From a bacterium (GTDB taxonomy: Bacteria; Desulfobacterota; Deferrisomatia; Deferrisomatales; Deferrisomataceae), in assembly GCA_027021615.1 (NCBI GenBank), contig JALUTY010000126.1:1-64000 (forward strand): a DNA stretch of 64,000 nucleotides, in the 5' to 3' direction. The notes beneath the pieces were generated by a model, which made no database searches, was not told the DNA's origin, and saw only the letters and a program-made list of their open reading frames with translations. This document shows, piece after piece, positions 1 through 64,000 of this stretch; the stretch's first letter is position 1, and every line of letters begins with the position of its first letter. The position numbers were made by a program, and so were the translations under genes.

Positions 1-2
1 CG

Positions 3-71
3 TCGATGGACGAAGTGCTGAAACGGACCAACCCACTCCCAACGAACCCGGAGCTGCCGGTGGCTGCCTGA
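3..71 (+). CDS. 3' end of an unidentified gene (partial)
   Basis: An open frame enters from the left edge and ends at TGA 69-71. Its codons are rich in G/C at the third position, like real genes here. The visible tail reads MDEVLKRTNPLPTNPELPVA and ends in A. It is too short to assign a family. A second frame, starting at base 2, is also open and contains GGCLI, the same tetra/pentapeptide found at the end of the convergent gene at 471; its codon use is poorer, so frame 3 is preferred. Confidence 0.3.
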   Translation, partial: SMDEVLKRTNPLPTNPELPVAA

Positions 72-206
72 TCTACCAACCGAGGATGACGCGGTCGGTT
101 TCTTACACCACCTTGACGGACGTGACCTGTCCGGGAGGGGAAAGGGGACACTCTATAGTCCCTCCGTCAAGCAAAAAATTTACGGGCAGGGCCCGTGGCT
201 GGCTCA

Positions 207-474
207 TTAATACCAACGGAAGTATTGCCAGATCCCCGGCGTTCACAAGGGAACAAGCGGGTGGGGGGCTGGTGGAGAACCAGGCGCGGCCCTTCACATC
301 GCCGCGCCCTCACCAAGCCGGAATCGCCTTGGAAGTTCCGCAACTTCCGCCACCGGCACCCCGGCCTACCGGACTGACAACGGCATGCGAAGGCGCGGCG
401 AAAAGGGTGCCGCACTCGCGCCCGGCCGGAGCCAGCCCCCCACCCGCGGCCGGCAATACCTTCGTAGGCCTCAG
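207..474. mobile_element. Family A inverted-repeat element, copy A1 (268 bp)
   Basis: This is a non-coding element with imperfect terminal inverted repeats: left TTAATACC..GGAAGTATTGCC, right GGCAATACC..CGTAGGCCTCAG. It has the same length and about the same sequence as the copy at 23673-23940. TA follows the right end; the left flank reads CA, so one side of the expected TA duplication has decayed. The interior holds the GC-rich core also seen in families D and E. The right end supplies the stop codon of the convergent gene at 471-4623. Confidence 0.8.
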
Positions 475-3400
475 TACCACGGATCTCGGCTCAGGACCTG
501 GATGAGGCAGCCGCCCCCGCCCCCTCCGCCCGCGGCCGGCCCGGCCCCCGGGTCGCCGGTGGAATCCCCTCTCCCACCGTCCGTTCCGTCGGCCTCGGAG
601 GATCCGCTCGGCCCGCCCGACCCGGCCGGCACTCCACCCCCGCCGGTCCCGCCCGTGCCGTCCGGAGGCGGCTGGGCCACAGCGCCGCGGCCGACCCTCA
701 CGGTCACCGTTTGAACGTCGTGGACCGCGCCGGCCACATCCGCGATCACCACCCGGCCTTCGGCCGCGGTTCCCGCGCTCCCGTCGAACCCGTCGGCCAC
801 CGAGAGGAGCAGGAAGCCTGTGCCGCTGCGCACGTCCGGGGCCGCCGGGGAGACGACCACCAGGGCGTCGTTGCTCGACGCCGCGGTCCAGCGGAGCACG
901 CCTTCGCCTCCATTGGTCACCTCCAGGGTGGCGACGGGCGCATCCTCGGTCAGCTCCACGACCCCCGCGCTCACCGAGACCGCAGGCTCGCCCTCTTGGA
1001 TCGGGCTCCCGGCAGGGTTTGCCGTCCCTGCGTCCAGGGGTCGGCCGTCGGTCGCGTCGCCCACTCCGTCGCCGTCCGTGTCCGGGGAGAGCGGGTCGGT
1101 GGCGGTACCGGAGACCTCCAGGCCGTCGGCGAGCCCGTCGCCGTCCGGGTCCTCGTCGCTGTCGTCCGCGGCCGGGTCCAGCCCGTGATCCGATTCCCAA
1201 CCGTCGGGCATGCCGTCCAGATCGGCGTCCAAGAGGCTGCGGCCGGGCTCCAGGACGGCTGCTCCGGGGAGCGTCACGAACGAATCCGGCACCCCGCCGG
1301 CTTCGAGCACGCGGACCGTGAGGAGCACCCCTTGAGGCTCGTCCAGATCGGCGGTGTAGGTCACCCGCCAGGTCACCTCGGCCTCGTCGGGGCCGGCTCC
1401 GTCCTCGCCGTCGTCCGCGCTCAGGGCTCCCACGGTCACCTCTGCGGGCGTGTCCACGGTAAGGGACGGCGCATCGCCCGGATCGAGCCGGAGGGACACC
1501 CCGGCCACAGGGGTGGAGCCGGTGTTCCGGACGCGGGCGGTGACCGTGAAGGACTCGGGCGAGGCCGTGACGTCCGGGCCGCCCGTTTCCTCGGATGCGA
1601 GGGACACCTCCTCCACCACGACCGCGGGCTGGGCGAGCGCACCGGAACCGTCGGCGCCGAGCGCCTCGGCCGCCTCGGCGAGCGCGTCGGCCCTCCTCCG
1701 GTACGTCTCCAAGGCCGCCACCAGGCGGTTGCGCTCCGCGAGGTAGTACACGTCAGTCGGGCCGGCGTAGATCTCGAGCAGGGCGCGGAAGAGCAGGTCG
1801 GCCGCCATCCGGTGGAGCCCCAAGGCGTATCCCTGGAGCTCGGCCGCATCGGCCACGAAAGCGCTCGCGCCCTCGACGGTCAAGAGCCCCTGGAGCACGG
1901 TGGCCGCCACGGCGGACGCGGCCCGGTCCACCTCCTGGCTGGCCGACAGGAACGATCCCGCTGCCGTTGCGTAGGCCGAGAGGGCATCGTCCAGCCGGTC
2001 CTCCTCGAGCGCCAGGATCACCGGGTCGAGGGCGGTACCCGCCCCGTTCGCGGCCGTGGAGAGCCGAGCGGCCAGGTTCGGGTTCGGCCCCCCGGAGGCC
2101 GCCTCGCGCGGCGCGGCCCGGCCGGGCGGTGCGACGCCGTCCAGATCGGTGCGGCCGAAGGCCGCCGCCACGCCACGCTCCACCAGCCCCATTTCCACCA
2201 CGGTGCCGGGCTGGGGATAGACGAACGCGAAAAGGGTCGCGGGCACGTCCACGTTGGGCCCGCCGAGCACGCCGTAAAGCGTGAGAAACGGGATGCCGAA
2301 GCTCGTCGCGTTCGCCGTGTACTCGAGGGTCTTCGTGGCGACGGCCAGTCCCTTCCCCACGGGGCCTCCGAAATCTCCGATGGCCTCCACCACGTCGCCT
2401 CCGAACCCCCCAAGCGCGTCGGCGATTTCCGTGGAGAACGCGGTGATGGAGTTGTTGGTGACGAGCACGGCCTCGCCCATCTTCCGGTCGATCTCGTTGA
2501 AGGCCGCCCGGTCGGCCAGGAACCGGCCCCGATCGGCCTGGCTCCATCCCTGCATCAAGGCGAGGGCGGCCTCCAGGGAGTCCCGGGTGACCGAGGTATA
2601 GGAAAGCAACCCCGGGCCGTCCAGAAGGGTCTGGGCCTGGTCCCGGAGCACCTCGTGGATCAGGCGCTTCACAATGGCCTTGCGGCTGCCCCCGATCGTT
2701 TGGTGGATGGCGATCCCGATGACCGTGTGCACCATCGTCTCCATGTACGAGGCGATCTCCTTGGCCGTGCCACGGTCCATCTGCGCCGCGGCCAGGGCCT
2801 GGTTCACCGCGGAGAAGACGCCCTTCGCCACCAGCTTGGCCACCTTGGCGAGGTAGGATGCGAAGAGGGCCTGGTTGCTTCCGATGAGCTCCCCGATCTC
2901 CGCCTTGATCTCGGCGACCTCCCGGCTTTCTTTGATCTTCCATCCCTTGTCTTGTCCCGGAGCCGCGCCAGGTCCAAACGCTCCTGGAGGACCTTGAGCT
3001 GCTTCTCCGCCTCGGTGAGGGCCTTGCCCTTCTTGAACTGGAGTTCGTCCACCAGATCGCCCATCAGGTTCTCGAACGCCCCGAGCATGGTCTCGATCAG
3101 GGGCTTCGCGAACCGGGCCCCGCCCAGCACCAGGCGCTCGGCCAGGATGCCCCGACGGACGGCCTCCAGCTCCTCCGGGGTCTTGGTCGCCTTGACCCCC
3201 TCCAGGAACCGTTGGACCGCCTCCTCGGTGGCGCCGTAGTGATTGGGCCCGGCCTTGGAGAGCTCCACCACCAGACCTTCTTTGACCGAGATCTCGTCCA
3301 GGGGGTCCAGGGCAACCGGGGTCTCGGCTCCGGGCGGTTCCGGGTCGGCCCGCACGTTTCGCACCGTGGCGTTCGAGAAGTACACGGTCCGGGTCTCCCC

Positions 3401-4623
3401 GTCCGGCACGGCCAGGTCCACCGGCTCCTCGGCCTCGGCCCCCGTGACCTCGACGGTGTAGTAGGCCGGGCGGACCACCTGCAAGGTCCCCAGGGAAGCC
3501 CGCTCCAGGACCGGGATGCCTGGGAACGACACGAGTCCGCTCGCTCCCGTCAGGTCGCAGTCCACGCACTGGGCGACGGGCCCCAGCGTGGCCGCCGCCA
3601 CCCGCTGGGCGAACGCCTCGTTCGGTTCGTCCGGATCCTGGGGGGCGATGTAGCCGTCCTGCCGGAGCACCCGCACTGTGGCCTTGGAGAATTCGTCCCC
3701 GGGTTGGGTGACCACCAGCTCGGTGGAGGTCAGCCGAGCCGTGACCTCGCCCTCGGGGAGGTCGAGGTCCACGAGGGGCTGCGCCCTGCCCAGATCGAAC
3801 ACGAGCCGAGTCGGGGCCCGCCAGATGATGTCGGTGTTCTCCATGCACGACTCCGGCGGGTCGCACCCGCGAAGCGTGGTGCCCTGAGGCGGCGCAAAGA
3901 TCGGCGGGGAGAACCAAAACCCGATGCCCCGGCACAGCCCGAGGTCGGTGAACCCCTTCTCTTCCACCGGCGCCGTGCCGAAGCTCATGTAGTGGTCGAA
4001 CGCGACCACCCGCTCCCCCACCGGCAGCGATTCCCGGTCGAGGGTGGCCGTGAACCGGACGAACTCGACGCGCCCGGCCACGCCGGAAGCGGGGATCCCG
4101 TTTTCGTCGGGGGGTTCTCCGGCGTCCATGCGCCCCCCTCGACGCGCCCCATGCCCCCGCGAACGTCCTCGCGCCATTCGATGGCCCCCCTGATGTCGTA
4201 CGCGATCAGACGTCCCCCGGTGACCTGGTCAGAGGACGGCCGGCTCAGATCGAAGCGCAGGACCGGCACCCTCAGCCGTCCCCGGTACGTCATCAGGATG
4301 CGGGTCTGGATGATTCCGGGACCCGACTCCACAGCGCTCGTGCTCGTGTCGACGAGCTCGAGGGTGAGGTCACCGCCCACGGCCCGCACGCCGGAGACGA
4401 TCGCCTCGGTGGCCGCGTAGATACCGGAGATGTCGCAAGGGGTCGCGAAGAAATCCGCCACGTCCACGATCCTGCAGTCGGAACTCGCGGCCCACGCCTG
4501 CCCCCATGCGCCGGTCAGAAGGGCCCCTGCTACGGCAGCGAGAAGGCGTCGTCGGGTCCGACCCGGGAGTAAGGCGTTTTGGGGTGATAGAGCGGTGTCT
4601 GGTGAGGAGGGGAACGGTGACAT
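471..4623 (-). pseudogene. Large secreted protein with Ca-binding type repeats, broken by two frameshifts
   Basis: Three consecutive minus-strand frames join into one protein of about 1380 residues. Segment 1 (4623 to about 4140) has a signal peptide (RRRLLAAVAGALLTGAWGQA, then WA). Segment 2 runs to about 2950 and segment 3 to the stop at 471. Each junction needs one extra base: a six-G run near 4134-4139, and GGG near 2947. Homopolymer assembly errors are therefore as likely as real decay. The C-terminal third has a CARDB-like beta domain, thrombospondin type-3-like repeats (DADLDGMPDG, DTDGDGVGD), a BACON/Ig-like domain, a Gly/Pro linker and a tail of seven Gly followed by CLI. The stop codon TGA (473-471) lies inside element A1, so the native C-terminus is probably lost. 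The start at 4623 is chosen for its AGGAG ribosome site; an in-frame ATG at 4653 has none. The function is unknown; a cell-surface or adhesin-like role is inferred. Confidence 0.65.
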
Positions 4624-4763
4624 GGGACGGGCTCCTGGGTACGAGGTGGCCAAGGCGTGATCGTTCTCCGGCCGTTTCGCCAGGAGGATCGAGCCCCGGA
4701 CCTTCGTCCTTCCCCAGGGCCGAAAGACCTGGCCGCCCAGCGGGAGGAGGTGTTCGGTTTAGC

Positions 4764-4791
4764 AAAGTAAACCAGTTTGGTTTCTTGTCAA
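4764..4791 (-). promoter_or_regulatory. Promoter with embedded operator upstream of the secreted-protein gene
   Basis: On the minus strand, TTGACA (4791-4786) is followed after 16 bp by TACTTT (4769-4764). The spacer contains the inverted repeat AAACCA-N3-TGGTTT (4769-4783), a shape typical of TetR-like operators. The leader to the ATG at 4623 would be about 130 nt. No regulator gene lies next to it, so the regulator is unknown. Confidence 0.5.
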
Positions 4792-5026
4792 AACACGGAA
4801 GGGAAAATGAAGCGACGACGGACGGAGGCCGCGGTTCGTTCGGCGGAATCAGACGGCCCCGTCAGGATGGGAACGGAGAGGTTTGCGGCCCGGTCCGGAC
4901 AATGGACACCGGGGAGGAACTCGTGTGCTGACAGCAACGGAGCCGGGGAACGTTGTGGAAAAGGAGCCTTCTTGACTGTACCGACAAAAGTGTTCCCAAA
5001 TCTCAGCGCTGTTGCTGCGAGAACCA

Positions 5027-5200
5027 GCAGGTGGGGAACTCGTGGAGAGTCGGGTGCGACCCCTCACATCGCCGCGTTTCACTCGGCTTGGATTGCTTTG
5101 GGAGATCAAGAGCTTCCGCCACCGGTGCCCCGCGCTTACCGGGCCGACAACGGCGTGAGAAGGCGCCAAACGGCTCGACACCCACGTGCTCCTGGGGGGC
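5027..5200. repeat. Decayed family A relative
   Basis: The stretch keeps scattered family A blocks in the same order as copy A1: GTGGGGAACTCGTGGAGAGT, CACATCGCCGCG, CTTCCGCCACCGGTGCCCC, GACAACGGCGTGAGAAGGCG. The terminal repeats are not recognisable. The rest of the 4624-5298 gap holds only the promoter at 4764-4791 and no believable gene. Confidence 0.5.
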
Positions 5201-5298
5201 CGGCGCTCCGGAAAGAATCCCTGAGCGCTGGCGCCTCCTGCCCGATGGAGAGTCCGACGAACTCGCCTTCGGCTTCGCAAGCATCCGGGAGGTGGCAA

Positions 5299-5865
5299 TC
5301 AAGCGGGGGCAGGCGTTTTGGGCAGATCCTGGAGAAGGGCCTCCAGGCGCCCGGAGAAATCCTCGTCCAGGGCCCGGTCGAACTCGGCAAGCCAGGTCCG
5401 GATGTATTCCAGGTCCAGGTCGGGCCGTTTCAGGAGCACCGTGCGCGCATCCTCCAGGTCGCGGGGGCGCCCGGCAAAAACCTTGTGGATCACCAGGTCC
5501 TCGGCCGAGGCGAAGCGGACCACTTGGCCGCATAACGCCACGGGCACGGCCCGCTCGATGGCCTGCCGCTCGAACGGGGTGGAGGAGAACACGAAATCCA
5601 CGCGGACGCCGGACGGATGGCGGCACGGGAGCACCATCGTCTCGCGGACGAACGCCTCCGGGTCCACCAACGGCGTGAGGTCTATCCCGGGCAACAGGGC
5701 CAGCACCCGGGGGAGATCCTCGGGGGGAAGCCCCAGGGTGACGTCGATATCCCGCGTGAGGCGCGGTTCGCCGTGGAGGAGGACGGCTTGGCCGCCAATC
5801 ACCATGTAGGGGATCGACGCCTCATCGAGCCGTCTTGCGATGGAGGCCAGGATCGACCGGAACAT
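5299..5865 (-). CDS. Nucleotidyltransferase-fold protein (AbiEii/MNT-like toxin candidate)
   Basis: This is a 188-residue protein. Residues 20-45 contain GGQAVLLHGEPRLTRDID, the Gly-Gly and Asp-x-Asp signature of the minimal nucleotidyltransferase / AbiEii-toxin superfamily. A second acidic strand reads RVDFVF. The upstream partner (5822-6052) overlaps it by 44 bp, the usual arrangement of two-gene toxin-antitoxin or abortive-infection modules. In the family such proteins transfer nucleotides to tRNA or protein targets; the target here cannot be read. A fragment of a paralogue's 3' end survives at 15058-15125. Confidence 0.7.
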   Translation of the reverse strand: MFRSILASIARRLDEASIPYMVIGGQAVLLHGEPRLTRDIDVTLGLPPEDLPRVLALLPGIDLTPLVDPEAFVRETMVLPCRHPSGVRVDFVFSSTPFERQAIERAVPVALCGQVVRFASAEDLVIHKVFAGRPRDLEDARTVLLKRPDLDLEYIRTWLAEFDRALDEDFSGRLEALLQDLPKTPAPA

Positions 5866-6052
5866 TCACGATCTTCGCGACGCACAGGTCCACCTCGATT
5901 CCATCGAGGGGATCCTCGGGGGGCCACACCCCCAGCGCAACGGCCTCTTCGAGCAGCGCTTCCACGGTCCGGAAGGCCTCTTCGAGGTCCGGGGGGGCGG
6001 AACGGATGAGTTCGTCTTCCAAACGGCGCCAGGCGGCGTTCGGTCTCCACAT
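5822..6052 (-). CDS. Small partner protein of the nucleotidyltransferase (putative antitoxin)
   Basis: A 76-residue protein starting MWRPNAAWRRLEDELIRSA and ending GLHRKTAR. It precedes and overlaps the nucleotidyltransferase gene by 44 bp. The start at 6052 is preferred over a longer frame reaching 6244, because the extra N-terminus reads like translated intergenic DNA. The ribosome site is weak (GGGGACC). Its assignment as antitoxin or accessory subunit rests only on gene order and size; no family is recognised. Confidence 0.5.
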   Translation of the reverse strand: MWRPNAAWRRLEDELIRSAPPDLEEAFRTVEALLEEAVALGVWPPEDPLDGIEVDLCVAKIVNVPVDPGLHRKTAR

Positions 6053-6328
6053 GGTCCCCAGTGTAGCGGAAGGGCCCCGGTCCGGCAAACGGGGCCCGCA
6101 CGCACGGCACCTCGCCGAAAATCGCCTGGGGACGCTCGTGGGCCCGCGCCTCAAGTTTCCTTTTCGACCCGCCCTCCATTCCCCGGGGGCGCGGAGCATG
6201 CTGGTTTCGTAGGGCCACCCAGTGGCAGGCCGTGGCGGCCTCAAAACTTTAAAACTCGCCTGCGTCCCTCCTCACTCACGGCTTTGAGGAATGCAGGCAC
6301 CTGGGTCCATGGCACCACCCGCCACCCG

Positions 6329-6365
6329 GTGGGGAGTGGGGTGGGGAGTGGGGGTGGGGAGTGGG
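6329..6365. repeat. GTGGGGAG simple tandem repeat
   Basis: Three to four copies of a GTGGGGAGTGGG-type unit form a G-rich track on the plus strand. Its four-G runs could form a G-quadruplex; this is inference. No gene is visible in 6053-6594; this repeat and the hairpin next to it are the only features seen. Confidence 0.7.
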
Positions 6366-6407
6366 ACGCTGCTGCTTAGTTGCTTAGCAACAAGACAGCA
6401 GCGTCCC
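6363..6407. other. Perfect 12-bp inverted repeat (hairpin)
   Basis: GGGACGCTGCTG (6363-6374) is answered by CAGCAGCGTCCC (6396-6407). Between them lies a second inverted repeat, GTTGC-TTA-GCAAC. It has no T-tract, so a simple terminator is unlikely. It could be a protein-binding palindrome, an RNA hairpin, or a remnant of a mobile element. Confidence 0.6.
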
Positions 6408-6594
6408 CCTTCCCTTCCGCCCCCGAGGGCCTGGGCCTGCTCCTCCGCGGCAGGGCGATCAAGAGCCCTCCCGAAGTCTGGGGGTCCACCAGGAGCTCTT
6501 GCTCCTCCGGCCCGTCTGCGGCTCGCCGTCCTCCTGGCGCTCCCGTTCACCCGGCCCGTTCGGTGAGTACCGACGGGCAGGGTCCGGCTGCGCA

Positions 6595-7224
6595 CTATCC
6601 CTCCGGGATGTAGCGAGCCTCCTCCTCCGCCTGCGGGGCGATCTCACCGTCTGCCGGGCGTTCCAGCGCCATACCGTAGTGGTAGGGGGGAAGGTCCACG
6701 ATCCCTGGAGGCAGCATCCGGAACCCGGCATCCTGTGCCCAGGCCGCGCACTCCTTAGGCCGGGGCCGGATTTCCATCGGCGGCCCCCTCGGCGTGGAAG
6801 GGTCGGGGTTCCAGTGGAGGATGCCGAGACGGCCCCCGGGGGCCAGCACCCGGAACGCCTCGCGCAGAAGCACCTCGGGCCGTTCGAAGTGAAGGATGTT
6901 GAACAGCATGGCGTAGCCGGCGCTTCCGTCCGGAAGGCCCGTGCCGTGCTCCACAAAGTCGCGCACCCGCCCCACCACGTTGGTGAGCCCCGCCGCCCGG
7001 GCCCGGGCCAGCGTGCGCTCCACCATGGCCGGTTCCACGTCCAGGGCGTGCACCGTGCCGGGGGTAATCCGGGCGGCGGGCAGGGTGAACGTCCCGTATC
7101 CGCACCCGAAGTCCACCACGTCCCCGGCCGCCCGGGTGAGGCCCAGGGCCCGCAGGACCGCCTCCGGGGTGAAGAACCCCTCCCAGACCCCCTGGTCGGG
7201 CATCCCGCTCTCGCGGATCTTCAT
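6595..7224 (-). CDS. Class I SAM-dependent methyltransferase
   Basis: A 209-residue Rossmann-fold methyltransferase. SAM motif I is VVDFGCGYGTFTLPAA (residues 36-51), the acidic motif II is HALDVEP, and post-motif residues read GYAMLFNILHFERPE. GGAG lies just before ATG 7224. It is the third gene after the OsmC and PLP-enzyme genes (gap 64 bp), probably on the same transcript from the promoter at 9159. The substrate cannot be read; its place in an ArsR-controlled sulfur/selenium operon suggests a small thiol or metalloid, which is inference. Confidence 0.75.
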   Translation of the reverse strand: MKIRESGMPDQGVWEGFFTPEAVLRALGLTRAAGDVVDFGCGYGTFTLPAARITPGTVHALDVEPAMVERTLARARAAGLTNVVGRVRDFVEHGTGLPDGSAGYAMLFNILHFERPEVLLREAFRVLAPGGRLGILHWNPDPSTPRGPPMEIRPRPKECAAWAQDAGFRMLPPGIVDLPPYHYGMALERPADGEIAPQAEEEARYIPEG

Positions 7225-7288
7225 CCGTACTCCTTGGAACCTTGCGGCCTGGCACGGTGAGGACCCCGCGCCGACGCGAGGCCGGGGC

Positions 7289-8476
7289 TCAGCCCAAAGC
7301 CTGGGCCAGGTCCCCGATCAGGTCCTCCGTGTCCTCCAACCCGATGGACAGACGCACCATGCCGTCGGGGATGCCGCGCCTGCGCCGCTCCTCCGGGCTC
7401 ATGCCGTGGTGCGTCGTGGTGATCGGCTGGGTGACCAGGCTCTCGACCCCTCCCAGGCTGGCCGCGATGGAGAAAACCTCCAGGCGGTCGACCATGGCAG
7501 CGGTGGCATCTGCTTCGCCGTCGTACACGAAGCTCAGCATCCCGCCGAAGCCGCGCATCTGCCCACGGGCGACGGCGTGCCCAGGGAACCCGGACAGCCC
7601 CGGGTAGTTCACCTTGAGGACCTTGGGATGCCGTTCGAGGAACTCGGCCACCCGCTGGGCCGACCGGTTCTGGGCCCGGACCCGGACGGAAAGGGTGCGG
7701 ATGCTCCGGGCCAGGAGAAAGGCCACCTCGGGCGCCATGATCTGGCCGAGGTTCTTCCGCCACAGGCCGATGGGGGCTAGGAGCTCCGGACTGCCGATCA
7801 CGAGCCCGCCGGTGAGATCGCTGTGGCCCCCAAGGTACTTGGTGGCGCTGTGGATCACGAGATCGGCTCCCAGAGCGAGCGGGTTCTGGTTGACCGGGGA
7901 TGCGAACGTGTTGTCCACCACCGTGAGGGCGCCGCGGTCCCGGGCGGTCCGAGCGATGTGCCGGATGTCGAACACCTCCAGGTTCGGGTTGGTGGGGGTC
8001 TCGAAGAACACGATCCGGGTGCCCTCTCGGATCGCATCGGAAAGCCGGTCCACCTCGCTTCCCAAAAGGAAAGTCGTCTCGATGCCGAGGGTGGGGAGGT
8101 TGTCGGCCAGCAATTCGAACGTGCCCCCGTACACGTCGCCGATGCACACGATGTGGTCCCCGGCGTTGCAATGGGCGAGGAATGTGGCGGCCTCGGCCGC
8201 CATGCCCGACGCGAACGCGTAGCACAGGGCACCGCCTTCCAGGTCCGCGCACTTTCTCTCCAGGGCCCGGATCGTGGGGTTCAGGCCGTAACGGGTGTAC
8301 AGGTTGCCGTCCGGGTTGCGGCCCTCCACCACATCGAGGAGTGCCCGGGTGCTCGGAAACCCGAAAGTGGAGTGGTTGTAGAGGGGGATGTGGATGCCGC
8401 CCTGGGCGTCCAGGGGTTCCCCCGCGTGCACGCACCGGGTGGAAAAACCTCTCGCCTTCGTGTCCTCTTCGCGCAT
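7289..8476 (-). CDS. Cys/Met-metabolism PLP enzyme (cystathionine gamma-synthase/lyase family)
   Basis: A 395-residue trans-sulfuration enzyme. The PLP lysine lies in LVIHSATKYLGGHSD (about residues 195-210), and the cofactor pocket motifs YSRYG-like LYTRYGLNP and VVDNTFASP are present. Members act as cystathionine gamma-synthase, cystathionine gamma-lyase, methionine gamma-lyase or O-acylhomoserine sulfhydrylase; sequence alone does not separate these. The ATG overlaps the OsmC stop (TGATG), so the two are translationally coupled. An upstream extension of the frame to 8632 lies inside the OsmC gene and is rejected; AGAGGG precedes the chosen ATG. H2S release or consumption would fit the neighbours. 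Confidence 0.85.
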   Translation of the reverse strand: MREEDTKARGFSTRCVHAGEPLDAQGGIHIPLYNHSTFGFPSTRALLDVVEGRNPDGNLYTRYGLNPTIRALERKCADLEGGALCYAFASGMAAEAATFLAHCNAGDHIVCIGDVYGGTFELLADNLPTLGIETTFLLGSEVDRLSDAIREGTRIVFFETPTNPNLEVFDIRHIARTARDRGALTVVDNTFASPVNQNPLALGADLVIHSATKYLGGHSDLTGGLVIGSPELLAPIGLWRKNLGQIMAPEVAFLLARSIRTLSVRVRAQNRSAQRVAEFLERHPKVLKVNYPGLSGFPGHAVARGQMRGFGGMLSFVYDGEADATAAMVDRLEVFSIAASLGGVESLVTQPITTTHHGMSPEERRRRGIPDGMVRLSIGLEDTEDLIGDLAQALG

Positions 8477-9087
8477 CAGGTTCCCTCTCTTCCGGTCGAA
8501 GGGGTGGGCCGGGCGGTCACCTCTCCTGCCTCGATGTTGACGGTCACGGGTCTCTGGAGGATGTCGAGAACCGGGGATGTCCTTTTCACGTGCGCCCACA
8601 GGGCTTCGATCTGTGCCGGAGCCGCGTCGCAATCGAGGTCATAGGTCACCCGCACGCTGCCGTAACCCGGCGGGGTCTGGTCGGACAGCCCCAGGAACCC
8701 ATGGAGATCAAGGTCTCCCTCCAAGGTCAAAACCAGGCGCGATACCCGCACCCCCTCTGCGGCGGCGTTGTACACAAAGCCGACCACCAGACAGGAGCCC
8801 AAAGCGTGAAGAACCGCTTCCACCGCGTTCGGCCCCGCGTTGCCGCCAAGGAGCACCGAAGGTTCGTCCCCCACGAGGATGAAGGGGGCGTGTCGTGTCG
8901 TATCCTCCTCTCCAGCTCCGAAAAACTCCTGGATCCGCGTTCTGGCGTGCCCCCCTTCGACCCACTCGGTGCTGGCTCGAAAGGTGAAAAGCGCGAGGGC
9001 CGGGTGTTCCTTGACGGCGTTAATGGTTTGTACGAGCCGGTCCACGTCGACACCGTTCACAACGTTCCTCTCGTCCGCTGTTTCCAT
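8476..9087 (-). CDS. OsmC-family protein
   Basis: A 203-residue OsmC/Ohr-fold protein. A central region contains GGNAGPNAVEAVLHALGSCL (about residues 107-126), with the conserved cysteine of this family, and the fold's VYNAAAEGV helix follows. OsmC-like proteins reduce organic peroxides or, in some cases, handle persulfides. The start at 9087 gives METADER and a leader of about 40 nt from the promoter at 9131-9159; the longer frame crosses that promoter. It is the first gene of a three-gene operon with the PLP enzyme and a methyltransferase. Confidence 0.85.
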   Translation of the reverse strand: METADERNVVNGVDVDRLVQTINAVKEHPALALFTFRASTEWVEGGHARTRIQEFFGAGEEDTTRHAPFILVGDEPSVLLGGNAGPNAVEAVLHALGSCLVVGFVYNAAAEGVRVSRLVLTLEGDLDLHGFLGLSDQTPPGYGSVRVTYDLDCDAAPAQIEALWAHVKRTSPVLDILQRPVTVNIEAGEVTARPTPSTGREGT

Positions 9088-9113
9088 GATCGTCTCTCCG
9101 CTTCCGCACAGGT

Positions 9114-9159
9114 GTATATTCGAATATTCGCATATACAGGGTCCAAGCGGGCCTGTCAA
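9114..9159 (-). promoter_or_regulatory. Promoter and ArsR-type operator of the osmC operon
   Basis: On the minus strand, TTGACA (9159-9154) is followed after 17 bp by TATATG (9136-9131). An AT-rich operator covers 9114-9137; on the plus strand it reads ATATTCGAATATTCGCATA. The same word occurs at 12123-12145 in front of the arsR gene, with the same promoter architecture. The overlap with the -10 box fits repression. Confidence 0.8.
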
Positions 9160-9288
9160 CATATCGAGAGCTCTTTCCCGGTAAACCCACATCAATCCAC
9201 GCGACCAACTGTCCCCGGCAGATCCTTCACCTGCCCTCCGTGGTTCTCCTCGTGAGCTCTACTTCCGGGCCGCCCCAGCCGTCTCCCC

Positions 9289-9774
9289 TCAGCGCAACAA
9301 CGCCCCGATCGTCTGGGCGCCGGTCCACGTGAGGGGGCCCAACAGGGCTTCCACGGGGCGGGCGAGCAGCCCCGTGTACAGCCCCACGCCCACCAGGAAT
9401 CCCGCGAACACCGCCAGGTGGAACCGGCTCCCCTCCCCGAGCCGTACGAGCAGGGTGAGGGGACAGCCCCGGCCGAGGGCGTAGCCCACGGCCTGCACGG
9501 CACCGCCGACGAGAAACAAGGCCCCCGGGTACTCGGCCCCGTGGCGGTAGCCCACGAGGTTCACCAGCCCGAACACGCAGAACCTGGAGCGCTGCACGAG
9601 CACGCCACGGGCCAGGCTCACCACGAACACCGCCGCCACCGGGAATCCCCCGGGGAAGATGCCGAAAGGCGGCTCGAGACCGGGGACCTCCGCGGTGAGC
9701 ACGTAATGCCCGAGGTTCAGGATCCCGACGGCCGCGCCCACGGCCACGGCCCGTTTCCAACGCAGTCGAACCAT
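9289..9774 (-). CDS. YeeE/YedE-family membrane protein, half-size (sulfur/selenium transport)
   Basis: A 161-residue integral membrane protein with about four hydrophobic segments. It carries the family motifs QRSRFCVFG (SRFCxxG) and GRGCPLTLLVRLGEG (GCPLxxLxRxGEG). YeeE/YedE proteins move thiosulfate or related sulfur species, and a subgroup accompanies selenium metabolism. Usual members are about twice this length, so it may work as a dimer or as one half of a pair. It follows the selenoprotein gene after 68 bp. The start at 9774 is the only ATG before the first membrane segment; its ribosome site is weak. Confidence 0.75.
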   Translation of the reverse strand: MVRLRWKRAVAVGAAVGILNLGHYVLTAEVPGLEPPFGIFPGGFPVAAVFVVSLARGVLVQRSRFCVFGLVNLVGYRHGAEYPGALFLVGGAVQAVGYALGRGCPLTLLVRLGEGSRFHLAVFAGFLVGVGLYTGLLARPVEALLGPLTWTGAQTIGALLR

Positions 9775-9842
9775 CTCTCGGGTGTTCTGTTCAAAAGGGG
9801 AGGAAACGTTTGCGTGCTTCGCCGAAGCACCGCTCAGCGGCC

Positions 9843-10850
9843 TCACGTGGCCCCCGGCTCGTGGCAACCGGCGGCCTCTCCTTCCCCGGCCGCCGGGGCC
9901 TGGGGATGCCGTCCTTTCACCTTGTCGAACAGCAGCCGGGTCTGGTGGGCCGTCACGCTCATGGCGATGGCGGTGGCGGCTTCCAACTCTTCGTCGGTGG
10001 CTCCGCTCTCCCTCGCGACCGCGAGGCTCCAGTCGGTTCAGAGCTCGCAGCCGGCCGCGAGGGACGCGGCCAGGAACAGGAGCCCCCGGGTCTTGGGCTC
10101 CAGCGCCGGGTTCGACTTCACGGCCTCGAAGAACGCCTCGAACCGCGTCATCGGATTCTCCATGTTCGTCTCCTCCACCCGGTCCGGCATCGGTCCCGGA
10201 CGCCTCCGAAGGGTCACCACGTACAGGTCCCGGGGCAGGCTGCCCTCTTCCAGCCGGTCGATGGCCGCCACCTCGTACCCCCGGGCGAGGCGGCGGACCT
10301 TCTTCTCGGTGAAGAAGTGCACCACGAACCCGCCCACCTCGTAGAGGTCCTCGCCCAGGTGGGTGCCGGCCCGAAAGTGCTTGTCGTGGTCGCTGCGCAC
10401 CGTGTACAGCACGAGCCCGCCGGGCTTGACCACCCGGTGGAGCTCGGCCAGCACGAACGCGATCTGGGCCTCGGTGAGCTCCATGCACAGGAGCATGTGG
10501 GCGTAGCACGCGTCGAACGCGCCCTCCCCGAACGGCAGGGGGTTCCGCACGTCGTGGACCGCCGCCGCGACCCGGTCCGCGAGCCCCCGGGCCCGGGCCG
10601 CCGCCTTCACCTCCCGCACGGCCTGCTCGGAGTAGTCCAGGGCCGCGACCCGCAGGCCGTTTTCCGCGAAGAACAGGGTGTCGCGGCCCTGGCCGAACCC
10701 CAACTCCAGCACCGTGCTCGCACCCTCGGCCCGGAACCGCTCCAGTGCCATACGGGCGAACTCGCTCGGCTCCTCGCCGAAGAACGCCGGCGTCCGGGCG
10801 TACACCTCGGTCCAGTGGCGCCGCTGGTCCCTGGACGGGCGTTTCTCCAT
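9843..10850 (-). CDS. Methyltransferase-AhpD-like protein with predicted selenocysteine (UGA at 10040-10038)
   Basis: Residues 1-230 form a class I SAM methyltransferase (VLELGFGQGRDTLFFA, then ALDYSEQAV). Residues 231-335 form a carboxymuconolactone decarboxylase/AhpD-like domain. The frame contains one TGA exactly where this family has its second redox cysteine: AAGCEL-U-TDWSLAVA, giving Cys268-x-x-Sec271. Downstream the frame stays open and keeps family features (ESGATDEELEAATAIAMS) to a TGA at 9845-9843. A SECIS-like hairpin follows the UGA at the right distance. AhpD-like selenoproteins with CxxU are known; the methyltransferase fusion is what is seen here. An internal ATG at 10163 has an excellent GGAGGAG site, so a separate 106-residue AhpD-like protein may also be made. 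AGGAGGA precedes ATG 10850. The substrate may be an arsenic, selenium or thiol compound. Confidence 0.8.
10011..10026 (-). promoter_or_regulatory. Bacterial SECIS-like hairpin
   Basis: Read on the minus strand, CCTCGC-GGTC-GCGAGG forms a six-bp stem with a GGUC loop. The loop begins 17 nt after the in-frame UGA (10040-10038). In the classical E. coli fdhF SECIS, the GGUCU loop lies 18 nt after its UGA. Loop sequence and spacing both match what SelB is known to recognise. Confidence 0.7.
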
Positions 10851-10877
10851 GGCAGAATCCTCCTGGCGGCCAGGCCG

Positions 10878-11300
10878 CTACCCGCCCTGCGGCGTGTCGG
10901 GGCCCGGCGCCGGGCCGTTTGCCCCTCCGCCCCCCATCATCCGCTTTATCATCTCCCCCATGTCCGGCATCCCGGACCCCATCGGGCCCATCTTCGAGGC
11001 CATCTCGCGACACACCTCCTTGAGGCTCTGGGGAGAGTCGGGCAGGTCGCCGAGCCGTTCGGTCTGCTCCGGGGTTAGAACCTCCCGTGCGCTATTCCTG
11101 GCGCTGCGAAGCTGCGTCTCGAGCCTCTCCCGCTGCTCCTGCGAAAGCCCCAACTCCTCCGCCCGGCCCAGGAGGGCGCCCGGGCCCTCGAGAAAGGTGC
11201 GGGCCCCCATGAGGATCCGCCAGCGCCGCACGGCGCCGGGCGATACCCCCCGCTTCTCCATCATCTCCATGCATCGGGACATCATTGCGGACGGGTCCAT
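10878..11300 (-). CDS. Spy/CpxP-like helical protein
   Basis: A 140-residue protein rich in Met and charged helices. The stretch LGLSQEQRERLETQLRSARN followed by SAREVLTPEQTERL carries two copies of the LTxxQ-type motif of the Spy/CpxP periplasmic chaperone and heavy-metal-sensor group. No signal peptide is visible, which is unusual for that group. The Met/Gly-rich tail (GEMIKRMMGGGG) could bind metal. It sits between the SHOCT protein and the methyltransferase-selenoprotein in the arsR operon. The function is inferred only from weak motif similarity. Confidence 0.55.
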   Translation of the reverse strand: MDPSAMMSRCMEMMEKRGVSPGAVRRWRILMGARTFLEGPGALLGRAEELGLSQEQRERLETQLRSARNSAREVLTPEQTERLGDLPDSPQSLKEVCREMASKMGPMGSGMPDMGEMIKRMMGGGGANGPAPGPDTPQGG

Positions 11301-11360
11301 GACTGCCTCCTCGTGACAGGGTGTCGCACCGACCGCGCCGGCGCGGTGCCCCGAGCCGCC

Positions 11361-11609
11361 TCAGGGGCGCGCCTCCAGGTCTTTGCGAATCTGCTCGAAC
11401 GCCTCGCGGCTGATCTCACCCGAGGCGTACCGGCGCCTGGCGATGTCCAGGGCCGACTCCGGCGGCCGGGGCTCGGTCCACCAGCCGGCTCCCGGGGGCC
11501 GACCGAACACGGCCCGCAAAAAGACGAACACGATCACGAGCATGAACGTCATGCCGACCACGGGAAAGATCCAGAAGCCGCCGCTCCACATGTTCCACCA
11601 GGGCATCAT
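11361..11609 (-). CDS. Small membrane protein with SHOCT domain
   Basis: An 82-residue protein with one N-terminal membrane helix (FWIFPVVGMTFMLVIVFVFL) and a C-terminal SHOCT motif (ALDIARRRYASGEISREAFE). SHOCT proteins are common companions of metal and envelope-stress genes; their molecular role is largely unknown. GGAGG lies before the ATG. It is the second gene of the arsR operon. Confidence 0.75.
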   Translation of the reverse strand: MMPWWNMWSGGFWIFPVVGMTFMLVIVFVFLRAVFGRPPGAGWWTEPRPPESALDIARRRYASGEISREAFEQIRKDLEARP

Positions 11610-11723
11610 GGTGCCTCCTTCGGCCGCCTGGGCGGCCCTGTGGGCGTGCCGCCGGCCGTGACCGGGCCCCCGAAGATCCGCTATCCAGGCAGAGCGCCAC
11701 GCAGGTTCCCAGCCGCCGGCACC

Positions 11724-12089
11724 TCAGGCCTCGCACGCCGGGGCCACGCCCCGCTCTTGCTCGCGCAGCCGGCCTTCGCGGCGCACGTCCTCACGGTCGC
11801 GCTTGACCACCGGGTACTCGCCCCCCAGGAACTCCAAGAGCGCGGCCACCAGGGCCGGTCGCAGCAGGTAGTAGCACCGGAGCTGGCCGTCCTCGTAGAA
11901 GTCCACCAGGCGGGCCTGGCGCAGCACGGCCAGGTGCTGCGACACGTTGGGCTGGGGGATGTCCAGAAGGTCCCGGATGTCGGTCACGCACTTCACGCCC
12001 CGGGCGAGCTCCTCCAGGATCAGGAGCCGGGTGGGGTGGCCCAGGAGCCGCAGCAAGTCGGCCTTTTCCCGGATGTCCAGGTCTTTCAT
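11724..12089 (-). CDS. ArsR-family transcriptional repressor
   Basis: A 121-residue winged-helix regulator. The DNA-reading helix is IPQPNVSQHLAVLRQARLV (about residues 44-62), preceded by the HPTRLLILEEL core. Cysteines lie at 34 (GVKCVTD), 72 (LRCYYLL) and near the C-terminus (PACEA). The classic ArsR CxC arsenic motif is absent. A widely spaced pair such as C34 and C72 or the terminal Cys would suit a disulfide or persulfide sensor of the BigR/SqrR type, but this is inference. The ATG at 12089 has AGGGAGAG upstream; the frame extension to 12125 runs into the operator. It heads the operon that includes the selenoprotein and YedE genes, and its own promoter carries the operator it probably binds. 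Confidence 0.85.
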   Translation of the reverse strand: MKDLDIREKADLLRLLGHPTRLLILEELARGVKCVTDIRDLLDIPQPNVSQHLAVLRQARLVDFYEDGQLRCYYLLRPALVAALLEFLGGEYPVVKRDREDVRREGRLREQERGVAPACEA

Positions 12090-12122
12090 CTCGGTTCTCT
12101 CCCTGCCGTGTGCATCTAGGAT

Positions 12123-12169
12123 CATATTCGAATATTTGCATACTACCCTGCGCCCAAGACGCCTGTCAA
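12123..12169 (-). promoter_or_regulatory. arsR promoter with operator
   Basis: On the minus strand, TTGACA (12169-12164) is followed after 18 bp by TAGTAT (12145-12140). The operator on the plus strand reads ATATTCGAATATTTGCATA and overlaps the -10 box. Both this promoter and the osmC promoter also share TTGACAGGC and CTTGG in the spacer, so they look like duplicated regulatory regions. Confidence 0.8.
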
Positions 12170-12180
12170 ACGGCCCGGCA

Positions 12181-12213
12181 ACTTCGGTCGTCAGTCTCCG
12201 GTCAGCGGTCGAA
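12181..12213. repeat. Heptamer repeat fragment (family E end)
   Basis: ACTTCGGTCGTCAGTCTCC and GGTCAGCGGTCG are units of the CGGTCNN heptamer seen at many other intergenic sites. Only the array is present here, with no core hairpin. Confidence 0.6.
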
Positions 12214-12239
12214 GAACCGGGGACCGCCGAGACCCTGCC

Positions 12240-12914
12240 TCACCCCGGCACCACCCGGCCGTCCCGGATGGTGACGGTCCGTTCGGCCAGGGCGGCCACC
12301 GTGTCGGAGTGGGTGACGATGACCACGGTCTTGCCCCGGGCGTGCACGGCCCGGACCTGCTCCAGCAGATCCTCCTCGGACCGGCTGTCCAGGTTGCCGG
12401 TGGGCTCGTCCATGAGCAGCAGGTCCGGGTCGTTGGCCAGGGCCCGGGCGATGGCCACCCGCTGGCGCTGGCCGCCCGAGAGCTGGTTCGGCTTGGCGTG
12501 GAGCTTGTCCTCGAGCCCCACCAGGCGAAGGAGCTCCCGGGCCCGGGCCTCCTGCTCCCGGCGGGGAACCCCGGCCAGGAGCATGGCGGTCTGTACGTTC
12601 TCCAGGGCCGTGAGCATCGGCAGCAGGTTGAAGAACTGGAACACGAACCCCAGGCGGCGGCTTCGGATCCCGGCCAGGCGCCTTGGAGACGCCGCGGTGA
12701 GGTCCTCTCCGTCCAGGTACACCCTTCCGCTGGTGGGACGGTCGAGCCCCCCCAGCAGGTGCAGCAGCGTGCTCTTGCCGTGGCCGGAGGGGCCCATGAT
12801 GCAGGTGAGGCTGCCCCGGGGGATCTCCAGGGTGACGTCCTCCAGGGCCACCGTGCGGTAGCCGCCGTCGTAGACCTTGGTGAGACCCTCTGCGCGAAGG
12901 ATGGGATCACTCAT
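12240..12914 (-). CDS. ABC transporter ATP-binding protein (LolD/MacB type)
   Basis: A 224-residue ATPase. The Walker A motif is GPSGHGKST (about 41-49), the signature is [15 protein letters not shown] and Walker B is [12 protein letters not shown]. The H in place of the usual second small residue of Walker A is mildly unusual. The gene overlaps the permease by 8 bp and is the last gene of the operon led by the ArsR-type regulator at 14527. MacB/LolD-type systems do not import solutes; they extract or export substrates by mechanotransmission. Confidence 0.85.
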   Translation of the reverse strand: MSDPILRAEGLTKVYDGGYRTVALEDVTLEIPRGSLTCIMGPSGHGKSTLLHLLGGLDRPTSGRVYLDGEDLTAASPRRLAGIRSRRLGFVFQFFNLLPMLTALENVQTAMLLAGVPRREQEARARELLRLVGLEDKLHAKPNQLSGGQRQRVAIARALANDPDLLLMDEPTGNLDSRSEEDLLEQVRAVHARGKTVVIVTHSDTVAALAERTVTIRDGRVVPG

Positions 12915-14064
12915 AGCGGATCGCCTCCACGGGGCTCAGGCGGGCGGCCCGCAGGGCGGGGTACACGCCTGACAAAGACGCGACCAGCACCGCGAACACC
13001 AGGGCCTGGATGGTGATGCCCAGGTCGAACACGCTCACGCTCTGCTCGCTTCCGACGAACGCGGTGAACTCGTTCTGGCCGATGTAGGGCGCCGCAAAGT
13101 ACGAGAACGCGAACCCCGCCACCACGCCCGCGATCCCTCCGAGCAGCCCGTACACGGCCGACTCGCCCACGAACACCGAGAACACCGTGCCCCTCCCGGC
13201 GCCCAGGGCACCGAGGATGCCGATCTCCCGCCTGCGCTCGTAGATCGCGGTCATCATGGTGTTGGTGATGCCGAAGCACGCGGCGAGCACGGCCACGGCT
13301 GCGATCAGCTGGAGGGCGTTGCCCACGCTGCCAACGATGGCCAGCACCGAGCGCAGGAGCTGCTTGTCCGACACCACGTCCACGTCGGCCGCGGACTGGA
13401 TCGCGGCGATGTAGTCGTCGGTGCGGCCGATGTCGTCCACCCTGACCGCCACGAACGACACCTTGTCCCCGGCGCCGTAGAGCCTCTGGGCCACGGCGAG
13501 GTCCATGTACACGGCCAGGTCGTCCCGGTTGCCCACCTGCTCCAGGATCCCGCTCACGGCGAACTCCTGGCCCCGGATCCGCACCGTGTCCCCGACCGCC
13601 AGCCGGAACCTGTCCGAGATCCCCGACCCCACCACCACGTGGGAGCCGTCGAGCCGGTAGTCTCCCCGGGCCACGCGCCAGTTCTTGAACGCCCGCATCC
13701 GCTCCGGCAGGATCCCCACCAGGGGGACCGGCTGGTTGTGGAGGACCGCCCGCTGGGTGAGGTACGGCACCGCTTCGAGCCCGCCGATCCGCTCGATCGC
13801 TCGTACGGTCTCGCTAGGGATCGCCTCGGGCAGGGACTCGCCGGTGAGTACCGAGATCTGCTCGTACGCGCACCAGCCCCGGGGCGTGACCACCAGGTTG
13901 GCGCCGAGCACGTCGGCCTGCTTCCGGATCTCCGCTTCCAGACCGGTGCCCAGGGACAGCAGGGTCACCACCGACGCGATCCCCACGGCGATCGCCGACA
14001 GGGTGAAGACAAACCGGCTCCTGCGGCGGGTCAGGTTCTTCCACACGAGCTTCCAGTAGCTCAT
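12907..14064 (-). CDS. FtsX/MacB-like ABC transporter permease
   Basis: A 385-residue permease with one N-terminal membrane helix (FVFTLSAIAVGIASVVTLLSL), a large periplasmic MacB_PCD-like domain (about 45-260) and three C-terminal helices. The C-terminus (YPALRAARLSPVEAIRYE) is typical of the LolC/MacB family. It overlaps the upstream gene by ATGA and the ATPase gene by 8 bp. The frame extension to 14193 lies inside the upstream gene. The transported substrate is unknown. Confidence 0.85.
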   Translation of the reverse strand: MSYWKLVWKNLTRRRSRFVFTLSAIAVGIASVVTLLSLGTGLEAEIRKQADVLGANLVVTPRGWCAYEQISVLTGESLPEAIPSETVRAIERIGGLEAVPYLTQRAVLHNQPVPLVGILPERMRAFKNWRVARGDYRLDGSHVVVGSGISDRFRLAVGDTVRIRGQEFAVSGILEQVGNRDDLAVYMDLAVAQRLYGAGDKVSFVAVRVDDIGRTDDYIAAIQSAADVDVVSDKQLLRSVLAIVGSVGNALQLIAAVAVLAACFGITNTMMTAIYERRREIGILGALGAGRGTVFSVFVGESAVYGLLGGIAGVVAGFAFSYFAAPYIGQNEFTAFVGSEQSVSVFDLGITIQALVFAVLVASLSGVYPALRAARLSPVEAIRYE

Positions 14065-14444
14065 TTGACCCGGACCTCCCGGGCCCGGAGCACGAACCCC
14101 CCGGCGCCGGCCGCATTTTTCTCGACGACGCCCTCCACCTCGACCACGTCCCGCTTCTTGGGGAGCTTCCCGTCGTAGAGCACCGTGAGCCACTTGGGCG
14201 CGCAGCTCACGCTGCGGCAGCCCCGGTACTCCCGGTAGTCCACGAGCTCGAACCGGCCTCTGCCGACATCGGTCGCCATGACCCCGCCCCGCACGGTGAT
14301 CACGCCCTGGTACGCGAACGGGTCCGCGAGCACGTCGAACACGTCGAGTCCCTTTGCGGACGGGAACCCGAACCCGGCGAACGCAGAGCCGGCGAGGAAG
14401 GCGAGCCCAAGGGCGAAAAAAGAGAGACGGATTCGGTGGTGCAT
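14061..14444 (-). CDS. Exported small protein, OB-fold-like, of the ABC operon
   Basis: A 127-residue protein with a signal peptide (IRLSFFALGLAFLAGSAFA) and a short beta-rich domain. A Cys pair sits in YRGCRSVSCAPKWLTVLYDG. The strand pattern with VEVEGVVEKN resembles nucleic-acid-binding-fold periplasmic proteins; this is a loose similarity. GGAGGG precedes the ATG. The gene overlaps the permease by 4 bp, so it is probably a periplasmic partner of the transporter. Confidence 0.65.
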   Translation of the reverse strand: MHHRIRLSFFALGLAFLAGSAFAGFGFPSAKGLDVFDVLADPFAYQGVITVRGGVMATDVGRGRFELVDYREYRGCRSVSCAPKWLTVLYDGKLPKKRDVVEVEGVVEKNAAGAGGFVLRAREVRVK

Positions 14445-14526
14445 GGTGAAACCCTCCGGATGGGTTGGCGTCCCGCCGGGCGCCGCCGGCAGGGCCGCGC
14501 TGGGTGCGGCTGGCTGTGGGCCCCCA

Positions 14527-14907
14527 TCAGCCCCGGCGGGCCTCGGCATCCTCGGCCAGGCACAGCCCGTACGACAGGAGCTGGACCACGCACGGGTCCA
14601 CGATGCGGTAGCACACCTGGGTGCCCCGGCGCTCGGGCTCCACGATTCCCCGGTCCGCGAGCCGCTGGAGCTGGTTCGACACGGCTTGGGGCTTCATACC
14701 GAGTTCGTCGGCGAGTTCACCCACGCACAGCCCGGGGGTGCGCACCAGGGCGTGGAGCAGCCGGACCCGGGTGTCGTTGGCCAGAATCTTGAACATCGCC
14801 GCCACCTGTCGGGCCTCCCCGGGGTCGAGCAGCGGGCGCTCCTCCACCGGAGTCTTGGCCGTGCAGGGGTCGAGCATGGGAAACAGGTCGGAGCCGGGGC
14901 GGGACAT
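14527..14907 (-). CDS. ArsR/SmtB-family metal sensor
   Basis: A 126-residue winged-helix protein with core NDTRVRLLHALVRTPGLCVG and reading helix MKPQAVSNQLQRLADRGIV. Five cysteines (15, 61, 99, 106, 116) lie in positions that could build thiolate metal sites, notably DPC near the N-terminus and DPC-x9-C in the last helix. This differs from the repressor at 11724. AGGAGGT precedes the ATG. With the exported protein and the ABC pair downstream it forms a likely metal- or metalloid-responsive export operon. Confidence 0.8.
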   Translation of the reverse strand: MSRPGSDLFPMLDPCTAKTPVEERPLLDPGEARQVAAMFKILANDTRVRLLHALVRTPGLCVGELADELGMKPQAVSNQLQRLADRGIVEPERRGTQVCYRIVDPCVVQLLSYGLCLAEDAEARRG

Positions 14908-14931
14908 GGGACCTCCTTTCTACACTAAAAC

Positions 14932-14961
14932 ACTATGCGGTGTAATTATGGATCGCGTCAA
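14932..14961 (-). promoter_or_regulatory. Promoter of the second ArsR operon
   Basis: On the minus strand, TTGACG (14961-14956) is followed after 18 bp by CATAGT (14937-14932). ACAC..GTGT half-sites (ACACCGCATAGTGT) overlap the -10 box and are a likely autorepression site. The operator sequence is unlike that of the other ArsR regulon here. Confidence 0.5.
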
Positions 14962-15057
14962 TTCTCCATCCGGAGAGCTTGGGGAACTAGCAGAGGTGGT
15001 GTTCGGGCCTAAGGGGCCCCCAGGATCCCGCCGTAGGCGCGAGACCCAGCCGGTGCT

Positions 15058-15125
15058 CTATCCGGGGGCAGGCGCTTTGGGCAGATCTCGGAGAAGGGCC
15101 TCCAGGTGCCCGGAGAAATCCTTGC
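15058..15125 (-). pseudogene. Relic of a nucleotidyltransferase gene 3' end
   Basis: The minus strand reads DFSGHLEALLRDLPKAPAPG and a stop, almost the same as the C-terminus of the protein at 5299 (DFSGRLEALLQDLPKTPAPA). Nothing of the upstream part of the gene remains. It shows that a second copy of the toxin-like module once stood here. Confidence 0.7.
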
Positions 15126-15176
15126 CGCCCCGTAAAGAGCCGAACCCCCCTGGAACGGGAAGAGATTTTGGACTGA

Positions 15177-15425
15177 TACCGAGTTGCATTCTCGAAACTA
15201 TTGGCCCCCTGCCCGAAGAGACGAGGAGCCTGTCGGAGAGAGCCGGGCGCGGCTCCCTAGCTCGCCGCGCAGCGCCTCCGACGTCTGGACTGCGAAAGGG
15301 TTCGGATTCCAACGGGTTGCCATGAAGCCAGCTCCCCCACCCCGTGCCTGCGCGGCGAATCTCAATGCCTGGCTTCGCGCCCGGCCGCAGCCAGGTCCCT
15401 TGCCCCGCCCCCGGATCCATATGCG
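15177..15425. repeat. Chimeric repeat: family C left end joined to D-type core
   Basis: It starts TACCGAGTTGCATTC, the left end of family C, and changes near 15215 into the D/E core (CTAGCTCGCCGCGCAGCGCC, then GTGCCTGCGCGGCGAATC). The right end is a GCCGCAGCCAGGTCCCTTGC block. The remaining sequence to 15658, downstream of recB, holds no gene or other feature I can recognise. Confidence 0.6.
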
Positions 15426-15658
15426 ATGGATGGCAACTTGGAATGAGTCCCGGAGGAATGGGGCCCCGGGGCGTTCGATCCTGAGCCTGGAAGGATGGGA
15501 CGCCGCTCGGTTATTCGGCTATCGTCCTCGTCCCTCCGCCTACTCGGCCGTCCCCACGTCGTTGACTGCACGCAAAACTGCCGCAGGCGCCACTACCGCG
15601 GGCGCGCTACGGCCGCTCGGGCAATTTTCGGCTGGGTTGGAGTGACTTCCTCGCGCGG

Positions 15659-18600
15659 CTACCTCCCTTCGTTCGGCCCCAGGCACGTGAGCAGGCGCTC
15701 CAGGCGTTCCCTGGACGGGCGGTCGGTGAACACGCCCTGGCCGGGGCGGGAGGGGTCGAGGCCGCGGAGGAACACGTAGTGGACGCCGCCGAAGTGGCGG
15801 TCGAAGTCGTAGCCGGGGAGCCGGGCCCGGAGGTGGAGGTGAAGGGCCACGGCGTAGAGGTGGTACTGGAGCACGTAGAGGTCCCGGGCCATGGCCGCGG
15901 CCAGCGCCTCGGGGCCGTAGTCCTCGGGCCGGGGCCCCAGGTAGTTGGTCTTCCAGTCCACCAGGTGGTACCGGTCCCCCACCCGAACCACCAGGTCCAT
16001 GATCCCGCGCAGGTATCCTCGGACCGGCGAGAACGACAGGCGGCCCAAGGCCGTGCCCAACGCCGGGCCCATCCGTCCGGCCAGGTCGGGGGTCTCGAGG
16101 GCGGCGGCCAGCTCCCGGGCCGTCAGGGCGGTCGGTCGGCCGGCCCGGAGCGGGAAGGTGAACTCCACCTCGTGGAGCCGCGCCCGGCGCGGCACCTCCC
16201 CCAGGGCGGCCCCATCGATGTCCCAGACGGCCACCCGCTCGAGCACCCGGGCCACGGCCGGGGCCCATTCCGGACCGAAGCCGTGGGTGCGGAGCACCCG
16301 AGCCGCGAAGGCCTGGCGCTCGGAGGGGGTCGTGCCGGCCTCGTCCCAACGCTCCAGGATCTCGTGGAGGCACAGCCCCGTGCGGGCGCCCCGGGGGAAC
16401 CCCAGGAACTCGCCGGCCGGTCCCTCGGGTTCCTCGGCTGGCTCCCCCAGGTCGTGGTCGGCGCCTTCGGCCTCGACCCCTGCGGCGAGGGAGGTGAAAC
16501 TCGTGACCCGCCAGTCGGTCCGCAGGCGTCCCCGGAAGGTGCGGGCCTGAAGGGCTTCGGGCTCCGCCTCGGCCGGTTCGAGCCGACCCGGATCCTCGAA
16601 GGGCGGTTCCGCCACCTCGACGCCGGGCCCTTCGATGCGGCGCAGGGCGGCCCGGAGCTCCCGGTCCTCGGCGCCCTTCCCCAGGGCCGCGAGGGTTCCC
16701 GCCGGATCGCCGCCTTGGACCGGGCCCAGAAGCAGGTACCCGGGCGGGCTCCGGCCGGCGTCCCGGAACCCGCCCCAGGTAAAGACGCACCGGTTCCGGG
16801 CCCGGGTCAGGGCCACGTAGAAGAGCCGCAGGTCCTCGGACAGCCCTTCGGCCCGGGCCCGAGCCTGGTGGGCCGCGATCTCCTCAGGATCGAAGGTGAG
16901 CACCACGGAGCCGTCCTCCGCGTGGTAGACGAGCCCCTCGGCGGCCGCCTTGCCGGCGGGATCCCTCCCGGGCAGGGGGGCGAACGGAACGAGCACCACC
17001 GGGAACTCGAGCCCCTTTGACCGGTGAACGGTGAGAATCTTCACGGCCCGCTCGTCGCTCTCGAGCCGGAGCTCGTACGCCTCGTCCCGCTCCCCCCGGC
17101 CTGTGACCCGGGCCTCGAGCCATCGCACCAGGCCCGCCGGCCCCGACCGGCCGGCCCGGGCCGCCGCGTCCAGGACCTCGCCCAGGTGGATCACGTTGGT
17201 GACCCGGCGCTCGCCGTCCGTGAACCGCAGCAGATGCTCCCGCACCCGGGCCCGGCCCAGGAGGTCCCGATAGGCCGCCAGGAACCCCTGGCCCTGCCAC
17301 AGCCCATGCCAGACCCGAAACCGCTCGAGCCATCCGGTCCATGCGGCCTCGTCCTCCAGCACACCGTGAAGGTCGGCCGGGTCGAGCCCGAACCAGTCCA
17401 GGGCCAGGGCCGCACGCACGCGCCCTTCGTTGCCCGACTCGGCCAGGGCCGAGACCACGGTCAGGGCCTCCCGGGCCTCCCGGGTCTCGAACAGCCCCTT
17501 GCCGGTGTAAAGAACCCCCGGCACACCCACTCGTCGGAGGGCCTGCTGGACCCGCTCGGCCTGGGCATTGGTGCGCACCAGCACCGCCAGGTCCCCGGCG
17601 CAGAGAGGTCGGCCCCCGATCGCGGCCCGGCCGGACGCGCCCAGCCGCAGCAACCGTACCACCTCGGCAGCCACGGCCCGGGGCAGGTGCTCCTCGGCCC
17701 ACCCCCTGTTGATCTGGCCGTCCCGGCCGCTGCGGCCCTCCCGGGAGACGAACCACACCCGCAGCGGTGGCTCGGTCCGGCCGTGCACGAGCAGCCGGTC
17801 CTTCTCGCTGGGGGACGGCTCCACCGCCGGAAACCCGATGTCCGGGAGCACGAAGGGCCGCTCCACCCCGAACACCCGGCCCACGGCGCGCACCAGGTCC
17901 GGCTCGGATCGCCAGTTGTAGGGCAGGGTGTGGACGTTCTCCGCCTCCCGGGCGGCCCGGAGGTAGGCGAACACGTCCGCGCCCCGAAACCCGTAGATGG
18001 CCTGTTTGGGGTCGCCGATCAGGTACAGGGTGCCCCCCCCGAACACCCGGGAGAAGATCTCGTACTGGAGGGGATCGGTGTCCTGGAACTCGTCGATCAG
18101 GGCCGCAGCGTACCGGTCCCGCAGAGCGGCGACCAGCCGGTCGCCGACGGGGCCTGCGAGGGCCGCGTGGACCCGCATGAGGAGATCCGAGAAGAAGAGG
18201 AGCTCGTTCCGGGCCTTCTCCCGGTCCAGGGTCTCGAGGGCCGCGGCCAGCGCACCGGGCACGAACGCCCGGCGGAACCGGCGCAAGGCCCCCAGGAGAT
18301 CGTCGACGGCCCCCAGCACGGGATGGTCCGGCGGATCCTCCCCCGGCCGGGTCCCCTCGGCCAGCCTGCCGGGCGAGAGCGCCGCCAAAGCTCCAAAGAA
18401 CTCCTCACCGAAGGCTCCGTCGCGAAGCCCTCGATCGACGGTGTCGCAGGCCGCCCCAAGTGCCTCGGCCTTAAAGTCCTTCTTTCGGCGGTTGAGGCCG
18501 GGCCAGGTCTCGAGGAGCCGCCGCAGCTCGCCCCCTCCCCGGACCCAGGCCCGGGCCAGGGCCTCGCGCGCGTCCTCCGCCCTCTGGGCCAGGGCCTCGA

Positions 18601-19225
18601 GGTCGGCCTGGGAGATCCGGGGCCGAAGCTCCAGAGCGGGGTGGGCGAGGAGCGGAGCCAGGGAACGACGCAGGGCCGAGGGCCCGAGCCCTGCGGCAGC
18701 CAGGCCACCGGCCAGGACCGGGGAAGCAGCCACGGCCCACCGGCGCCACACGTCCCGCACCGCCTCCATCACCACGTCCTCGGGGTCGGGAACCACCTTG
18801 GGATCGAGGGGAGCCGCGCTCTCGAACCCGTGGTCCTGGAGCACCCGCTGGCAGAACCCGTGGATCGTGTGGACCGGGGCCCGGTCGAACTCGGCCAGGG
18901 CCAAGGTGAGGTCGTCCCGGACCCGAGCCCGGTCGGGGCAGGCGTCCAGGAGCCGCTCGAAAACGAGGTCGTCTCCGGCGTCTTCCGACTCGAAGGCGCG
19001 CAGGGCCCCGGCCAGCCGACGGCGGATGCGGCCCCGAAGCTCCTCGGCAGCCGCCACGGTGAAGGTCACGACCAGGATCCGGTCCACGGGAAGCCGCCGC
19101 TCGACCACGAGGCGGAGCACCAGACCAGCCAGGGCGTAGGTCTTTCCGGTGCCGGCGCTCGCCTCGATGAGGTGGGTGCCGACCAGCGGCGCGGTGGCCA
19201 GGTCGAAGGGCCGGGCCGGGGTCAC
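15659..19225 (-). CDS. recB: RecB, helicase-nuclease subunit
   Basis: A 1188-residue UvrD-type helicase. It has the Walker A ASAGTGKT (about residue 18-25), the Walker B LIDEFQDTDPLQ, GDPKQAIYGFRGAD, the Walker-type motif VHRSKGLEFPVVLVPF and LFYVALTRAR. The C-terminal nuclease carries GIMDLVVRVGDRYHLVDWKT with its conserved Asp and Lys. Length matches E. coli RecB (1180). The start is GTG 19225, which overlaps the recC stop by GTGA. No recD follows; the next 700 bp are repeats. The complex would resect double-strand breaks for recombination. Confidence 0.95.
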   Translation of the reverse strand: MTPARPFDLATAPLVGTHLIEASAGTGKTYALAGLVLRLVVERRLPVDRILVVTFTVAAAEELRGRIRRRLAGALRAFESEDAGDDLVFERLLDACPDRARVRDDLTLALAEFDRAPVHTIHGFCQRVLQDHGFESAAPLDPKVVPDPEDVVMEAVRDVWRRWAVAASPVLAGGLAAAGLGPSALRRSLAPLLAHPALELRPRISQADLEALAQRAEDAREALARAWVRGGGELRRLLETWPGLNRRKKDFKAEALGAACDTVDRGLRDGAFGEEFFGALAALSPGRLAEGTRPGEDPPDHPVLGAVDDLLGALRRFRRAFVPGALAAALETLDREKARNELLFFSDLLMRVHAALAGPVGDRLVAALRDRYAAALIDEFQDTDPLQYEIFSRVFGGGTLYLIGDPKQAIYGFRGADVFAYLRAAREAENVHTLPYNWRSEPDLVRAVGRVFGVERPFVLPDIGFPAVEPSPSEKDRLLVHGRTEPPLRVWFVSREGRSGRDGQINRGWAEEHLPRAVAAEVVRLLRLGASGRAAIGGRPLCAGDLAVLVRTNAQAERVQQALRRVGVPGVLYTGKGLFETREAREALTVVSALAESGNEGRVRAALALDWFGLDPADLHGVLEDEAAWTGWLERFRVWHGLWQGQGFLAAYRDLLGRARVREHLLRFTDGERRVTNVIHLGEVLDAAARAGRSGPAGLVRWLEARVTGRGERDEAYELRLESDERAVKILTVHRSKGLEFPVVLVPFAPLPGRDPAGKAAAEGLVYHAEDGSVVLTFDPEEIAAHQARARAEGLSEDLRLFYVALTRARNRCVFTWGGFRDAGRSPPGYLLLGPVQGGDPAGTLAALGKGAEDRELRAALRRIEGPGVEVAEPPFEDPGRLEPAEAEPEALQARTFRGRLRTDWRVTSFTSLAAGVEAEGADHDLGEPAEEPEGPAGEFLGFPRGARTGLCLHEILERWDEAGTTPSERQAFAARVLRTHGFGPEWAPAVARVLERVAVWDIDGAALGEVPRRARLHEVEFTFPLRAGRPTALTARELAAALETPDLAGRMGPALGTALGRLSFSPVRGYLRGIMDLVVRVGDRYHLVDWKTNYLGPRPEDYGPEALAAAMARDLYVLQYHLYAVALHLHLRARLPGYDFDRHFGGVHYVFLRGLDPSRPGQGVFTDRPSRERLERLLTCLGPNEGR

Positions 19226-22200
19226 GGGACCCCCTCGTACCGGAAGCCCGGCCCGAACACCGCCTCGGCCGCTTCCTCGAACCCGGGCCCGAACGGCCCG
19301 GCCTCCCCGAAGCAGTGAGCCAGGGCCGGGTCCTCCCCCTCGCCGGCCGCGTAGTCCGAGCCGGCCCAGGCCTCCCGGGCCCGGGCCAGGGGGGCCTTCC
19401 GGCTCCGACCCCCGCCCCACCGGCCCTGGGCGTAGGCCCAGGAGGTCTCGGGCGCGAACGGCAGGGGCCCCCGCAGGCCCCGACCGTAAAGCTCCAGGAG
19501 CTTCGCCAGGAGGGCCTCCGGGTCGCCCACGGGGCCGAAGGTCCAGCCCTTGCCGTCCTTCCCCATGAGAACCGTGACCGGCTCCACCCCCCGGGGTGCG
19601 AGGACGCACAGGGCCAGGTGCCGGATCCAGGCCCGGACTCGGTCCTTCCCCTTGGGCGAGGCCGGTCGAAACAGGACGAGCCCGCTGGGCCGTACGCCAG
19701 CCAGGGCCAGCCGGAGCCGAAACGACCCCAGGTCCAGGTCCCGGGGCTCCACCACCACGGGCGTCTCGGCCATCCGGTCGCGGGCCGCCTCCCATACACC
19801 CCGGGCCAGGGCCTCAGCGTCATGGAACGCCACGGGGCCGGCCGTGCCCGGGGGGAGTCTCCCCTGGGCACGGGCCCGGGCCAGGGCGTCGCCGGGCTCC
19901 TCGCCCGCGGCCAGGCGGTCCAGGATCTCCTGGGCCACCCCGTAGCGGGAGAGCGCCTGGGGCTCGAGGGGCTCGGTGTCGTCGAGCCCGGCCGCGGGGC
20001 CGTCGAACCGAACCCCCAGCCGGGCCCGAAGGAAGTAGGCGGAGGGGTTTCGGAAGAACCGTTCCAGGTCGCCCAGAGACAGGGTTCGGAGCTCCTCCGG
20101 AGGCTCCGGCAGGGGGTGCACGACCCAGCGGCCCCGGCCCCCTCGGCCCTCGGATGAGGCCAGGCGACGGGCGGTCGCGGCGTCGGCCGCCGAGTAGCTC
20201 CAAAGCGCTCCCCCGCCACGGAAGTAGGCGGGGCTGAAGGGGTGGAGCCGGTGGCGCACCCGGACCCGGCCGGACGGCGGCGGGTCCGAGTCGAAGGTGC
20301 GATCCAGGGCGTCCAGGAGCTCGCTCACCAATACGCACGGCGGCACCTCGGCGTTGTCCCGGGGGTTCTGGCCCACATAGCTCAGGTAGAGGTGGTCCCG
20401 CGCGGAGAGGAGGATCTCCAGGAACAGGTACCGATCCTCGTCCCGCAGCGACCGATCGCCCCGGCGGGGCTGCCGGGCGATGCCGTCGAACCCGGTCGGT
20501 CGGTCGGTGCGGGGGAAGGCGCCGTCGTTCAACCCCACCAGGCACACGACCCGAAACGGCACGCTGCGCATGGGAAGCATCGCGCACACCGTGACCCCGC
20601 CCGATAGGAACCCGCCCTCGTACCGCACGCGGCCCACGGCCGAAGCCAGGTGCTCGGCCACAACCTCGAACGCCACCTCCGGGCCGTCGCCCACATCGCC
20701 AAGCCGGGCCAGGGCCCGGCGAAGCTCTCCCACCTCCCGTTCCTCGGCCCCCTCCACCCGGAAGAACCGGTCGAGCCACATCGAGAGGTCCTCGCCCCAT
20801 GCCGCAGGGGGCCGGGGCCGAGGCAGGTCCTCGGCCAGCCGAAACAGATCGCGCACGAACCGCACGAGGCCCTCCAGAGCCCCGGCGTCGCCCCCGCCCT
20901 CCACGTCGGGGAACGGGTGGACGCCCTGCCACAGCGCCTCGGTCGGGGCCATGGCCCGGCCCAGGAGCAGGCGGTCGAGGCCGAACCGCCAGGAGTGCTC
21001 GCCGTACGCCCCGAGCCCCAAGGCGTGGCGGTGGGCGGCGTCGCGACCCCAGCGGATACCGGCCTCGGCCACCCAGGACCGCACCCGCTCCACGGCCTCG
21101 CTGTCCCACCCGAACCGCAAGCAGAGGGCCGGCCATTCCAGCAGGTCGAGCACCTCGGGTGCCCTGAGCCGGCCCCGAGCCACATCGAGGAGCCGCAGGA
21201 ACCCCGCGGCCGCCCCCCCCTGGGCCGGGCCGGCCCGATCGGCTAGGCTGTGGGGAATCGACGGCTCTCCCCCGGCCCCCCGGAACACGGCCGAGATCAG
21301 GGGGCCGTAGGTATCGAGGTCCGGGGTCATCACAACCACGTCCTCGGGCATCAGGTCCGGCCACTGCTCGAACAGGGCCAGCAGGTGGTCCCGCAGGGCC
21401 TCGGCCTCCCGCAACGGTCCGTGGCACGAGGCCACCCGGATCGAGCCGTCCTCAGGCCAGGACAGGCGCTGGCCCGGCCCCCGGTCGATCAGGCCCAGGA
21501 GGTCGGACTGGATCCGACCCAAGGCCGTTGTCGGGTCGGGCTCCTCAAACCAGTCGTTCTCGTGGGGCCCCCGCTCCCACAGGAGATCCAGGAACTCCCG
21601 GCCCGCTCGGCCCAGCGAGGCCAGGAGCCGGTTGCCCACAGCGTAGAACTCCCGGGTGCCCGGCATGGCCCGAGCCCGCCGGGCCGCCTCGCCGGGGGAC
21701 ACCAGGTCGGCCCACCACTCCCGGCAGGGATCCAGCAGGAACACCGTAACCGGGACCCGCCGGGCCAGGGCCGAGAGCACGTCGAGGTAGAACGGCGGAA
21801 GCGCGGACAGTCCGAACACCTGAACCCGATGGGGAAGCCCTTCGACGTGGCCGGCGGAGAGGGCCTCCAGGAACCAGACGCACCGCCGCGCCCGGTGGTC
21901 ACCCCCGGGCCGCCCGGCCAAGGCCCGCCACAGATCGGCCTGCCACTCGAGCCCCGGGGGTCCCCCTCCCTCGGCCTCCCAGTGCAGGACCCAGTCGGGC
22001 CGATACACGGTGTACCGATCAAACAGGTCCGCAATCTGACTGGCGAACCGGTAACGCCGAACGGGCCGGTCGTCGGCCTGGAGAAACCGCCGCACCGGCT
22101 CGAACTCGGGGTTCTCCAGAAGTCGGGGCAGAACCTCCAGGATCCGCCACACCAGCACGTCGGGGTCCCACGGCCGGGCCGGGTCGGCCGGGCCCAGCAC

Positions 22201-22431
22201 GGCCTCGAACCACTCGTCCACCGCGGCGTTGGGGAACGGGAACCGAGCGTTCATCCACACCCCGAATCGGTCCGCGAGCCGTTGGGACAACCACCGGGCC
22301 ATACCCCGGTTCTGGACCACCACCACCTCAGGGGCCAGCGGGTCCGGGAGGGGTTCGGCCACGGTCGCGGCCAGGGCCTCCACGAGCCGCTCCATGCGGT
22401 TGGAGCGCACCACCCGCAGCCCCGGGGTCAC
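19222..22431 (-). CDS. recC: RecC subunit
   Basis: A 1069-residue protein. The N-terminus VTPGLRVVRSNRMERLVEAL with later VVVQNRGMARWLSQRLADRF is diagnostic of RecC. The dead-helicase region contains VVCLVGLNDGAFPR, followed by RDEDRYLFLEILLSARDHLY. RecC is the Chi-recognising, non-catalytic subunit of the exonuclease. The start is GTG 22431, overlapping the upstream DUF2007 gene by GTGA; the frame extension to 22686 is the shadow of that gene. Confidence 0.95.
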   Translation of the reverse strand: MTPGLRVVRSNRMERLVEALAATVAEPLPDPLAPEVVVVQNRGMARWLSQRLADRFGVWMNARFPFPNAAVDEWFEAVLGPADPARPWDPDVLVWRILEVLPRLLENPEFEPVRRFLQADDRPVRRYRFASQIADLFDRYTVYRPDWVLHWEAEGGGPPGLEWQADLWRALAGRPGGDHRARRCVWFLEALSAGHVEGLPHRVQVFGLSALPPFYLDVLSALARRVPVTVFLLDPCREWWADLVSPGEAARRARAMPGTREFYAVGNRLLASLGRAGREFLDLLWERGPHENDWFEEPDPTTALGRIQSDLLGLIDRGPGQRLSWPEDGSIRVASCHGPLREAEALRDHLLALFEQWPDLMPEDVVVMTPDLDTYGPLISAVFRGAGGEPSIPHSLADRAGPAQGGAAAGFLRLLDVARGRLRAPEVLDLLEWPALCLRFGWDSEAVERVRSWVAEAGIRWGRDAAHRHALGLGAYGEHSWRFGLDRLLLGRAMAPTEALWQGVHPFPDVEGGGDAGALEGLVRFVRDLFRLAEDLPRPRPPAAWGEDLSMWLDRFFRVEGAEEREVGELRRALARLGDVGDGPEVAFEVVAEHLASAVGRVRYEGGFLSGGVTVCAMLPMRSVPFRVVCLVGLNDGAFPRTDRPTGFDGIARQPRRGDRSLRDEDRYLFLEILLSARDHLYLSYVGQNPRDNAEVPPCVLVSELLDALDRTFDSDPPPSGRVRVRHRLHPFSPAYFRGGGALWSYSAADAATARRLASSEGRGGRGRWVVHPLPEPPEELRTLSLGDLERFFRNPSAYFLRARLGVRFDGPAAGLDDTEPLEPQALSRYGVAQEILDRLAAGEEPGDALARARAQGRLPPGTAGPVAFHDAEALARGVWEAARDRMAETPVVVEPRDLDLGSFRLRLALAGVRPSGLVLFRPASPKGKDRVRAWIRHLALCVLAPRGVEPVTVLMGKDGKGWTFGPVGDPEALLAKLLELYGRGLRGPLPFAPETSWAYAQGRWGGGRSRKAPLARAREAWAGSDYAAGEGEDPALAHCFGEAGPFGPGFEEAAEAVFGPGFRYEGVP

Positions 22432-22700
22432 TCCGGCTCCTCCTCCCCCATGACCAGCGCGCCGGCCCGCAGGTACCCGTCGTCGGCTGCCAGGCGGAGA
22501 AGCCGCCTGGCCTCGGCCGCCTGCTCGGCGGGCACGTCGATCCGTTTCTCGCCCAGGGGCCCGATGGACACCGGGTAGGGGGTGACGGTCATGTCCCGGA
22601 CCCGGGCCCCGATGCCGGCCGAGGCCAGCACCCCTGTGACCGCGGCCACCTCCACCGCATCCAAGGCGACGTACACTTCGACCCAATCGGCTGCGCTCAC
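22428..22700 (-). CDS. DUF2007-like small protein
   Basis: A 90-residue protein beginning VSAADWVEVYVALDAVEVAA. The pattern of a short alpha-beta domain with a VRDMTVTPYPVSIGPLGEKRI loop and VPAEQAAEARRLL fits DUF2007, a putative signal-transduction fold. GTG 22700 has GGAGGG upstream. It is the first gene before recC and coupled to it by GTGA. Its function is unknown. Confidence 0.65.
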   Translation of the reverse strand: MSAADWVEVYVALDAVEVAAVTGVLASAGIGARVRDMTVTPYPVSIGPLGEKRIDVPAEQAAEARRLLRLAADDGYLRAGALVMGEEEPE

Positions 22701-22781
22701 GGCTTGAGGTCCCTCCGAGCCTGTGTTAGGAAGGGCGCGCCGGTTCGGGGACCGTACCCACAGATCCCAGGGAGAGCACCC

Positions 22782-23213
22782 ATGTCCTTTCGGCGTTTCG
22801 TTCTCGTGGCTTCGTCCGCTGCCGTCTTCCTTCTGCTCACCGCCATGGGCGGGGGCGGGGCCGGCCCGGTCTCCGACACCATTCCCCGGCCCAAGGAGAA
22901 CTACCGGGCGGCGCTGGTGGACCGGCAGGGCGTGATGACGCGGGTGGAGCTTCTGGCGTGCAACGGCCGCACCTTCCTCCCCCTGGAGCGGGGCGAGGGC
23001 ACCCTGATGGTCCCGTTCGCCAAGGTCAAACGGGTCATCCTGGGCGAAGAGAGCGGCTCGCGCCTGGCCGCCCGCGTGGAGGTGGAGGGCGCCGCCAAGG
23101 CCCTGGAGGGCCGGCTGGCCCGCACCCTGCTGTTCACCGGTGTCACCGACTACGGCAACTACCGGGTGGAGGCCCGGGGGCTGGCCGAGATCCGGCTGCT
23201 CCAGAGCGACTGA
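22782..23213 (+). CDS. Exported or membrane-anchored protein of unknown function
   Basis: A 143-residue protein with an N-terminal hydrophobic segment (FVLVASSAAVFLLLTAMGGG) and a single soluble domain. The domain mentions no known motif; it reads like a small beta-barrel (RVELLACNGRTFLPLERGEG, LMVPFAKVKRVILGEE). GGGAGAGC precedes ATG 22782. It is transcribed divergently from recCB, with 81 bp between starts. Confidence 0.7.
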   Translation: MSFRRFVLVASSAAVFLLLTAMGGGGAGPVSDTIPRPKENYRAALVDRQGVMTRVELLACNGRTFLPLERGEGTLMVPFAKVKRVILGEESGSRLAARVEVEGAAKALEGRLARTLLFTGVTDYGNYRVEARGLAEIRLLQSD

Positions 23214-23232
23214 GGTCCGGCGCATCCTCCTG

Positions 23233-23500
23233 TTCACCGGCGGATAAACAAACGCTATCGCTCCCTTCTCGGAGGGGCAAGGGGCCTGCCGGAGAGCCGG
23301 GCGCGGCTCCTTAGCTCGCCGCGCAGCGCCTCCGGCGTCCGAGCCGTGAAATGGCTTGCATTCGCCGGAGTTGGAATGAAACCAACTCCCCCGTCCCGTG
23401 CCTGCGCGGCGAATCTTAATGCCCGGCTTCGCGTCCGGCCGGAACCAGGCCCCTTGCCTCTCCCCGCCGAAGAAGTGCGCCTATTTTGACACTGGGTTCC
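23233..23500. repeat. Family D repeat, copy D1 (about 268 bp)
   Basis: The left end (CCGGCGGATAAACAAACGC) and right end (GCGCCTATTTTGACACTGGG) form a weak inverted repeat. Inside are the shared core blocks CTTAGCTCGCCGCGCAGCGC and CGTGCCTGCGCGGCGAATC. Its right edge abuts family B copy B2 exactly. Confidence 0.7.
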
Positions 23501-23952
23501 TAGCCCGCATTATTCATGAGCGTTCGTCGCGAAACCGTCGAGTGTGCGTCAGATCGGGGCAAGCGCAGCAACGAGGGGCGCAGGCGTACTGGACGGTACG
23601 TCGAGCCCCGAGGCGCGAGCACGCCCCGAGATGGCGTGCAATCGGCGGTTGCAGCAGAAAGCTTCATGAATACTAATACCAACGAAACTATTGTCAGATC
23701 CCCGGCGTTCACAAGGGAACCAGCGGGTGGGGGGCTGGTGGAGAGCCGGGCGCGGCCCCTCACGTCGCCGCGCCCCCACCAAGCCGGAATCGCCTTGGAA
23801 GTTCAGGAACTTCCGCCACCGGCGCCCCGACCTACCTGGCTGACGACGGCATGCGAAGGCGCGGCGAAAGGGGTGCCGCACTCGCGCCCGGCCGGAGCCA
23901 GCCCCCCACCCGCGTCTGGCAATACCTTCGTAGGCCTTAGTAATGCGGGCTA
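23501..23952. mobile_element. Family B inverted-repeat element, copy B2, interrupted by A2
   Basis: The left terminal repeat is TAGCCCGCATTATTCATGA. The right terminal repeat is split: TCATGAATA at 23664-23672 and ATGCGGGCTA at 23943-23952, with element A2 between. Apart from the insertion it matches the uninterrupted copy at 59762-59943. The right end forms the TAG stop codon of argC. Confidence 0.85.
23673..23940. mobile_element. Family A element, copy A2 (268 bp), nested in B2
   Basis: It starts CTAATACC and ends GGCCTTAG. The first 25 bases match the reverse complement of the last 25 at 19 positions. It is flanked by TA on both sides (23671-23672, 23941-23942). The intact B copy has a single TA at that site, so a TA duplication accompanied insertion, as in the IS630/Tc1/mariner group. 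No coding capacity is visible. Confidence 0.9.
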
Positions 23953-24981
23953 GGGGTACAGGGCCTCCTGGGGCAGGCCCAGGGTCTCGTCCCAACCCAT
24001 CATACGGTTGAGATTCTGCACCGCCTGGCCGCTCGCCCCCTTCACCAGGTTGTCGATCACGCTCACGATCACCAGCTTCCCTGCGCCGTGGTCGGCCACG
24101 GCCACGGCGCAGGCGTTCGTGCCCCGCACGTCGGCCGTGCTGGGCCACCGTCCTTCGTCCAGCACCCGGACGAACGGGGCCTCTCGGTAGAACTCCCGCC
24201 ATACCTCCCGCACCCGGGCCGCGTCGGCGCCCTCGGCCGGCAGGGCGTACACGGTGGACAGGATGCCGCGGTCCATGGGCACCAGGTGGGGGGTGAACAC
24301 CACCGGCACCTCGCACCCCGCAGCCAGCTCCAGCTCCTTTCGGATCTCGGGCTCGTGGCGGTGCGAGGCCACCTTGTAGGCCTTGAACCCCTCGTTCACC
24401 TCGCAGAACAACGTGGCCTGGCTGGCCTCCCGGCCGGCGCCGCTCACCCCGGACTTGGAGTCGGCCACGATCCCCTCGGGCCGGATCACCCGCTCCAGCA
24501 GCAGCGGCACCAGAGGCAGCAGGACGCTGGTGGGATAGCACCCAGGGTTGCCCACCAACCGGGCCCGCTCCACGGCCGCGCCGTGGACCTCGGTCAGGCC
24601 GTACACGGCCTCGGCCAGGAGCTCCGGGCAGGCATGGGGCCCGTAGTGGGCCTCGTACAGGGTGGGATCGGCGAACCGGAAGTCAGCCGAGAGGTCGATC
24701 ACCTTGCCCCCCGCCTCGAGGGCGGCCGCCACCACCGGCATGCTGGCCTTGTGGGGAAGGGCCGTGAAGAACACCTCGGCCCAGCCGAACACCCCCGGGT
24801 CCTCGTGGGAGACGAAGGCCAGGTCCAGGTGCCCCAGGCTGGGGAAGCACGCGCCCAGCGGCTGCCCCGCGTACCTGCGCGAGGTGATCGCGGTGATCCG
24901 CACCTGGGGGTGCCGGCACAGCAGGCGCACCAGCTCCGCCCCGGTGTACCCGCTCGCACCGATGATGCCCACATCGACCAT
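23950..24981 (-). CDS. argC: N-acetyl-gamma-glutamyl-phosphate reductase
   Basis: This 343-residue enzyme reduces N-acetylglutamyl phosphate to the semialdehyde with NADPH in arginine synthesis. The NADP-binding N-terminus is VGIIGASGYTGAELVRLL. The catalytic Cys lies in GNPGCYPTS (about 151), and SGVSGAGR and HRHEPEI are typical. The stop TAG (23952-23950) comes from the right end of element B2, directly after LYP. A composite repeat separates it from the upstream amidohydrolase. Confidence 0.95.
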   Translation of the reverse strand: MVDVGIIGASGYTGAELVRLLCRHPQVRITAITSRRYAGQPLGACFPSLGHLDLAFVSHEDPGVFGWAEVFFTALPHKASMPVVAAALEAGGKVIDLSADFRFADPTLYEAHYGPHACPELLAEAVYGLTEVHGAAVERARLVGNPGCYPTSVLLPLVPLLLERVIRPEGIVADSKSGVSGAGREASQATLFCEVNEGFKAYKVASHRHEPEIRKELELAAGCEVPVVFTPHLVPMDRGILSTVYALPAEGADAARVREVWREFYREAPFVRVLDEGRWPSTADVRGTNACAVAVADHGAGKLVIVSVIDNLVKGASGQAVQNLNRMMGWDETLGLPQEALYP

Positions 24982-24997
24982 GAAGAGCTCCTTCCCG

Positions 24998-25222
24998 GTA
25001 ACTTCGGTTGTTGGTCGTCAGTCGTTGGTCGAAAGCTCGTCTCGACATCGGAGCCGGGGGGCATGGGGGCTGCTGGAGAACCGCGCGCGGCCGGAAGCAG
25101 GCCCCATGCCCGCCGCCGGCAATGGCCCCGGACCACCGCATGTTACCCCCCCCGTTGCCGGGCCCCGCGGGTGCCATTTGAGGGGGGCCAGGAGACCGAA
25201 GGCCGGTGACCGACGACCGAAG
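24998..25222. repeat. Composite repeat E with inverted heptamer ends
   Basis: The left end TAACTTCGGTTGTTGGTC is answered at the right end by the reverse complement of TGACTTCGGTCGTCGGTC (15 of 18 positions). Between lie the core arms GGGGGCTGCTGGAGAACCGC and CGGCCGGAAGCAGGCCCC. This copy is the only E element here with the heptamers inverted at both ends. Its right end runs into the stop codon of the amidohydrolase gene. Confidence 0.7.
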
Positions 25223-26410
25223 TCAATCCAGCAGCTCCTGGGCCGCGGCCAGTAGCACCGCCACGCCCACGGGCAGGCACCGCTCGTCCAGGTCGAACCG
25301 GGGGCTGTGCAGCGGCTCGGCCCGGGTGGGGTCGGCGCTCGCGCCCAGCTGGAGGTAGCAGCCCGGCACCCGGTCCAGGATGAACCCCATGTCCTCGGCC
25401 CCCATGGTGCGGTGGCCCGGCCGCACGGCCCCCTCCCCGAGCACAGCGGCCACGGCCCGGCCGACCCGCCGGGTCACCTCGGGGTCGTTGCGGGTCACCG
25501 GATAGCCCTGGCCCCGCTCCATGCGGAATCCCCCCCGGTGGGCCGAGGCCACCCCCTTGCCCACCCGCTCGATCCCATCGAGCAGATGCTCGCGCAGGCC
25601 CGGGTCGAAGGCCCGCAGGGTGGCCAGGAGCTCCACCTCGTCGGGGATCACGTTCTCCACCGCGCCCCCCCGCACGGCCCCCACCGTGAACACCGCCGGG
25701 TCCATGGGATCGGTCTCCCGGCTCACCAGGCTCTGGAACGCCAGGATCCCCTCGGCCGCCATCACCACCGGATCCACGCACAGGTGGGGCAGGGCGCCGT
25801 GGCCGCCCTGCCCCTCGAACACCAGCCGCAGCCGGTCCATGCTGGCCATGACCGGCCCCGGCGACACGCCGACCGTCCCCACCGGAAACCCCGGCCACAC
25901 GTGCAAGGCCACAGCCACATCCACCGGATACCGGTCCAGCAGCCCCTCCTCTAGGAGCCGCTCGGCACCGCCGCCCCCCTCCTCGGCCGGCTGGAACACC
26001 ATCACCACCCGTCCTTCGGGCCGGACCTCGCCCGTGGCCAGGCAGTCGGCCACGGCAAGCAGGATCGCCGCGTGGGCATCGTGGCCGCAGGCGTGCATCC
26101 GGCCGGGGTGCTCCGAGGAGAACGCGAGCCCCGTGGCCTCGGTCACCGGCAGCCCGTCCAGGTCGGCCCGCAGCATCACGCCCGGCCCGCCCTGGCCGAA
26201 CACGGCCACCCCGCCGGTGCCCCCGGCGAACCGCTCGAGGCCCACCCCCCGCTCCCGCAGAAACGCCTCCACGAAGGCGGTGGTCTTCTCCTCCTGGAAC
26301 CCGGGCTCCGGAATCCGGTGCAAGGCTCGGCGAAGCGACACCACCAGCTCGCCCCGGGCCCGCGCCGCCTCGCCGGCCGGGCCCGCCAGATTCACCCTTC
26401 CCGGGCTCAC
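25223..26410 (-). CDS. M20-family amidohydrolase
   Basis: A 395-residue metallohydrolase. The metal and catalytic motifs are MHACGHDAHAAILLAVA, FQPAEEGGGGAE and LHVWPGFPVGTVG. HRIPEPGFQE near the N-terminus is typical of the IAA-amino-acid hydrolase/hippurate hydrolase group. Possible roles are N-acyl amino acid or N-acyl diaminopimelate deacylation; a role in arginine metabolism beside argC is only suggested by position. GTG 26410 overlaps the thioesterase stop by GTGA. Confidence 0.85.
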   Translation of the reverse strand: MSPGRVNLAGPAGEAARARGELVVSLRRALHRIPEPGFQEEKTTAFVEAFLRERGVGLERFAGGTGGVAVFGQGGPGVMLRADLDGLPVTEATGLAFSSEHPGRMHACGHDAHAAILLAVADCLATGEVRPEGRVVMVFQPAEEGGGGAERLLEEGLLDRYPVDVAVALHVWPGFPVGTVGVSPGPVMASMDRLRLVFEGQGGHGALPHLCVDPVVMAAEGILAFQSLVSRETDPMDPAVFTVGAVRGGAVENVIPDEVELLATLRAFDPGLREHLLDGIERVGKGVASAHRGGFRMERGQGYPVTRNDPEVTRRVGRAVAAVLGEGAVRPGHRTMGAEDMGFILDRVPGCYLQLGASADPTRAEPLHSPRFDLDERCLPVGVAVLLAAAQELLD

Positions 26411-26856
26411 GGGTGGGGCGACCGCAGGAACACCATCTCGGTGACCCGCAGGATGTCGTCGTGCCCCTGGGTCACCTCCACCACGATCCGGGCAATCCGG
26501 CCCTGGGTGTCCACCACGTGGGCCGAGGCCACCGTGTCCTGAGACGGATCCGCACCCTTCACGAAGTGGATCTCGCAGTTCAACGGCAGGCCCACGAACC
26601 CCAGGGTGTTGGCCGCCGCGGCCATCACCTGCTCGGCCAATGAGAACAGGGCGCCCGTGTGCACGAACCCCAGAAAGTTGGGCAGAAGCTCCCCGGCCGG
26701 CAACCGCGCCCGGGCCCGGCCCGGCTCCAGGGTCTCGTAGGCGATGCCCAGCTCCTTGGCCAAGGCCGAGCCTTCCAGAGCCGTGCGCAGGCCCTCCAGG
26801 TCCTCCGCTGCGATCGCTTCGAGCACCGGTTCGGGCAGTTCGAGTCGAGAGGGCAT
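26407..26856 (-). CDS. PaaI/hotdog-fold thioesterase
   Basis: A 149-residue single-domain hotdog protein. PNFLGFVHTGALFSLAEQVM contains the HxGALFxLAE signature that binds the acyl-CoA or acyl-carrier thioester. GGAGGAGGC precedes ATG 26856. The frame extension to 27003 runs into the lpxK region. It sits between lpxK and the amidohydrolase and may edit stray acyl groups. Confidence 0.75.
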   Translation of the reverse strand: MPSRLELPEPVLEAIAAEDLEGLRTALEGSALAKELGIAYETLEPGRARARLPAGELLPNFLGFVHTGALFSLAEQVMAAAANTLGFVGLPLNCEIHFVKGADPSQDTVASAHVVDTQGRIARIVVEVTQGHDDILRVTEMVFLRSPHP

Positions 26857-26944
26857 GAGCCTCCTCCTTGATCGAAAGGACAAGGGGAACCGCCGGCCCA
26901 TGATGCCGCGGGCCCGGCCGGACCGCAACCCCGCTTGCCGGCAC

Positions 26945-28057
26945 TCACCCGCGTCCGGCCGTCTCCATCGCACGGCCCAGGGCCGCCTCCAGCACGGCCT
27001 CATCGTTCACCCGGAGCCGGATGGCCAGGGCGTAGGTGGGGGCCTCGGCCGGCACGGGTCCGGCGAGCCGGACCGCGTCCTTCTCGGTGGTCACCAGGGC
27101 CTCGGCGTTGACCAGGCGGGCCCAGCGGGCGAGCTGCTCCCGATCCTCCTCGGAGTAGGGGTGGTGATCCGGGAACGGGACCGCCTCCACCACCCGCAGC
27201 CCCAGGGCGTCCAGGTCGCGGAAGAACGCCGAGGGGTCTCCGATGCCGGCAAAGGCCAGGATCTTCCGGCCCCGCAGGACGTCCAGATCCAGGGGCTCGC
27301 CGCCGGCCAGGTCGGTCCAGCCGGCCGGATCATGGGAGGTGGTCAGGATCGGGGCCTCGGGCGCGTACCGGCCCACCAGCTCCCGGGTTCGCTCGATCCG
27401 GCCGGCCGGCACCCCCCGGGTGCGGGTGAGCAGCACCAAGTCCGCGTCAGCCAAGGCCCGGGGGGATTCCCGCAGCAGCCCCCGGGGCAGGCACCACCCG
27501 TTGCCGAAGGGGTTCTGCACGTCCACCGTGACCACGTCCAGGTGTCGGCGGAGCCGCAGGTGCTGGAATCCGTCATCCAGCACCAGGGCCTGGGCCCCCA
27601 GATCCACCGCCGCCCCGGCCGTGCGCCTCCGGTCAGCCCCCACCACCACGGCCACCTCGGGCAGCCGCCTCGCCAGGAGCACGGGCTCGTCCCCGGCCTG
27701 CCGCCAGTCGGCCACCTCGCCCCGGCCGTCCGAGACCACCGTGACCGGCCCTTCGGCCCGGCCGCCGTACCCCCGGCTCAGCACCGCCGGCCGCACCCCC
27801 CGGGCCAACAGGAGCCGGCAGATCCGCTCCACGCAGGGGGTCTTGCCCGTGCCGCCCACGGCCACGTTGCCCACCGAGATCACGGGCACCCCCGGGTCCT
27901 CGGACCGCAGCACCCCCCGGCGGTAGGCCCAGCGCCGGGCCGCCTGGATCTGGGCGTACCCCCACCCCGCCGCGGCCAACGGCGCGAGAAGGACCCGCGA
28001 CCCCGCACCGAGGGCGGGCCGGGACAGGAGATCCTTCACCCAGAAGTACAGGGACAT
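26945..28057 (-). CDS. lpxK: Tetraacyldisaccharide 4'-kinase
   Basis: This 370-residue kinase phosphorylates the 4' position of the lipid A disaccharide. An N-terminal membrane-associated segment precedes the Walker A GNVAVGGTGKT (63-73). SRGYGGR follows, and DDGFQHLRLRRHLDVV is the family's DGFQH motif. It overlaps the upstream waaA by 22 bp. It is near the end of the envelope operon. Confidence 0.95.
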   Translation of the reverse strand: MSLYFWVKDLLSRPALGAGSRVLLAPLAAAGWGYAQIQAARRWAYRRGVLRSEDPGVPVISVGNVAVGGTGKTPCVERICRLLLARGVRPAVLSRGYGGRAEGPVTVVSDGRGEVADWRQAGDEPVLLARRLPEVAVVVGADRRRTAGAAVDLGAQALVLDDGFQHLRLRRHLDVVTVDVQNPFGNGWCLPRGLLRESPRALADADLVLLTRTRGVPAGRIERTRELVGRYAPEAPILTTSHDPAGWTDLAGGEPLDLDVLRGRKILAFAGIGDPSAFFRDLDALGLRVVEAVPFPDHHPYSEEDREQLARWARLVNAEALVTTEKDAVRLAGPVPAEAPTYALAIRLRVNDEAVLEAALGRAMETAGRG

Positions 28058-29343
28058 GGGAACCCGTCGCGCAAGGCCTCCTCCAACGCCTCCAGGGCCC
28101 TCCGGGTCGCGCCCCGGTTGCGTCCGAACAGGGCCAGGGACGCCGCCCTCACCCGTTCCGGGTCGCCGGTGAGGTACGGCTCCAAGACGGCCGCGAGCCC
28201 CTCGGGATCCCGGACCTCGGTGCCCAGCCCGTGCGCCCGGATCTCCGCCACCAGGTCGCGGATGTTCGCCGTGTGGGGGCCGAGGACCACCGGCACCCCC
28301 CAGACGAGGGCCTCCAGGGGGTTGTGGCCGCCCACCGGCGCGAGGGTCCCCCCCACGTAGGCAGCCGCCGCCGCCCCGTACAGGTGGGGCAGCACCCCGA
28401 ACCGGTCCACTATCAGGGCCCTGCCCTCCCCCAGGGCCCGGCGCACCGCCTCCCCGCCCCGGCCGGCCGCGTCGGTCCAGCGGACCGGCTCCACCCCCTC
28501 CGACCGGAGCTCCTCCTCGGCCTGGGCCAGCCGCTCCAGATGGCGCGGGGCCACCACCAGCCCGGCCCGCACCCCCCTTCGGGACAGCCGCCGGACGGCC
28601 CGGGCCACGGCCCGTTCCTCACCCGGGTGGGTCGATCCGGCCACCACCACCGGCAGCCCTTCCGCGGCCTGCCGTAGCAACCGGGTGGCCGGGTGGAACG
28701 GGTCCGGGTCCGGGAGGTCGAACTTCAGGTTTCCGCCCACCTCGACCCGGTCCGGCGGCGCCCCCAGGGCGAGAAACCGCCGGGCGTGGACCTCGGACTG
28801 AGCCTGGATGCGTCGAAACGCACCGAGCACCGGGGCGAGGAACGACCTCACCCGGCGGTACCGGGGAAACGACCGGTCCGAGATCCGGGCGTTCACCAGC
28901 AGAACCGGCACGCGCTGCCCCCGCAAGGCCCCCAGGAAGCCGGGCCAGAGCTCCGTTTCCACCAGGATCACCGCCCGGGGCCGAAGCCGGGCGACCACGT
29001 GGCCGAGCCACGGCAGGGGATCCAGGGGCAGCAGCCTTCCCCACGCAGGGGCCCCGGCCAGCTCGGCGGCCACCTGGGCTCCGGCGGGGCTCGTGGCGGT
29101 CACGACCACCCGGCGTCCCCGGGTCCGGAGCTGCCGCACCAGGGGGGCGGCAGCCCGAAGCTCCCCCACGCTCGCGCCGTGGACCCACACGCATCGGCGC
29201 GGAGGATCGGTCCACAGACCCAATCTCTGGCCCCACCCCGCGCGATACCGGGGATCGGTGAGGGCCCGGGCGGCCAACACCGGGGCGGCCGCCAGCACCC
29301 CCGCGGTTCCCACGGCCCGGTACAGCGCCAGGAACGCGCTCAC
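28036..29343 (-). CDS. waaA: 3-deoxy-D-manno-octulosonic acid transferase
   Basis: A 435-residue membrane-anchored GT30 glycosyltransferase that adds Kdo to lipid IVA. The catalytic base Glu is in WVHGASVGE (Glu61). The C-terminal CMP-Kdo site includes VAGSTHPGEE and GGTLAPVGGHNPLEAL. GTG 29343 overlaps the upstream acyltransferase stop by GTGA. Confidence 0.95.
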   Translation of the reverse strand: MSAFLALYRAVGTAGVLAAAPVLAARALTDPRYRAGWGQRLGLWTDPPRRCVWVHGASVGELRAAAPLVRQLRTRGRRVVVTATSPAGAQVAAELAGAPAWGRLLPLDPLPWLGHVVARLRPRAVILVETELWPGFLGALRGQRVPVLLVNARISDRSFPRYRRVRSFLAPVLGAFRRIQAQSEVHARRFLALGAPPDRVEVGGNLKFDLPDPDPFHPATRLLRQAAEGLPVVVAGSTHPGEERAVARAVRRLSRRGVRAGLVVAPRHLERLAQAEEELRSEGVEPVRWTDAAGRGGEAVRRALGEGRALIVDRFGVLPHLYGAAAAAYVGGTLAPVGGHNPLEALVWGVPVVLGPHTANIRDLVAEIRAHGLGTEVRDPEGLAAVLEPYLTGDPERVRAASLALFGRNRGATRRALEALEEALRDGFPCPCTSG

Positions 29344-29980
29344 GGCGGCACCCACCCGACGCGGGCGTCGGCCCGCTGGGTGGCCCGGCCGATCGCCCCC
29401 TGGATCACCGCCCGGACCCGCCCGATCGGCTCCCTGTGGTCGAACCGCAACGGTGGCCCCAGCACCAGCTCCACCCTGCCGAACGGAAGCGGGACCTGGA
29501 ACCGGTCCCACGACGGAGCCACCCACCTCCGGGAGTAGGCCACCCCCACCGGCACCACGGGAACGCCGCTACGGACGGCGGCCATCGCCACCCCCGGCTG
29601 GACCCGGTACCGGGGGCCTCGGGGCCCGTCCGGGGTCAGGGCCACGTCCCGGCCCGATGCGAGGTGGCGCAGCACCCCCCGCAGAGCCATGGCTCCGCCC
29701 CGGGACGAGGACCCCCGGATCGACACGTACCCGAACCGCTCGACGATCCGGGAGATCAGCTCGCCGTCGTCGCTGCGGCTGATAACCACCCCGATGCCCT
29801 GGTCCCGATAGGGTACCAGGGGGCCCAGGAGCCGGTTGTGCCAGAACGCCCACAACACCGGGCCCTCGCCCCGAGCGGCCTCGACCGCTGCCCTGCCGAT
29901 GATCCGGTACCGGCTGGTCCGTCCCACCACCCCCAGATACCCGGCCCCCGCCCGGCATGCCCAGCCCAACGCCGTGGGGT

Positions 29981-29984
<4 letters not shown>
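29340..29984 (-). CDS. DUF374-type lysophospholipid acyltransferase-like protein
   Basis: A 214-residue protein of the DUF374 family. It shows FWHNRLLGPL (histidine box) and TPDGPRGPRYRVQPG. The family resembles lipid acyltransferases and is often found beside waaA and msbA, where it probably adds an acyl chain to Kdo-lipid IVA. The GTG at 29984 is chosen because it overlaps msbA by GTGA; an upstream ATG at 30014 lies inside msbA. Confidence 0.8.
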
Positions 29985-31767
<1,783 letters not shown>

Positions 31768-31771
<4 letters not shown>

Positions 31772-32859
31772 CCCCGCCCCTCCAGAAACCGGACGACCCG
31801 TTCGGCAGCCCGGCGGGCCGCCCCCGGCTCTCCCACCTTCCGGCGCACCTCGTCCAACCCCCCGATCATCCGGGCCCGGGTCTCGGCGTCACCGAGCAGG
31901 CGCGCCGCGGCCCGGACCACATGGCCCGCCGGCCGTTGCACGAACTCGGGTACCACTTCCCGGCCCGCGATCAGGTTGGGCAGGGCCACGAACGGAACCC
32001 GGACGAGCAGCCGGCCCAGCCAGTACGTGAGGGGATTCACCCGGTACACCACCACCGTGGGCACCCCCACCAGGGCGCACTCCAAGGCGGCCGTACCCGA
32101 GGCGGCGATCACCAGCTCGCTGCGCTCCATCACCCCCAGGGCGTCATCGGTGAACTCCACCCCGCGTGCCCCCCCGAACCACCCCCGCTCTACCCCGGCC
32201 GCCAACGGCACCGTGAACCGCAAGGGCCGGTGCCGGGCCAGCTCGTCCGCGACCCGCAGCAACAGGGGCCAGATCCGGAGGATCTCCCCCTTGCGGCTTC
32301 CGGGCAAGAGCCCCACCCGTCCCGGCTCCGGGCTCCAGCGCCGACCCGCTACGTGGTCGGCCACGGGCGAGCCCACGTACGAAACCGACACCCCCCGGTC
32401 CCTCCAGTACGGCTCCTCGAACGGCAGGATCACCAGGGCCTCGTCCACCCGCTGCCGGACCTTGCGGACCCGCCAGCGGCCCCAGGCCCACACCTTGGGG
32501 GGGATGTAGTACACCACGGGGATCCCGAGCCGCCGCGCCCGGGCCGCCAGGGCCAGGTTAAACCCGCCGAAATCCACGGGGAGAAAAAGGTCGGGGCGGT
32601 CGGCGAGGAAACGGCGGACAACGGCCCTCCGGGCACGCAGCAGCGCGGGGAGGCGGCCGGCCGCCTCCAGGAGCCCCATGGCTGACAGGGTCTCCGAAGG
32701 GATCAGGATCTCGGCCCCGGCCCCGGACAGGCGCGCGCCCCCCACCGCCCAGGCCCGGAACCGCACGCCCTGGTCCGCGAGGGCTCCCAGCAGGTTCGCC
32801 GCGTGCAGGTCCCCCGAGGCCTCGCCGGCGGAGACCGCCAGCACCGGTTCAGAACGCAA
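31768..32859 (-). CDS. lpxB: Lipid-A-disaccharide synthase
   Basis: A 363-residue GT19 enzyme that joins UDP-2,3-diacylglucosamine and lipid X. It contains VSAGEASGDLHAANL at the N-terminus, FGGFNLALA, and LLPGSRKGEI and ASGTAALECALVGVP in the C-terminal half. The start is TTG 32859, giving an 11-bp overlap with lpxI; GTG 32844 is the alternative and would remove five residues. Neither has a clear ribosome site. Confidence 0.93.
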
Positions 32860-33649
32860 GGATCGTCAGGTTGTGGCGGTCGGCCAGGGCCACCGCCTCG
32901 TCTTGCTGGAAGAAGAAGGTCTTCCCCCCCTCGATGGCCAGCACCCGAGCCCGGGCGTCGAGGCAGGCCACGATCGTTTCGAGCCCCACCGCGGGCACGT
33001 CGAACCGCAGATCCTGGTGAGGCTTGGCCACCTTCACCACCACCACGTCCCCGTTGCCCAGGCTGCCCCCCCGCCGGATCGCCTGGTCGGTGCCCTCGAT
33101 CGCCTCCACCGCCAGCACCGCCCCCCGCTTGACCACCACGGTCTGCCCGATGTCCAGATCCCCCATGGACCGGGCGATCTCGGTCCCGAACGACACGTCG
33201 GACCGCTCCTCATCGGTGGGGTGGCGCCTCGTGAACACCCCTTGCGCCGGCAGGTACTCGTCCATGTAGGTGGTCTGGGGCAGCAGCTCGATGCCCTCCT
33301 GGGCCAGGACCTCGGCCACCTTGAGCATGATGGTGTCGTCCTTGCGGTCCCGGAGGCCCCACAACAGGGTCAGGGCCTTCACGTCGGGCCGGAAGTCCCG
33401 GAAGATCCGGCCTTTGTGGACCTTTCCGACCACCACGGCCCGGGTCACCTTCTCCCTGGAGAGGAATCTCAGGAGCCGGCCCACCTTGCCCAGAGGCATC
33501 CAGTGGACCTGCTCGGCCTCCTCCTCGATGGCCGGATCGGCCTCCTCCTGCAGGGCCACCACCACCGGTTCCACGCCCCGCTTGCGGGCCTCCCGCACGA
33601 ACAGCCGGGGAAACTCCCCTGCCCCCGCGATCACCGCGATGCGATCCAT
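32849..33649 (-). CDS. lpxI: UDP-2,3-diacylglucosamine pyrophosphatase, LpxI type
   Basis: A 266-residue protein of the LpxI (DUF1009) family, which replaces LpxH in many non-enterobacteria. It begins MDRIAVIAGAGEFPRLFVRE; the C-terminal domain has VVVKRGAVLAVEAIEGTDQA and DVPAVGLETI. It hydrolyses UDP-2,3-diacyl-GlcN to lipid X. It lies 2 bp after lpxA and overlaps lpxB. The only LpxH/I function seen in the window is this one. Confidence 0.93.
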   Translation of the reverse strand: MDRIAVIAGAGEFPRLFVREARKRGVEPVVVALQEEADPAIEEEAEQVHWMPLGKVGRLLRFLSREKVTRAVVVGKVHKGRIFRDFRPDVKALTLLWGLRDRKDDTIMLKVAEVLAQEGIELLPQTTYMDEYLPAQGVFTRRHPTDEERSDVSFGTEIARSMGDLDIGQTVVVKRGAVLAVEAIEGTDQAIRRGGSLGNGDVVVVKVAKPHQDLRFDVPAVGLETIVACLDARARVLAIEGGKTFFFQQDEAVALADRHNLTILAF

Positions 33650-33651
33650 GG

Positions 33652-34431
33652 TCAGCGCGTCACTCCCCGTTCCGATCGTTCCAGGAACTCCACGAACCGG
33701 CGCACCTCGGTCACCTCGAAGTCCGGACCGGCCCGCACCTCTGCCAGCGCCTTCTCCAGGGTCATCTTGGACCGGAACACGGTCCGGTAGGCTCGCCTCA
33801 GGGCCTTGAGGGCCTCGTCCCCGAAGCCCCTGCGTTTGAGCCCGGTGAGGTTCAGGCCGAACAGCTTGGCCCGGTTCCCCGCGGCCGACACGAACGGCGG
33901 CACGTCCAGGGTCACGGCCGAGCAGCCGCCGATGAACGCATGGGCCCCGATGCGCACGAACTGGTGCACGGCCGACAGCCCCCCCAAGATGGCCCAGTCC
34001 TCCACCACCACGTGACCCGCCAGGTTCACGGCGTTGGCCAGGATCACGTGGTCCCCCAGCTGGCAGTCGTGAGCCACGTGGCTGTAGGCCATCAGGAGGC
34101 AGTCGGCTCCCACCCGGGTCACCCCGCCCCCCCCGGCCGTGCCGATGTTCACGGTGGTGAACTCCCGGATCACGGTGCGGTCGCCGATCTCCAGGTGAGC
34201 CTCCTCCCCGCCGTACTTGAGATCCTGGGGGATCGTTCCCACCGAGGCAAACGGGAACACCCGGCACCCCTCCCCCAGGGTGGTCCAGCCCTCCACCACG
34301 GCGTGGGCCCCGATGGTGGCGCCCGTGCCGATCTTCACGTGGGGCCCGATCACGGCAAAGGGCCCGATCTCTACAGCTTCGGCGATCTCGGCCCCTTCGG
34401 CCACGACAGCCCTCGGGTCGATCTTGCTCAC
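33652..34431 (-). CDS. lpxA: UDP-N-acetylglucosamine acyltransferase
   Basis: A 259-residue left-handed beta-helix with many hexapeptide repeats. The catalytic His is in SHVAHDCQLGDH. The C-terminal helices carry LKRRGF. It catalyses the first step of lipid A synthesis from 3-hydroxyacyl-ACP. GTG 34431 (VSKIDPRAVV) is chosen: GAGGAG lies 9 bp upstream and the family usually starts just before the helix. An ATG 21 bp further up (34452) is possible. Confidence 0.93.
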   Translation of the reverse strand: MSKIDPRAVVAEGAEIAEAVEIGPFAVIGPHVKIGTGATIGAHAVVEGWTTLGEGCRVFPFASVGTIPQDLKYGGEEAHLEIGDRTVIREFTTVNIGTAGGGGVTRVGADCLLMAYSHVAHDCQLGDHVILANAVNLAGHVVVEDWAILGGLSAVHQFVRIGAHAFIGGCSAVTLDVPPFVSAAGNRAKLFGLNLTGLKRRGFGDEALKALRRAYRTVFRSKMTLEKALAEVRAGPDFEVTEVRRFVEFLERSERGVTR

Positions 34432-34546
34432 GATGTCTTTCTCCTCGCCCATACGGCCGAAACGGGGGGGACGGGCGAACCCGCCTCGCCGAAGCCCGGT
34501 GGTGGGCCCCACCGCCCGAAGTTCGGCCGTTGGCTCTTGGATGGGA

Positions 34547-34981
34547 TCATCCCCCGGTGATCACGGCCGAAAGGTGGGCTGCGGTAGCCACCTCCCCGTC
34601 CACCCGGGCCTCGGCATTGAAGCTCCAGAACCCCTGGCGTCGCTTCTCCACCCGCACGTGGAGCCGAAGCTGGTCCCCGGGCACCACGGGCCGGCGGAAC
34701 CGCACCCGGTCGATGCCCCGGAACAGCATGAGCTTTCCCTCCACGCACTCCTGGGTGGTTTGCAGCGCCAAAATGCCCCCCGCCTGCGCCAGGGCCTCCA
34801 CAATGAGCACCCCCGGCATGATCGGCCGCCCCGGGAAGTGGCCGGTGAAAAACGGCTCGTTCACGGTGACGTTCTTGAGGGCCTCGATGCGGTCGCCGGG
34901 GACCAGATCCACCACCCGGTCCACCAGCAGGAAGGGGTAGCGGTGGGGCAGACACGAGAGAATCTGCTGGATGTCGATCAT
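34547..34981 (-). CDS. fabZ: 3-hydroxyacyl-ACP dehydratase
   Basis: A 144-residue hotdog dehydratase. LPHRYPFLLVDRV and the catalytic loop HFPGRPIMPGVLIVEALAQA (His and Glu) are diagnostic of FabZ. It dehydrates 3-hydroxyacyl-ACP in fatty acid elongation and competes with LpxA and LpxD for the same substrate. It lies between lpxD and lpxA as in many Gram-negatives. The 115-bp gap to lpxA shows only a trace of heptamer sequence. Confidence 0.95.
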   Translation of the reverse strand: MIDIQQILSCLPHRYPFLLVDRVVDLVPGDRIEALKNVTVNEPFFTGHFPGRPIMPGVLIVEALAQAGGILALQTTQECVEGKLMLFRGIDRVRFRRPVVPGDQLRLHVRVEKRRQGFWSFNAEARVDGEVATAAHLSAVITGG

Positions 34982-35014
34982 CGGTCCTCCTCATCAACCC
35001 GGCGGATCACCAGG

Positions 35015-35350
35015 CGCTCTTGATCCCTGACCAGAAGGGCAAGGGCCCTGTCGGAGAGCCGGACGCGGCCCTTTATTTACTCCGGCGGCTAAATAGACGC
35101 GCTCAGGGGCGTGGGGCCTGCTGGAGCGCCGGGCGTGGCTCCGACAGTGGCTGTCTCCGGAACTCAGCCTGCGCTTGGTGCTCTTCCGGCCTCGGGGACT
35201 CCGAAAATGCCCGCACTTCAGCCGCATTTCATCCCCTGGGGCTGAGTGCCGGAGGCAGCGTAAGCCGGATGCCGCACTCACGCACGGCCGGAGGCAGGCC
35301 CCACGCCCCTGCGACCACCTGCGCGCCTCTATCGTTGCCGGGTTCATAAC
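35015..35350. repeat. Family D copy D2, inserted beside a truncated D copy
   Basis: 35015-35074 is the left part of a D element (CCTGTCGGAGAGCCGGACGC). At about 35075 a second D copy begins (ACTCCGGCGGCTAAATAGAC) and ends near 35350 (GCCGGGTTCATAA). D2 has a divergent core (TGGCTGTCTCC, GGCAGCGTAAGCCGGATG) shared with 56840-57020. Confidence 0.6.
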
Positions 35351-35611
35351 CCGGCGGGCAAATAGGCGCCAATGCTCCCTGATTGGAGGGGCAGGGGACC
35401 TGCCGGAGAGACGGGCGCGGCCCCTTAGCTCGCCGTGCAGCGCCTCTGACGCTCGGACCGCGAAACGGTTCGGATTCCACCGAGCTGTCATGAACCCAGC
35501 TCTTCGGCCCCGTGCCTGCGCGGCGAATCTCAATGCCTGGCTTCGCGCCCGGCCGCAGCCAGGTCCCTTGCCCCGCCCTCCGAGGCACGTCTACTCTTTC
35601 GCCGGATCAAT
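35343..35611. repeat. Family D copy D3
   Basis: Its left end is TTCATAACCCGGCGGGCAAA, overlapping the right end of D2. Its right end is TTTCGCCGGATCAAT. It has the shared core (CTTAGCTCGCCGTGCAGCGC). The right end supplies the last seven codons and the stop of lpxD. Confidence 0.65.
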
Positions 35612-36655
35612 AGAAGGCGAGGGGGCCGCCTGGTCCCGGACCCGGGCCTCCAGCTCGGCCAACCGCCGCTCCATGGCCTTCATCTCCCGCCGCAGCTCCG
35701 GCAGGCGCTTGACCACCGCCTGGGCCCGCAGCCACTCCCCGTGGGGAATGGCCGGGCTGCCCGACACCACGGCCCCCGCCGGCACGTCGGACCCGATGCC
35801 CGACTGGGCCCCCACCATGGCGCCGTCCCCGACCCGCAGGTGGCCGGCCACCCCCACCTGACCGGCGAGCACCACCCGGTGACCGATCCGGGTGGAGCCG
35901 CTCACCCCCACCTGGGCCACGATCAGGCAGTCCTCCCCCACGGTCACGTTGTGCCCGATCTGCACCAGGTTGTCGATCTTGGTGCCCCGGCCGATCCGGG
36001 TCTCCCCCAGGGCAGCGCGGTCGATGGTGGTGTTCGCGCCCACCTCCACGTCGTCCTCCAGCACCACCCGACCCACCTGGGGGATCGGCACGTGACGGTG
36101 GCCGTCCCGGGCGTATCCGTACCCGTCCGAGCCCACCACCGCACCTGGCTGGAGCACCACCCGGTCCCCCAGCACACACTCCTCCCGAACCACGGCGTTG
36201 GCGTGGAGCACGCAGTTCCGGCCCAGCCGGGCGCCACGGCCCACGTACACCCCGGGGTACAGGATGGTGCCGGCTCCCACCCGGGCGCCGGCGTCCACCC
36301 GACTCCCGGGCAGGGCCGTCACCCCCTCTTCCAGGCCGGCCTCCGGATGGATCCAAGCCCCTTCGTGCACCCCCGGCTCGGGCCGGGGACGCGGATGCAG
36401 CAGCTCCACCGCCCGCGCGAAGGCCAGGTACGGGTTCTCGGTCACCAGGGCGGCCGGCCCCTCCACGGCCTCGGCCGGCGCCACGATCACGGCGGCGGCC
36501 CGGGTGGTGGCCAGGAGCGGCCGGTACTTGGGGTTCGACAGGAACGACACCTCGCCGGGCCCGGCCCGATCGAGAGTGGCCACCCCCACCACCTCCACCT
36601 CAGGGGCGCCCCGCAGCTCGGCTCCCAGCTTCTCCGCCAACTCACCCAGTGTCAT
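35591..36655 (-). CDS. lpxD: UDP-3-O-acylglucosamine N-acyltransferase
   Basis: A 354-residue enzyme. The N-terminal uridine-binding domain (VATLDRAGPGEVSFLSNPKY) is followed by a hexapeptide beta-helix; the catalytic His is in LVQIGHNVTVGE. A C-terminal coiled coil ends in AAPSPSIDPAKE. The last residues (SIDPAKE) and the stop lie inside the end of repeat D3. ATG 36655 gives the usual MTLGELAEKLG start. Confidence 0.95.
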   Translation of the reverse strand: MTLGELAEKLGAELRGAPEVEVVGVATLDRAGPGEVSFLSNPKYRPLLATTRAAAVIVAPAEAVEGPAALVTENPYLAFARAVELLHPRPRPEPGVHEGAWIHPEAGLEEGVTALPGSRVDAGARVGAGTILYPGVYVGRGARLGRNCVLHANAVVREECVLGDRVVLQPGAVVGSDGYGYARDGHRHVPIPQVGRVVLEDDVEVGANTTIDRAALGETRIGRGTKIDNLVQIGHNVTVGEDCLIVAQVGVSGSTRIGHRVVLAGQVGVAGHLRVGDGAMVGAQSGIGSDVPAGAVVSGSPAIPHGEWLRAQAVVKRLPELRREMKAMERRLAELEARVRDQAAPSPSIDPAKE

Positions 36656-36661
36656 GGCGAT

Positions 36662-36770
36662 TCCTGGTAACTTCGGTCGTCGGTCTACGGTCGTCGGTCG
36701 AGCCGGCTCTCGAGCTGCCGCCCCTACTTCGGGCGGCATGGGGTCTGCTGGAGAGCCGCGGGCGGCAGGC
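36662..36770. repeat. Family E fragment between lpxD and skp
   Basis: It begins TAACTTCGGTCGTCGGTC with a heptamer array (CGGTCTA, CGGTCGT, CGGTCGA) and ends in half a core arm (GGCATGGGGTCTGCTGGAGA). The second half of the core is missing. Confidence 0.65.
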
Positions 36771-37301
36771 TCACTCGGCCGGCAGGCCCTCGTCGTACCG
36801 GCGGATCACCTCATCGGTGATGTCGATCGCCTTGGGCAGGAACAGCACGCCGCCCTCCTGGCGCTCCAGGATCAGGGTGTAGCCCTCGGTCTCCCCCAGC
36901 TTCTGAACCACCTTCTGGAGATCCCGCAGAATCCGGCGGGTCAGCTCCTGGTCCTTGCGCTGCAGCGCCTGCTGGCTCTCCTGGAACTTCGCCTTAAACG
37001 CCGCGAGCCGCTCCTTGTACGCCCGCTCCTTCTCGGCCCGGGCCGTCTCCGACAGCACCAGACCCTGCTTCTCGATCTCCTCGCGCAGGGCCTTCAGGTC
37101 GGCCTCCTCCTTCTCCAGCTCGGCCTTCCGCCGATCCGCCTCGGCCGTGAACTCGGCCTTGTACTTCTTACCCATGCGCGACTCGTTCAGGCACCGTTGC
37201 AGGTCCACGACCCCGATCTTCGCCGGCTCGGCCGCCCGCACTGCAGGCGCGAGGAACCCCGCCAAAAGGAGCACCCCCACAGCGATCGCAATCCGTCTCA
37301 T
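36771..37301 (-). CDS. skp: OmpH/Skp-family periplasmic chaperone
   Basis: A 176-residue exported protein. The signal peptide is IAIAVGVLLLAGFLAPAVRA. The mature part starts AEPAKIGVVDLQRCLNE, then a long charged coiled coil (about 50-130) and a final beta strand region. Skp binds unfolded outer-membrane proteins on their way to BamA, whose gene is next upstream in the operon. Confidence 0.9.
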   Translation of the reverse strand: MRRIAIAVGVLLLAGFLAPAVRAAEPAKIGVVDLQRCLNESRMGKKYKAEFTAEADRRKAELEKEEADLKALREEIEKQGLVLSETARAEKERAYKERLAAFKAKFQESQQALQRKDQELTRRILRDLQKVVQKLGETEGYTLILERQEGGVLFLPKAIDITDEVIRRYDEGLPAE

Positions 37302-37333
37302 CTCGTCCTCCTCAAAACCATGGAAGCGACAGC

Positions 37334-37700
37334 TCCTTGGGACAACTTCGGTCGTCGGTCAACGGTCGTCGGTCTGGGCCTTCGGCCCGCTAGAAAGCTG
37401 GAAGGCTAGGATGCTAGAAGGCTTGAAACCCTCCGTGATCTCCCAGCATTCCAAGCATGACCACGCCTCTTTGGCGCCACCTCACGGTCTCGGGGGGCAT
37501 GGGGTCTGCTGGAGTGCCGCGTGCGGCTCCTTAGCTCGCCGCGCAGCGCCTCCAACGTTCGCACCGTGAAATCGTTCGTGCCCCACCGAACTGTCATGAA
37601 ACCACCGCCGGTGCCCCGTGCCTGCGCGGCGAATCTCAATGCCCGGCTTCGCGCGCGGCCGGAACCAGGCCCCATGCCCCGCCGCCGGCAATGGCTCCGA
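37334..37700. repeat. Composite repeat E, full copy between skp and bamA
   Basis: In order: heptamers (CGGTCGT, CGGTCAA, CGGTCGT, CGGTCTG), the hairpin GGGCCTTCGGCCC, an octamer array (AGAAAGCT, GGAAGGCT, AGGATGCT, AGAAGGCT), a spacer, and the core with arms GGGGTCTGCTGGAG and CGGCCGGAACCAGGCCCC. It fills nearly the whole 424-bp gap. Confidence 0.75.
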
Positions 37701-37725
37701 CCCGCAGGAACGCTTGCCAGCCTCC

Positions 37726-39981
37726 TCAGAAGAACCCTCCGATGGTGAACTCCCACTGGGCCTGGTCCTCGTCCGGCTTGCGGTCGAGCACGTACCCCCA
37801 CTCCAGGCGCAACGGCCCCATGGGGCTGAACCACCGCACACCGGCGCCCGCGCTCTGGCGCAGACCGGTCTCGAAGAACGCCTCCCCCTCGTCCCAGGCG
37901 TTGCCCGCGTCGTAGAACACCACCCCCCGCAGCTTGGCCTCCTTGATCAGCGGGAACAGGTACTCCAGGTTCACCAAGATCTGCTTGTCCCCACCGATCA
38001 CGTCGCCGCTGGCGGGATCGACCGGCCCGATGCTGCGGATGTCGAATCCCCGCAGGCTGTTGATGCCGCCCAGGTAGTACCGCTCGTACACCGGGATGTC
38101 CCGACCGAGCAGGGAGTGGACGAACCCGGCCCGGGCCCTCACGTGGAACACGTGCTCCCACCACAGAGGTGCGTAATGGGAGGCATCGATCTCGTACTTG
38201 AGGTAGGCCGCGTCCCCGCCCAGGAACCCCCCCGCCCACTCCACGCTCCACTGGGCCCGGGTCCCCTTGTTGGGCTCCCACAGGTTGTCTACGGTGTCGT
38301 AGATCAGCAGCCCGGTCAACGACGAGGTCACCGTGGTCCCCAGCTGCTCCTGGATCAGGGTCGAGGCGAACTCGCTCACGTTCTTGACCTCGGCCTCCTC
38401 CAGCCGGTAGACGCCCCGAAGCTTCCAGTCGTCGTCGAGGGCGGTGCCCACCTTCAAGGCCCCTCCCAGCGAGAACTTATCGTAGTCGGTGTAGGTACGG
38501 ATCGACTTGTACACATCGAACCCGAAGTACCAGTAGGTGTCGAACACCCGGGGGTTGTTGAAGGTGAAGCTGTAGGTCTCGCGGGTGGAGCCGAAGTTGG
38601 CTTGGAGCGCCAGCTGGTACCCCAGCCCCATGAAGTTCCGCTGGCTCACGTTGGCCATTCCGATGATCTTGTCCACCGACGAGTACCCTGCGCCGAAGCT
38701 GAACGCACCGGTGGGCTTCTCCTCCACCTCGATCGTGATGTCCACCAGGTCGGTACCGGGCCGGCGCTGGGTCGACACGTTCACCTTCTCGAAAAACCCC
38801 AGCCGCCGGATGTCGCGTTCGCTCTTTCGCAGGGCCGTGGCGTTGTACAGGTCTCCTTCGGCCAGGCGCATCTCCCTCCGCAGCACCCGGTCGCGGGTCT
38901 TGGTGTTGCCCCGCACCTCGATCCGGCCGATCCGGATCCGGTCGCCCTTGTGGATCTCGAACGTCACATCCACGATGCGCCGCCGTCGGTCCACCTGGGT
39001 GCGGGGGTTCACATCGGCGAACGCATACCCCAGGTCGGCATACAGGTCCGTCACCTTGTCGTAGGCCCGACGCAGGTCCTCGCTGCGGAACAGGTCCCCC
39101 TCGCGGATGTCGACAGCCTCGGCCAGCTCCTCCTGGGAGAACTCCAGATCGCCCGCGAACGAGACCCTCCCGAACGCATACACCTCACCCTCGCGTACCG
39201 GGATGTCCACCTTGATCCACCTTCGGTCCGCCGTGAGGCTCACCAGAGGGTCCAACACCTCGGCCTCGGCATACCCGTGGTTCAGGTAGTACGCCCGAAT
39301 CATCTCCCGGTCCCGCTCCAGGTCAGACTCCTGAAACGTGCCCGCTCCGCTGAGCCACGACCAAGGGCCCACGGGGCGAAGAGTGAGGTACCTCTCGATC
39401 TGCTCCTCGTTCGCCTCGTCCACGCCCGCCAGGTTCAAGGTCTTCAGCCGGACCTTCTCCCCCTCCTTCACCCGAAACACCAGGTCCACCTGGTTCTTGC
39501 CGTCGTCCAACGGCACGATCTCGTGAGTGACCTCGGCCAAGTAGTAGCCCTTCTCTCGGTACAGGGCCCGAATGGCCTCCTCCGCCTCCTGGATCTGGGA
39601 CTCCAGCAGGATCTCCCGGGGCTTAAGGGACACCTTCTCCTTGAGGTCCTCGGGGTCCAGGTGCTCGGTGCCGTCGGCCCTCCACTCCCGAAGCGCCGGC
39701 CGCTCTTGGACCAGGAAGGTCAGAACCCCGTCGTCATCCAGGTCCGCCACCACGTCCTCGAAGTAGCCCAAGCCGTAGATGGCCCGGATGTCCTCGCGTA
39801 CCTGGCGGGGGTCCAGGGGCTTGCCGGCTCGGCTTCCCACCTTTTGCAGGATCAGACCTTCCTCGATCCTCAGGTTGCCGCGCACCCGCACCGCCGTCAG
39901 GACATTCGCGGCCCAGGCGCAGGCCGCCCACAGCAGCACGGCCGCCATCCCGCCTGCCACCGCTCGCTCGGCGCGGCTCAC
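37726..39981 (-). CDS. bamA: Outer-membrane protein assembly factor BamA
   Basis: A 751-residue protein. A signal peptide ([15 protein letters not shown]) is followed by five POTRA domains (about 27-420) and a 16-strand Omp85 barrel. The barrel's L6 motif is SLRGFDIRS, and the C-terminus ends [10 protein letters not shown] with the terminal aromatic signal. GTG 39981 overlaps the lolD stop by GTGA. It inserts beta-barrel proteins into the outer membrane. Confidence 0.95.
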
Positions 39982-40670
39982 GTTCCGTTCCTTTCGTCGG
40001 CGGCGATACGGCCGTCCACCAGGGTCACCACCCGATCCATCCGCCGGGCCAGCTCGGGGTTGTGGGTCACCACCACCAGGGCCACTCCGGTGCGGCGGTT
40101 CCACTCCAGCAACAGTTCGTGCACGGCCTCTCCCGTCCTGTAATCCAGGTTTCCCGTCGGTTCGTCGGCCAACAGCACCTGGGGCTCCGTCACCAGAGCC
40201 CGTGCGATGGCCACCCGCTGCTGCTCCCCGCCCGACAGCTCCCCCGGCCGATGGTGAGTGCGCTCGGCCAGCCCCATCTGCTCCAACAGCCATCCTGCCC
40301 GGGCCTCGGCCTCCCCGCGGGGAGCCCCTCCGATCCGGGCCGGAAAGGCCACGTTCTCCAAAGCCGTGAACTCGGGCAGAAGGTGGTGGAACTGGAACAC
40401 GAACCCCACGTATCGGTTCCGAAACCGCGCCAGCTCCGGGTCGGGCCGGGCGAACAGGTCCTCGTCCCGGAACCACACCCGCCCCCCGGTGGGGCGATCC
40501 AGCCCCCCCAGGATGTGGAGCAGGGTGGACTTGCCCGCGCCCGACGGCCCCACCACCGCCGTGCGCGCCCCGGCCTCCACGGTGAGATCGATCCCCTTGA
40601 GCACCCGCAGCTCTCCCCCCGGCTGAGGGTAGCACTTCTCCAGGGACTCGGCCCGCAGGACCGGCGTCAC
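39978..40670 (-). CDS. lolD: Lipoprotein-releasing ABC ATPase
   Basis: A 230-residue ATPase with Walker [30 protein letters not shown] (a LolD-typical stretch), signature [15 protein letters not shown] and Walker [16 protein letters not shown] 40670 overlaps the cNMP-binding gene by GTGA. It probably pairs with the LolC-like permease encoded at 41846. Confidence 0.9.
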
Positions 40671-41836
40671 GGCCTCCTCCCGAGAATCCGGGCCACGGTG
40701 TCCCGGGCCCGGCCGTCCCTCAGGGCCTCTAGGGCCTGACGCACTTGGGGGTGGTGCTCCAGCACCGGGTCCAGGTCCTCGCCCCCGGCCCGAAGCACCT
40801 CGCCGGCCTCCTCGGCCGTCACCGTGGCCGTGCGGGGGGTACGGCTCACCAGGGCCACCTCCCCGAACAGGTCCCCAGGGCCCAGGGTGGCCAGAACGAC
40901 CGGATCCTTTCGGCCGGGAGGCACCGTCCACACCCGGAACCGCCCGCGCTTGACGATGTACACCGAACGGTCGTCCTCCCCCTCCCGGACCACGTCTTGC
41001 CCTGCGTCCACCCGCACGATCTCGAAGCGGCGAGCCAGATTCTTTCGTTCCTCGGGAGGCAACGAGCGGAATGCGTGGGACGCCGCCAGCACGCCGTCGA
41101 GCACCCGGTCCCGATAGAAAGCGTGCAGGGCGTCGGCCACCCCAGGATACCGCTCGATCAGGGCCTCCACATCCTCCCGACGGATCTCCAGGAGCTCCGT
41201 CGGGGTCACCGCCACCACGTCGGCGTTCCTGGGCTCGTGGCTGAAGAACGCCGCCTCCCCGAAAAACGACCCCTCCCCCAGCTCGGCCAGCACCGTGCCC
41301 CGGCGCTCCACGCGGACCACCCCCGAGGTCACCACGAACACCGACTCCCCCGGGTCCCCCTGACGGAACAACGTCTCTCCCATGGCCAGCGACCGGGGGA
41401 TGGTCTTCTGGAGGACCCGACGGAACGCTTCGGGCTCCAGGTCCGAGAACAAGGGGATCTTGGGCAGGGGCTGCTGGTCCTTCTCCCGCACCCCCCGGGC
41501 CAGCCCCCGCTGGGCGTAGAGCTCGGCCAGCCGCCGGCCCACGTCGTCCGCCTCGGGGTCGCAGCGCTCCAGGATCTTGTACACCGCGATGGCTTGCATC
41601 AGGAACCCCCCGCGCGCGTAACGGTCGGCCAGATCCCGGTACGCCTCGGCCGCCTCCTTCGCTCGCCCCAGCTTGGCCTGCAGATCCCCCACCCGCCGCA
41701 GCACGGCCAGGTTGTCCGGGTCCTTGGCCAGCACGCGCTCGTACGCGGCCAGGGCCGCGGCCCATTGCCCCTTGGTGTACAGGGCGTCGGCGTGGCTCTT
41801 GTCATCTTTCTTGCTGCGCCGGAAAAAGAGGGCCAT
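40667..41836 (-). CDS. TPR protein with two cyclic-nucleotide-binding domains
   Basis: A 389-residue soluble protein. Residues 10-110 carry TPR-like helices ([20 protein letters not shown]). Two cNMP-binding beta-rolls follow: [20 protein letters not shown] with [20 protein letters not shown], then [20 protein letters not shown] with [20 protein letters not shown]. The phosphate-binding RxA/S signature is only partly kept (PRNADV, PRTATV). No kinase, channel or DNA-binding part is present. It is inserted between lolC and lolD and coupled to lolD by GTGA, so it may regulate lipoprotein release or outer-membrane biogenesis; that is inference. Confidence 0.8.
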
Positions 41837-41845
41837 GGGGGCTCA

Positions 41846-43069
41846 TCACTCGTAGCGCAGGATCTCCACCGGATCCATCCGGGCCGCCTGCCACGAAGGG
41901 TACAGGGTGGCCAGGAAACACAGGGCCAAGGCGCATCCCGCCACGATGAGGAACACCTCGGGCTCCATCACCACCGGCAGGGTGTCGATGTAGTAGACGT
42001 CGCTGGGCAGCCGGATGAACCGATACCGCTCCAAAAGGGAGCACAGTCCCCACCCCCCGATCAACCCCAGGGCGGTTCCCAGCCCCCCGATCACCATGCC
42101 CTCGGCCACGAAGATCCTCCGGATCGTCCGGGCCGTGGCGCCCATGGACTTGAGCACCCCGATCTCACGGGACTTCTCGAGCACCACCATGATCAGGGTG
42201 GCCGCGATGTTGAAGGCGGCCACCACCACGATCAGCGCCAAGATGATGAACATGGCGGTCTTTTCCAACTTCAAGGCACTAAACAGGTTCCGGTTCATCT
42301 CCATCCAGTCCCGGGCCCAGTACCCGGCTCCCAGCGCCGCCTCGATGCGCCGGGCCGCCCGGCGGGCGGCGTACAGGTCGGCCAGGCGCACCTCGATCCC
42401 GCTGACCCCGTCCCCCAGGCGCAGGAAGTCCTGAGCCTCAGCAAGGGAGGTCACCACGATGCCCGTGTCGTACTCGTACATGCCCGACGCGAAGAGCCCC
42501 TTCACCCGGAAGGCCCGGATGCGGGGTACGAGACCCAAAGGGGTGAGCCCCCCGGCCGGGCTGACGAGCTGGACCGTGTCCCCCACCAGGATCCCGAGGT
42601 TCCGGGCGAGCTCCCGGCCCAGGATCACGCCGGGCCCGTCCTGGGTCAGGTCCGAGAGGCTTCCTTCCACCAGGAACCGCCCCAGGTCCGTGGCCTCGCC
42701 GGCGGTCTCCGGGTCCACGCCCCGGAGCAGCGCCGCGGTCACAGTGCCTCCGTAGACCAGCATCACCTGTCCCGACACGAACGGGGTGGCCGCCACCACC
42801 CCCTCCACCGCCCGGACCTTCCGGGTCACCCGGCGGTAATCCGTGAGCGTGCCTCCCATCGGGTACACCACCACGTGGGCGTTCGTGCCCAGAATCTTGT
42901 CACGCAGGTCTCGCTCGAACCCCGTCATGACCGAAAGGACCACGATCAGGGCTGTCACCCCCACCGCCACCCCCCCTACGCTGATCCAGGTGATCAGCGA
43001 GATGAACCGTTCGCGGCGGCGGCCCCGCAGGTAGCGCAGCGCCACCCACAGCTCCAGGGGGAGCTCCAT
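41846..43069 (-). CDS. lolC: LolC/LolE-family permease
   Basis: A 407-residue permease. The N-terminus WVALRYLRGRRRERFISLIT is a hallmark of LolC/E. A first membrane helix, a periplasmic domain (about 50-260) and three C-terminal helices follow, ending YPSWQAARMDPVEILRYE. It lies 6 bp after lysS. One permease gene is seen, so it may form a homodimer with LolD (LolF-like system). Confidence 0.9.
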   Translation of the reverse strand: MELPLELWVALRYLRGRRRERFISLITWISVGGVAVGVTALIVVLSVMTGFERDLRDKILGTNAHVVVYPMGGTLTDYRRVTRKVRAVEGVVAATPFVSGQVMLVYGGTVTAALLRGVDPETAGEATDLGRFLVEGSLSDLTQDGPGVILGRELARNLGILVGDTVQLVSPAGGLTPLGLVPRIRAFRVKGLFASGMYEYDTGIVVTSLAEAQDFLRLGDGVSGIEVRLADLYAARRAARRIEAALGAGYWARDWMEMNRNLFSALKLEKTAMFIILALIVVVAAFNIAATLIMVVLEKSREIGVLKSMGATARTIRRIFVAEGMVIGGLGTALGLIGGWGLCSLLERYRFIRLPSDVYYIDTLPVVMEPEVFLIVAGCALALCFLATLYPSWQAARMDPVEILRYE

Positions 43070-43075
43070 CGCTGC

Positions 43076-44560
43076 TCAGGACTCCGGCCGCATGTGGGGG
43101 AACAGGATCACGTCCCGGATGGAGGGACTGTCGGTGAACAGCATCACCATCCGGTCGATGCCGATCCCTTCGCCCGCGGTGGGGGGCATGCCGTACTCCA
43201 GGGCCCGGACGAAGTCCTCGTCGATCCGGTGGGCCTCTTCGTCCCCCTGGGCCCTTTGGGCCGCCTGCTGCCGGAACCGCTCCAGCTGGTCGATGGGGTC
43301 GTTCAGCTCGCTGAAGGCGTTGGCGATCTCCCTGCGGGCGATGTAGAGCTCGAACCGGTCCACGTACCGGGGGTCCTGCTCGTTCCGGCGGGACAGGGGG
43401 GAGACCTCCACCGGGTACTGGGTGATGAACGTGGGCTGCACCAGGTGGGGCTCGGCCACCTCCTCGAACACCTCGGCTAAGACCTTGCCGTGGGGCATGC
43501 CGTCCACGTCCAGCCCTAACTTTCGGGCGTAAGCGGCCAGGGTCTCCGGATCGTCCACCTCGGCCTCGGTCAGGCCGGCGTGGCGCATCACGGCCTCCCG
43601 CACCGTCAGCCGCGGCCAAGGCGGGGTGAGGTCGATCTCCTCCCCCCGGTACACGAGGCGGGTCGTGCCGTTGAGCACCTCGGCCACGTGGACGAACAGC
43701 TCCTCGGTCAGGCCCATCAGGTCCTCGTAAGTGGCGTAGGCCTGGTAGAACTCCACCATGGTGAACTCGGGGTTGTGCTGGTTCGAGAGCCCCTCGTTGC
43801 GGAAGTTGCGGTTGATCTCGAACACCCGCTCGAACCCGCCCACCACGAGCCGCTTGAGGTAGAGCTCGGGGGCCACCCGCAGGTACAGGATCATGTCCAG
43901 GGCGTTGTGGTGGGTGACGAAAGGCCGGGCCGTGGCGCCCCCCGGGATCGGCTGCATCATGGGGGTCTCCATCTCCACGAACCCCCGGGATGAAAGGAAC
44001 TCCCGCACCAACCGGATGATCCGGCTGCGGCGCAGGAACGTCTCGCGCACGGCGGGGTTCATGATCAGGTCCACATACCGCTGCCGGTACCGGGTCTCCT
44101 TGTCCGTGAGCCCGTGCCACTTCTCGGGCAGGGGACGCAGGCTCTTGGCCAGCAGCCGCACCTCCCGGGCCTCCACGGTGAGCTCGCCGGTCCGGGTGCG
44201 GATGAGGGGCCCCGTAGCCCCCAGGAAGTCGCCCACGTCCAGCTTCCGGAACCAGGCGTAGGCATCGGGCCCCACCGCGTTCTTTTGGACCAGCACCTGG
44301 ATCTGGCCCGACCGGTCCTGAAGCTTGACGAATGCGGCCTTCCCGAACGAGCGCAGGGCCATGATCCGGCCGGCCACCCGAAAGGCTCCCTCCATCTCCT
44401 GCAGGGCCTCGGCCGTCTTGTCGTCGTGGGCCCTGTGGATCTCGGCGGCGGTGTGGGACGGCCGGAAGTCGTTGGGATAGGGGGGAATCCCGAGGCGTCG
44501 AAACTCCTCGAGCTTTTGGATCCGCTGGGCGATCAGGGGGTTGGTCTGTCGGTGGTCCAT
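43076..44560 (-). CDS. lysS: Lysyl-tRNA synthetase (class II)
   Basis: A 494-residue enzyme. An N-terminal OB-fold binds the anticodon (VAGRIMALRSFGKAAFVKLQ), then come motif 2 (FEINRNFRNEGLSNQHNPEF) and motif 3 (GIGIDRMVMLFTD). It charges tRNA-Lys. It is the first gene of the lol-bam-lpx run; an octamer repeat region separates it from rny. Confidence 0.97.
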   Translation of the reverse strand: MDHRQTNPLIAQRIQKLEEFRRLGIPPYPNDFRPSHTAAEIHRAHDDKTAEALQEMEGAFRVAGRIMALRSFGKAAFVKLQDRSGQIQVLVQKNAVGPDAYAWFRKLDVGDFLGATGPLIRTRTGELTVEAREVRLLAKSLRPLPEKWHGLTDKETRYRQRYVDLIMNPAVRETFLRRSRIIRLVREFLSSRGFVEMETPMMQPIPGGATARPFVTHHNALDMILYLRVAPELYLKRLVVGGFERVFEINRNFRNEGLSNQHNPEFTMVEFYQAYATYEDLMGLTEELFVHVAEVLNGTTRLVYRGEEIDLTPPWPRLTVREAVMRHAGLTEAEVDDPETLAAYARKLGLDVDGMPHGKVLAEVFEEVAEPHLVQPTFITQYPVEVSPLSRRNEQDPRYVDRFELYIARREIANAFSELNDPIDQLERFRQQAAQRAQGDEEAHRIDEDFVRALEYGMPPTAGEGIGIDRMVMLFTDSPSIRDVILFPHMRPES

Positions 44561-44689
44561 CCGACGGTTCCTTTCCGATGATCAACGGTCGAACAAAAGG
44601 GGACGGAGCCAGCGGGAGCTCGCTCGGGTGACCGGGATACATAGCACGTTTCCCCCCGCGCAAACACCCCCGGCCCCCTCCATGTGACT

Positions 44690-44852
44690 TCCGCTAGGAC
44701 GTTAGGAGGCTGGGACGCTGGGAGGCTCGAAAACCTCCCGGATTCCCGCATGTTCTAGGGACCCCCACTCCTCCTCGCCTTCACCTCGCGGTCCGAGGAC
44801 GTGGTCTAGTCTCTAGTTTCCAGTCTCTAGAAGGCCCCGCAGGGCCTGAGGG
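44690..44852. repeat. Octamer and heptamer arrays with a short hairpin
   Basis: 44697-44735 holds AGGACGTT, AGGAGGCT, GGGACGCT, GGGAGGCT (period 8). 44807-44830 holds TAGTCTC, TAGTTTC, CAGTCTC (period 7, a different word from the CGGTCNN arrays). On the minus strand AGGCCC-TGC-GGGGCCT (44833-44850) may act as a weak terminator for rny. The rest of 44561-44861 contains no gene. Confidence 0.6.
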
Positions 44853-44861
44853 GGCTCCCTT

Positions 44862-46427
44862 CTACTTCGCGTAGTCCACCGCCCGGGTCTCCCGGATCAC
44901 GGTCACCTTGATCTGGCCAGGGTACGAGAGCTGGGACTCCACCTTGCGGGCCACGTCCCGGGCAAGGAGCGTGGCCCGGTCGTCGTCCACGCGGTCCGAG
45001 TTCACGATGATCCGGATCTCCCGGCCGGCCTGGATGGCATAGGACTTGGCCACGCCCTCGAACCCGTTGGCGATCCGCTCCAGATCCGCCAGACGTTTCA
45101 CGTAGGACTCGAGCATTTCCCTCCGGGCCCCGGGCCGAGCCGCGGACAGGGCGTCGGCGGCCTGCACCAGCACCGCCAAGACCGTCTCGGGCTTCACCTC
45201 GTCGTGGTGGGCGGCGATCGCGTGGACGATGTCGGACGCCTCGCCGTACTTGCGTGCCAGGTCGGCGCCGATGGCGGCATGGGACCCTTCCACCTCGTGG
45301 TCCACGGCCTTGCCGATGTCGTGGAGCAGACCGGCCCGTTTGGCCTTCTTGATGTTGATGCCCAGCTCCGCCGCCATGATGCCGCACAGGAACGCCACCT
45401 CCAGGGAGTGGGTCAGCACGTTCTGGGCGAACGACGATCGGAACTTCAGCCGGCCCAACAGGTTGACCACCTCCCCGTGGATGCCGTGGACCCCCACATC
45501 GAAGGTGGCCTGCTCACCGGCCTCCCGGATCTCGCGCTCCACCTCCTTGGAAACCTTCTTGACCATCTCCTCGATCCGTGCCGGGTGGATCCGGCCGTCC
45601 GCGATCAACCGTTCCAGGGCGATCCGGGCCACCTCCCGCCGGACCGGGTTGTACCCCGACAGCAGCACCGTCTCCGGCGTGTCGTCCACGATCAGGTCCA
45701 CGCCGGTGGCGGCCTCTATCGCCCGGATGTTGCGGCCCTCGCGGCCGATGATCCGGCCCTTCATCTCGTCGCTGGGCAGCTGCACGGCGGTCACCGTACG
45801 CTCGGCCACGTACTCACCGGCGTAACGCTGGATCGCCAGGCTGATGATCTCCTTGGCCTTGTTGTCGGCGGTCTTCCGGGCCTCCTCCTCGATCTCCCGA
45901 ATCTGCTTGGCCGCCTCGTGCCGCGCCTCGCTCAGGAGCGACGTCTTGAGCTCCTCCTTGGCCTCCTCAGCGCTCATGCCGGCCACCTTTTCCAGGGTCC
46001 GGAGCACCTCGGCCTGTCGCTGCTCCAGCTCCCGGGCCGACCTCTCCAGCTCCCGCCTGCGAGCCTCGCTCTGCCCCTCCCGTTCCTCCAGCCGGGCCTC
46101 CCGGCGCTCGAGGGACTCCTCCTTCTTCTCTAGATTCGCCTCCTTCTGCTGGAGCCGCCGCTCCAGGGCCACCACCTCGCCCTTGCGGCCCTCCATCTCC
46201 TGCTCCAGCCGGGCCTTCTCGGCAAGGACCTCTTCCTTGGCCCGGAGGACGGCCTCCTTTTTCAGGATCTCCGCCTCTTTCCGGGCCTCCTCCAACAGGG
46301 CACGAGCCTGGGCCTCATGGGAAGCCCTTTCGCGCCTCCAGAGCCTGCGGCCCAGGGCGTACCCCAAAACCAGGGCCGCCACCGCGGCCACCGCGATCCA
46401 GACCACAACGGTCACCATCATGTCCAC
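44862..46427 (-). CDS. rny: Ribonuclease Y
   Basis: A 521-residue endoribonuclease. It has an N-terminal membrane helix ([20 protein letters not shown]), a long coiled coil (about 30-200), a KH domain ([20 protein letters not shown]) and an HD domain ([29 protein letters not shown]). It initiates mRNA decay at the membrane. The start is GTG 46427 with GGAG upstream; ATG 46421 is equally possible. Confidence 0.95.
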
Positions 46428-46564
46428 GGACGCTCCTCTCCTGATCGACGCACGGCCCGAAGTCGGACCGGCGGGGGGTGTGGAAGGCGGTTCGGCGGGA
46501 AGCTCCCCAGGAGCGGGGACGGAGAGGAACGCTTACGGGAAGGCGAGGGGAACAAGTCCCCCGC

Positions 46565-46732
46565 TCGTGCCGTGTTCCTTAAGGTTCGGTTGAACCTCGG
46601 ATGGAAAGGTGGGCGCCCTGTGGCCGCTTCGTCGGTTCCCCGCGAAGGGGAGCACGGTCCACGGCCAGGGAAGGCTCCCGTCTACCGTTGCGTTGGCTCA
46701 ACAGCTTCCATTCGGAATCACGAACACAGCAG
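46565..46732 (-). ncRNA. ssrS: Probable 6S RNA
   Basis: The 290-bp gap between zapA and rny holds no gene but can fold as one long hairpin: closing stem CTGTGTTC (46729-46722) with GAACACGG (46577-46570), an internal stem CCCTG-GCCG with CGGC-CACAGGG, and a tip CCCC-TTCGC-GGGG. A small 3' hairpin AGGTTC-AACC-GAACCT precedes the closing strand, as in 6S RNA. Size (about 170 nt) and position directly after zapA are those of 6S RNA, which binds RNA polymerase in stationary phase. The 5' end overlaps the zapA stop slightly. It was assigned by hand folding only. Confidence 0.55.
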
Positions 46733-47044
46733 GGGAACCACCTCTTCTTCGGCATCCGGGTGTGCCTCGGGCACCCGGCTGTCGATGCGCCTCACCAGTT
46801 CGGCACACCGACTCTCGACGCACTCCAGGAGTCTGCGCTGGTTCTCCTGTTCATCCAAAAGGTCGCTGGCCAGCTCCAGGGCGGCCAGCACGGCGATCTG
46901 CACCGTTGCCACCGAACGGGTCTGGGCCGCGACCTCGCGCATCCGCGCGTCCACCAACCGAGCCACGCGTTGTACGTGTTCCTCGGCCGCCTGGCTCCGA
47001 AGCCCATAGGTCTGGCCGAAGATCTCGACCCGGTAGGCGTTCAC
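46718..47044 (-). CDS. zapA: Cell division protein ZapA
   Basis: A 108-residue protein. The N-terminal region (VNAYRVEIFGQTYGLRSQAA) and VARLVDARMREVAAQTRSVA with a following helix match ZapA, which bundles FtsZ filaments. GTG 47044 overlaps the zapB-like gene by GTGA. The probable 6S RNA gene follows at once. Confidence 0.85.
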   Translation of the reverse strand: MNAYRVEIFGQTYGLRSQAAEEHVQRVARLVDARMREVAAQTRSVATVQIAVLAALELASDLLDEQENQRRLLECVESRCAELVRRIDSRVPEAHPDAEEEVVPLLCS

Positions 47045-47295
47045 ACGGTCACTCCGGGCTCGGGCGCCTCCATGGCCTCGAGGCGCTCGATCGTCTCAAT
47101 CATGCGGGCCAACCGTGACCGGATGAGATCCCGCTCCTGCCGTAAACCGTCCACCTCGCGTTCCAGGGTGCGCAACCGCTCGTCCTTCTCCGCCAGGCTG
47201 CGCTCCAGGACGGACTTCTCCTCCTTCAGCCGAACGAACAGCTCCGCGAGCCGTTCCAGCCGCTGCTCCAAAAGGCCCAGTTGTTCCAGCTGCAT
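47041..47295 (-). CDS. zapB: Coiled-coil protein, ZapB-like
   Basis: An 84-residue protein that is almost wholly coiled coil (LERLAELFVRLKEEKSVLER, then RTLEREVDGLRQERDLIRSR). Its size, heptads and coupling to zapA by GTGA fit ZapB, which links ZapA-FtsZ to the chromosome terminus. Sequence of coiled coils is weak evidence by itself, so position carries most of the call. Confidence 0.7.
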   Translation of the reverse strand: MQLEQLGLLEQRLERLAELFVRLKEEKSVLERSLAEKDERLRTLEREVDGLRQERDLIRSRLARMIETIERLEAMEAPEPGVTV

Positions 47296-47321
47296 GGCTT
47301 CCTCCGAGCCTTGGGGCCATG

Positions 47322-47909
47322 CTACCCACGGCCCCCGGGCAAGTCAAGCGGGAAACCCCGACGGACCGCGGCGAGAACCCGCGAGAGCCGCTCCCCCAAG
47401 ATCTGCTGGGTGCCCGGCCCCTTGTTCACGTAGAAAGCCGGAGCCAGGCTCTCCAGCAGCGGTTTGAGGCCGGCATCGAGCCGGCGGGACGAGAAGAACA
47501 CCACCGGCGCGGGCTCGGCGCCGAACGCCCGCTCCACCGCCCGGATCGCCACGGCCGCCAGGAGCCCGTTGAGCCGGGGCATCAGCAGGTCCAGGATGAA
47601 CAGATCGGGCGGCCGCCGCTCCCGGTAAGCCGTCACCGTGCGCTCCACGGCCTCGGCCCCGTCCACCGCCACCGTGACCTGGCGGACCAGGCTCTCGGAT
47701 GACAGGAAGTCCTTCATGGCCTCGCGGAAGAACCGGGCGTCGTCCGCCACCAGGGCTCGCCGGAACCCTGCGGGCGTCCCCGACGATCGGGGGCGAGGCT
47801 CCAACGGCAGCCCACACCGGAGGCATCGGACCTCGGTGCTCCCGCCCAGGTCCACCGCCTGGGTCTCCACCCGCTCTCCACACGCCGCGCAGTGTCCTGT
47901 TGCCCCCAT
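47322..47909 (-). CDS. Receiver-domain protein with N-terminal zinc ribbon
   Basis: A 195-residue protein. Residues 6-35 carry two CxxC pairs (HCAACGE and RCLRCGLP), a probable zinc ribbon. Residues 50-180 form a response-regulator receiver: acidic VADDARFF, phosphoacceptor Asp in DLFILDLLMPRL, and Lys in FYVNKGPG. No output domain follows. The start at 47909 (MGATGHC) is preferred because the frame further up crosses repeat D4. It may signal by protein contact; its partner kinase is not in the window. Confidence 0.75.
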   Translation of the reverse strand: MGATGHCAACGERVETQAVDLGGSTEVRCLRCGLPLEPRPRSSGTPAGFRRALVADDARFFREAMKDFLSSESLVRQVTVAVDGAEAVERTVTAYRERRPPDLFILDLLMPRLNGLLAAVAIRAVERAFGAEPAPVVFFSSRRLDAGLKPLLESLAPAFYVNKGPGTQQILGERLSRVLAAVRRGFPLDLPGGRG

Positions 47910-47962
47910 GATGAAACGCGCCTCGCTTCGGTTGCGGCCCGGGCCAGAAGGCCGGACGACGG

Positions 47963-48230
47963 TTGAGATAGCGGATAAACAGGCGCTATCGCTCCCTGCT
48001 CGGAGGGGCAAGGGACCTGCCGGAGAGCCGGACGCGGCCCCTTAGCTCGCCGCGCAGCGCCTCTGACGCTCGGACCGCGAAATGGTTCGGATTCCAAGGA
48101 GCTGTCATGAAACCAGCTCTTCGGTCCCGTGCCTGCGCGGCGAATCTCAATGCCTGGCTTCGCGCCCGGCTGGAGGCAGGTCCCTTGCCCCCCCTCCCAG
48201 GTGATGCGCCTATTTTGTCGCCGGGTCAAT
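47963..48230. repeat. Family D repeat, copy D4 (268 bp)
   Basis: This is the clearest D copy. The left end begins TTGAGATAGCGG and the right end, read in reverse complement, begins TTGACCCGGCGA; 17 of 24 positions match and both contain AGGCGC. The core arms GGGACCTGCCGGAGAGCCGG and GCTGGAGGCAGGTCCC, and the inner arms TCGCCGCGCAG / CTGCGCGGCGA, are intact. It lies between polA and the receiver gene. Confidence 0.75.
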
Positions 48231-48239
48231 AAAGAAAGG

Positions 48240-50729
48240 TCAGGTGTGGGCCTCGTACCAGTTGGGTCCCACCCCCACATCCACCACCAGCGGCACGTCG
48301 AACCGGGCCGCCCCCTCCATGGCCTGCCGGACCCGCTCCGCACACTGTTGGGCCTCGGTTTCCGGCACCTCGAGCACCAGCTCGTCGTGGACCTGGAGCA
48401 CCAACGCCCCGCGACCGCCCGGTCCGCCGAGCTCCCGGCGCACCCGAATCATCGCCGTCTTGATCAGGTCGGCCGCGGTCCCCTGGATCGGGGTGTTCAC
48501 GGCGAGCCGCTCACCGAACTCCCGCTGGGCCCGGTTGCGAGACCGCAGCTCGGGGATCGGGCGGCGGCGGCCGAGCAGGGTCTCGGCGTACCCGGTACGC
48601 CGGGCCCGATCCACCAACTCGTCCAGGAACGTGCGCACACCGGCGAACTGGCGGAAGTAGGCGTCGATCAAGCTCCGGGCCGTCTCGTGGGTCACCCCGA
48701 GCTGCCTGGCCAGACCGAAGGCGCTCATGCCGTAGAGGATGCCGAAGTTCACGGTCTTGGCCTCCCGCCGCATCCGGGAGTCGACCCGGCTGGCCGGTAC
48801 CCCGAAGATGCGGCTGGCGGTCTCGGTGTGCACGTCGCGGCCCGCGCGGAACACCTCGATCAGCTCCGGGTCCCGGGACATGTGGGCCAGGATGCGCAGC
48901 TCCACCTGGGAGTAGTCGGCGCTCACCAGCACGCACCCCGCGTCGGCCACGAACGCCTCCCGGATCCGCCGGCCCTCCTCCCCCCGCACCGGCACGTTCT
49001 GCAGGTTGGGGTTGGACGAGCTCAGCCGACCCGTGGCGGTCACGGTCTGGTGGAAGGTGGTGTGGATGCGGCCGGTCAGAGGATCCACCAGTTTGGGCAG
49101 GGCGTCCAGGAAGCCGGTCTTCAGTTTGGCCAGGCTCCGGTGCTCCAGGAGCAGCGCCGGCAGGGGATGGAGCCCGGCCAGCTCCTCGAGGACCGAGGCG
49201 TCCGTGGAGAACCCGGTCGCCGTGCGCTTGACCACCGGGAGCTTGAGCTTCTCGAACAGGATCCGGGACAGCTGCTTGGGGCTGTTCGGGTTGAACCGCT
49301 CGCCAGCCGCCTGGAAGATCCGATCGGACAGCTCCTCCAGTCGCTGGCCGTACTCGCGACTCAGGGACTCTAGCACCCCCACGTCGACCCGGATCCCCCG
49401 AACCTCCATGTCGGCCAGGATGGGGATCAGGGGGTTCTCGATCTCCTCGTACAGCCGACGCAGCCCCTCCCTCTCCAGCTCGTCCCAGAGCGCCGCGGCC
49501 AGGCCCCGGGCCGTGCGGGCACGCCCACCGGGGCCGGTCTCCACTCCGAGCCCCCGGCTTCGGGCCAGGTCCTCGAACCCGTACGACCGTCGGCCGGGCA
49601 GGAGCAGGTAGGCGGCCACCTGGGTGTCGACCGCGATCCCCTCCACGGCGGCGCCCCGGAGCGCGAACTCCCGGCGGGCGTCCTTGAGGCCGTGGCCCAC
49701 CACGGGCACCGAGGGATCGGCGAGCCGGGCGAGCCACCCTGGGGCCAGATCGTCCACGCAGGCACGCACCCCCTCGCGGCCGTCGGCCACCTCCCACGCG
49801 CCGCCCTCCGCCGCCACCAGGCCGAGCCACTCGGCCGGGGTGTCGACCGAGGCCGCCGACGTTCCCCCCTCGGGGGGGACGTCGGCCACCCCCAGATCCT
49901 CGAGCAGCCGGTGGAACTCCAGCTCCCGCAGCAACCGGGCCAGCTCGGCCCGCTCGGGCTCGCCGGGCCGGAGGGCCTCCGGATCCACCGGCAGGTCCAG
50001 GCCGGTGTCGATGGTGACCAGGGGCCGGTTCGCCAGCACCACGTCCCGGTGGGCCCGCAGGGCCTCACCCCGTTTGCCCGGCACCTCGTCCGCCCGCCGC
50101 ATCAGCTCGTCCAGAGACCCGAACCGCTCCAGCAGCTTGGCCGCGGTCTTCACCCCGATGCCCGGCACCCCGGGCAGGTTGTCCACGGCGTCCCCCGTGA
50201 GGCTCAGGAGGTCCACGATCCGCTCGGCCCCCACCCCGAAGCGCTTCCGCACCGCGTCGGGGTCGGTGACCCGGTCGCGCATCGTGTCCAGCAGCCGGAT
50301 CCGGTCGGACACCAGCTGGCAGAAGTCCTTGTCGCCCGTGACGATCCAGACCTCGTGCCCGTTCTCGGCCAGGCGACGGGCCAGGGTCCCCAGCACGTCG
50401 TCCGCCTCCACCCCCTCCACCTGCAGCACCGGGATCCCCATGGCCCGCAGCGTCTCCAGGGCGTAGGGGATCTGGGGCTTCAGGTCCTCGGGGGTCTCCT
50501 CGCGGTTGGCCTTGTAGGCGGCGAACGCTTCGTGCCGCTGGGTGGGCCCGGGCGCGTCGAACACCACGGCCAGGCCGTCGGGCCGGTGCTCGCGCAGCAC
50601 CTTGAGCACCATGGTCAGCAGCCCGTACACGGCCTGGGTGGGCATGCCCCGGGACGTGCGCAGGCCCTGGATGGCGTGGTAGGCCCGATAGAGGAGGTTG
50701 GTGCCGTCCACCAGGTGGAATCGGGCCAT
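48240..50729 (-). CDS. polA: DNA polymerase I
   Basis: An 829-residue enzyme. The 5'-3' exonuclease domain (LVDGTNLLYRAYHAI, GVEADDVLGTLA, VTGDKDFCQLV) spans about 1-290. The polymerase domain has motif A SADYSQVELRILAHMS, the O helix RREAKTVNFGILYGM and motif C LQVHDELVLEVP. The middle domain lacks the DxE residues of the 3'-5' proofreading site, as in Taq. ATG 50729 is 2 bp after the upstream stop. Confidence 0.95.
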   Translation of the reverse strand: MARFHLVDGTNLLYRAYHAIQGLRTSRGMPTQAVYGLLTMVLKVLREHRPDGLAVVFDAPGPTQRHEAFAAYKANREETPEDLKPQIPYALETLRAMGIPVLQVEGVEADDVLGTLARRLAENGHEVWIVTGDKDFCQLVSDRIRLLDTMRDRVTDPDAVRKRFGVGAERIVDLLSLTGDAVDNLPGVPGIGVKTAAKLLERFGSLDELMRRADEVPGKRGEALRAHRDVVLANRPLVTIDTGLDLPVDPEALRPGEPERAELARLLRELEFHRLLEDLGVADVPPEGGTSAASVDTPAEWLGLVAAEGGAWEVADGREGVRACVDDLAPGWLARLADPSVPVVGHGLKDARREFALRGAAVEGIAVDTQVAAYLLLPGRRSYGFEDLARSRGLGVETGPGGRARTARGLAAALWDELEREGLRRLYEEIENPLIPILADMEVRGIRVDVGVLESLSREYGQRLEELSDRIFQAAGERFNPNSPKQLSRILFEKLKLPVVKRTATGFSTDASVLEELAGLHPLPALLLEHRSLAKLKTGFLDALPKLVDPLTGRIHTTFHQTVTATGRLSSSNPNLQNVPVRGEEGRRIREAFVADAGCVLVSADYSQVELRILAHMSRDPELIEVFRAGRDVHTETASRIFGVPASRVDSRMRREAKTVNFGILYGMSAFGLARQLGVTHETARSLIDAYFRQFAGVRTFLDELVDRARRTGYAETLLGRRRPIPELRSRNRAQREFGERLAVNTPIQGTAADLIKTAMIRVRRELGGPGGRGALVLQVHDELVLEVPETEAQQCAERVRQAMEGAARFDVPLVVDVGVGPNWYEAHT

Positions 50730-50731
50730 GG

Positions 50732-51160
50732 TCACTCGATCCGCATCCGGGCCTCGTGGAGCACCGCGCCGTCCACGGTGCGCACCTCCACGATCCAGTC
50801 TCCCTTCCACTCGGGCAGGATCCGCTTCGTGCTCCAGGTGCGCCACGATGGGCCTTCCACGTCCAACGGCACGATGGCCATCTCGCGGCCGTCGTAGATC
50901 CAAACGTGGAGGATCTGCTGGCTCCCCTCGGCCCCCAGGATCTGGGTGAAGAAGGTGACCTCCCCCACGTCGGCGGAAAACGTGTCGGCCACGCCCACCG
51001 GCTCCCGGGCCTCCACGGACCGGCAGAACGCGCTCCGTCCCACGGACAGGCCGGCCCAGGCCGGCGACGAGAGGGCCAGCAGCACCGCCGCCGCCCCTGC
51101 CAGGGGCAGGCCGAGGCTCGGGAACCACCGGCCGCCGCGCAACGGTACGAGTCGGGTCAT
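50732..51160 (-). CDS. DUF2914 exported protein
   Basis: A 142-residue protein with a signal peptide (LAGAAAVLLALSSPAWAGLS). The mature domain has RSAFCRSVEAREPVG, VGEVTFFTQI and WSTKRILPEWKGDWIVEV, the tryptophan-rich pattern of DUF2914. The family's role is unknown; it often occurs beside envelope or DNA-repair genes. GGAGG precedes ATG 51160. It abuts polA and is probably cotranscribed. Confidence 0.7.
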   Translation of the reverse strand: MTRLVPLRGGRWFPSLGLPLAGAAAVLLALSSPAWAGLSVGRSAFCRSVEAREPVGVADTFSADVGEVTFFTQILGAEGSQQILHVWIYDGREMAIVPLDVEGPSWRTWSTKRILPEWKGDWIVEVRTVDGAVLHEARMRIE

Positions 51161-51196
51161 GAGGGCTACCTCCGGCGTGTGGGGCAACGTGTCATA

Positions 51197-51466
51197 CCAA
51201 TCCCAACGAAAGTACTGCCAGACCCGTGCCCCCTTCCCCTTGGGGAGTGCGGGGTGGGGGTCTGGTGGAGCGCCGGGCGCGGCCCCTTAGCTCGCCGCGC
51301 CCTCCGAACGTCCGGATCGCAGCCGGATCCCAAGGTTTCCGCTATCGTGGCCTGGATCGACGCGCAAGCGGCGGCATGAGAAGGCGCGGCGATCGGATGC
51401 CGCACTCGCGCCCGGCCGGAACCAGGCCCCCATCCCGCACCCTGGCAATACGTTTGCAGGTATTAG
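51197..51466. mobile_element. Family A element, copy A3 (270 bp)
   Basis: It lies between TA dinucleotides (51195-51196 and 51467-51468). The left terminal repeat begins CCAATCCCAACGAAAGTACT and the right ends CAATACGTTTGCAGGTATTAG. The interior is more diverged than A1 and A2 but keeps GGTGGGGGTCTGGTGGAGCG and CGGCCGGAACCAGGCCCC. The right TA is shared with element C1. Confidence 0.8.
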
Positions 51467-51535
51467 TACCAAGTTGCATTCAAAGCTGTTGGACCCCTGC
51501 CCCCCGAGGGCTTCCGGTTTGAACGCAACTCGGTA
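51467..51535. mobile_element. Family C mini-element, copy C1 (69 bp)
   Basis: TACCAAGTTGCATTCAAA at the left and the reverse complement of TACCGAGTTGCGTTCAAA at the right match at 16 of 18 positions. TA lies at both ends. The middle (GGACCCCTGCCCCCCGAGGG) is short and GC-rich, so the whole unit can form one hairpin. It lies just downstream of hemB and could also work as its terminator. Confidence 0.75.
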
Positions 51536-51540
51536 TCGGC

Positions 51541-52515
51541 TCAGTCCTGGAGCAGGCGGGCCGCGTCGAGGGCGAAGTAGGTCAGGATCAGGTCGGCCCC
51601 GGCCCGCTTGATGCTCAGCAGGCTCTCCATCATCAGCCCGGCCCCGTCCCCCCACCCCAGCCGCTCCATGGCCTTCACCATGGCGTACTCCCCGCTCACG
51701 TTGTAGGCCGCAGTGGGGTAGCCGAAGGTGTCCTTGACCCTGCGGATCACGTCCAGGTAGGGCAACGCGGGCTTCACCATGACGATGTCCGCGCCCTCGC
51801 GGATGTCCAGATCCACCTCACGAAGCGCCTCCTCGGCGTTGGCCGGGTCCATCTGGTAGGACCTGCGGTCGCCGAACTTAGGGGGAGACTCGGCCGCGTC
51901 GCGAAACGGGCCGTAGAACGTGCTCGCGAACTTGGCCGCGTAGGCCATGACCGGAATCTGTCCGAACCCCTCGGCGTCCAGGGCCGAGCGGATCGCCCCC
52001 ACCCGGCCGTCCATCATGTCGGACGGCGCCACCATGTCGGCGCCGGCGCGCACGTGGCTCAGGGCCTCCCGCACCAGCAGCTCCAGGGTCTCGTCGTTGG
52101 CCACGTCGCCGTCCCGGATCACGCCGCAGTGGCCGTGGTCGGTGTACTCGCACAGGCACACGTCGGTGATCACGCACAGGTCGGGGACGGCGTCCTTGAC
52201 GGCCCGCACGGCCCGCTGCACGATGCCGTTGTCGTCGTAGGCCCCGGAGCCCACGGGGTCCTTGTGGTCGGGGATGCCGAACAGGATCACGGCGGGCACC
52301 CCCAGGTCCCATGCGGTGCGGGCCTCCTTGACCGCCTCGTCCACGGAGAGCTGGAACTGGCCCGGCATGGAGGCGATGGGGTTGCGCACCCCCGAGCCTT
52401 CGCGCACGAACAGGGGGTAGATGAAGTCGTCGGGTGTGAGCGCCGTCTCCCGCACCATCCTCCGGAGGGTTTCGTTGCGCCGCAGTCTCCGAAGCCGAAG
52501 CCGGGGGAACTCCAT
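51541..52515 (-). CDS. hemB: Porphobilinogen synthase (delta-aminolevulinic acid dehydratase)
   Basis: A 324-residue enzyme that joins two 5-aminolevulinate molecules. The zinc cysteines are in [14 protein letters not shown], marking the Zn-dependent type. The Schiff-base lysines lie in [18 protein letters not shown] and [13 protein letters not shown] 52515 is followed 25 bp upstream by fixX, so it is probably cotranscribed with fixX, fixC and hemG. Confidence 0.96.
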
Positions 52516-52540
52516 GTCTCGCCTCCTTCCGGTCCCAGGG

Positions 52541-52843
52541 TCATCCGTAGCGGTAACAGATCCCCATGCCCCCCATGGGGTAGCGCCAGGAGATGTTCGC
52601 GTGGGGGCACACGAGCCGGCACGCGCCGCACTCGAGGCAGTTCTCGAAGCCGATGATCACCCGGCCGGCCTCGTCGCTCCACCGGTAGGTACCGGCCGGG
52701 CACACCCGGGTGCACTCGCGGCCTTCGCACGTCCCGCACGTCTGCGGCTCCACCAGATCCAGGTGCGAGCACCGGTCGGGCCGCACCTCGTTGGCGGCCA
52801 ACCGCTCCTCCACGGTCAACGTGCGCTTCGGCTGGGTCGACAC
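52541..52843 (-). CDS. fixX: FixX-like ferredoxin
   Basis: A 100-residue ferredoxin-like protein. It has [20 protein letters not shown] and [20 protein letters not shown], then the typical FixX end [11 protein letters not shown]. The cysteines can bind at least one [4Fe-4S] cluster. FixX works with FixC to pass electrons from flavoprotein FixAB/ETF to quinone or ferredoxin. GTG 52843 has GGAGAG upstream. Confidence 0.85.
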
Positions 52844-52855
52844 GGGGTTCTCTCC

Positions 52856-53235
52856 ATGTAACTTCGGTCGTTGGTCTACGGTCAACGGTCGTCGGTCTGG
52901 GCCTTCGGCCCGCTGGGCGGCTAGGCTGCTAGGCGGCCGGGCGGCTCTGGAACCGCGACGCCAAGGCTTCGGGGGGCATGGGGCCTGCTGGAGAGCCGCG
53001 TGCGGCTCCTTAGCTCGCCGCGCAGCGCCTCCAACGTTCATACCATGAGTTCGTTCGTGCCCCGCCGAACGGTCACGAAACCACCGCCCGTGCCCCGTGC
53101 CTGCGCGGCGAATCTCAATGTCCGGCTTCGCGCGCGGCCGGAAGCAGGCCCCATGCTCCGCCGCTGGCAATGGGCCCGGACCACCAAACGTTCCCCTCCC
53201 CGTTGCCGGGCCCCGCACAAGGCCTGATGGGGTTT
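52856..53235. repeat. Composite repeat E, full copy between fixX and fixC
   Basis: Heptamers (TGGTCTA, CGGTCAA, CGGTCGT, CGGTCTG), hairpin GGGCCTTCGGCCC, octamers (GGGCGGCT, AGGCTGCT, AGGCGGCC, GGGCGGCT), then the core with outer arms GGGGCCTGCTGGAGAGCCGC and CGCGGCCGGAAGCAGGCCCC. It is nearly identical to the copy at 56322-56690. Confidence 0.8.
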
Positions 53236-53320
53236 CCCAGCAACTTTGGTCGTCGGTCTACGGTCAACGGTCTGGGCCTTCGGCCCGCTGGGCGGCCGAA
53301 GCTTCGGCCGCGGGGGCCCC
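53236..53320. repeat. Second, short E unit
   Basis: A fresh heptamer array (AACTTTGGTCGTCGGTCTAC, GGTCAACGGTC) and the hairpin GGGCCTTCGGCCC follow the full copy at once. No core follows; the fixC stop region comes next. The E unit therefore appears in tandem here. Confidence 0.65.
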
Positions 53321-54697
53321 CTACCAGTTCCGGGCCAGGTACTCCAGGAGCTTGTCGGTCTTGCCGTAGCCCAGGATCCGCAGGGCGTTTCGCATCTGGA
53401 ACGCCGTGGCGGCGAAGGGCCAGATCCCGACGCGCCGCTGGAACAGGTCCCACACCTCGGCCCCCCGCTCGCTGCGCGGGGTCCCCCCCACCCGGAACCA
53501 TGCCTCGGCCATCTCGGCCGCCGCGGCCGGCCACCGGGAGAGCACGTGAGGGTTCTGCTCCAGGAACCCGGGCCAGGCCCGGTGGTGGGCCATGTCCTTC
53601 AGCACGAAGCTGTCCTCGAGCCGGCGACGGTACTGGGCCAGAAGAGCCGACGAGAAGTCCCCGGCCCGGTGGGCGGCCACCGCGGTCTGGCCGGCCATCC
53701 GGCCAGAGGCCATGGCATAGTTGGACCCCTCGTGGCTCGGCCCGGTGCTCACCAGCCCGGCCGCGTCCCCCGCCAGGAGCACCCCGTCCCGGAAGAGGAG
53801 CGGCAGCCGGTCGTACCCGGTCTCCGGGATCAGGTGGGCCCCGTACTCCAGCACCTCGCCCCCCTTCAACAGGGGCGCCACCGCCGGATGGGCCTTGAAC
53901 CGGTCCAGCAGATCCAAGGGCATGAGGCCCGAGGCCGCCAGGTCCGAGGCGTACACCACCACCCCCACCGATAGGGTGTTGCGGTTCGTGTACACGAACC
54001 CCGCGCCCCGCAGCCCGGCCGTGGCCTCACCCACGTACTCCCAGGCCACCCCTTGCTCCCCCTCCAGTCCGAACCGCTCCTCGATCGTCTCCCGCGGCAG
54101 GGCCAGGGTCTCCTTGACCCCAAGGGCCATGTGACGGGGCGACGGTCGGGGCCGAAGGCCTTCGGCCTCGGCCAGCACCCCGTTGGCCCCCTCGGCCAGG
54201 ATCACCAGGGGGGCCCGAAGCTCACCGCCCGAGGGAGCCTCGCCCTCCGGCATCCGGACGGCCACCCCCTGGGCGCGGCCCTCCCCGTCCTTGAGCACCC
54301 GGTCCACCACCACCCCGGCCAGCAGCTCCACGCCCTCGGCCTCGGCCACCCCCGCGAACCACCGGTCGAACCGGGCCCGGAGCACCGTGTAGGAGTGGTT
54401 GTGGGGCGGCCGGTCCCAGCGGTGGTTCCGGAACCCCAGGCTCATCTCGGCCTCGGCGCTGAGGAGCGACATCCCCCGGCGGACCACGTGCCGCTCCAGA
54501 GGGGCGCCCCAGTCCCGGAAGTCGGGAATCAGCTCGGCCAGTACGTGGGTGTAGAGGACCCCGCCCATCAGGTTCTTGGCGCCGGGGTAGGCGCCCCGCT
54601 CCAGCAGGGCCACCCGCAGCCCCCCCCGGGCCGCCTCCAGGGCCGCGCTCACCCCTGCGGGGCCGGCCCCCACCACGATCACGTCGAAATCGGTCAT
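53321..54697 (-). CDS. fixC: FixC-like flavoprotein (ETF:quinone oxidoreductase family)
   Basis: A 458-residue FAD protein. The Rossmann motif is DVIVVGAGPAGVSAALEAARGG cut to its usual GxGxxG form, and LLAGDAAGLVSTGPSHEGSN carries the second FAD motif. FixC accepts electrons from an electron-transfer flavoprotein. The ATG at 54697 (MTDFDVIVV) is preferred to a TTG 15 bp upstream. FixA/FixB are not in the window. The genes on either side are for haem synthesis, so FixCX may serve porphyrinogen oxidation or a general quinone pathway. Confidence 0.85.
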   Translation of the reverse strand: MTDFDVIVVGAGPAGVSAALEAARGGLRVALLERGAYPGAKNLMGGVLYTHVLAELIPDFRDWGAPLERHVVRRGMSLLSAEAEMSLGFRNHRWDRPPHNHSYTVLRARFDRWFAGVAEAEGVELLAGVVVDRVLKDGEGRAQGVAVRMPEGEAPSGGELRAPLVILAEGANGVLAEAEGLRPRPSPRHMALGVKETLALPRETIEERFGLEGEQGVAWEYVGEATAGLRGAGFVYTNRNTLSVGVVVYASDLAASGLMPLDLLDRFKAHPAVAPLLKGGEVLEYGAHLIPETGYDRLPLLFRDGVLLAGDAAGLVSTGPSHEGSNYAMASGRMAGQTAVAAHRAGDFSSALLAQYRRRLEDSFVLKDMAHHRAWPGFLEQNPHVLSRWPAAAAEMAEAWFRVGGTPRSERGAEVWDLFQRRVGIWPFAATAFQMRNALRILGYGKTDKLLEYLARNW

Positions 54698-54707
54698 GTC
54701 GTTTTCC

Positions 54708-54870
54708 GGCAACTTCGGTCGTTGGTCGTCAGTCGTTGGTCGTCGGCCGGGGGCCTTCGGCCCGCTGGGCGACTAGGCGGCCGGGCGGCTCTCGAATCGC
54801 GCCAAATCTCGGGGGCATGGGGTCTGCCGGAGGACCGGGTGCGGCCCCACCAAGCCTGCCGAAGCGTTGG
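54708..54870. repeat. Family E copy, truncated core
   Basis: It starts GGCAACTTCGGTCGTTGGTC with heptamers (TCAGTCG, TTGGTCG), hairpin GGGCCTTCGGCCC and octamers (GGGCGACT, AGGCGGCC, GGGCGGCT). The core stops after GGGGTCTGCCGGAGGACCGG. It fills the fixC-hemG gap. Confidence 0.7.
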
Positions 54871-54875
54871 GCCCA

Positions 54876-56279
54876 TCAGGGCGCGCTGGCCAGCCGGGCC
54901 ACCACCTGGGGCCCCAGCTCCTGGGCCCGGGCCGTGCAGTCGTTCACCCCGATCCCGTAGAACGCGTTGCCGGCCAGAAACACCCCGCCCAAGCTCGCGA
55001 CCCGTTTCTCGATCTCCCGCAGCCGGTCCCCGTGCCCCACCACGTACTGGGGGATGGCCTTGTCCCACCGGCGGATCCACACGAACTCGGGCTCGGCCTC
55101 GATCCCCAGGGTGATGCGGAGCTCCTCCCGCACCACTGCGACGAGCCCGGCATCGTCCAAGCCCACCAGCTCCGGGTTTCGCGCACCGCCCACGATCTGG
55201 GTCAGCAGCACCCGCCCGGCCGGCGAACGCCGGGCGAAGATCGAGGAGCTCCACAGCGAGCCCAAGATCCGGCGGCCCTCGGACTTGGGCACAAGGAACC
55301 CGAACCCGTCGAGCGGATGGGGCACCCCCTCCCGGGGGTAGCCGGTGCACACCACCGCGGCCGGCACGTAGGGAACGGCGTGGAGCAGGTCGGCCAGCCG
55401 GTCGTCCAGGGGACCCAGCAGCCGGGCCCCGTCGTACGCCGGCACGGCCAGCACCACGGCGTCCGCCTCCACGGCCTCTCCGTCGGAGGTGCGCACGACC
55501 CACGCCCTGCTGACGCGCTCCATCCCTTCGGCCGCCACCCCCGTGCGCACCCGTTCCCGCCCCACCCCGTCGGCCAGGGATGCCACCAGCTCCTCCAGCC
55601 CCTCGGGGTAGCTCCACAGCACCCCGCCCGGCCCCGCCGACTGGGGCCCCTGAGCGCCGGCCGCGGCCGCCATCTTCCGCATCTCGAGCATGCCCCGGAG
55701 CAGCCCCCCGAACCGCTGCTCCAGCTGATGCACCTTGGGGAAAGAGCTCCTGAGGCTCATCGTCTCGGGGTCCCCCGCGTAGATGCCGGCGGCCATGGGA
55801 TCGATCAAGCGGTCCAGGGCCTCCTCCCCCAGCCTGCGCCGCACGAACGCGGCCACGCTCTCGTCCTCGTCCGGGTCGCCCTGGGGCAGGAGAAACTCGG
55901 CGGCCAGACGGAGCTTTCCCCGGATGCTGAGGATGTCCGAGGCCAGAAAGCTCACGGGGTCCTCCGGCAGCTGGCGCAGCCGGCCCCCGGCGAACACGAA
56001 CCGCTTGCGGGCCTCGTCCCGGGACCGCAGCAGCCGCTCTCCCAGCCCCAGCGCCCGGGACAAGACGATGGTGCTCGGCTTGTTGTCCAGGAACCCGTTG
56101 GGGCCGGCCTCGCACAGGTACCCGCCCTTGCGGGAGGATCGGATCTTGCCCCCGGCCTGGGGCTCCCGCTCCAGCACGGTGAGGGCCACCCCGACCCCGG
56201 CCTCCCGGGCGCTCCGGTCCACCCACCAGGCCGCGGACAGCCCCGAAAGCCCCCCTCCCACCACCACGACTCGCTTCAT
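54876..56279 (-). CDS. hemG: Protoporphyrinogen oxidase (HemY type)
   Basis: A 467-residue FAD enzyme. The N-terminus VVVVGGGLSGLSAAWWVD with the FAD motif, the LCEAGPNGFLDNKPST active-site stretch and the C-terminal GVFLAGNAFYGIGVNDCTAR are those of the HemY/PPOX family. The family's usual acceptor is O2, so the presence next to FixC/FixX in an apparent anaerobe suggests another acceptor. ATG 56279 gives MKRVVVVGGG; AAAGGG lies upstream. Confidence 0.92.
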   Translation of the reverse strand: MKRVVVVGGGLSGLSAAWWVDRSAREAGVGVALTVLEREPQAGGKIRSSRKGGYLCEAGPNGFLDNKPSTIVLSRALGLGERLLRSRDEARKRFVFAGGRLRQLPEDPVSFLASDILSIRGKLRLAAEFLLPQGDPDEDESVAAFVRRRLGEEALDRLIDPMAAGIYAGDPETMSLRSSFPKVHQLEQRFGGLLRGMLEMRKMAAAAGAQGPQSAGPGGVLWSYPEGLEELVASLADGVGRERVRTGVAAEGMERVSRAWVVRTSDGEAVEADAVVLAVPAYDGARLLGPLDDRLADLLHAVPYVPAAVVCTGYPREGVPHPLDGFGFLVPKSEGRRILGSLWSSSIFARRSPAGRVLLTQIVGGARNPELVGLDDAGLVAVVREELRITLGIEAEPEFVWIRRWDKAIPQYVVGHGDRLREIEKRVASLGGVFLAGNAFYGIGVNDCTARAQELGPQVVARLASAP

Positions 56280-56321
56280 CTCGACCCTTTCGTCCGGGCA
56301 CGGCCGCATCCGCGGGCTTCC

Positions 56322-56690
56322 ATGTAACTTCGGTCGTCGGTCTACGGTCTACGGTCGGCTGTCTGGGCCTTCGGCCCGCTGGGCGGCTCTGGAACCCCGA
56401 CGCCAAGGCTTCGGGGGGCATGGGGTCTGCTGGAGAGCCGCGTGCGGCTCCTTAGCTCGCCGCGCAGCGCCTCCAACGTTCATACCATGAGTTCGTTCGT
56501 GCCCGCCGAACGGTCACGAAACCACCGCCCGTGCCCCGTGCCTGCGCGGCGAATCGCAATGTCCGGCTTCGCGCGCGGCCGGAAGCAGGCCCCATGCCCC
56601 GCCGCTGGCAATGGGCCCGGACCACCAAACGTTCCCCTCCCCGTTGCCGGACCTCGCACAAGGCCTGATGGGGTTTCCCAGCAACTTCGG
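56322..56690. repeat. Composite repeat E, full copy upstream of hemG
   Basis: The same order as at 52856: TAACTTCGGTCGTCGGTCTA heptamers, hairpin GGGCCTTCGGCCC, one octamer GGGCGGCT, then the core. The core differs from the 52856 copy at only a few positions over about 290 bp, so the two are recent duplicates. Confidence 0.8.
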
Positions 56691-57060
56691 TCGTTCGGTC
56701 TACGGTCAACGGTCGGCTGTCTGGGCCTTCGGCCCGCTAGGATGCTAGAACGCTGGGAGGCTAGGGGGCTGAAAACCTCACTGTTTTCCCAGTGCCCCAA
56801 GCATGGCCACGCCTCCTTGGCGCCACTCACGGGCCCGGAGGGCGGGGGCCTGGTGGAGCGCCGGGCATGGCTCCTACAGTCGCTGCATTCGGTGCTCAGC
56901 CGATGCTCGCCTCCCCCAGCACCCCGAAAAACGTTCTCGTTGATCGATCCGCCACCGAACCTTTGCAACCCGGCTGGGCACCGGATGCAGCGTAAGTCGG
57001 ATACGCACTCCCGCACGGCCGGAAACAGGTCCCCCGCCCCCGCGGGAGGGCGTCCTTGTT
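56691..57060. repeat. E unit with octamers and the D2-type core
   Basis: Heptamers, the hairpin GGGCCTTCGGCCC, octamers (AGGATGCT, AGAACGCT, GGGAGGCT, AGGGGGCT) and then a core like that of D2 (GGCCTGGTGGAGCGCCGGGC, GGATGCAGCGTAAGTCGGAT). The combination shows that modules are exchanged between families. Bases 57061-57137 hold nothing I recognise. Confidence 0.7.
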
Positions 57061-57137
57061 ACGCCGCACGGGCCTGGAGGGGATTCCCCCCCTTTTCCCA
57101 ACGGAAGACTGACGATACGGCGGGGCCTCGCCGCCGG

Positions 57138-58040
57138 TCAAGGCTCGGCGCCCCGCACCAGACATCGGGCCACCCCGGCCGCCAGGCGCGCATTGGCCAC
57201 GAGGAGGGCCCGGTTCGCCCGCAAGGTTTTCCCCCGGGTCGCCTCGGCCAGCCGGGCCAGGAGCGCCGGCGTCACCTCCGCGCCCCGGGTATCCCCGGGA
57301 ACGCGCTCGGCCAGGGCGGCCTCGAGCTCCTCCCGGTCCACGGCCGCGTCGGCCGGGGGAGGCTGCACCAGGAGCACCGCACCGGACAGCCCCAGCGCGT
57401 CCCGAGCCGCCACCACCTCGGCCGCGGCCCGGGGGTCCTCCACACGATGGGGGACCGGGAACCCGGCGTCTTCACACACGAAGGCCGGAAACCGGTCGGT
57501 CCGGTACCCCACCACGGTCACCCCCACCGTCTCCAGGGCTTCCCGGGTGGCATCCAGATCGAGCACCACCTTGGCCCCGGAGCACACCACGCACACCGGA
57601 TATCGGGCCAAGGCCGCCAGGTCCCCCGACACGTCGAGGCGTCGGGCCCAGCCCCGGTGCACCCCGCCGATGCCGCCGGTGGCGAACACCCGCACGCCGG
57701 CGCGAAAGGCGGCCCAGCATGTGGCGGCCACCGTGGTCCCGGCCCAACCGCCCCGGGCGGTCACGGGCGCCAGATCGGACAGCCCCGCCTTGACCACGTC
57801 CGGCCGGGTACCCAGGGCCTCCCACTCGTCCGGCGCCAGCCCCACCCGCACGACGCCGGCCGTCACCCCCACCGGGGCGGCCACGGCCCCCTGGGCCTCC
57901 ACGGCCCGAACCATCTCTGCGTACACCTCCCGATTCAGGGGCCGCGGCAGCCCGTGGGTCAGGACCGCGCTCTCCAGGGCCACCACCGGCGCACCGGCCT
58001 CCAGGGCCTCACGAGTGCTCCGGGCTACGTCGAACCTCAC
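57138..58040 (-). CDS. psuG: Pseudouridine-5'-phosphate glycosidase
   Basis: A 300-residue enzyme that splits pseudouridine 5'-phosphate into uracil and ribose 5-phosphate. ALESAVLTHGLPRPLN, the catalytic-site VKAGLSDLAPVTARGGWAGT and FATGGIGGVHRG are conserved PsuG stretches. No psuK kinase gene is next to it. GTG 58040 has AAGGA upstream; the ATG at 58091 lies in the adjacent repeat. Confidence 0.92.
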   Translation of the reverse strand: MRFDVARSTREALEAGAPVVALESAVLTHGLPRPLNREVYAEMVRAVEAQGAVAAPVGVTAGVVRVGLAPDEWEALGTRPDVVKAGLSDLAPVTARGGWAGTTVAATCWAAFRAGVRVFATGGIGGVHRGWARRLDVSGDLAALARYPVCVVCSGAKVVLDLDATREALETVGVTVVGYRTDRFPAFVCEDAGFPVPHRVEDPRAAAEVVAARDALGLSGAVLLVQPPPADAAVDREELEAALAERVPGDTRGAEVTPALLARLAEATRGKTLRANRALLVANARLAAGVARCLVRGAEP

Positions 58041-58055
58041 GCCTCGTCCTTCCCC

Positions 58056-58180
58056 GTAACTTCGTAACTTCGGTCGTCGGTCTACGGTCAACGGTCGTCG
58101 GTCTGGGGCCTTCGGCCCGCTAAGCAGCTAGGCAGCTAGGCGGCCGGGCGGCTCTCGAACCGCGGGCCCCATGTCCCCGC
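58056..58180. repeat. Family E copy with five perfect heptamers
   Basis: 58071-58105 reads CGGTCGT, CGGTCTA, CGGTCAA, CGGTCGT, CGGTCTG with no mismatch to CGGTCNN. The hairpin GGGCCTTCGGCCC and octamers (AGCAGCT, AGGCAGCT, AGGCGGCC, GGGCGGCT) follow. No core is present. Confidence 0.8.
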
Positions 58181-58257
58181 CGCCGTCCGGGAAATCGTAA
58201 CGGTAAAGGTTCCTTCACCCGCCGCCGAAAAGCCTTTTGTTCGCGTCTGGGGCGCGG

Positions 58258-58287
58258 TTGAACCCTGCCGGAGCCCGGTGCTAGTCT
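58258..58287 (+). promoter_or_regulatory. Candidate promoter of the TPR protein gene
   Basis: TTGAAC (58258-58263) is followed after 18 bp by TAGTCT (58282-58287). The leader to the ATG at 58327 would be about 35 nt. It is the best match in the gap, but not a strong one. Confidence 0.4.
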
Positions 58288-58326
58288 TCCGGCCAGACCG
58301 CCCCCCCATCCGGCGAAGGAGGCGAG

Positions 58327-59685
58327 ATGATTCGGTCCAAGACGACGGTGGGTATCCTCTTCGTGGCGATCAGTCTGTTCCTCGGCCTCGACACCACCTC
58401 GGCCGCGGCGTTCAAACGGGTCCACGGCGGGCAGCAGGCCCCCACGTTCACCCTGGACGACCTGGACGGCCAACCGGTGAGCCTGGACGCGTACCGGGAC
58501 GGCCCCCTGACCATCCTGGTGTTCTGGGCCCTGTGGAGCCCCCGCTCCGTACCCCTGCTCCAGGAGGTGCAACGGCTCGTGGACGAGTTCGGGGACAAGG
58601 GGCTGCGGGCCCTCACCGTGAACGCCGAGGGGCCGGACGCCCCGGCCGACCTCGAGTCCCGGATCCGGGCCGTGTGGGAGGCGAACCACCTCACCCTCCC
58701 GGTGGTCCTGGACCGGGACCTGGAACAGTACAACGCCTGGGGCGTGATTGCCACACCCGCCACCGCGTTTCTGGCCAAGGATCTGGAGGTGGTCTACGAG
58801 TTCTCGGGCCACCCCACCAGCGCTTACCAGGACATGCGCGATCAGGTTCTGAAGGCTCTTGGCCTTGAGGAGCAGGCCCGGGAGGCCGCCGCCCCGAAGC
58901 GAAAACGATACCAGGCGGCCCGCCCCGTCATGCTCCAGTACGGCCTGGCCAAGACCCTGTACCACCGGGGCCAGCTCTCCAAGGCCAAGCGCAAGCTCCG
59001 GAAGGTGCTCAAGCAGGACCCGGCGTTCCCGGACGCCCACGCCCTGCAGGGGGCGATCCTCCTGGCCTTGGCCCGCCAGGGCAAGGGCGACGAGGCAAAA
59101 GCCAGGGCGGAGTTCGCCAAGGCCGTGGAGCTCGACGAGACCGTCCCGCTCGGGCTCGCCGGGCTGGCCCGGTTCGCCCTCGCCGACGGGGACGTGGCCA
59201 AGGCTCTGGATCTGGCCCGGAAGGCCGTGTCGTTCACCGAGGACGAGGACCTGCCCGTCCTGCCCCCCCTTTCGCCCCCGACCGAGGAAGGCCCCGGAAC
59301 GGAGGAGGAGCAGCGACAGGCGCCGCCTAAAGCGGGGGAGCGGGCCCCGGCAGCAGAGGCAGCCGGCCGGGAGGGACAGGAGGCCCCAGCCGCCGCGGAG
59401 CCCTCGAAAGGGGGGGAACGAGCCACGGCCCCGGCCGAGCCCACGGACGAGGCCGGCGCCCCCTCGGGCACCGAAGCCGAGGAGCCCGCGGTCCGGAAAG
59501 GCCAGCCGGCTCTCCCTGCGGTGGCCTACCTGGACCGGGCCCGGCTGCTCCTGGAGCAAGGGGACTCCCAGGGGGCGGCGGAGCTGGCGGGCCGGGTGGT
59601 GGACGGCCTGATCGGCCTGCCCAAGAAGCCCCGCATGAAGGGCAAGGCGATGGAGATCCTGAAAAAGATGCGGGCAAACGAGTGA
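58327..59685 (+). CDS. Exported thioredoxin-fold (TlpA/AhpC-like) protein with TPRs, active-site cysteines missing
   Basis: A 452-residue protein. A signal peptide (VGILFVAISLFLGL) is followed by a thioredoxin fold (about 30-180): QQAPTFTLDDLDGQPVSLDA, then ILVFWALWSPRSVPLLQEVQ. The WCxxC site is replaced by WSPRS, so it cannot do disulfide chemistry. Residues 185-310 are TPR helices (KTLYHRGQLSKAKRKLRKVL). A Pro/Glu/Ala-rich linker leads to a last TPR-like helix pair. AAGGAGG precedes the ATG. It probably acts as a periplasmic scaffold. Its stop TGA is the first triplet of an E repeat. Confidence 0.8.
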   Translation: MIRSKTTVGILFVAISLFLGLDTTSAAAFKRVHGGQQAPTFTLDDLDGQPVSLDAYRDGPLTILVFWALWSPRSVPLLQEVQRLVDEFGDKGLRALTVNAEGPDAPADLESRIRAVWEANHLTLPVVLDRDLEQYNAWGVIATPATAFLAKDLEVVYEFSGHPTSAYQDMRDQVLKALGLEEQAREAAAPKRKRYQAARPVMLQYGLAKTLYHRGQLSKAKRKLRKVLKQDPAFPDAHALQGAILLALARQGKGDEAKARAEFAKAVELDETVPLGLAGLARFALADGDVAKALDLARKAVSFTEDEDLPVLPPLSPPTEEGPGTEEEQRQAPPKAGERAPAAEAAGREGQEAPAAAEPSKGGERATAPAEPTDEAGAPSGTEAEEPAVRKGQPALPAVAYLDRARLLLEQGDSQGAAELAGRVVDGLIGLPKKPRMKGKAMEILKKMRANE

Positions 59686-60060
59686 CTTCGGTGTACGGTC
59701 GTCGGTCTTCGGTCGGCGGTCGGGGCCTTCGGCCCGCTGGGCGGCACAAAAGCTGGAAAACTAGCCCGCATTATTCATGAGCGTTCGTCGCGGAACCGTC
59801 GAGTGTGCGTCAGATCGGGGCAAGCGCAGCAACGAGGGGCGCAGGCGTACGGGACGGTCCGTCGAGCCCCGAGGCGCGAGCACGCCCCGGGATGGCGTGC
59901 AATCGGCGGTTGCAGCAGAAGGCTTCATGAATAATGCGGGCTAGGAGGCTGGGAGGCTAGAAGGCTCAAAACCTCTTCTGCCTCCTAGCGCTGCGCCGCC
60001 TCCTCCTGGTCCGGGGGGCATGGGGGCCGGCGAAAACCCAGGCCCCACGGCACAGCCCGT
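59685..60060. repeat. Family E copy interrupted by element B1
   Basis: Heptamers (59691-59722), hairpin GGGCCTTCGGCCC and the start of an octamer array precede B1. After B1 the octamers continue (GGAGGCT, GGGAGGCT, AGAAGGCT) and a degenerate core follows to 60060. Removing B1 and one TA restores an unbroken period-8 array. Confidence 0.75.
59762..59943. mobile_element. Family B inverted-repeat element, copy B1 (182 bp)
   Basis: The ends are a perfect 19-bp inverted repeat including the flanking TA: TAGCCCGCATTATTCATGA and TCATGAATAATGCGGGCTA. The interior has no believable coding frame. It is about 95% identical to copy B2 at 23501 outside that copy's insertion. TA flanks and lack of a gene mark it as a non-autonomous element moved by an IS630/mariner-like transposase. 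Confidence 0.9.
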
Positions 60061-60070
60061 GGGCTTACCC

Positions 60071-62305
60071 ATGTTGGCCACAAGAATGGATGCCCCATTC
60101 CCTTCCAACCCAGCCCTGTACGGCGCCGACCCCACCCCCGGCATCGTGGCCGTGGAGTTCGACGGCGGAGACCGGGTCCGGGTGTTCCGCCGGACCCCGG
60201 AAGGGGTGATCGTCGAGACCGACCGGTGGCGCCCGTTCCTTTTTCTGGAGTCTGCCGACCTCCTCCCGGCCCCCTCCGACGACGTGGAGATCCTTCCCCT
60301 GGAGGGTCCCTGGGAGTACCGGACATTGGCCCTGTTTCCCGGGTGGGAGGTCTTGGAGAAGGCGGTCAGACGGCTCCACCGGACCACCGGCAAGTCACCC
60401 CGGTCGGTGGACGGCCCGTTCTACTGGATGGCCGACCCGGTCCAGCAGTACCTGACCTGGACCGGACGCACCCTCTACAAGGGGCTGCGGTACGAGGACG
60501 TGCACCGGCTCCAGCTCGACATCGAGACCGCCGTCACCCCGGGGTTCGAGTTCCCCAACCCCGAGCGGGAGGGGGACCGGATCACCCTGGTCAGCCTCTC
60601 CGACTCCACGGGATGGGAGTCGAGCCTTCGCTCCGACCGGCTGACCGAGGCCGAGATGATCGCGGAGCTCACCCGCATCGTCCGCGAGCGGGATCCGGAC
60701 GTGATCGAGGGGCACAACCTGTTCAACTTCGACCTGCCCTACCTGGAGGCCCGGGCCCGGCGCCACGGCCTGCCCCTCGGCTGGGGCCGAAACGGGGCGG
60801 CGGTGCGCTCCCGGCCCAGCCAGTTCTCGGCGGCCGAGCGGATCGTGGCCTACACCCGGTTCGACGTGTACGGCCGCCAGGTGATCGACACCCTCTTCCT
60901 GGTGCAGCTCTACGACGTGTCCACCCGGGAGCTTCCCAACTTCGGCCTGAAGGCCGTGGCCCGGCACCTGGGCCTGGCCTCCGAGGACCGGACCTACGTC
61001 GCCCGCCGGGACATCGGCTCGATCGCCGACACCGACATGGAGACCCTGGTGCGCTACGGCCTGGACGACGTGCGGGAGACGCGGGAGATCTCCCGGGTGC
61101 TGGGCCGCAGCCACTTCCACCAGGCCCAGATGTTCCCGTTCACCCACCAGAACACCGTGGTGCGGGGCACCGCCACCCGGATCGACGCCCTCATGGTGCG
61201 GGAGTACCTGCGCCGGCGGCACGCCGTGCCCCGCCCGCCCCCCAAGAGGGCGTTTGCCGGCGGATACACCGAGGTGTTCGTCACCGGCGTCGTGGGCCCC
61301 GTGGCCCAGTGCGACGTGCGGAGCCTGTATCCGTCGATCCTGCTGACCTTCCGGATCCGACCGGCCAAGGACGACCTGGACGTGTTTCTGGGCCTTCTGG
61401 ACGACCTGACCCGACGGCGCCTGGACGCCAAGGACCGGGCCCGGACCGCGGGCGGGGCCGAGGAACGGGCTTTCTACGAGGCCCTCCAGTCCACCTACAA
61501 GGTGCTGATCAACTCGTTCTACGGGTACCTGGGGTTCGCCCAGGGCCACTTCGCGGACTTCGACGCCGCGGCCCGGGTGACACGGGAGGGACGGCGGCTG
61601 GTCCAGAAGGTGCTGGACGAGCTCCGCAAGCGCGGCGCGGTTCCGGTGGAGGTGGACACCGACGGCGTGTACTTCGTGCCGCCGCCCGAGGTGCGGGGCC
61701 GGGAGGAGAAGTTCGTCCGGGAGGTGAGCGACACCCTGCCGGGGGGGATCGAGCTGGAGCTCGCGGGCCGGTACCGGGCCATGTTCTCCTACAAGGCCAA
61801 GAACTACGTGCTCCTGACCGAGGACGGCCAGCTGCGGATCCGGGGATCGGGCCTGCGGTCCCGGGGCCTCGAGAAGTTCCAGAGGGTGTTCATGGAGGAG
61901 ATGTTCCGAGCCCTGCTGGAGAGACGGGCCGCGGAGATCCCCGCGATCAAGGAGCGGTTCCTCGACGATCTCCGGGCCCACCGGTGGACGCCCGAGTGGT
62001 TCGCCAAGACCGAGACCCTGCACGACAGCCTGGAGGTGTACCGGAAGAAACGGGCGCGAAACGCCCGAAACGCCTCCGCAGCCTACGAGCTCGCCCTGGC
62101 CTCGGGCCGCCCCTACCGGCCGGGGGACCAGATCACCTACTACGTCACGGGCAGCTCCCCCAAGGTCCGGGTGTTCGAGGCGGCCCGGCTGGCCTCGGAG
62201 TGGGATCCCTCGGCGCCGGACGAGAACACCGCCTACTACGCGGCCAAGCTCGAGTCCCTATACCGGAAGTTCCGTGCGTTCTGGGAGCCCTCCCCGACCA
62301 CCTGA
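60071..62305 (+). CDS. Family-B DNA polymerase with 3'-5' exonuclease
   Basis: A 744-residue polymerase. The exonuclease domain has QLDIETAV (Exo I), EGHNLFNFDLPYLEARA (Exo II) and YGLDDVRETREI (Exo III). Polymerase motif A is CDVRSLYPSI, motif B is TYKVLINSFYGYLGF, and motif C is VEVDTDGVYFV, with Gly instead of the usual Ser (DTDS). It most likely acts in damage tolerance or repair like E. coli Pol II, but looks closer to the short archaeal-type enzymes. The start at 60071 is uncertain; 60086 (MDAPFPSNP) fits as well and no clear ribosome site is seen. An ATG at 60020 lies in the degenerate repeat core. Confidence 0.88.
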   Translation: MLATRMDAPFPSNPALYGADPTPGIVAVEFDGGDRVRVFRRTPEGVIVETDRWRPFLFLESADLLPAPSDDVEILPLEGPWEYRTLALFPGWEVLEKAVRRLHRTTGKSPRSVDGPFYWMADPVQQYLTWTGRTLYKGLRYEDVHRLQLDIETAVTPGFEFPNPEREGDRITLVSLSDSTGWESSLRSDRLTEAEMIAELTRIVRERDPDVIEGHNLFNFDLPYLEARARRHGLPLGWGRNGAAVRSRPSQFSAAERIVAYTRFDVYGRQVIDTLFLVQLYDVSTRELPNFGLKAVARHLGLASEDRTYVARRDIGSIADTDMETLVRYGLDDVRETREISRVLGRSHFHQAQMFPFTHQNTVVRGTATRIDALMVREYLRRRHAVPRPPPKRAFAGGYTEVFVTGVVGPVAQCDVRSLYPSILLTFRIRPAKDDLDVFLGLLDDLTRRRLDAKDRARTAGGAEERAFYEALQSTYKVLINSFYGYLGFAQGHFADFDAAARVTREGRRLVQKVLDELRKRGAVPVEVDTDGVYFVPPPEVRGREEKFVREVSDTLPGGIELELAGRYRAMFSYKAKNYVLLTEDGQLRIRGSGLRSRGLEKFQRVFMEEMFRALLERRAAEIPAIKERFLDDLRAHRWTPEWFAKTETLHDSLEVYRKKRARNARNASAAYELALASGRPYRPGDQITYYVTGSSPKVRVFEAARLASEWDPSAPDENTAYYAAKLESLYRKFRAFWEPSPTT

Positions 62306-62371
62306 TACCAGATGGCATTCAAAGCTATTGGCCCCACGCCCCCGAGGGCCCTCGGTTTGCGCGACTCGGTT
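62306..62371. mobile_element. Family C mini-element, copy C2
   Basis: It begins TACCAGATGGCATTCAAAGC directly after the polymerase stop (TGA 62303-62305). The middle resembles copy C1 (TTGGCCCCACGCCCCCGAGG). The right end GACTCGGT is less conserved. It lies between convergent genes and may double as a terminator. Confidence 0.6.
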
Positions 62372-62396
62372 GACTCGGACGGATCGCCGGGGCGGG

Positions 62397-63632
62397 TCAT
62401 TCCACCAGGAAACGGTCCACGATCTCCCGAATCTCCCGCCGGGCCCATCCCTCGTCCCGCCCCTCTTTGCGAATCTCGTTGTGGCACCAGAGGCAGGTCT
62501 CCACCGTGGTCATCTCGCGGGGGTACTTGACCGGCTTCAGGTGAAAGTCCGGGGTGGGGTACCGGCACTCGTTCCCGCTCACCGACCCTGGCTCGTGGCA
62601 CTCGGTGCAGGCCGGGGCTGGCTGGCTGAAGTCGAACTTGTGATCGTGGATCGAGTAGGTGGGCCCCTTGGCCATCTTCGGCACGTGGCAGTCCGTGCAC
62701 TCCACCTTCTCGGGCCGGTGGCCCGAGTGGGCCTCGAACTTCTCGAACCGGAACTTGTGGCAGGTGCCGCAGTACTCGCTGCGGCTCATGTAGCGCTCCT
62801 TCTTGACCGTGATGCCCCGGTCGAACCCGCACACCTCGCAAGCCCGGTTGGTGGAGTAGAACTTGGACTGAAAGAAGTACCACATACGCTTGCGCTCCCG
62901 GAAGTCCATGCTCCCCCAGTACCAAGCCTTGCTTTTGGGCTTTGGCATGAAGAACTCGGTGTAGTAGTCGTTGATATCCTCGCCCGGCTTGTACCCCACC
63001 GGGAACGGGTACGTCTCGGTGGCCTTGTCCATGCCGTCGGTGTGGCAGGCCATACACACCATCACGGCCCGGTCCGGGGGCAGGTTCGCCGGGTTCACGA
63101 TCTCGGAGAGACGCCCCCCGGTCTCCACGTGGCGCTTCCCCGGGCCGTGGCAGGCCTCGCACCCCACCCCGGGCTCGAAGAACGACTCGGTCTCCGGATC
63201 GAACCCCACGGCGTGGCATCCGTCGCAGTACACATTGTAGGGCTGCTCGCGCCAGTTCCAGATGGAGTACGGCTCCCACCGGCGCTCCGCGATGTTCCAG
63301 TACTTGGGCAGAACGTACAGCACCCCGTCGATCCGGGTGAGATACTTCTGGATCCAGTGGCTTCCCACCGCGTAAGCGATGTCCTCCCTCTGGAAGGGGA
63401 TCCCCTCGTGGAAGTCCGTGGCCAGCACCGCGAACGGGTCCTCGGCCGTGTCCACCAGCATGCGGGCGTGGGGGGTCAACCGCCATTGGGCGTACACCTC
63501 CGGGTGACATCCCGCACAGGTCTCGCTGCCGGCGTACCCGGGCAGACCTCCGTACTCGGCCCGCGCCGCCCCGCCCGTTGTGCACGCCACCGCCAATCCC
63601 AGCCATCCGGCCACCAACCACCGCCGCACCAT
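62397..63632 (-). CDS. Periplasmic octahaem-type cytochrome c
   Basis: A 411-residue exported protein. The signal peptide is LVAGWLGLAVACTTGGAARA. Eight CxxCH haem sites are visible: CAGCH, CDGCH, CEACH, CMACH, CGTCH, CTDCH, CTECH and CLWCH. A further CEVCG lacks the His. The order and the GVGCEACHGPGKRH stretch resemble cytochrome c554-like and other multihaem cytochromes. It probably carries electrons across the periplasm in anaerobic respiration (metal, sulfur or nitrogen acceptors); the acceptor is not readable. GAGGAGG precedes ATG 63632. Confidence 0.9.
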   Translation of the reverse strand: MVRRWLVAGWLGLAVACTTGGAARAEYGGLPGYAGSETCAGCHPEVYAQWRLTPHARMLVDTAEDPFAVLATDFHEGIPFQREDIAYAVGSHWIQKYLTRIDGVLYVLPKYWNIAERRWEPYSIWNWREQPYNVYCDGCHAVGFDPETESFFEPGVGCEACHGPGKRHVETGGRLSEIVNPANLPPDRAVMVCMACHTDGMDKATETYPFPVGYKPGEDINDYYTEFFMPKPKSKAWYWGSMDFRERKRMWYFFQSKFYSTNRACEVCGFDRGITVKKERYMSRSEYCGTCHKFRFEKFEAHSGHRPEKVECTDCHVPKMAKGPTYSIHDHKFDFSQPAPACTECHEPGSVSGNECRYPTPDFHLKPVKYPREMTTVETCLWCHNEIRKEGRDEGWARREIREIVDRFLVE

Positions 63633-63855
63633 GCGTCCTCCTCGTGGATCGCAGTGGACCCGAGGGCCCGAAAACGAGCCCAATCGGCCGCAGGATACCG
63701 AACTCCCTGCCCCAGGACCAGACACGACCCTGATCGGCAACCACCCCCTTCCCCTCAACCCCGCCCTTCGCCTTCCCCGATTCTCTTGCGCACGCCGCGA
63801 AACCGGGGTACAAGGCAGAGGTTTGTACCAAATTTCTCTTTCAGGAGGTGATGCC

Positions 63856-64000
63856 GTGCGTCCCCTCTGGATCGGGTTCGGGCTCGGGCTGCTGGTGTGG
63901 GGAGCCCCCCCCGCCCGAACCCTCGGCCAGGAGTTCCCCACGCCCCCATCCGCCCCCCAGCTCCTGCCGCAGGGAGAGTGTGGGGACGGCGAGCCAGCCC
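63856..64000 (+). CDS. Exported protein, 5' end only
   Basis: TCAGGAGGTGATGCC precedes GTG 63856. The frame reads VRPLWIGFGLGLLVWGAPPA, a signal peptide, then RTLGQEFPTPPSAPQLLPQG and runs off the window edge. It diverges from the multihaem cytochrome gene, with about 220 bp between the starts that must hold both promoters. An envelope partner of the cytochrome is possible, but no domain is visible yet. Confidence 0.6.
   Translation, partial: MRPLWIGFGLGLLVWGAPPARTLGQEFPTPPSAPQLLPQGECGDGEPA

Follow-up and report, generated by a model that had tools for sequence, protein, structure and literature searches.

A predicted MduS-family double selenoprotein, and AhpD-less relatives that retain its C-terminal selenocysteine tail

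The closest described system is the selenoprotein family MduS, which a 2026 review (PMC13188914) lists with a CxxU motif and two selenocysteines (Sec) and credits to Haft & Tolstoy (2025, mSystems 10:e0141724, as cited there). The family model, NF045649 ('methyltransferase domain-containing selenoprotein MduS', '2X_seleno_MduS'), agrees with the protein described here in its domains, its CxxU site and its two Sec, with no essential difference, and full-length members are ~50–95% identical to our protein. Other families share part of this architecture. Akin to MduS, the arsenite methyltransferase/AhpD domain selenoprotein with three Sec (NF041537) joins a methyltransferase to a related AhpD CxxU domain, but its methyltransferase is ArsM; the MduS protein scored 95.8 against this model (cut-off 510), mostly from the AhpD part, and the match ended short of the MduS tail, with no U-x-x-stop tail matched. 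The methyltransferase/UXPK-star double selenoprotein (NF047649) resembles MduS in having a methyltransferase, two Sec and, judging by its name, a tail of the U-x-x-stop type, although the score was only 29.5 (cut-off 460), its tail is UXPK as opposed to the UG[RVK] of MduS, and there was no AhpD match. Finally, proteins of the GSU3128 family (NF041047) and AhpD/CMD proteins (PF02627) carry a C-x-x-U/C redox site at a helix start, as MduS does, but are small and stand-alone, without a methyltransferase or a Sec tail.

In the window, that is, the whole stretch of 64,000 nucleotides analysed here, the mduS gene occupies positions 9834–10850 of the minus strand. It runs from an ATG at 10850, which is preceded by a good ribosome site (AGGAGG), to a TGA at 9836–9834, and encodes 338 residues including Sec271 and Sec336, as supported by the match to NF045649 and by 12 aligned full-length homologues. 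An earlier note on this DNA had placed the gene at 9843–10850 and stated no strand; its start was correct, whereas the true end is the TGA at 9836–9834, and reading 9843–10850 on the plus strand makes no sense and was rejected. Under the standard code the frame closes at TGA 10040–10038 after 270 residues. Read through this codon, it stays open as far as 9843, and after the TGA at 9845–9843 just two sense codons (GGC CGC) precede the third TGA at 9836–9834. The protein scored 497.3 bits against NF045649 (cut-off 380), with a match spanning protein residues 4–336 and profile positions 2–336 of 338, so that the second U is covered. The window gene is a further member of an already catalogued family whose function is uncharacterised and, from its sequence, very probably encodes a double selenoprotein. 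The threefold description in the earlier note of a selenoprotein, a methyltransferase fusion and an AhpD-like CxxU domain holds, and the read-through gene is confirmed. The prediction that a gene caller would cut the protein applies to callers that halt at TGA, which truncate mduS at its active site, but not to the current NCBI family models, which recognise it as MduS.

The N-terminal part of the protein (residues 1–215; 10206–10850, minus strand) is a class I SAM-dependent methyltransferase domain (PF13649, 1.2e-17), and a Foldseek search against the PDB returned generic class I methyltransferases, TehB among them, without a hint of the substrate. It is followed by an AhpD/CMD-like domain (9910–10163, minus strand) bearing the site C268-E-L-U271, for which AlphaFold predicted helices at residues 233–311; PF02627 gave 45.9 bits on the nested product considered below. 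On the whole mduS product, PF02627 scored 42 bits with read-through as opposed to 19.5 bits when the protein is cut at TGA 10038 (gathering score 23), in keeping with the earlier claim that the sequence past this TGA fits the AhpD/CMD family. The AlphaFold model has a mean pLDDT of 80.7 overall, with both domains well folded and a disordered C-terminal tail (pLDDT <50); the tail being disordered, the model shows no docking site for it. We take the AhpD of Mycobacterium tuberculosis to have a His/Glu proton relay beside its CxxC. In the homologue alignment, which M. tuberculosis AhpD itself lies outside, no His follows U271 (CELUTDW).

Homologues were collected from one scan of genome contigs and from whole genomes, and the 12 full-length proteins that were aligned reach down to 50% identity. 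Both in-frame TGAs are kept in all 12. The first (10038–10040, minus strand; Sec271) aligns in every case to the second Cys of the CxxC site, where the earlier note had put it; that note had, however, counted a single in-frame TGA and one Sec, and had missed the second Sec together with its SECIS, as well as where the protein really ends. A true stop at the position of TGA 10040–10038, which it had named as evidence against read-through, occurs in no full-length homologue (n = 12), and none of these has a Cys in place of Sec; a Cys counterpart of Sec271 is known from the CMD family. The second in-frame TGA (9843–9845, minus strand) almost certainly encodes Sec336 in a C-terminal tail, GATUGR, of the sequence ...PGATUGR, and recognising it fixes the true C-terminus. 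All 12 full-length homologues end in G-x-T-U-[GS]-[RVK] before a true stop, either TGA, as in the window (9834–9836, minus strand), or, in several of them, TAA; counting the short forms described below, G-x-T-U-[GS]-x-stop recurs in 15 of 15 members. One further locus (L097/L101; G437:C1:2097307-2098310) holds a full MduS spread over two frames with both TGAs intact, which may be a frameshifted pseudogene or a sequence error. The viral contigs searched held no relative, and the plasmids searched held stand-alone Streptomyces methyltransferases only.

The machinery for decoding UGA was sought with family models in the organism's own genome (4.25 Mb, 134 contigs), which yielded selA (583 bits), selB (337 bits), selD (356 bits) and a tRNA-Sec with anticodon UCA (72.6 bits, also called by ARAGORN). 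The genes selA, selB and selC, whose absence the earlier note would have counted against its reading, are thus all present, as is selD. SelB was also over its cut-off in 12/12 other mduS-bearing genomes searched for it. The selD gene of this genome (L080; G000:C78:237566-238486) has one in-frame TGA, and its product, selenophosphate synthetase, appears to be a selenoprotein too. In comparisons with the two nearest relatives, the segment between the two UGAs had a pN/pS of 0.11 (G001) and 0.34 (G003), which resembles the methyltransferase part with 0.49 and 0.31, respectively; the ratio climbs to 0.5–0.6 in more distant pairs, where synonymous differences are high. These values indicate that the inter-UGA segment is under purifying selection. 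Taken together, the two conserved codons, the conserved hairpins, the complete Sec machinery and the family membership argue, at the level of sequence, for Sec at both positions.

Each UGA is followed by a SECIS-like hairpin. Hairpin 1, CCTCGC-GGTC-GCGAGG (10011–10026, minus strand), has its loop 17 nt after the UGA, at a conserved position, and is the 6-bp stem with a GGUC loop (CCUCGC-GGUC-GCGAGG in the RNA) that had been pointed out before. In a set of nine distinct sequences, pairing held in 90.5% of cells, versus 32–56% when the partner was slid, and two pairs were altered on both sides; this conservation is not independent, because hairpin 1 sits in coding sequence. Hairpin 2, GTGCTTC-GGC-GAAGCAC (9814–9830, minus strand), lies in non-coding sequence 3′ of the true stop, with 19 nt from UGA to loop. 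It is present in 15/15 sequences, with its loop 16–20 nt past the UGA, and shows compensatory changes at pair 3 (UA to CG), pair 6 (UA to CG or GC) and pair 7 (GC to CG, AU or UA); these pairs were counted by a script around the loop, MAFFT having misregistered the loops of 3 or 4 nt. Any single hairpin is weak evidence, because 8.3% of all window TGAs have a properly placed hairpin of at least 6 bp and 2.6% one of at least 7 bp. Shuffling tests confined to the window sequence were not significant, hairpin 1 being modest (z −1.56) and hairpin 2 no better than the shuffles (z 0.45), and folding energy alone was rejected as proof of either hairpin. The case for both as candidate SECIS elements rests on conservation across homologues. 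The window and G001, a genome of the same genus, share 30 identical nt from the stop through hairpin 2 and then diverge totally, and the end of shared sequence just past hairpin 2 would point to a lineage-specific deletion or rearrangement. A DJ-1/PfpI gene, which comes next after MduS in five homologous loci (L083, L084, L086, L087 and L089), is missing in the window (9292–9845, minus strand), where a YedE-like gene stands instead and hairpin 2 is retained.

Other readings of the two TGAs have to be weighed against this evidence. As the earlier note had observed, there is a ribosome-site-like motif at 10163: GGAGGAG-N7-ATG (10161–10177, minus strand; Met230) lies in the interdomain linker ahead of the AhpD domain, and initiation there would produce a nested AhpD protein of 109 residues with both UGAs inside. 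A GGAG/GAGG-type motif followed by ATG, or in one homologue (L042) by GTG (Val), is kept in 12/12 full-length genes although the linker is otherwise variable, and the start is gone in the AhpD-less L095 and L057, though retained in L094; these observations are consistent with dual expression of the fusion and of a nested AhpD–Sec-tail product. The same nucleotides, however, spell E-E-x-x-M in the protein, and most of these genes use GAG more often than GAA for Glu (the product of the GAG fractions is 0.015, before allowing for relatedness), so that constraint at the protein level could explain the conservation, and we advance dual expression as a tentative proposal. The nested product would need the same read-through, because TGA 10038 lies within the AhpD active site. 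The ribosome-site-like motif with ATG or GTG before the AhpD domain in 12/12 genes, and the existence of stand-alone methyltransferase homologues among Actinomycetota and within the phylum of the window, would also fit TGA 10038 being a true stop, with a free methyltransferase and a separate AhpD protein started at 10163; yet the frame of that AhpD protein itself holds TGA 10038 at its active site, and purifying selection past the TGA contradicts, for this as the sole mode, an AhpD domain that is never finished, which leaves the reading with hardly any credence. We likewise consider it very improbable that the product is a single selenoprotein with Sec at TGA 10038 only and an ordinary stop at TGA 9843. 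A stop at this point, behind the AhpD helices and a linker of low complexity, would be unremarkable, and three residues, Sec included, are at stake, but the tail G-x-T-U-[GS]-x-stop in 15/15 members with differing true stops (TGA or TAA), the conserved hairpin with compensatory changes 3′ of the second TGA, the reach of NF045649 over the second U together with its '2X' name, and the count of two Sec in the review (PMC13188914) all speak for the second Sec. With identity and recoding considered jointly, the best explanation, and a likely one, is mduS with both UGAs read as Sec.

Short forms lacking the AhpD domain were found at three loci (L057:803-1579, L094:1483-2250 and L095:1459-2226, minus strand), in three genera and two families of the same phylum as the window. 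Each consists of the methyltransferase domain, a short linker and the tail PG[KR]TUG[VT]-stop with a downstream hairpin, and thus has a single Sec; no CMD domain was matched in any of them, and linker remnants of the full form are present in L094 and L095. The Sec tail of L057 could be missed in annotation, since its score against NF045649 (332.8 bits) falls under the cut-off of 380. Stand-alone methyltransferases without a Sec tail (L019–L037, L058–L066, L096, L098 and L099), 44–56% identical to the N-terminal domain of MduS, were found in Actinomycetota, on a Chloroflexota contig and in the same phylum; beside L096 lie a SHOCT gene and a sequence that appears ArsR-like by eye. In a tree of the methyltransferase domain, the 15 tail-bearing proteins grouped in a single clade (100/99) that excluded 32 stand-alone methyltransferases, which argues that the tail belongs with the methyltransferase. 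Within this clade L057 fell outside the 14 other tail-bearers (90/89, not decisive), and L094 and L095 within the full-length group. The simplest reading of this pattern would be a single gain of the Sec tail by the methyltransferase, with AhpD either added later and lost at least once or lost two to three times. From this order of gain and loss, it is most likely the methyltransferase that the tail Sec serves. It is conceivable, and we suggest it with reserve, that the functional unit is the methyltransferase with its Sec tail (U-G-x-stop) and not the CxxU domain, and that full-length genes may also yield a free AhpD–Sec-tail protein via the internal start; if so, two selenoproteins would arise from the same message of a gene with two SECIS elements. 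As far as we checked, in literature beyond the primary paper on MduS (Haft & Tolstoy 2025), which lay outside the search, no description of an AhpD-less MduS was found, and both this single-Sec form and the conserved internal start appear to be new. With the tail Sec but not the CxxU Sec, the short forms allow the two roles to be told apart and offer a handle on an uncharacterised family.

Upstream of mduS are an ArsR/SmtB metalloregulator (11724–12125, minus strand; NF033788, 77 bits against a cut-off of 55), also found beside MduS in several homologues, and a set comprising an ABC exporter ATPase of LolD/MacB type with a MacB/LolC-type permease, a small secreted protein and a second ArsR (12240–14907, minus strand), which is likewise present in L083 and L086; other upstream neighbours encode a SHOCT protein and an LTXXQ-like protein. 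Downstream are a YeeE/YedE-type protein (a weak match, 19.6 bits) and, at 6595–9195 on the minus strand, an OsmC-like protein, a PLP enzyme resembling Cys/Met gamma-lyase and another methyltransferase; this PLP enzyme and second methyltransferase also adjoin MduS in L084 and L086. Some of these genes likewise accompany MduS in L083, L084, L086 (which also has a nucleoside phosphorylase-like gene) and the short form L057, whereas none of the mapped neighbours was found next to it in L085, L102–L105 and L018. We rejected a metalloid operon as a fixed rule, the neighbours being shared by the window, L083, L086, L084 and L057 but not by L085 or L102–L105.

In light of these features we tentatively propose that MduS could be a SAM-dependent methyltransferase of soft metalloids or chalcogens that uses the tail selenolate as substrate ligand and the CxxU site as redox partner. 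SelB and tRNA-Sec(UCA) very probably decode both in-frame UGAs as Sec, each UGA served by its own SECIS hairpin, the second of them beyond the real stop codon, giving a class I methyltransferase followed by an AhpD-like domain of helices that carries the redox pair C-x-x-U, and by a disordered arm ending in U-G-R. The enzyme would methylate a soft, thiol-reactive species, our best guess being a thiophilic metalloid or chalcogen; the tail selenolate might bind this substrate and present it to, or remove it from, the methyltransferase site, and the CxxU pair might hold the tail or the substrate reduced. Since the tail persists where AhpD is absent, the tail and the methyltransferase would make up the core, with the AhpD module as an accessory. 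Bearing on a metalloid substrate are the ArsR regulators adjoining mduS, the LolD/MacB-type exporter and the match of the AhpD domain to NF041537 (79 bits); MduS met no ArsM model at its cut-off, its methyltransferase domain resembling generic class I methyltransferases. The main rival, which we regard as rather unlikely, is a role in reactive-sulfur or thiol metabolism instead of metalloid detoxification, with methylation of, for example, thiols or (hydro)persulfides and the CxxU site acting as a thiol oxidoreductase. It would suit the YeeE/YedE-type (19.6 bits, weak), OsmC-like and gamma-lyase-like neighbours in the window, as well as the gamma-lyase and second methyltransferase that flank MduS in L084 and L086. 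Yet such sulfur neighbours are absent from some loci, the ArsR regulators scored 50.8 against the sulfite sensor BigR, far under its cut-off of 155, and the pairing of a related AhpD domain with ArsM in NF041537 points to arsenic.

Elsewhere in the window, a 6S RNA at 46554–46738 on the minus strand (RF00013, 80.8 bits against a gathering score of 46.4) was the sole Rfam match.
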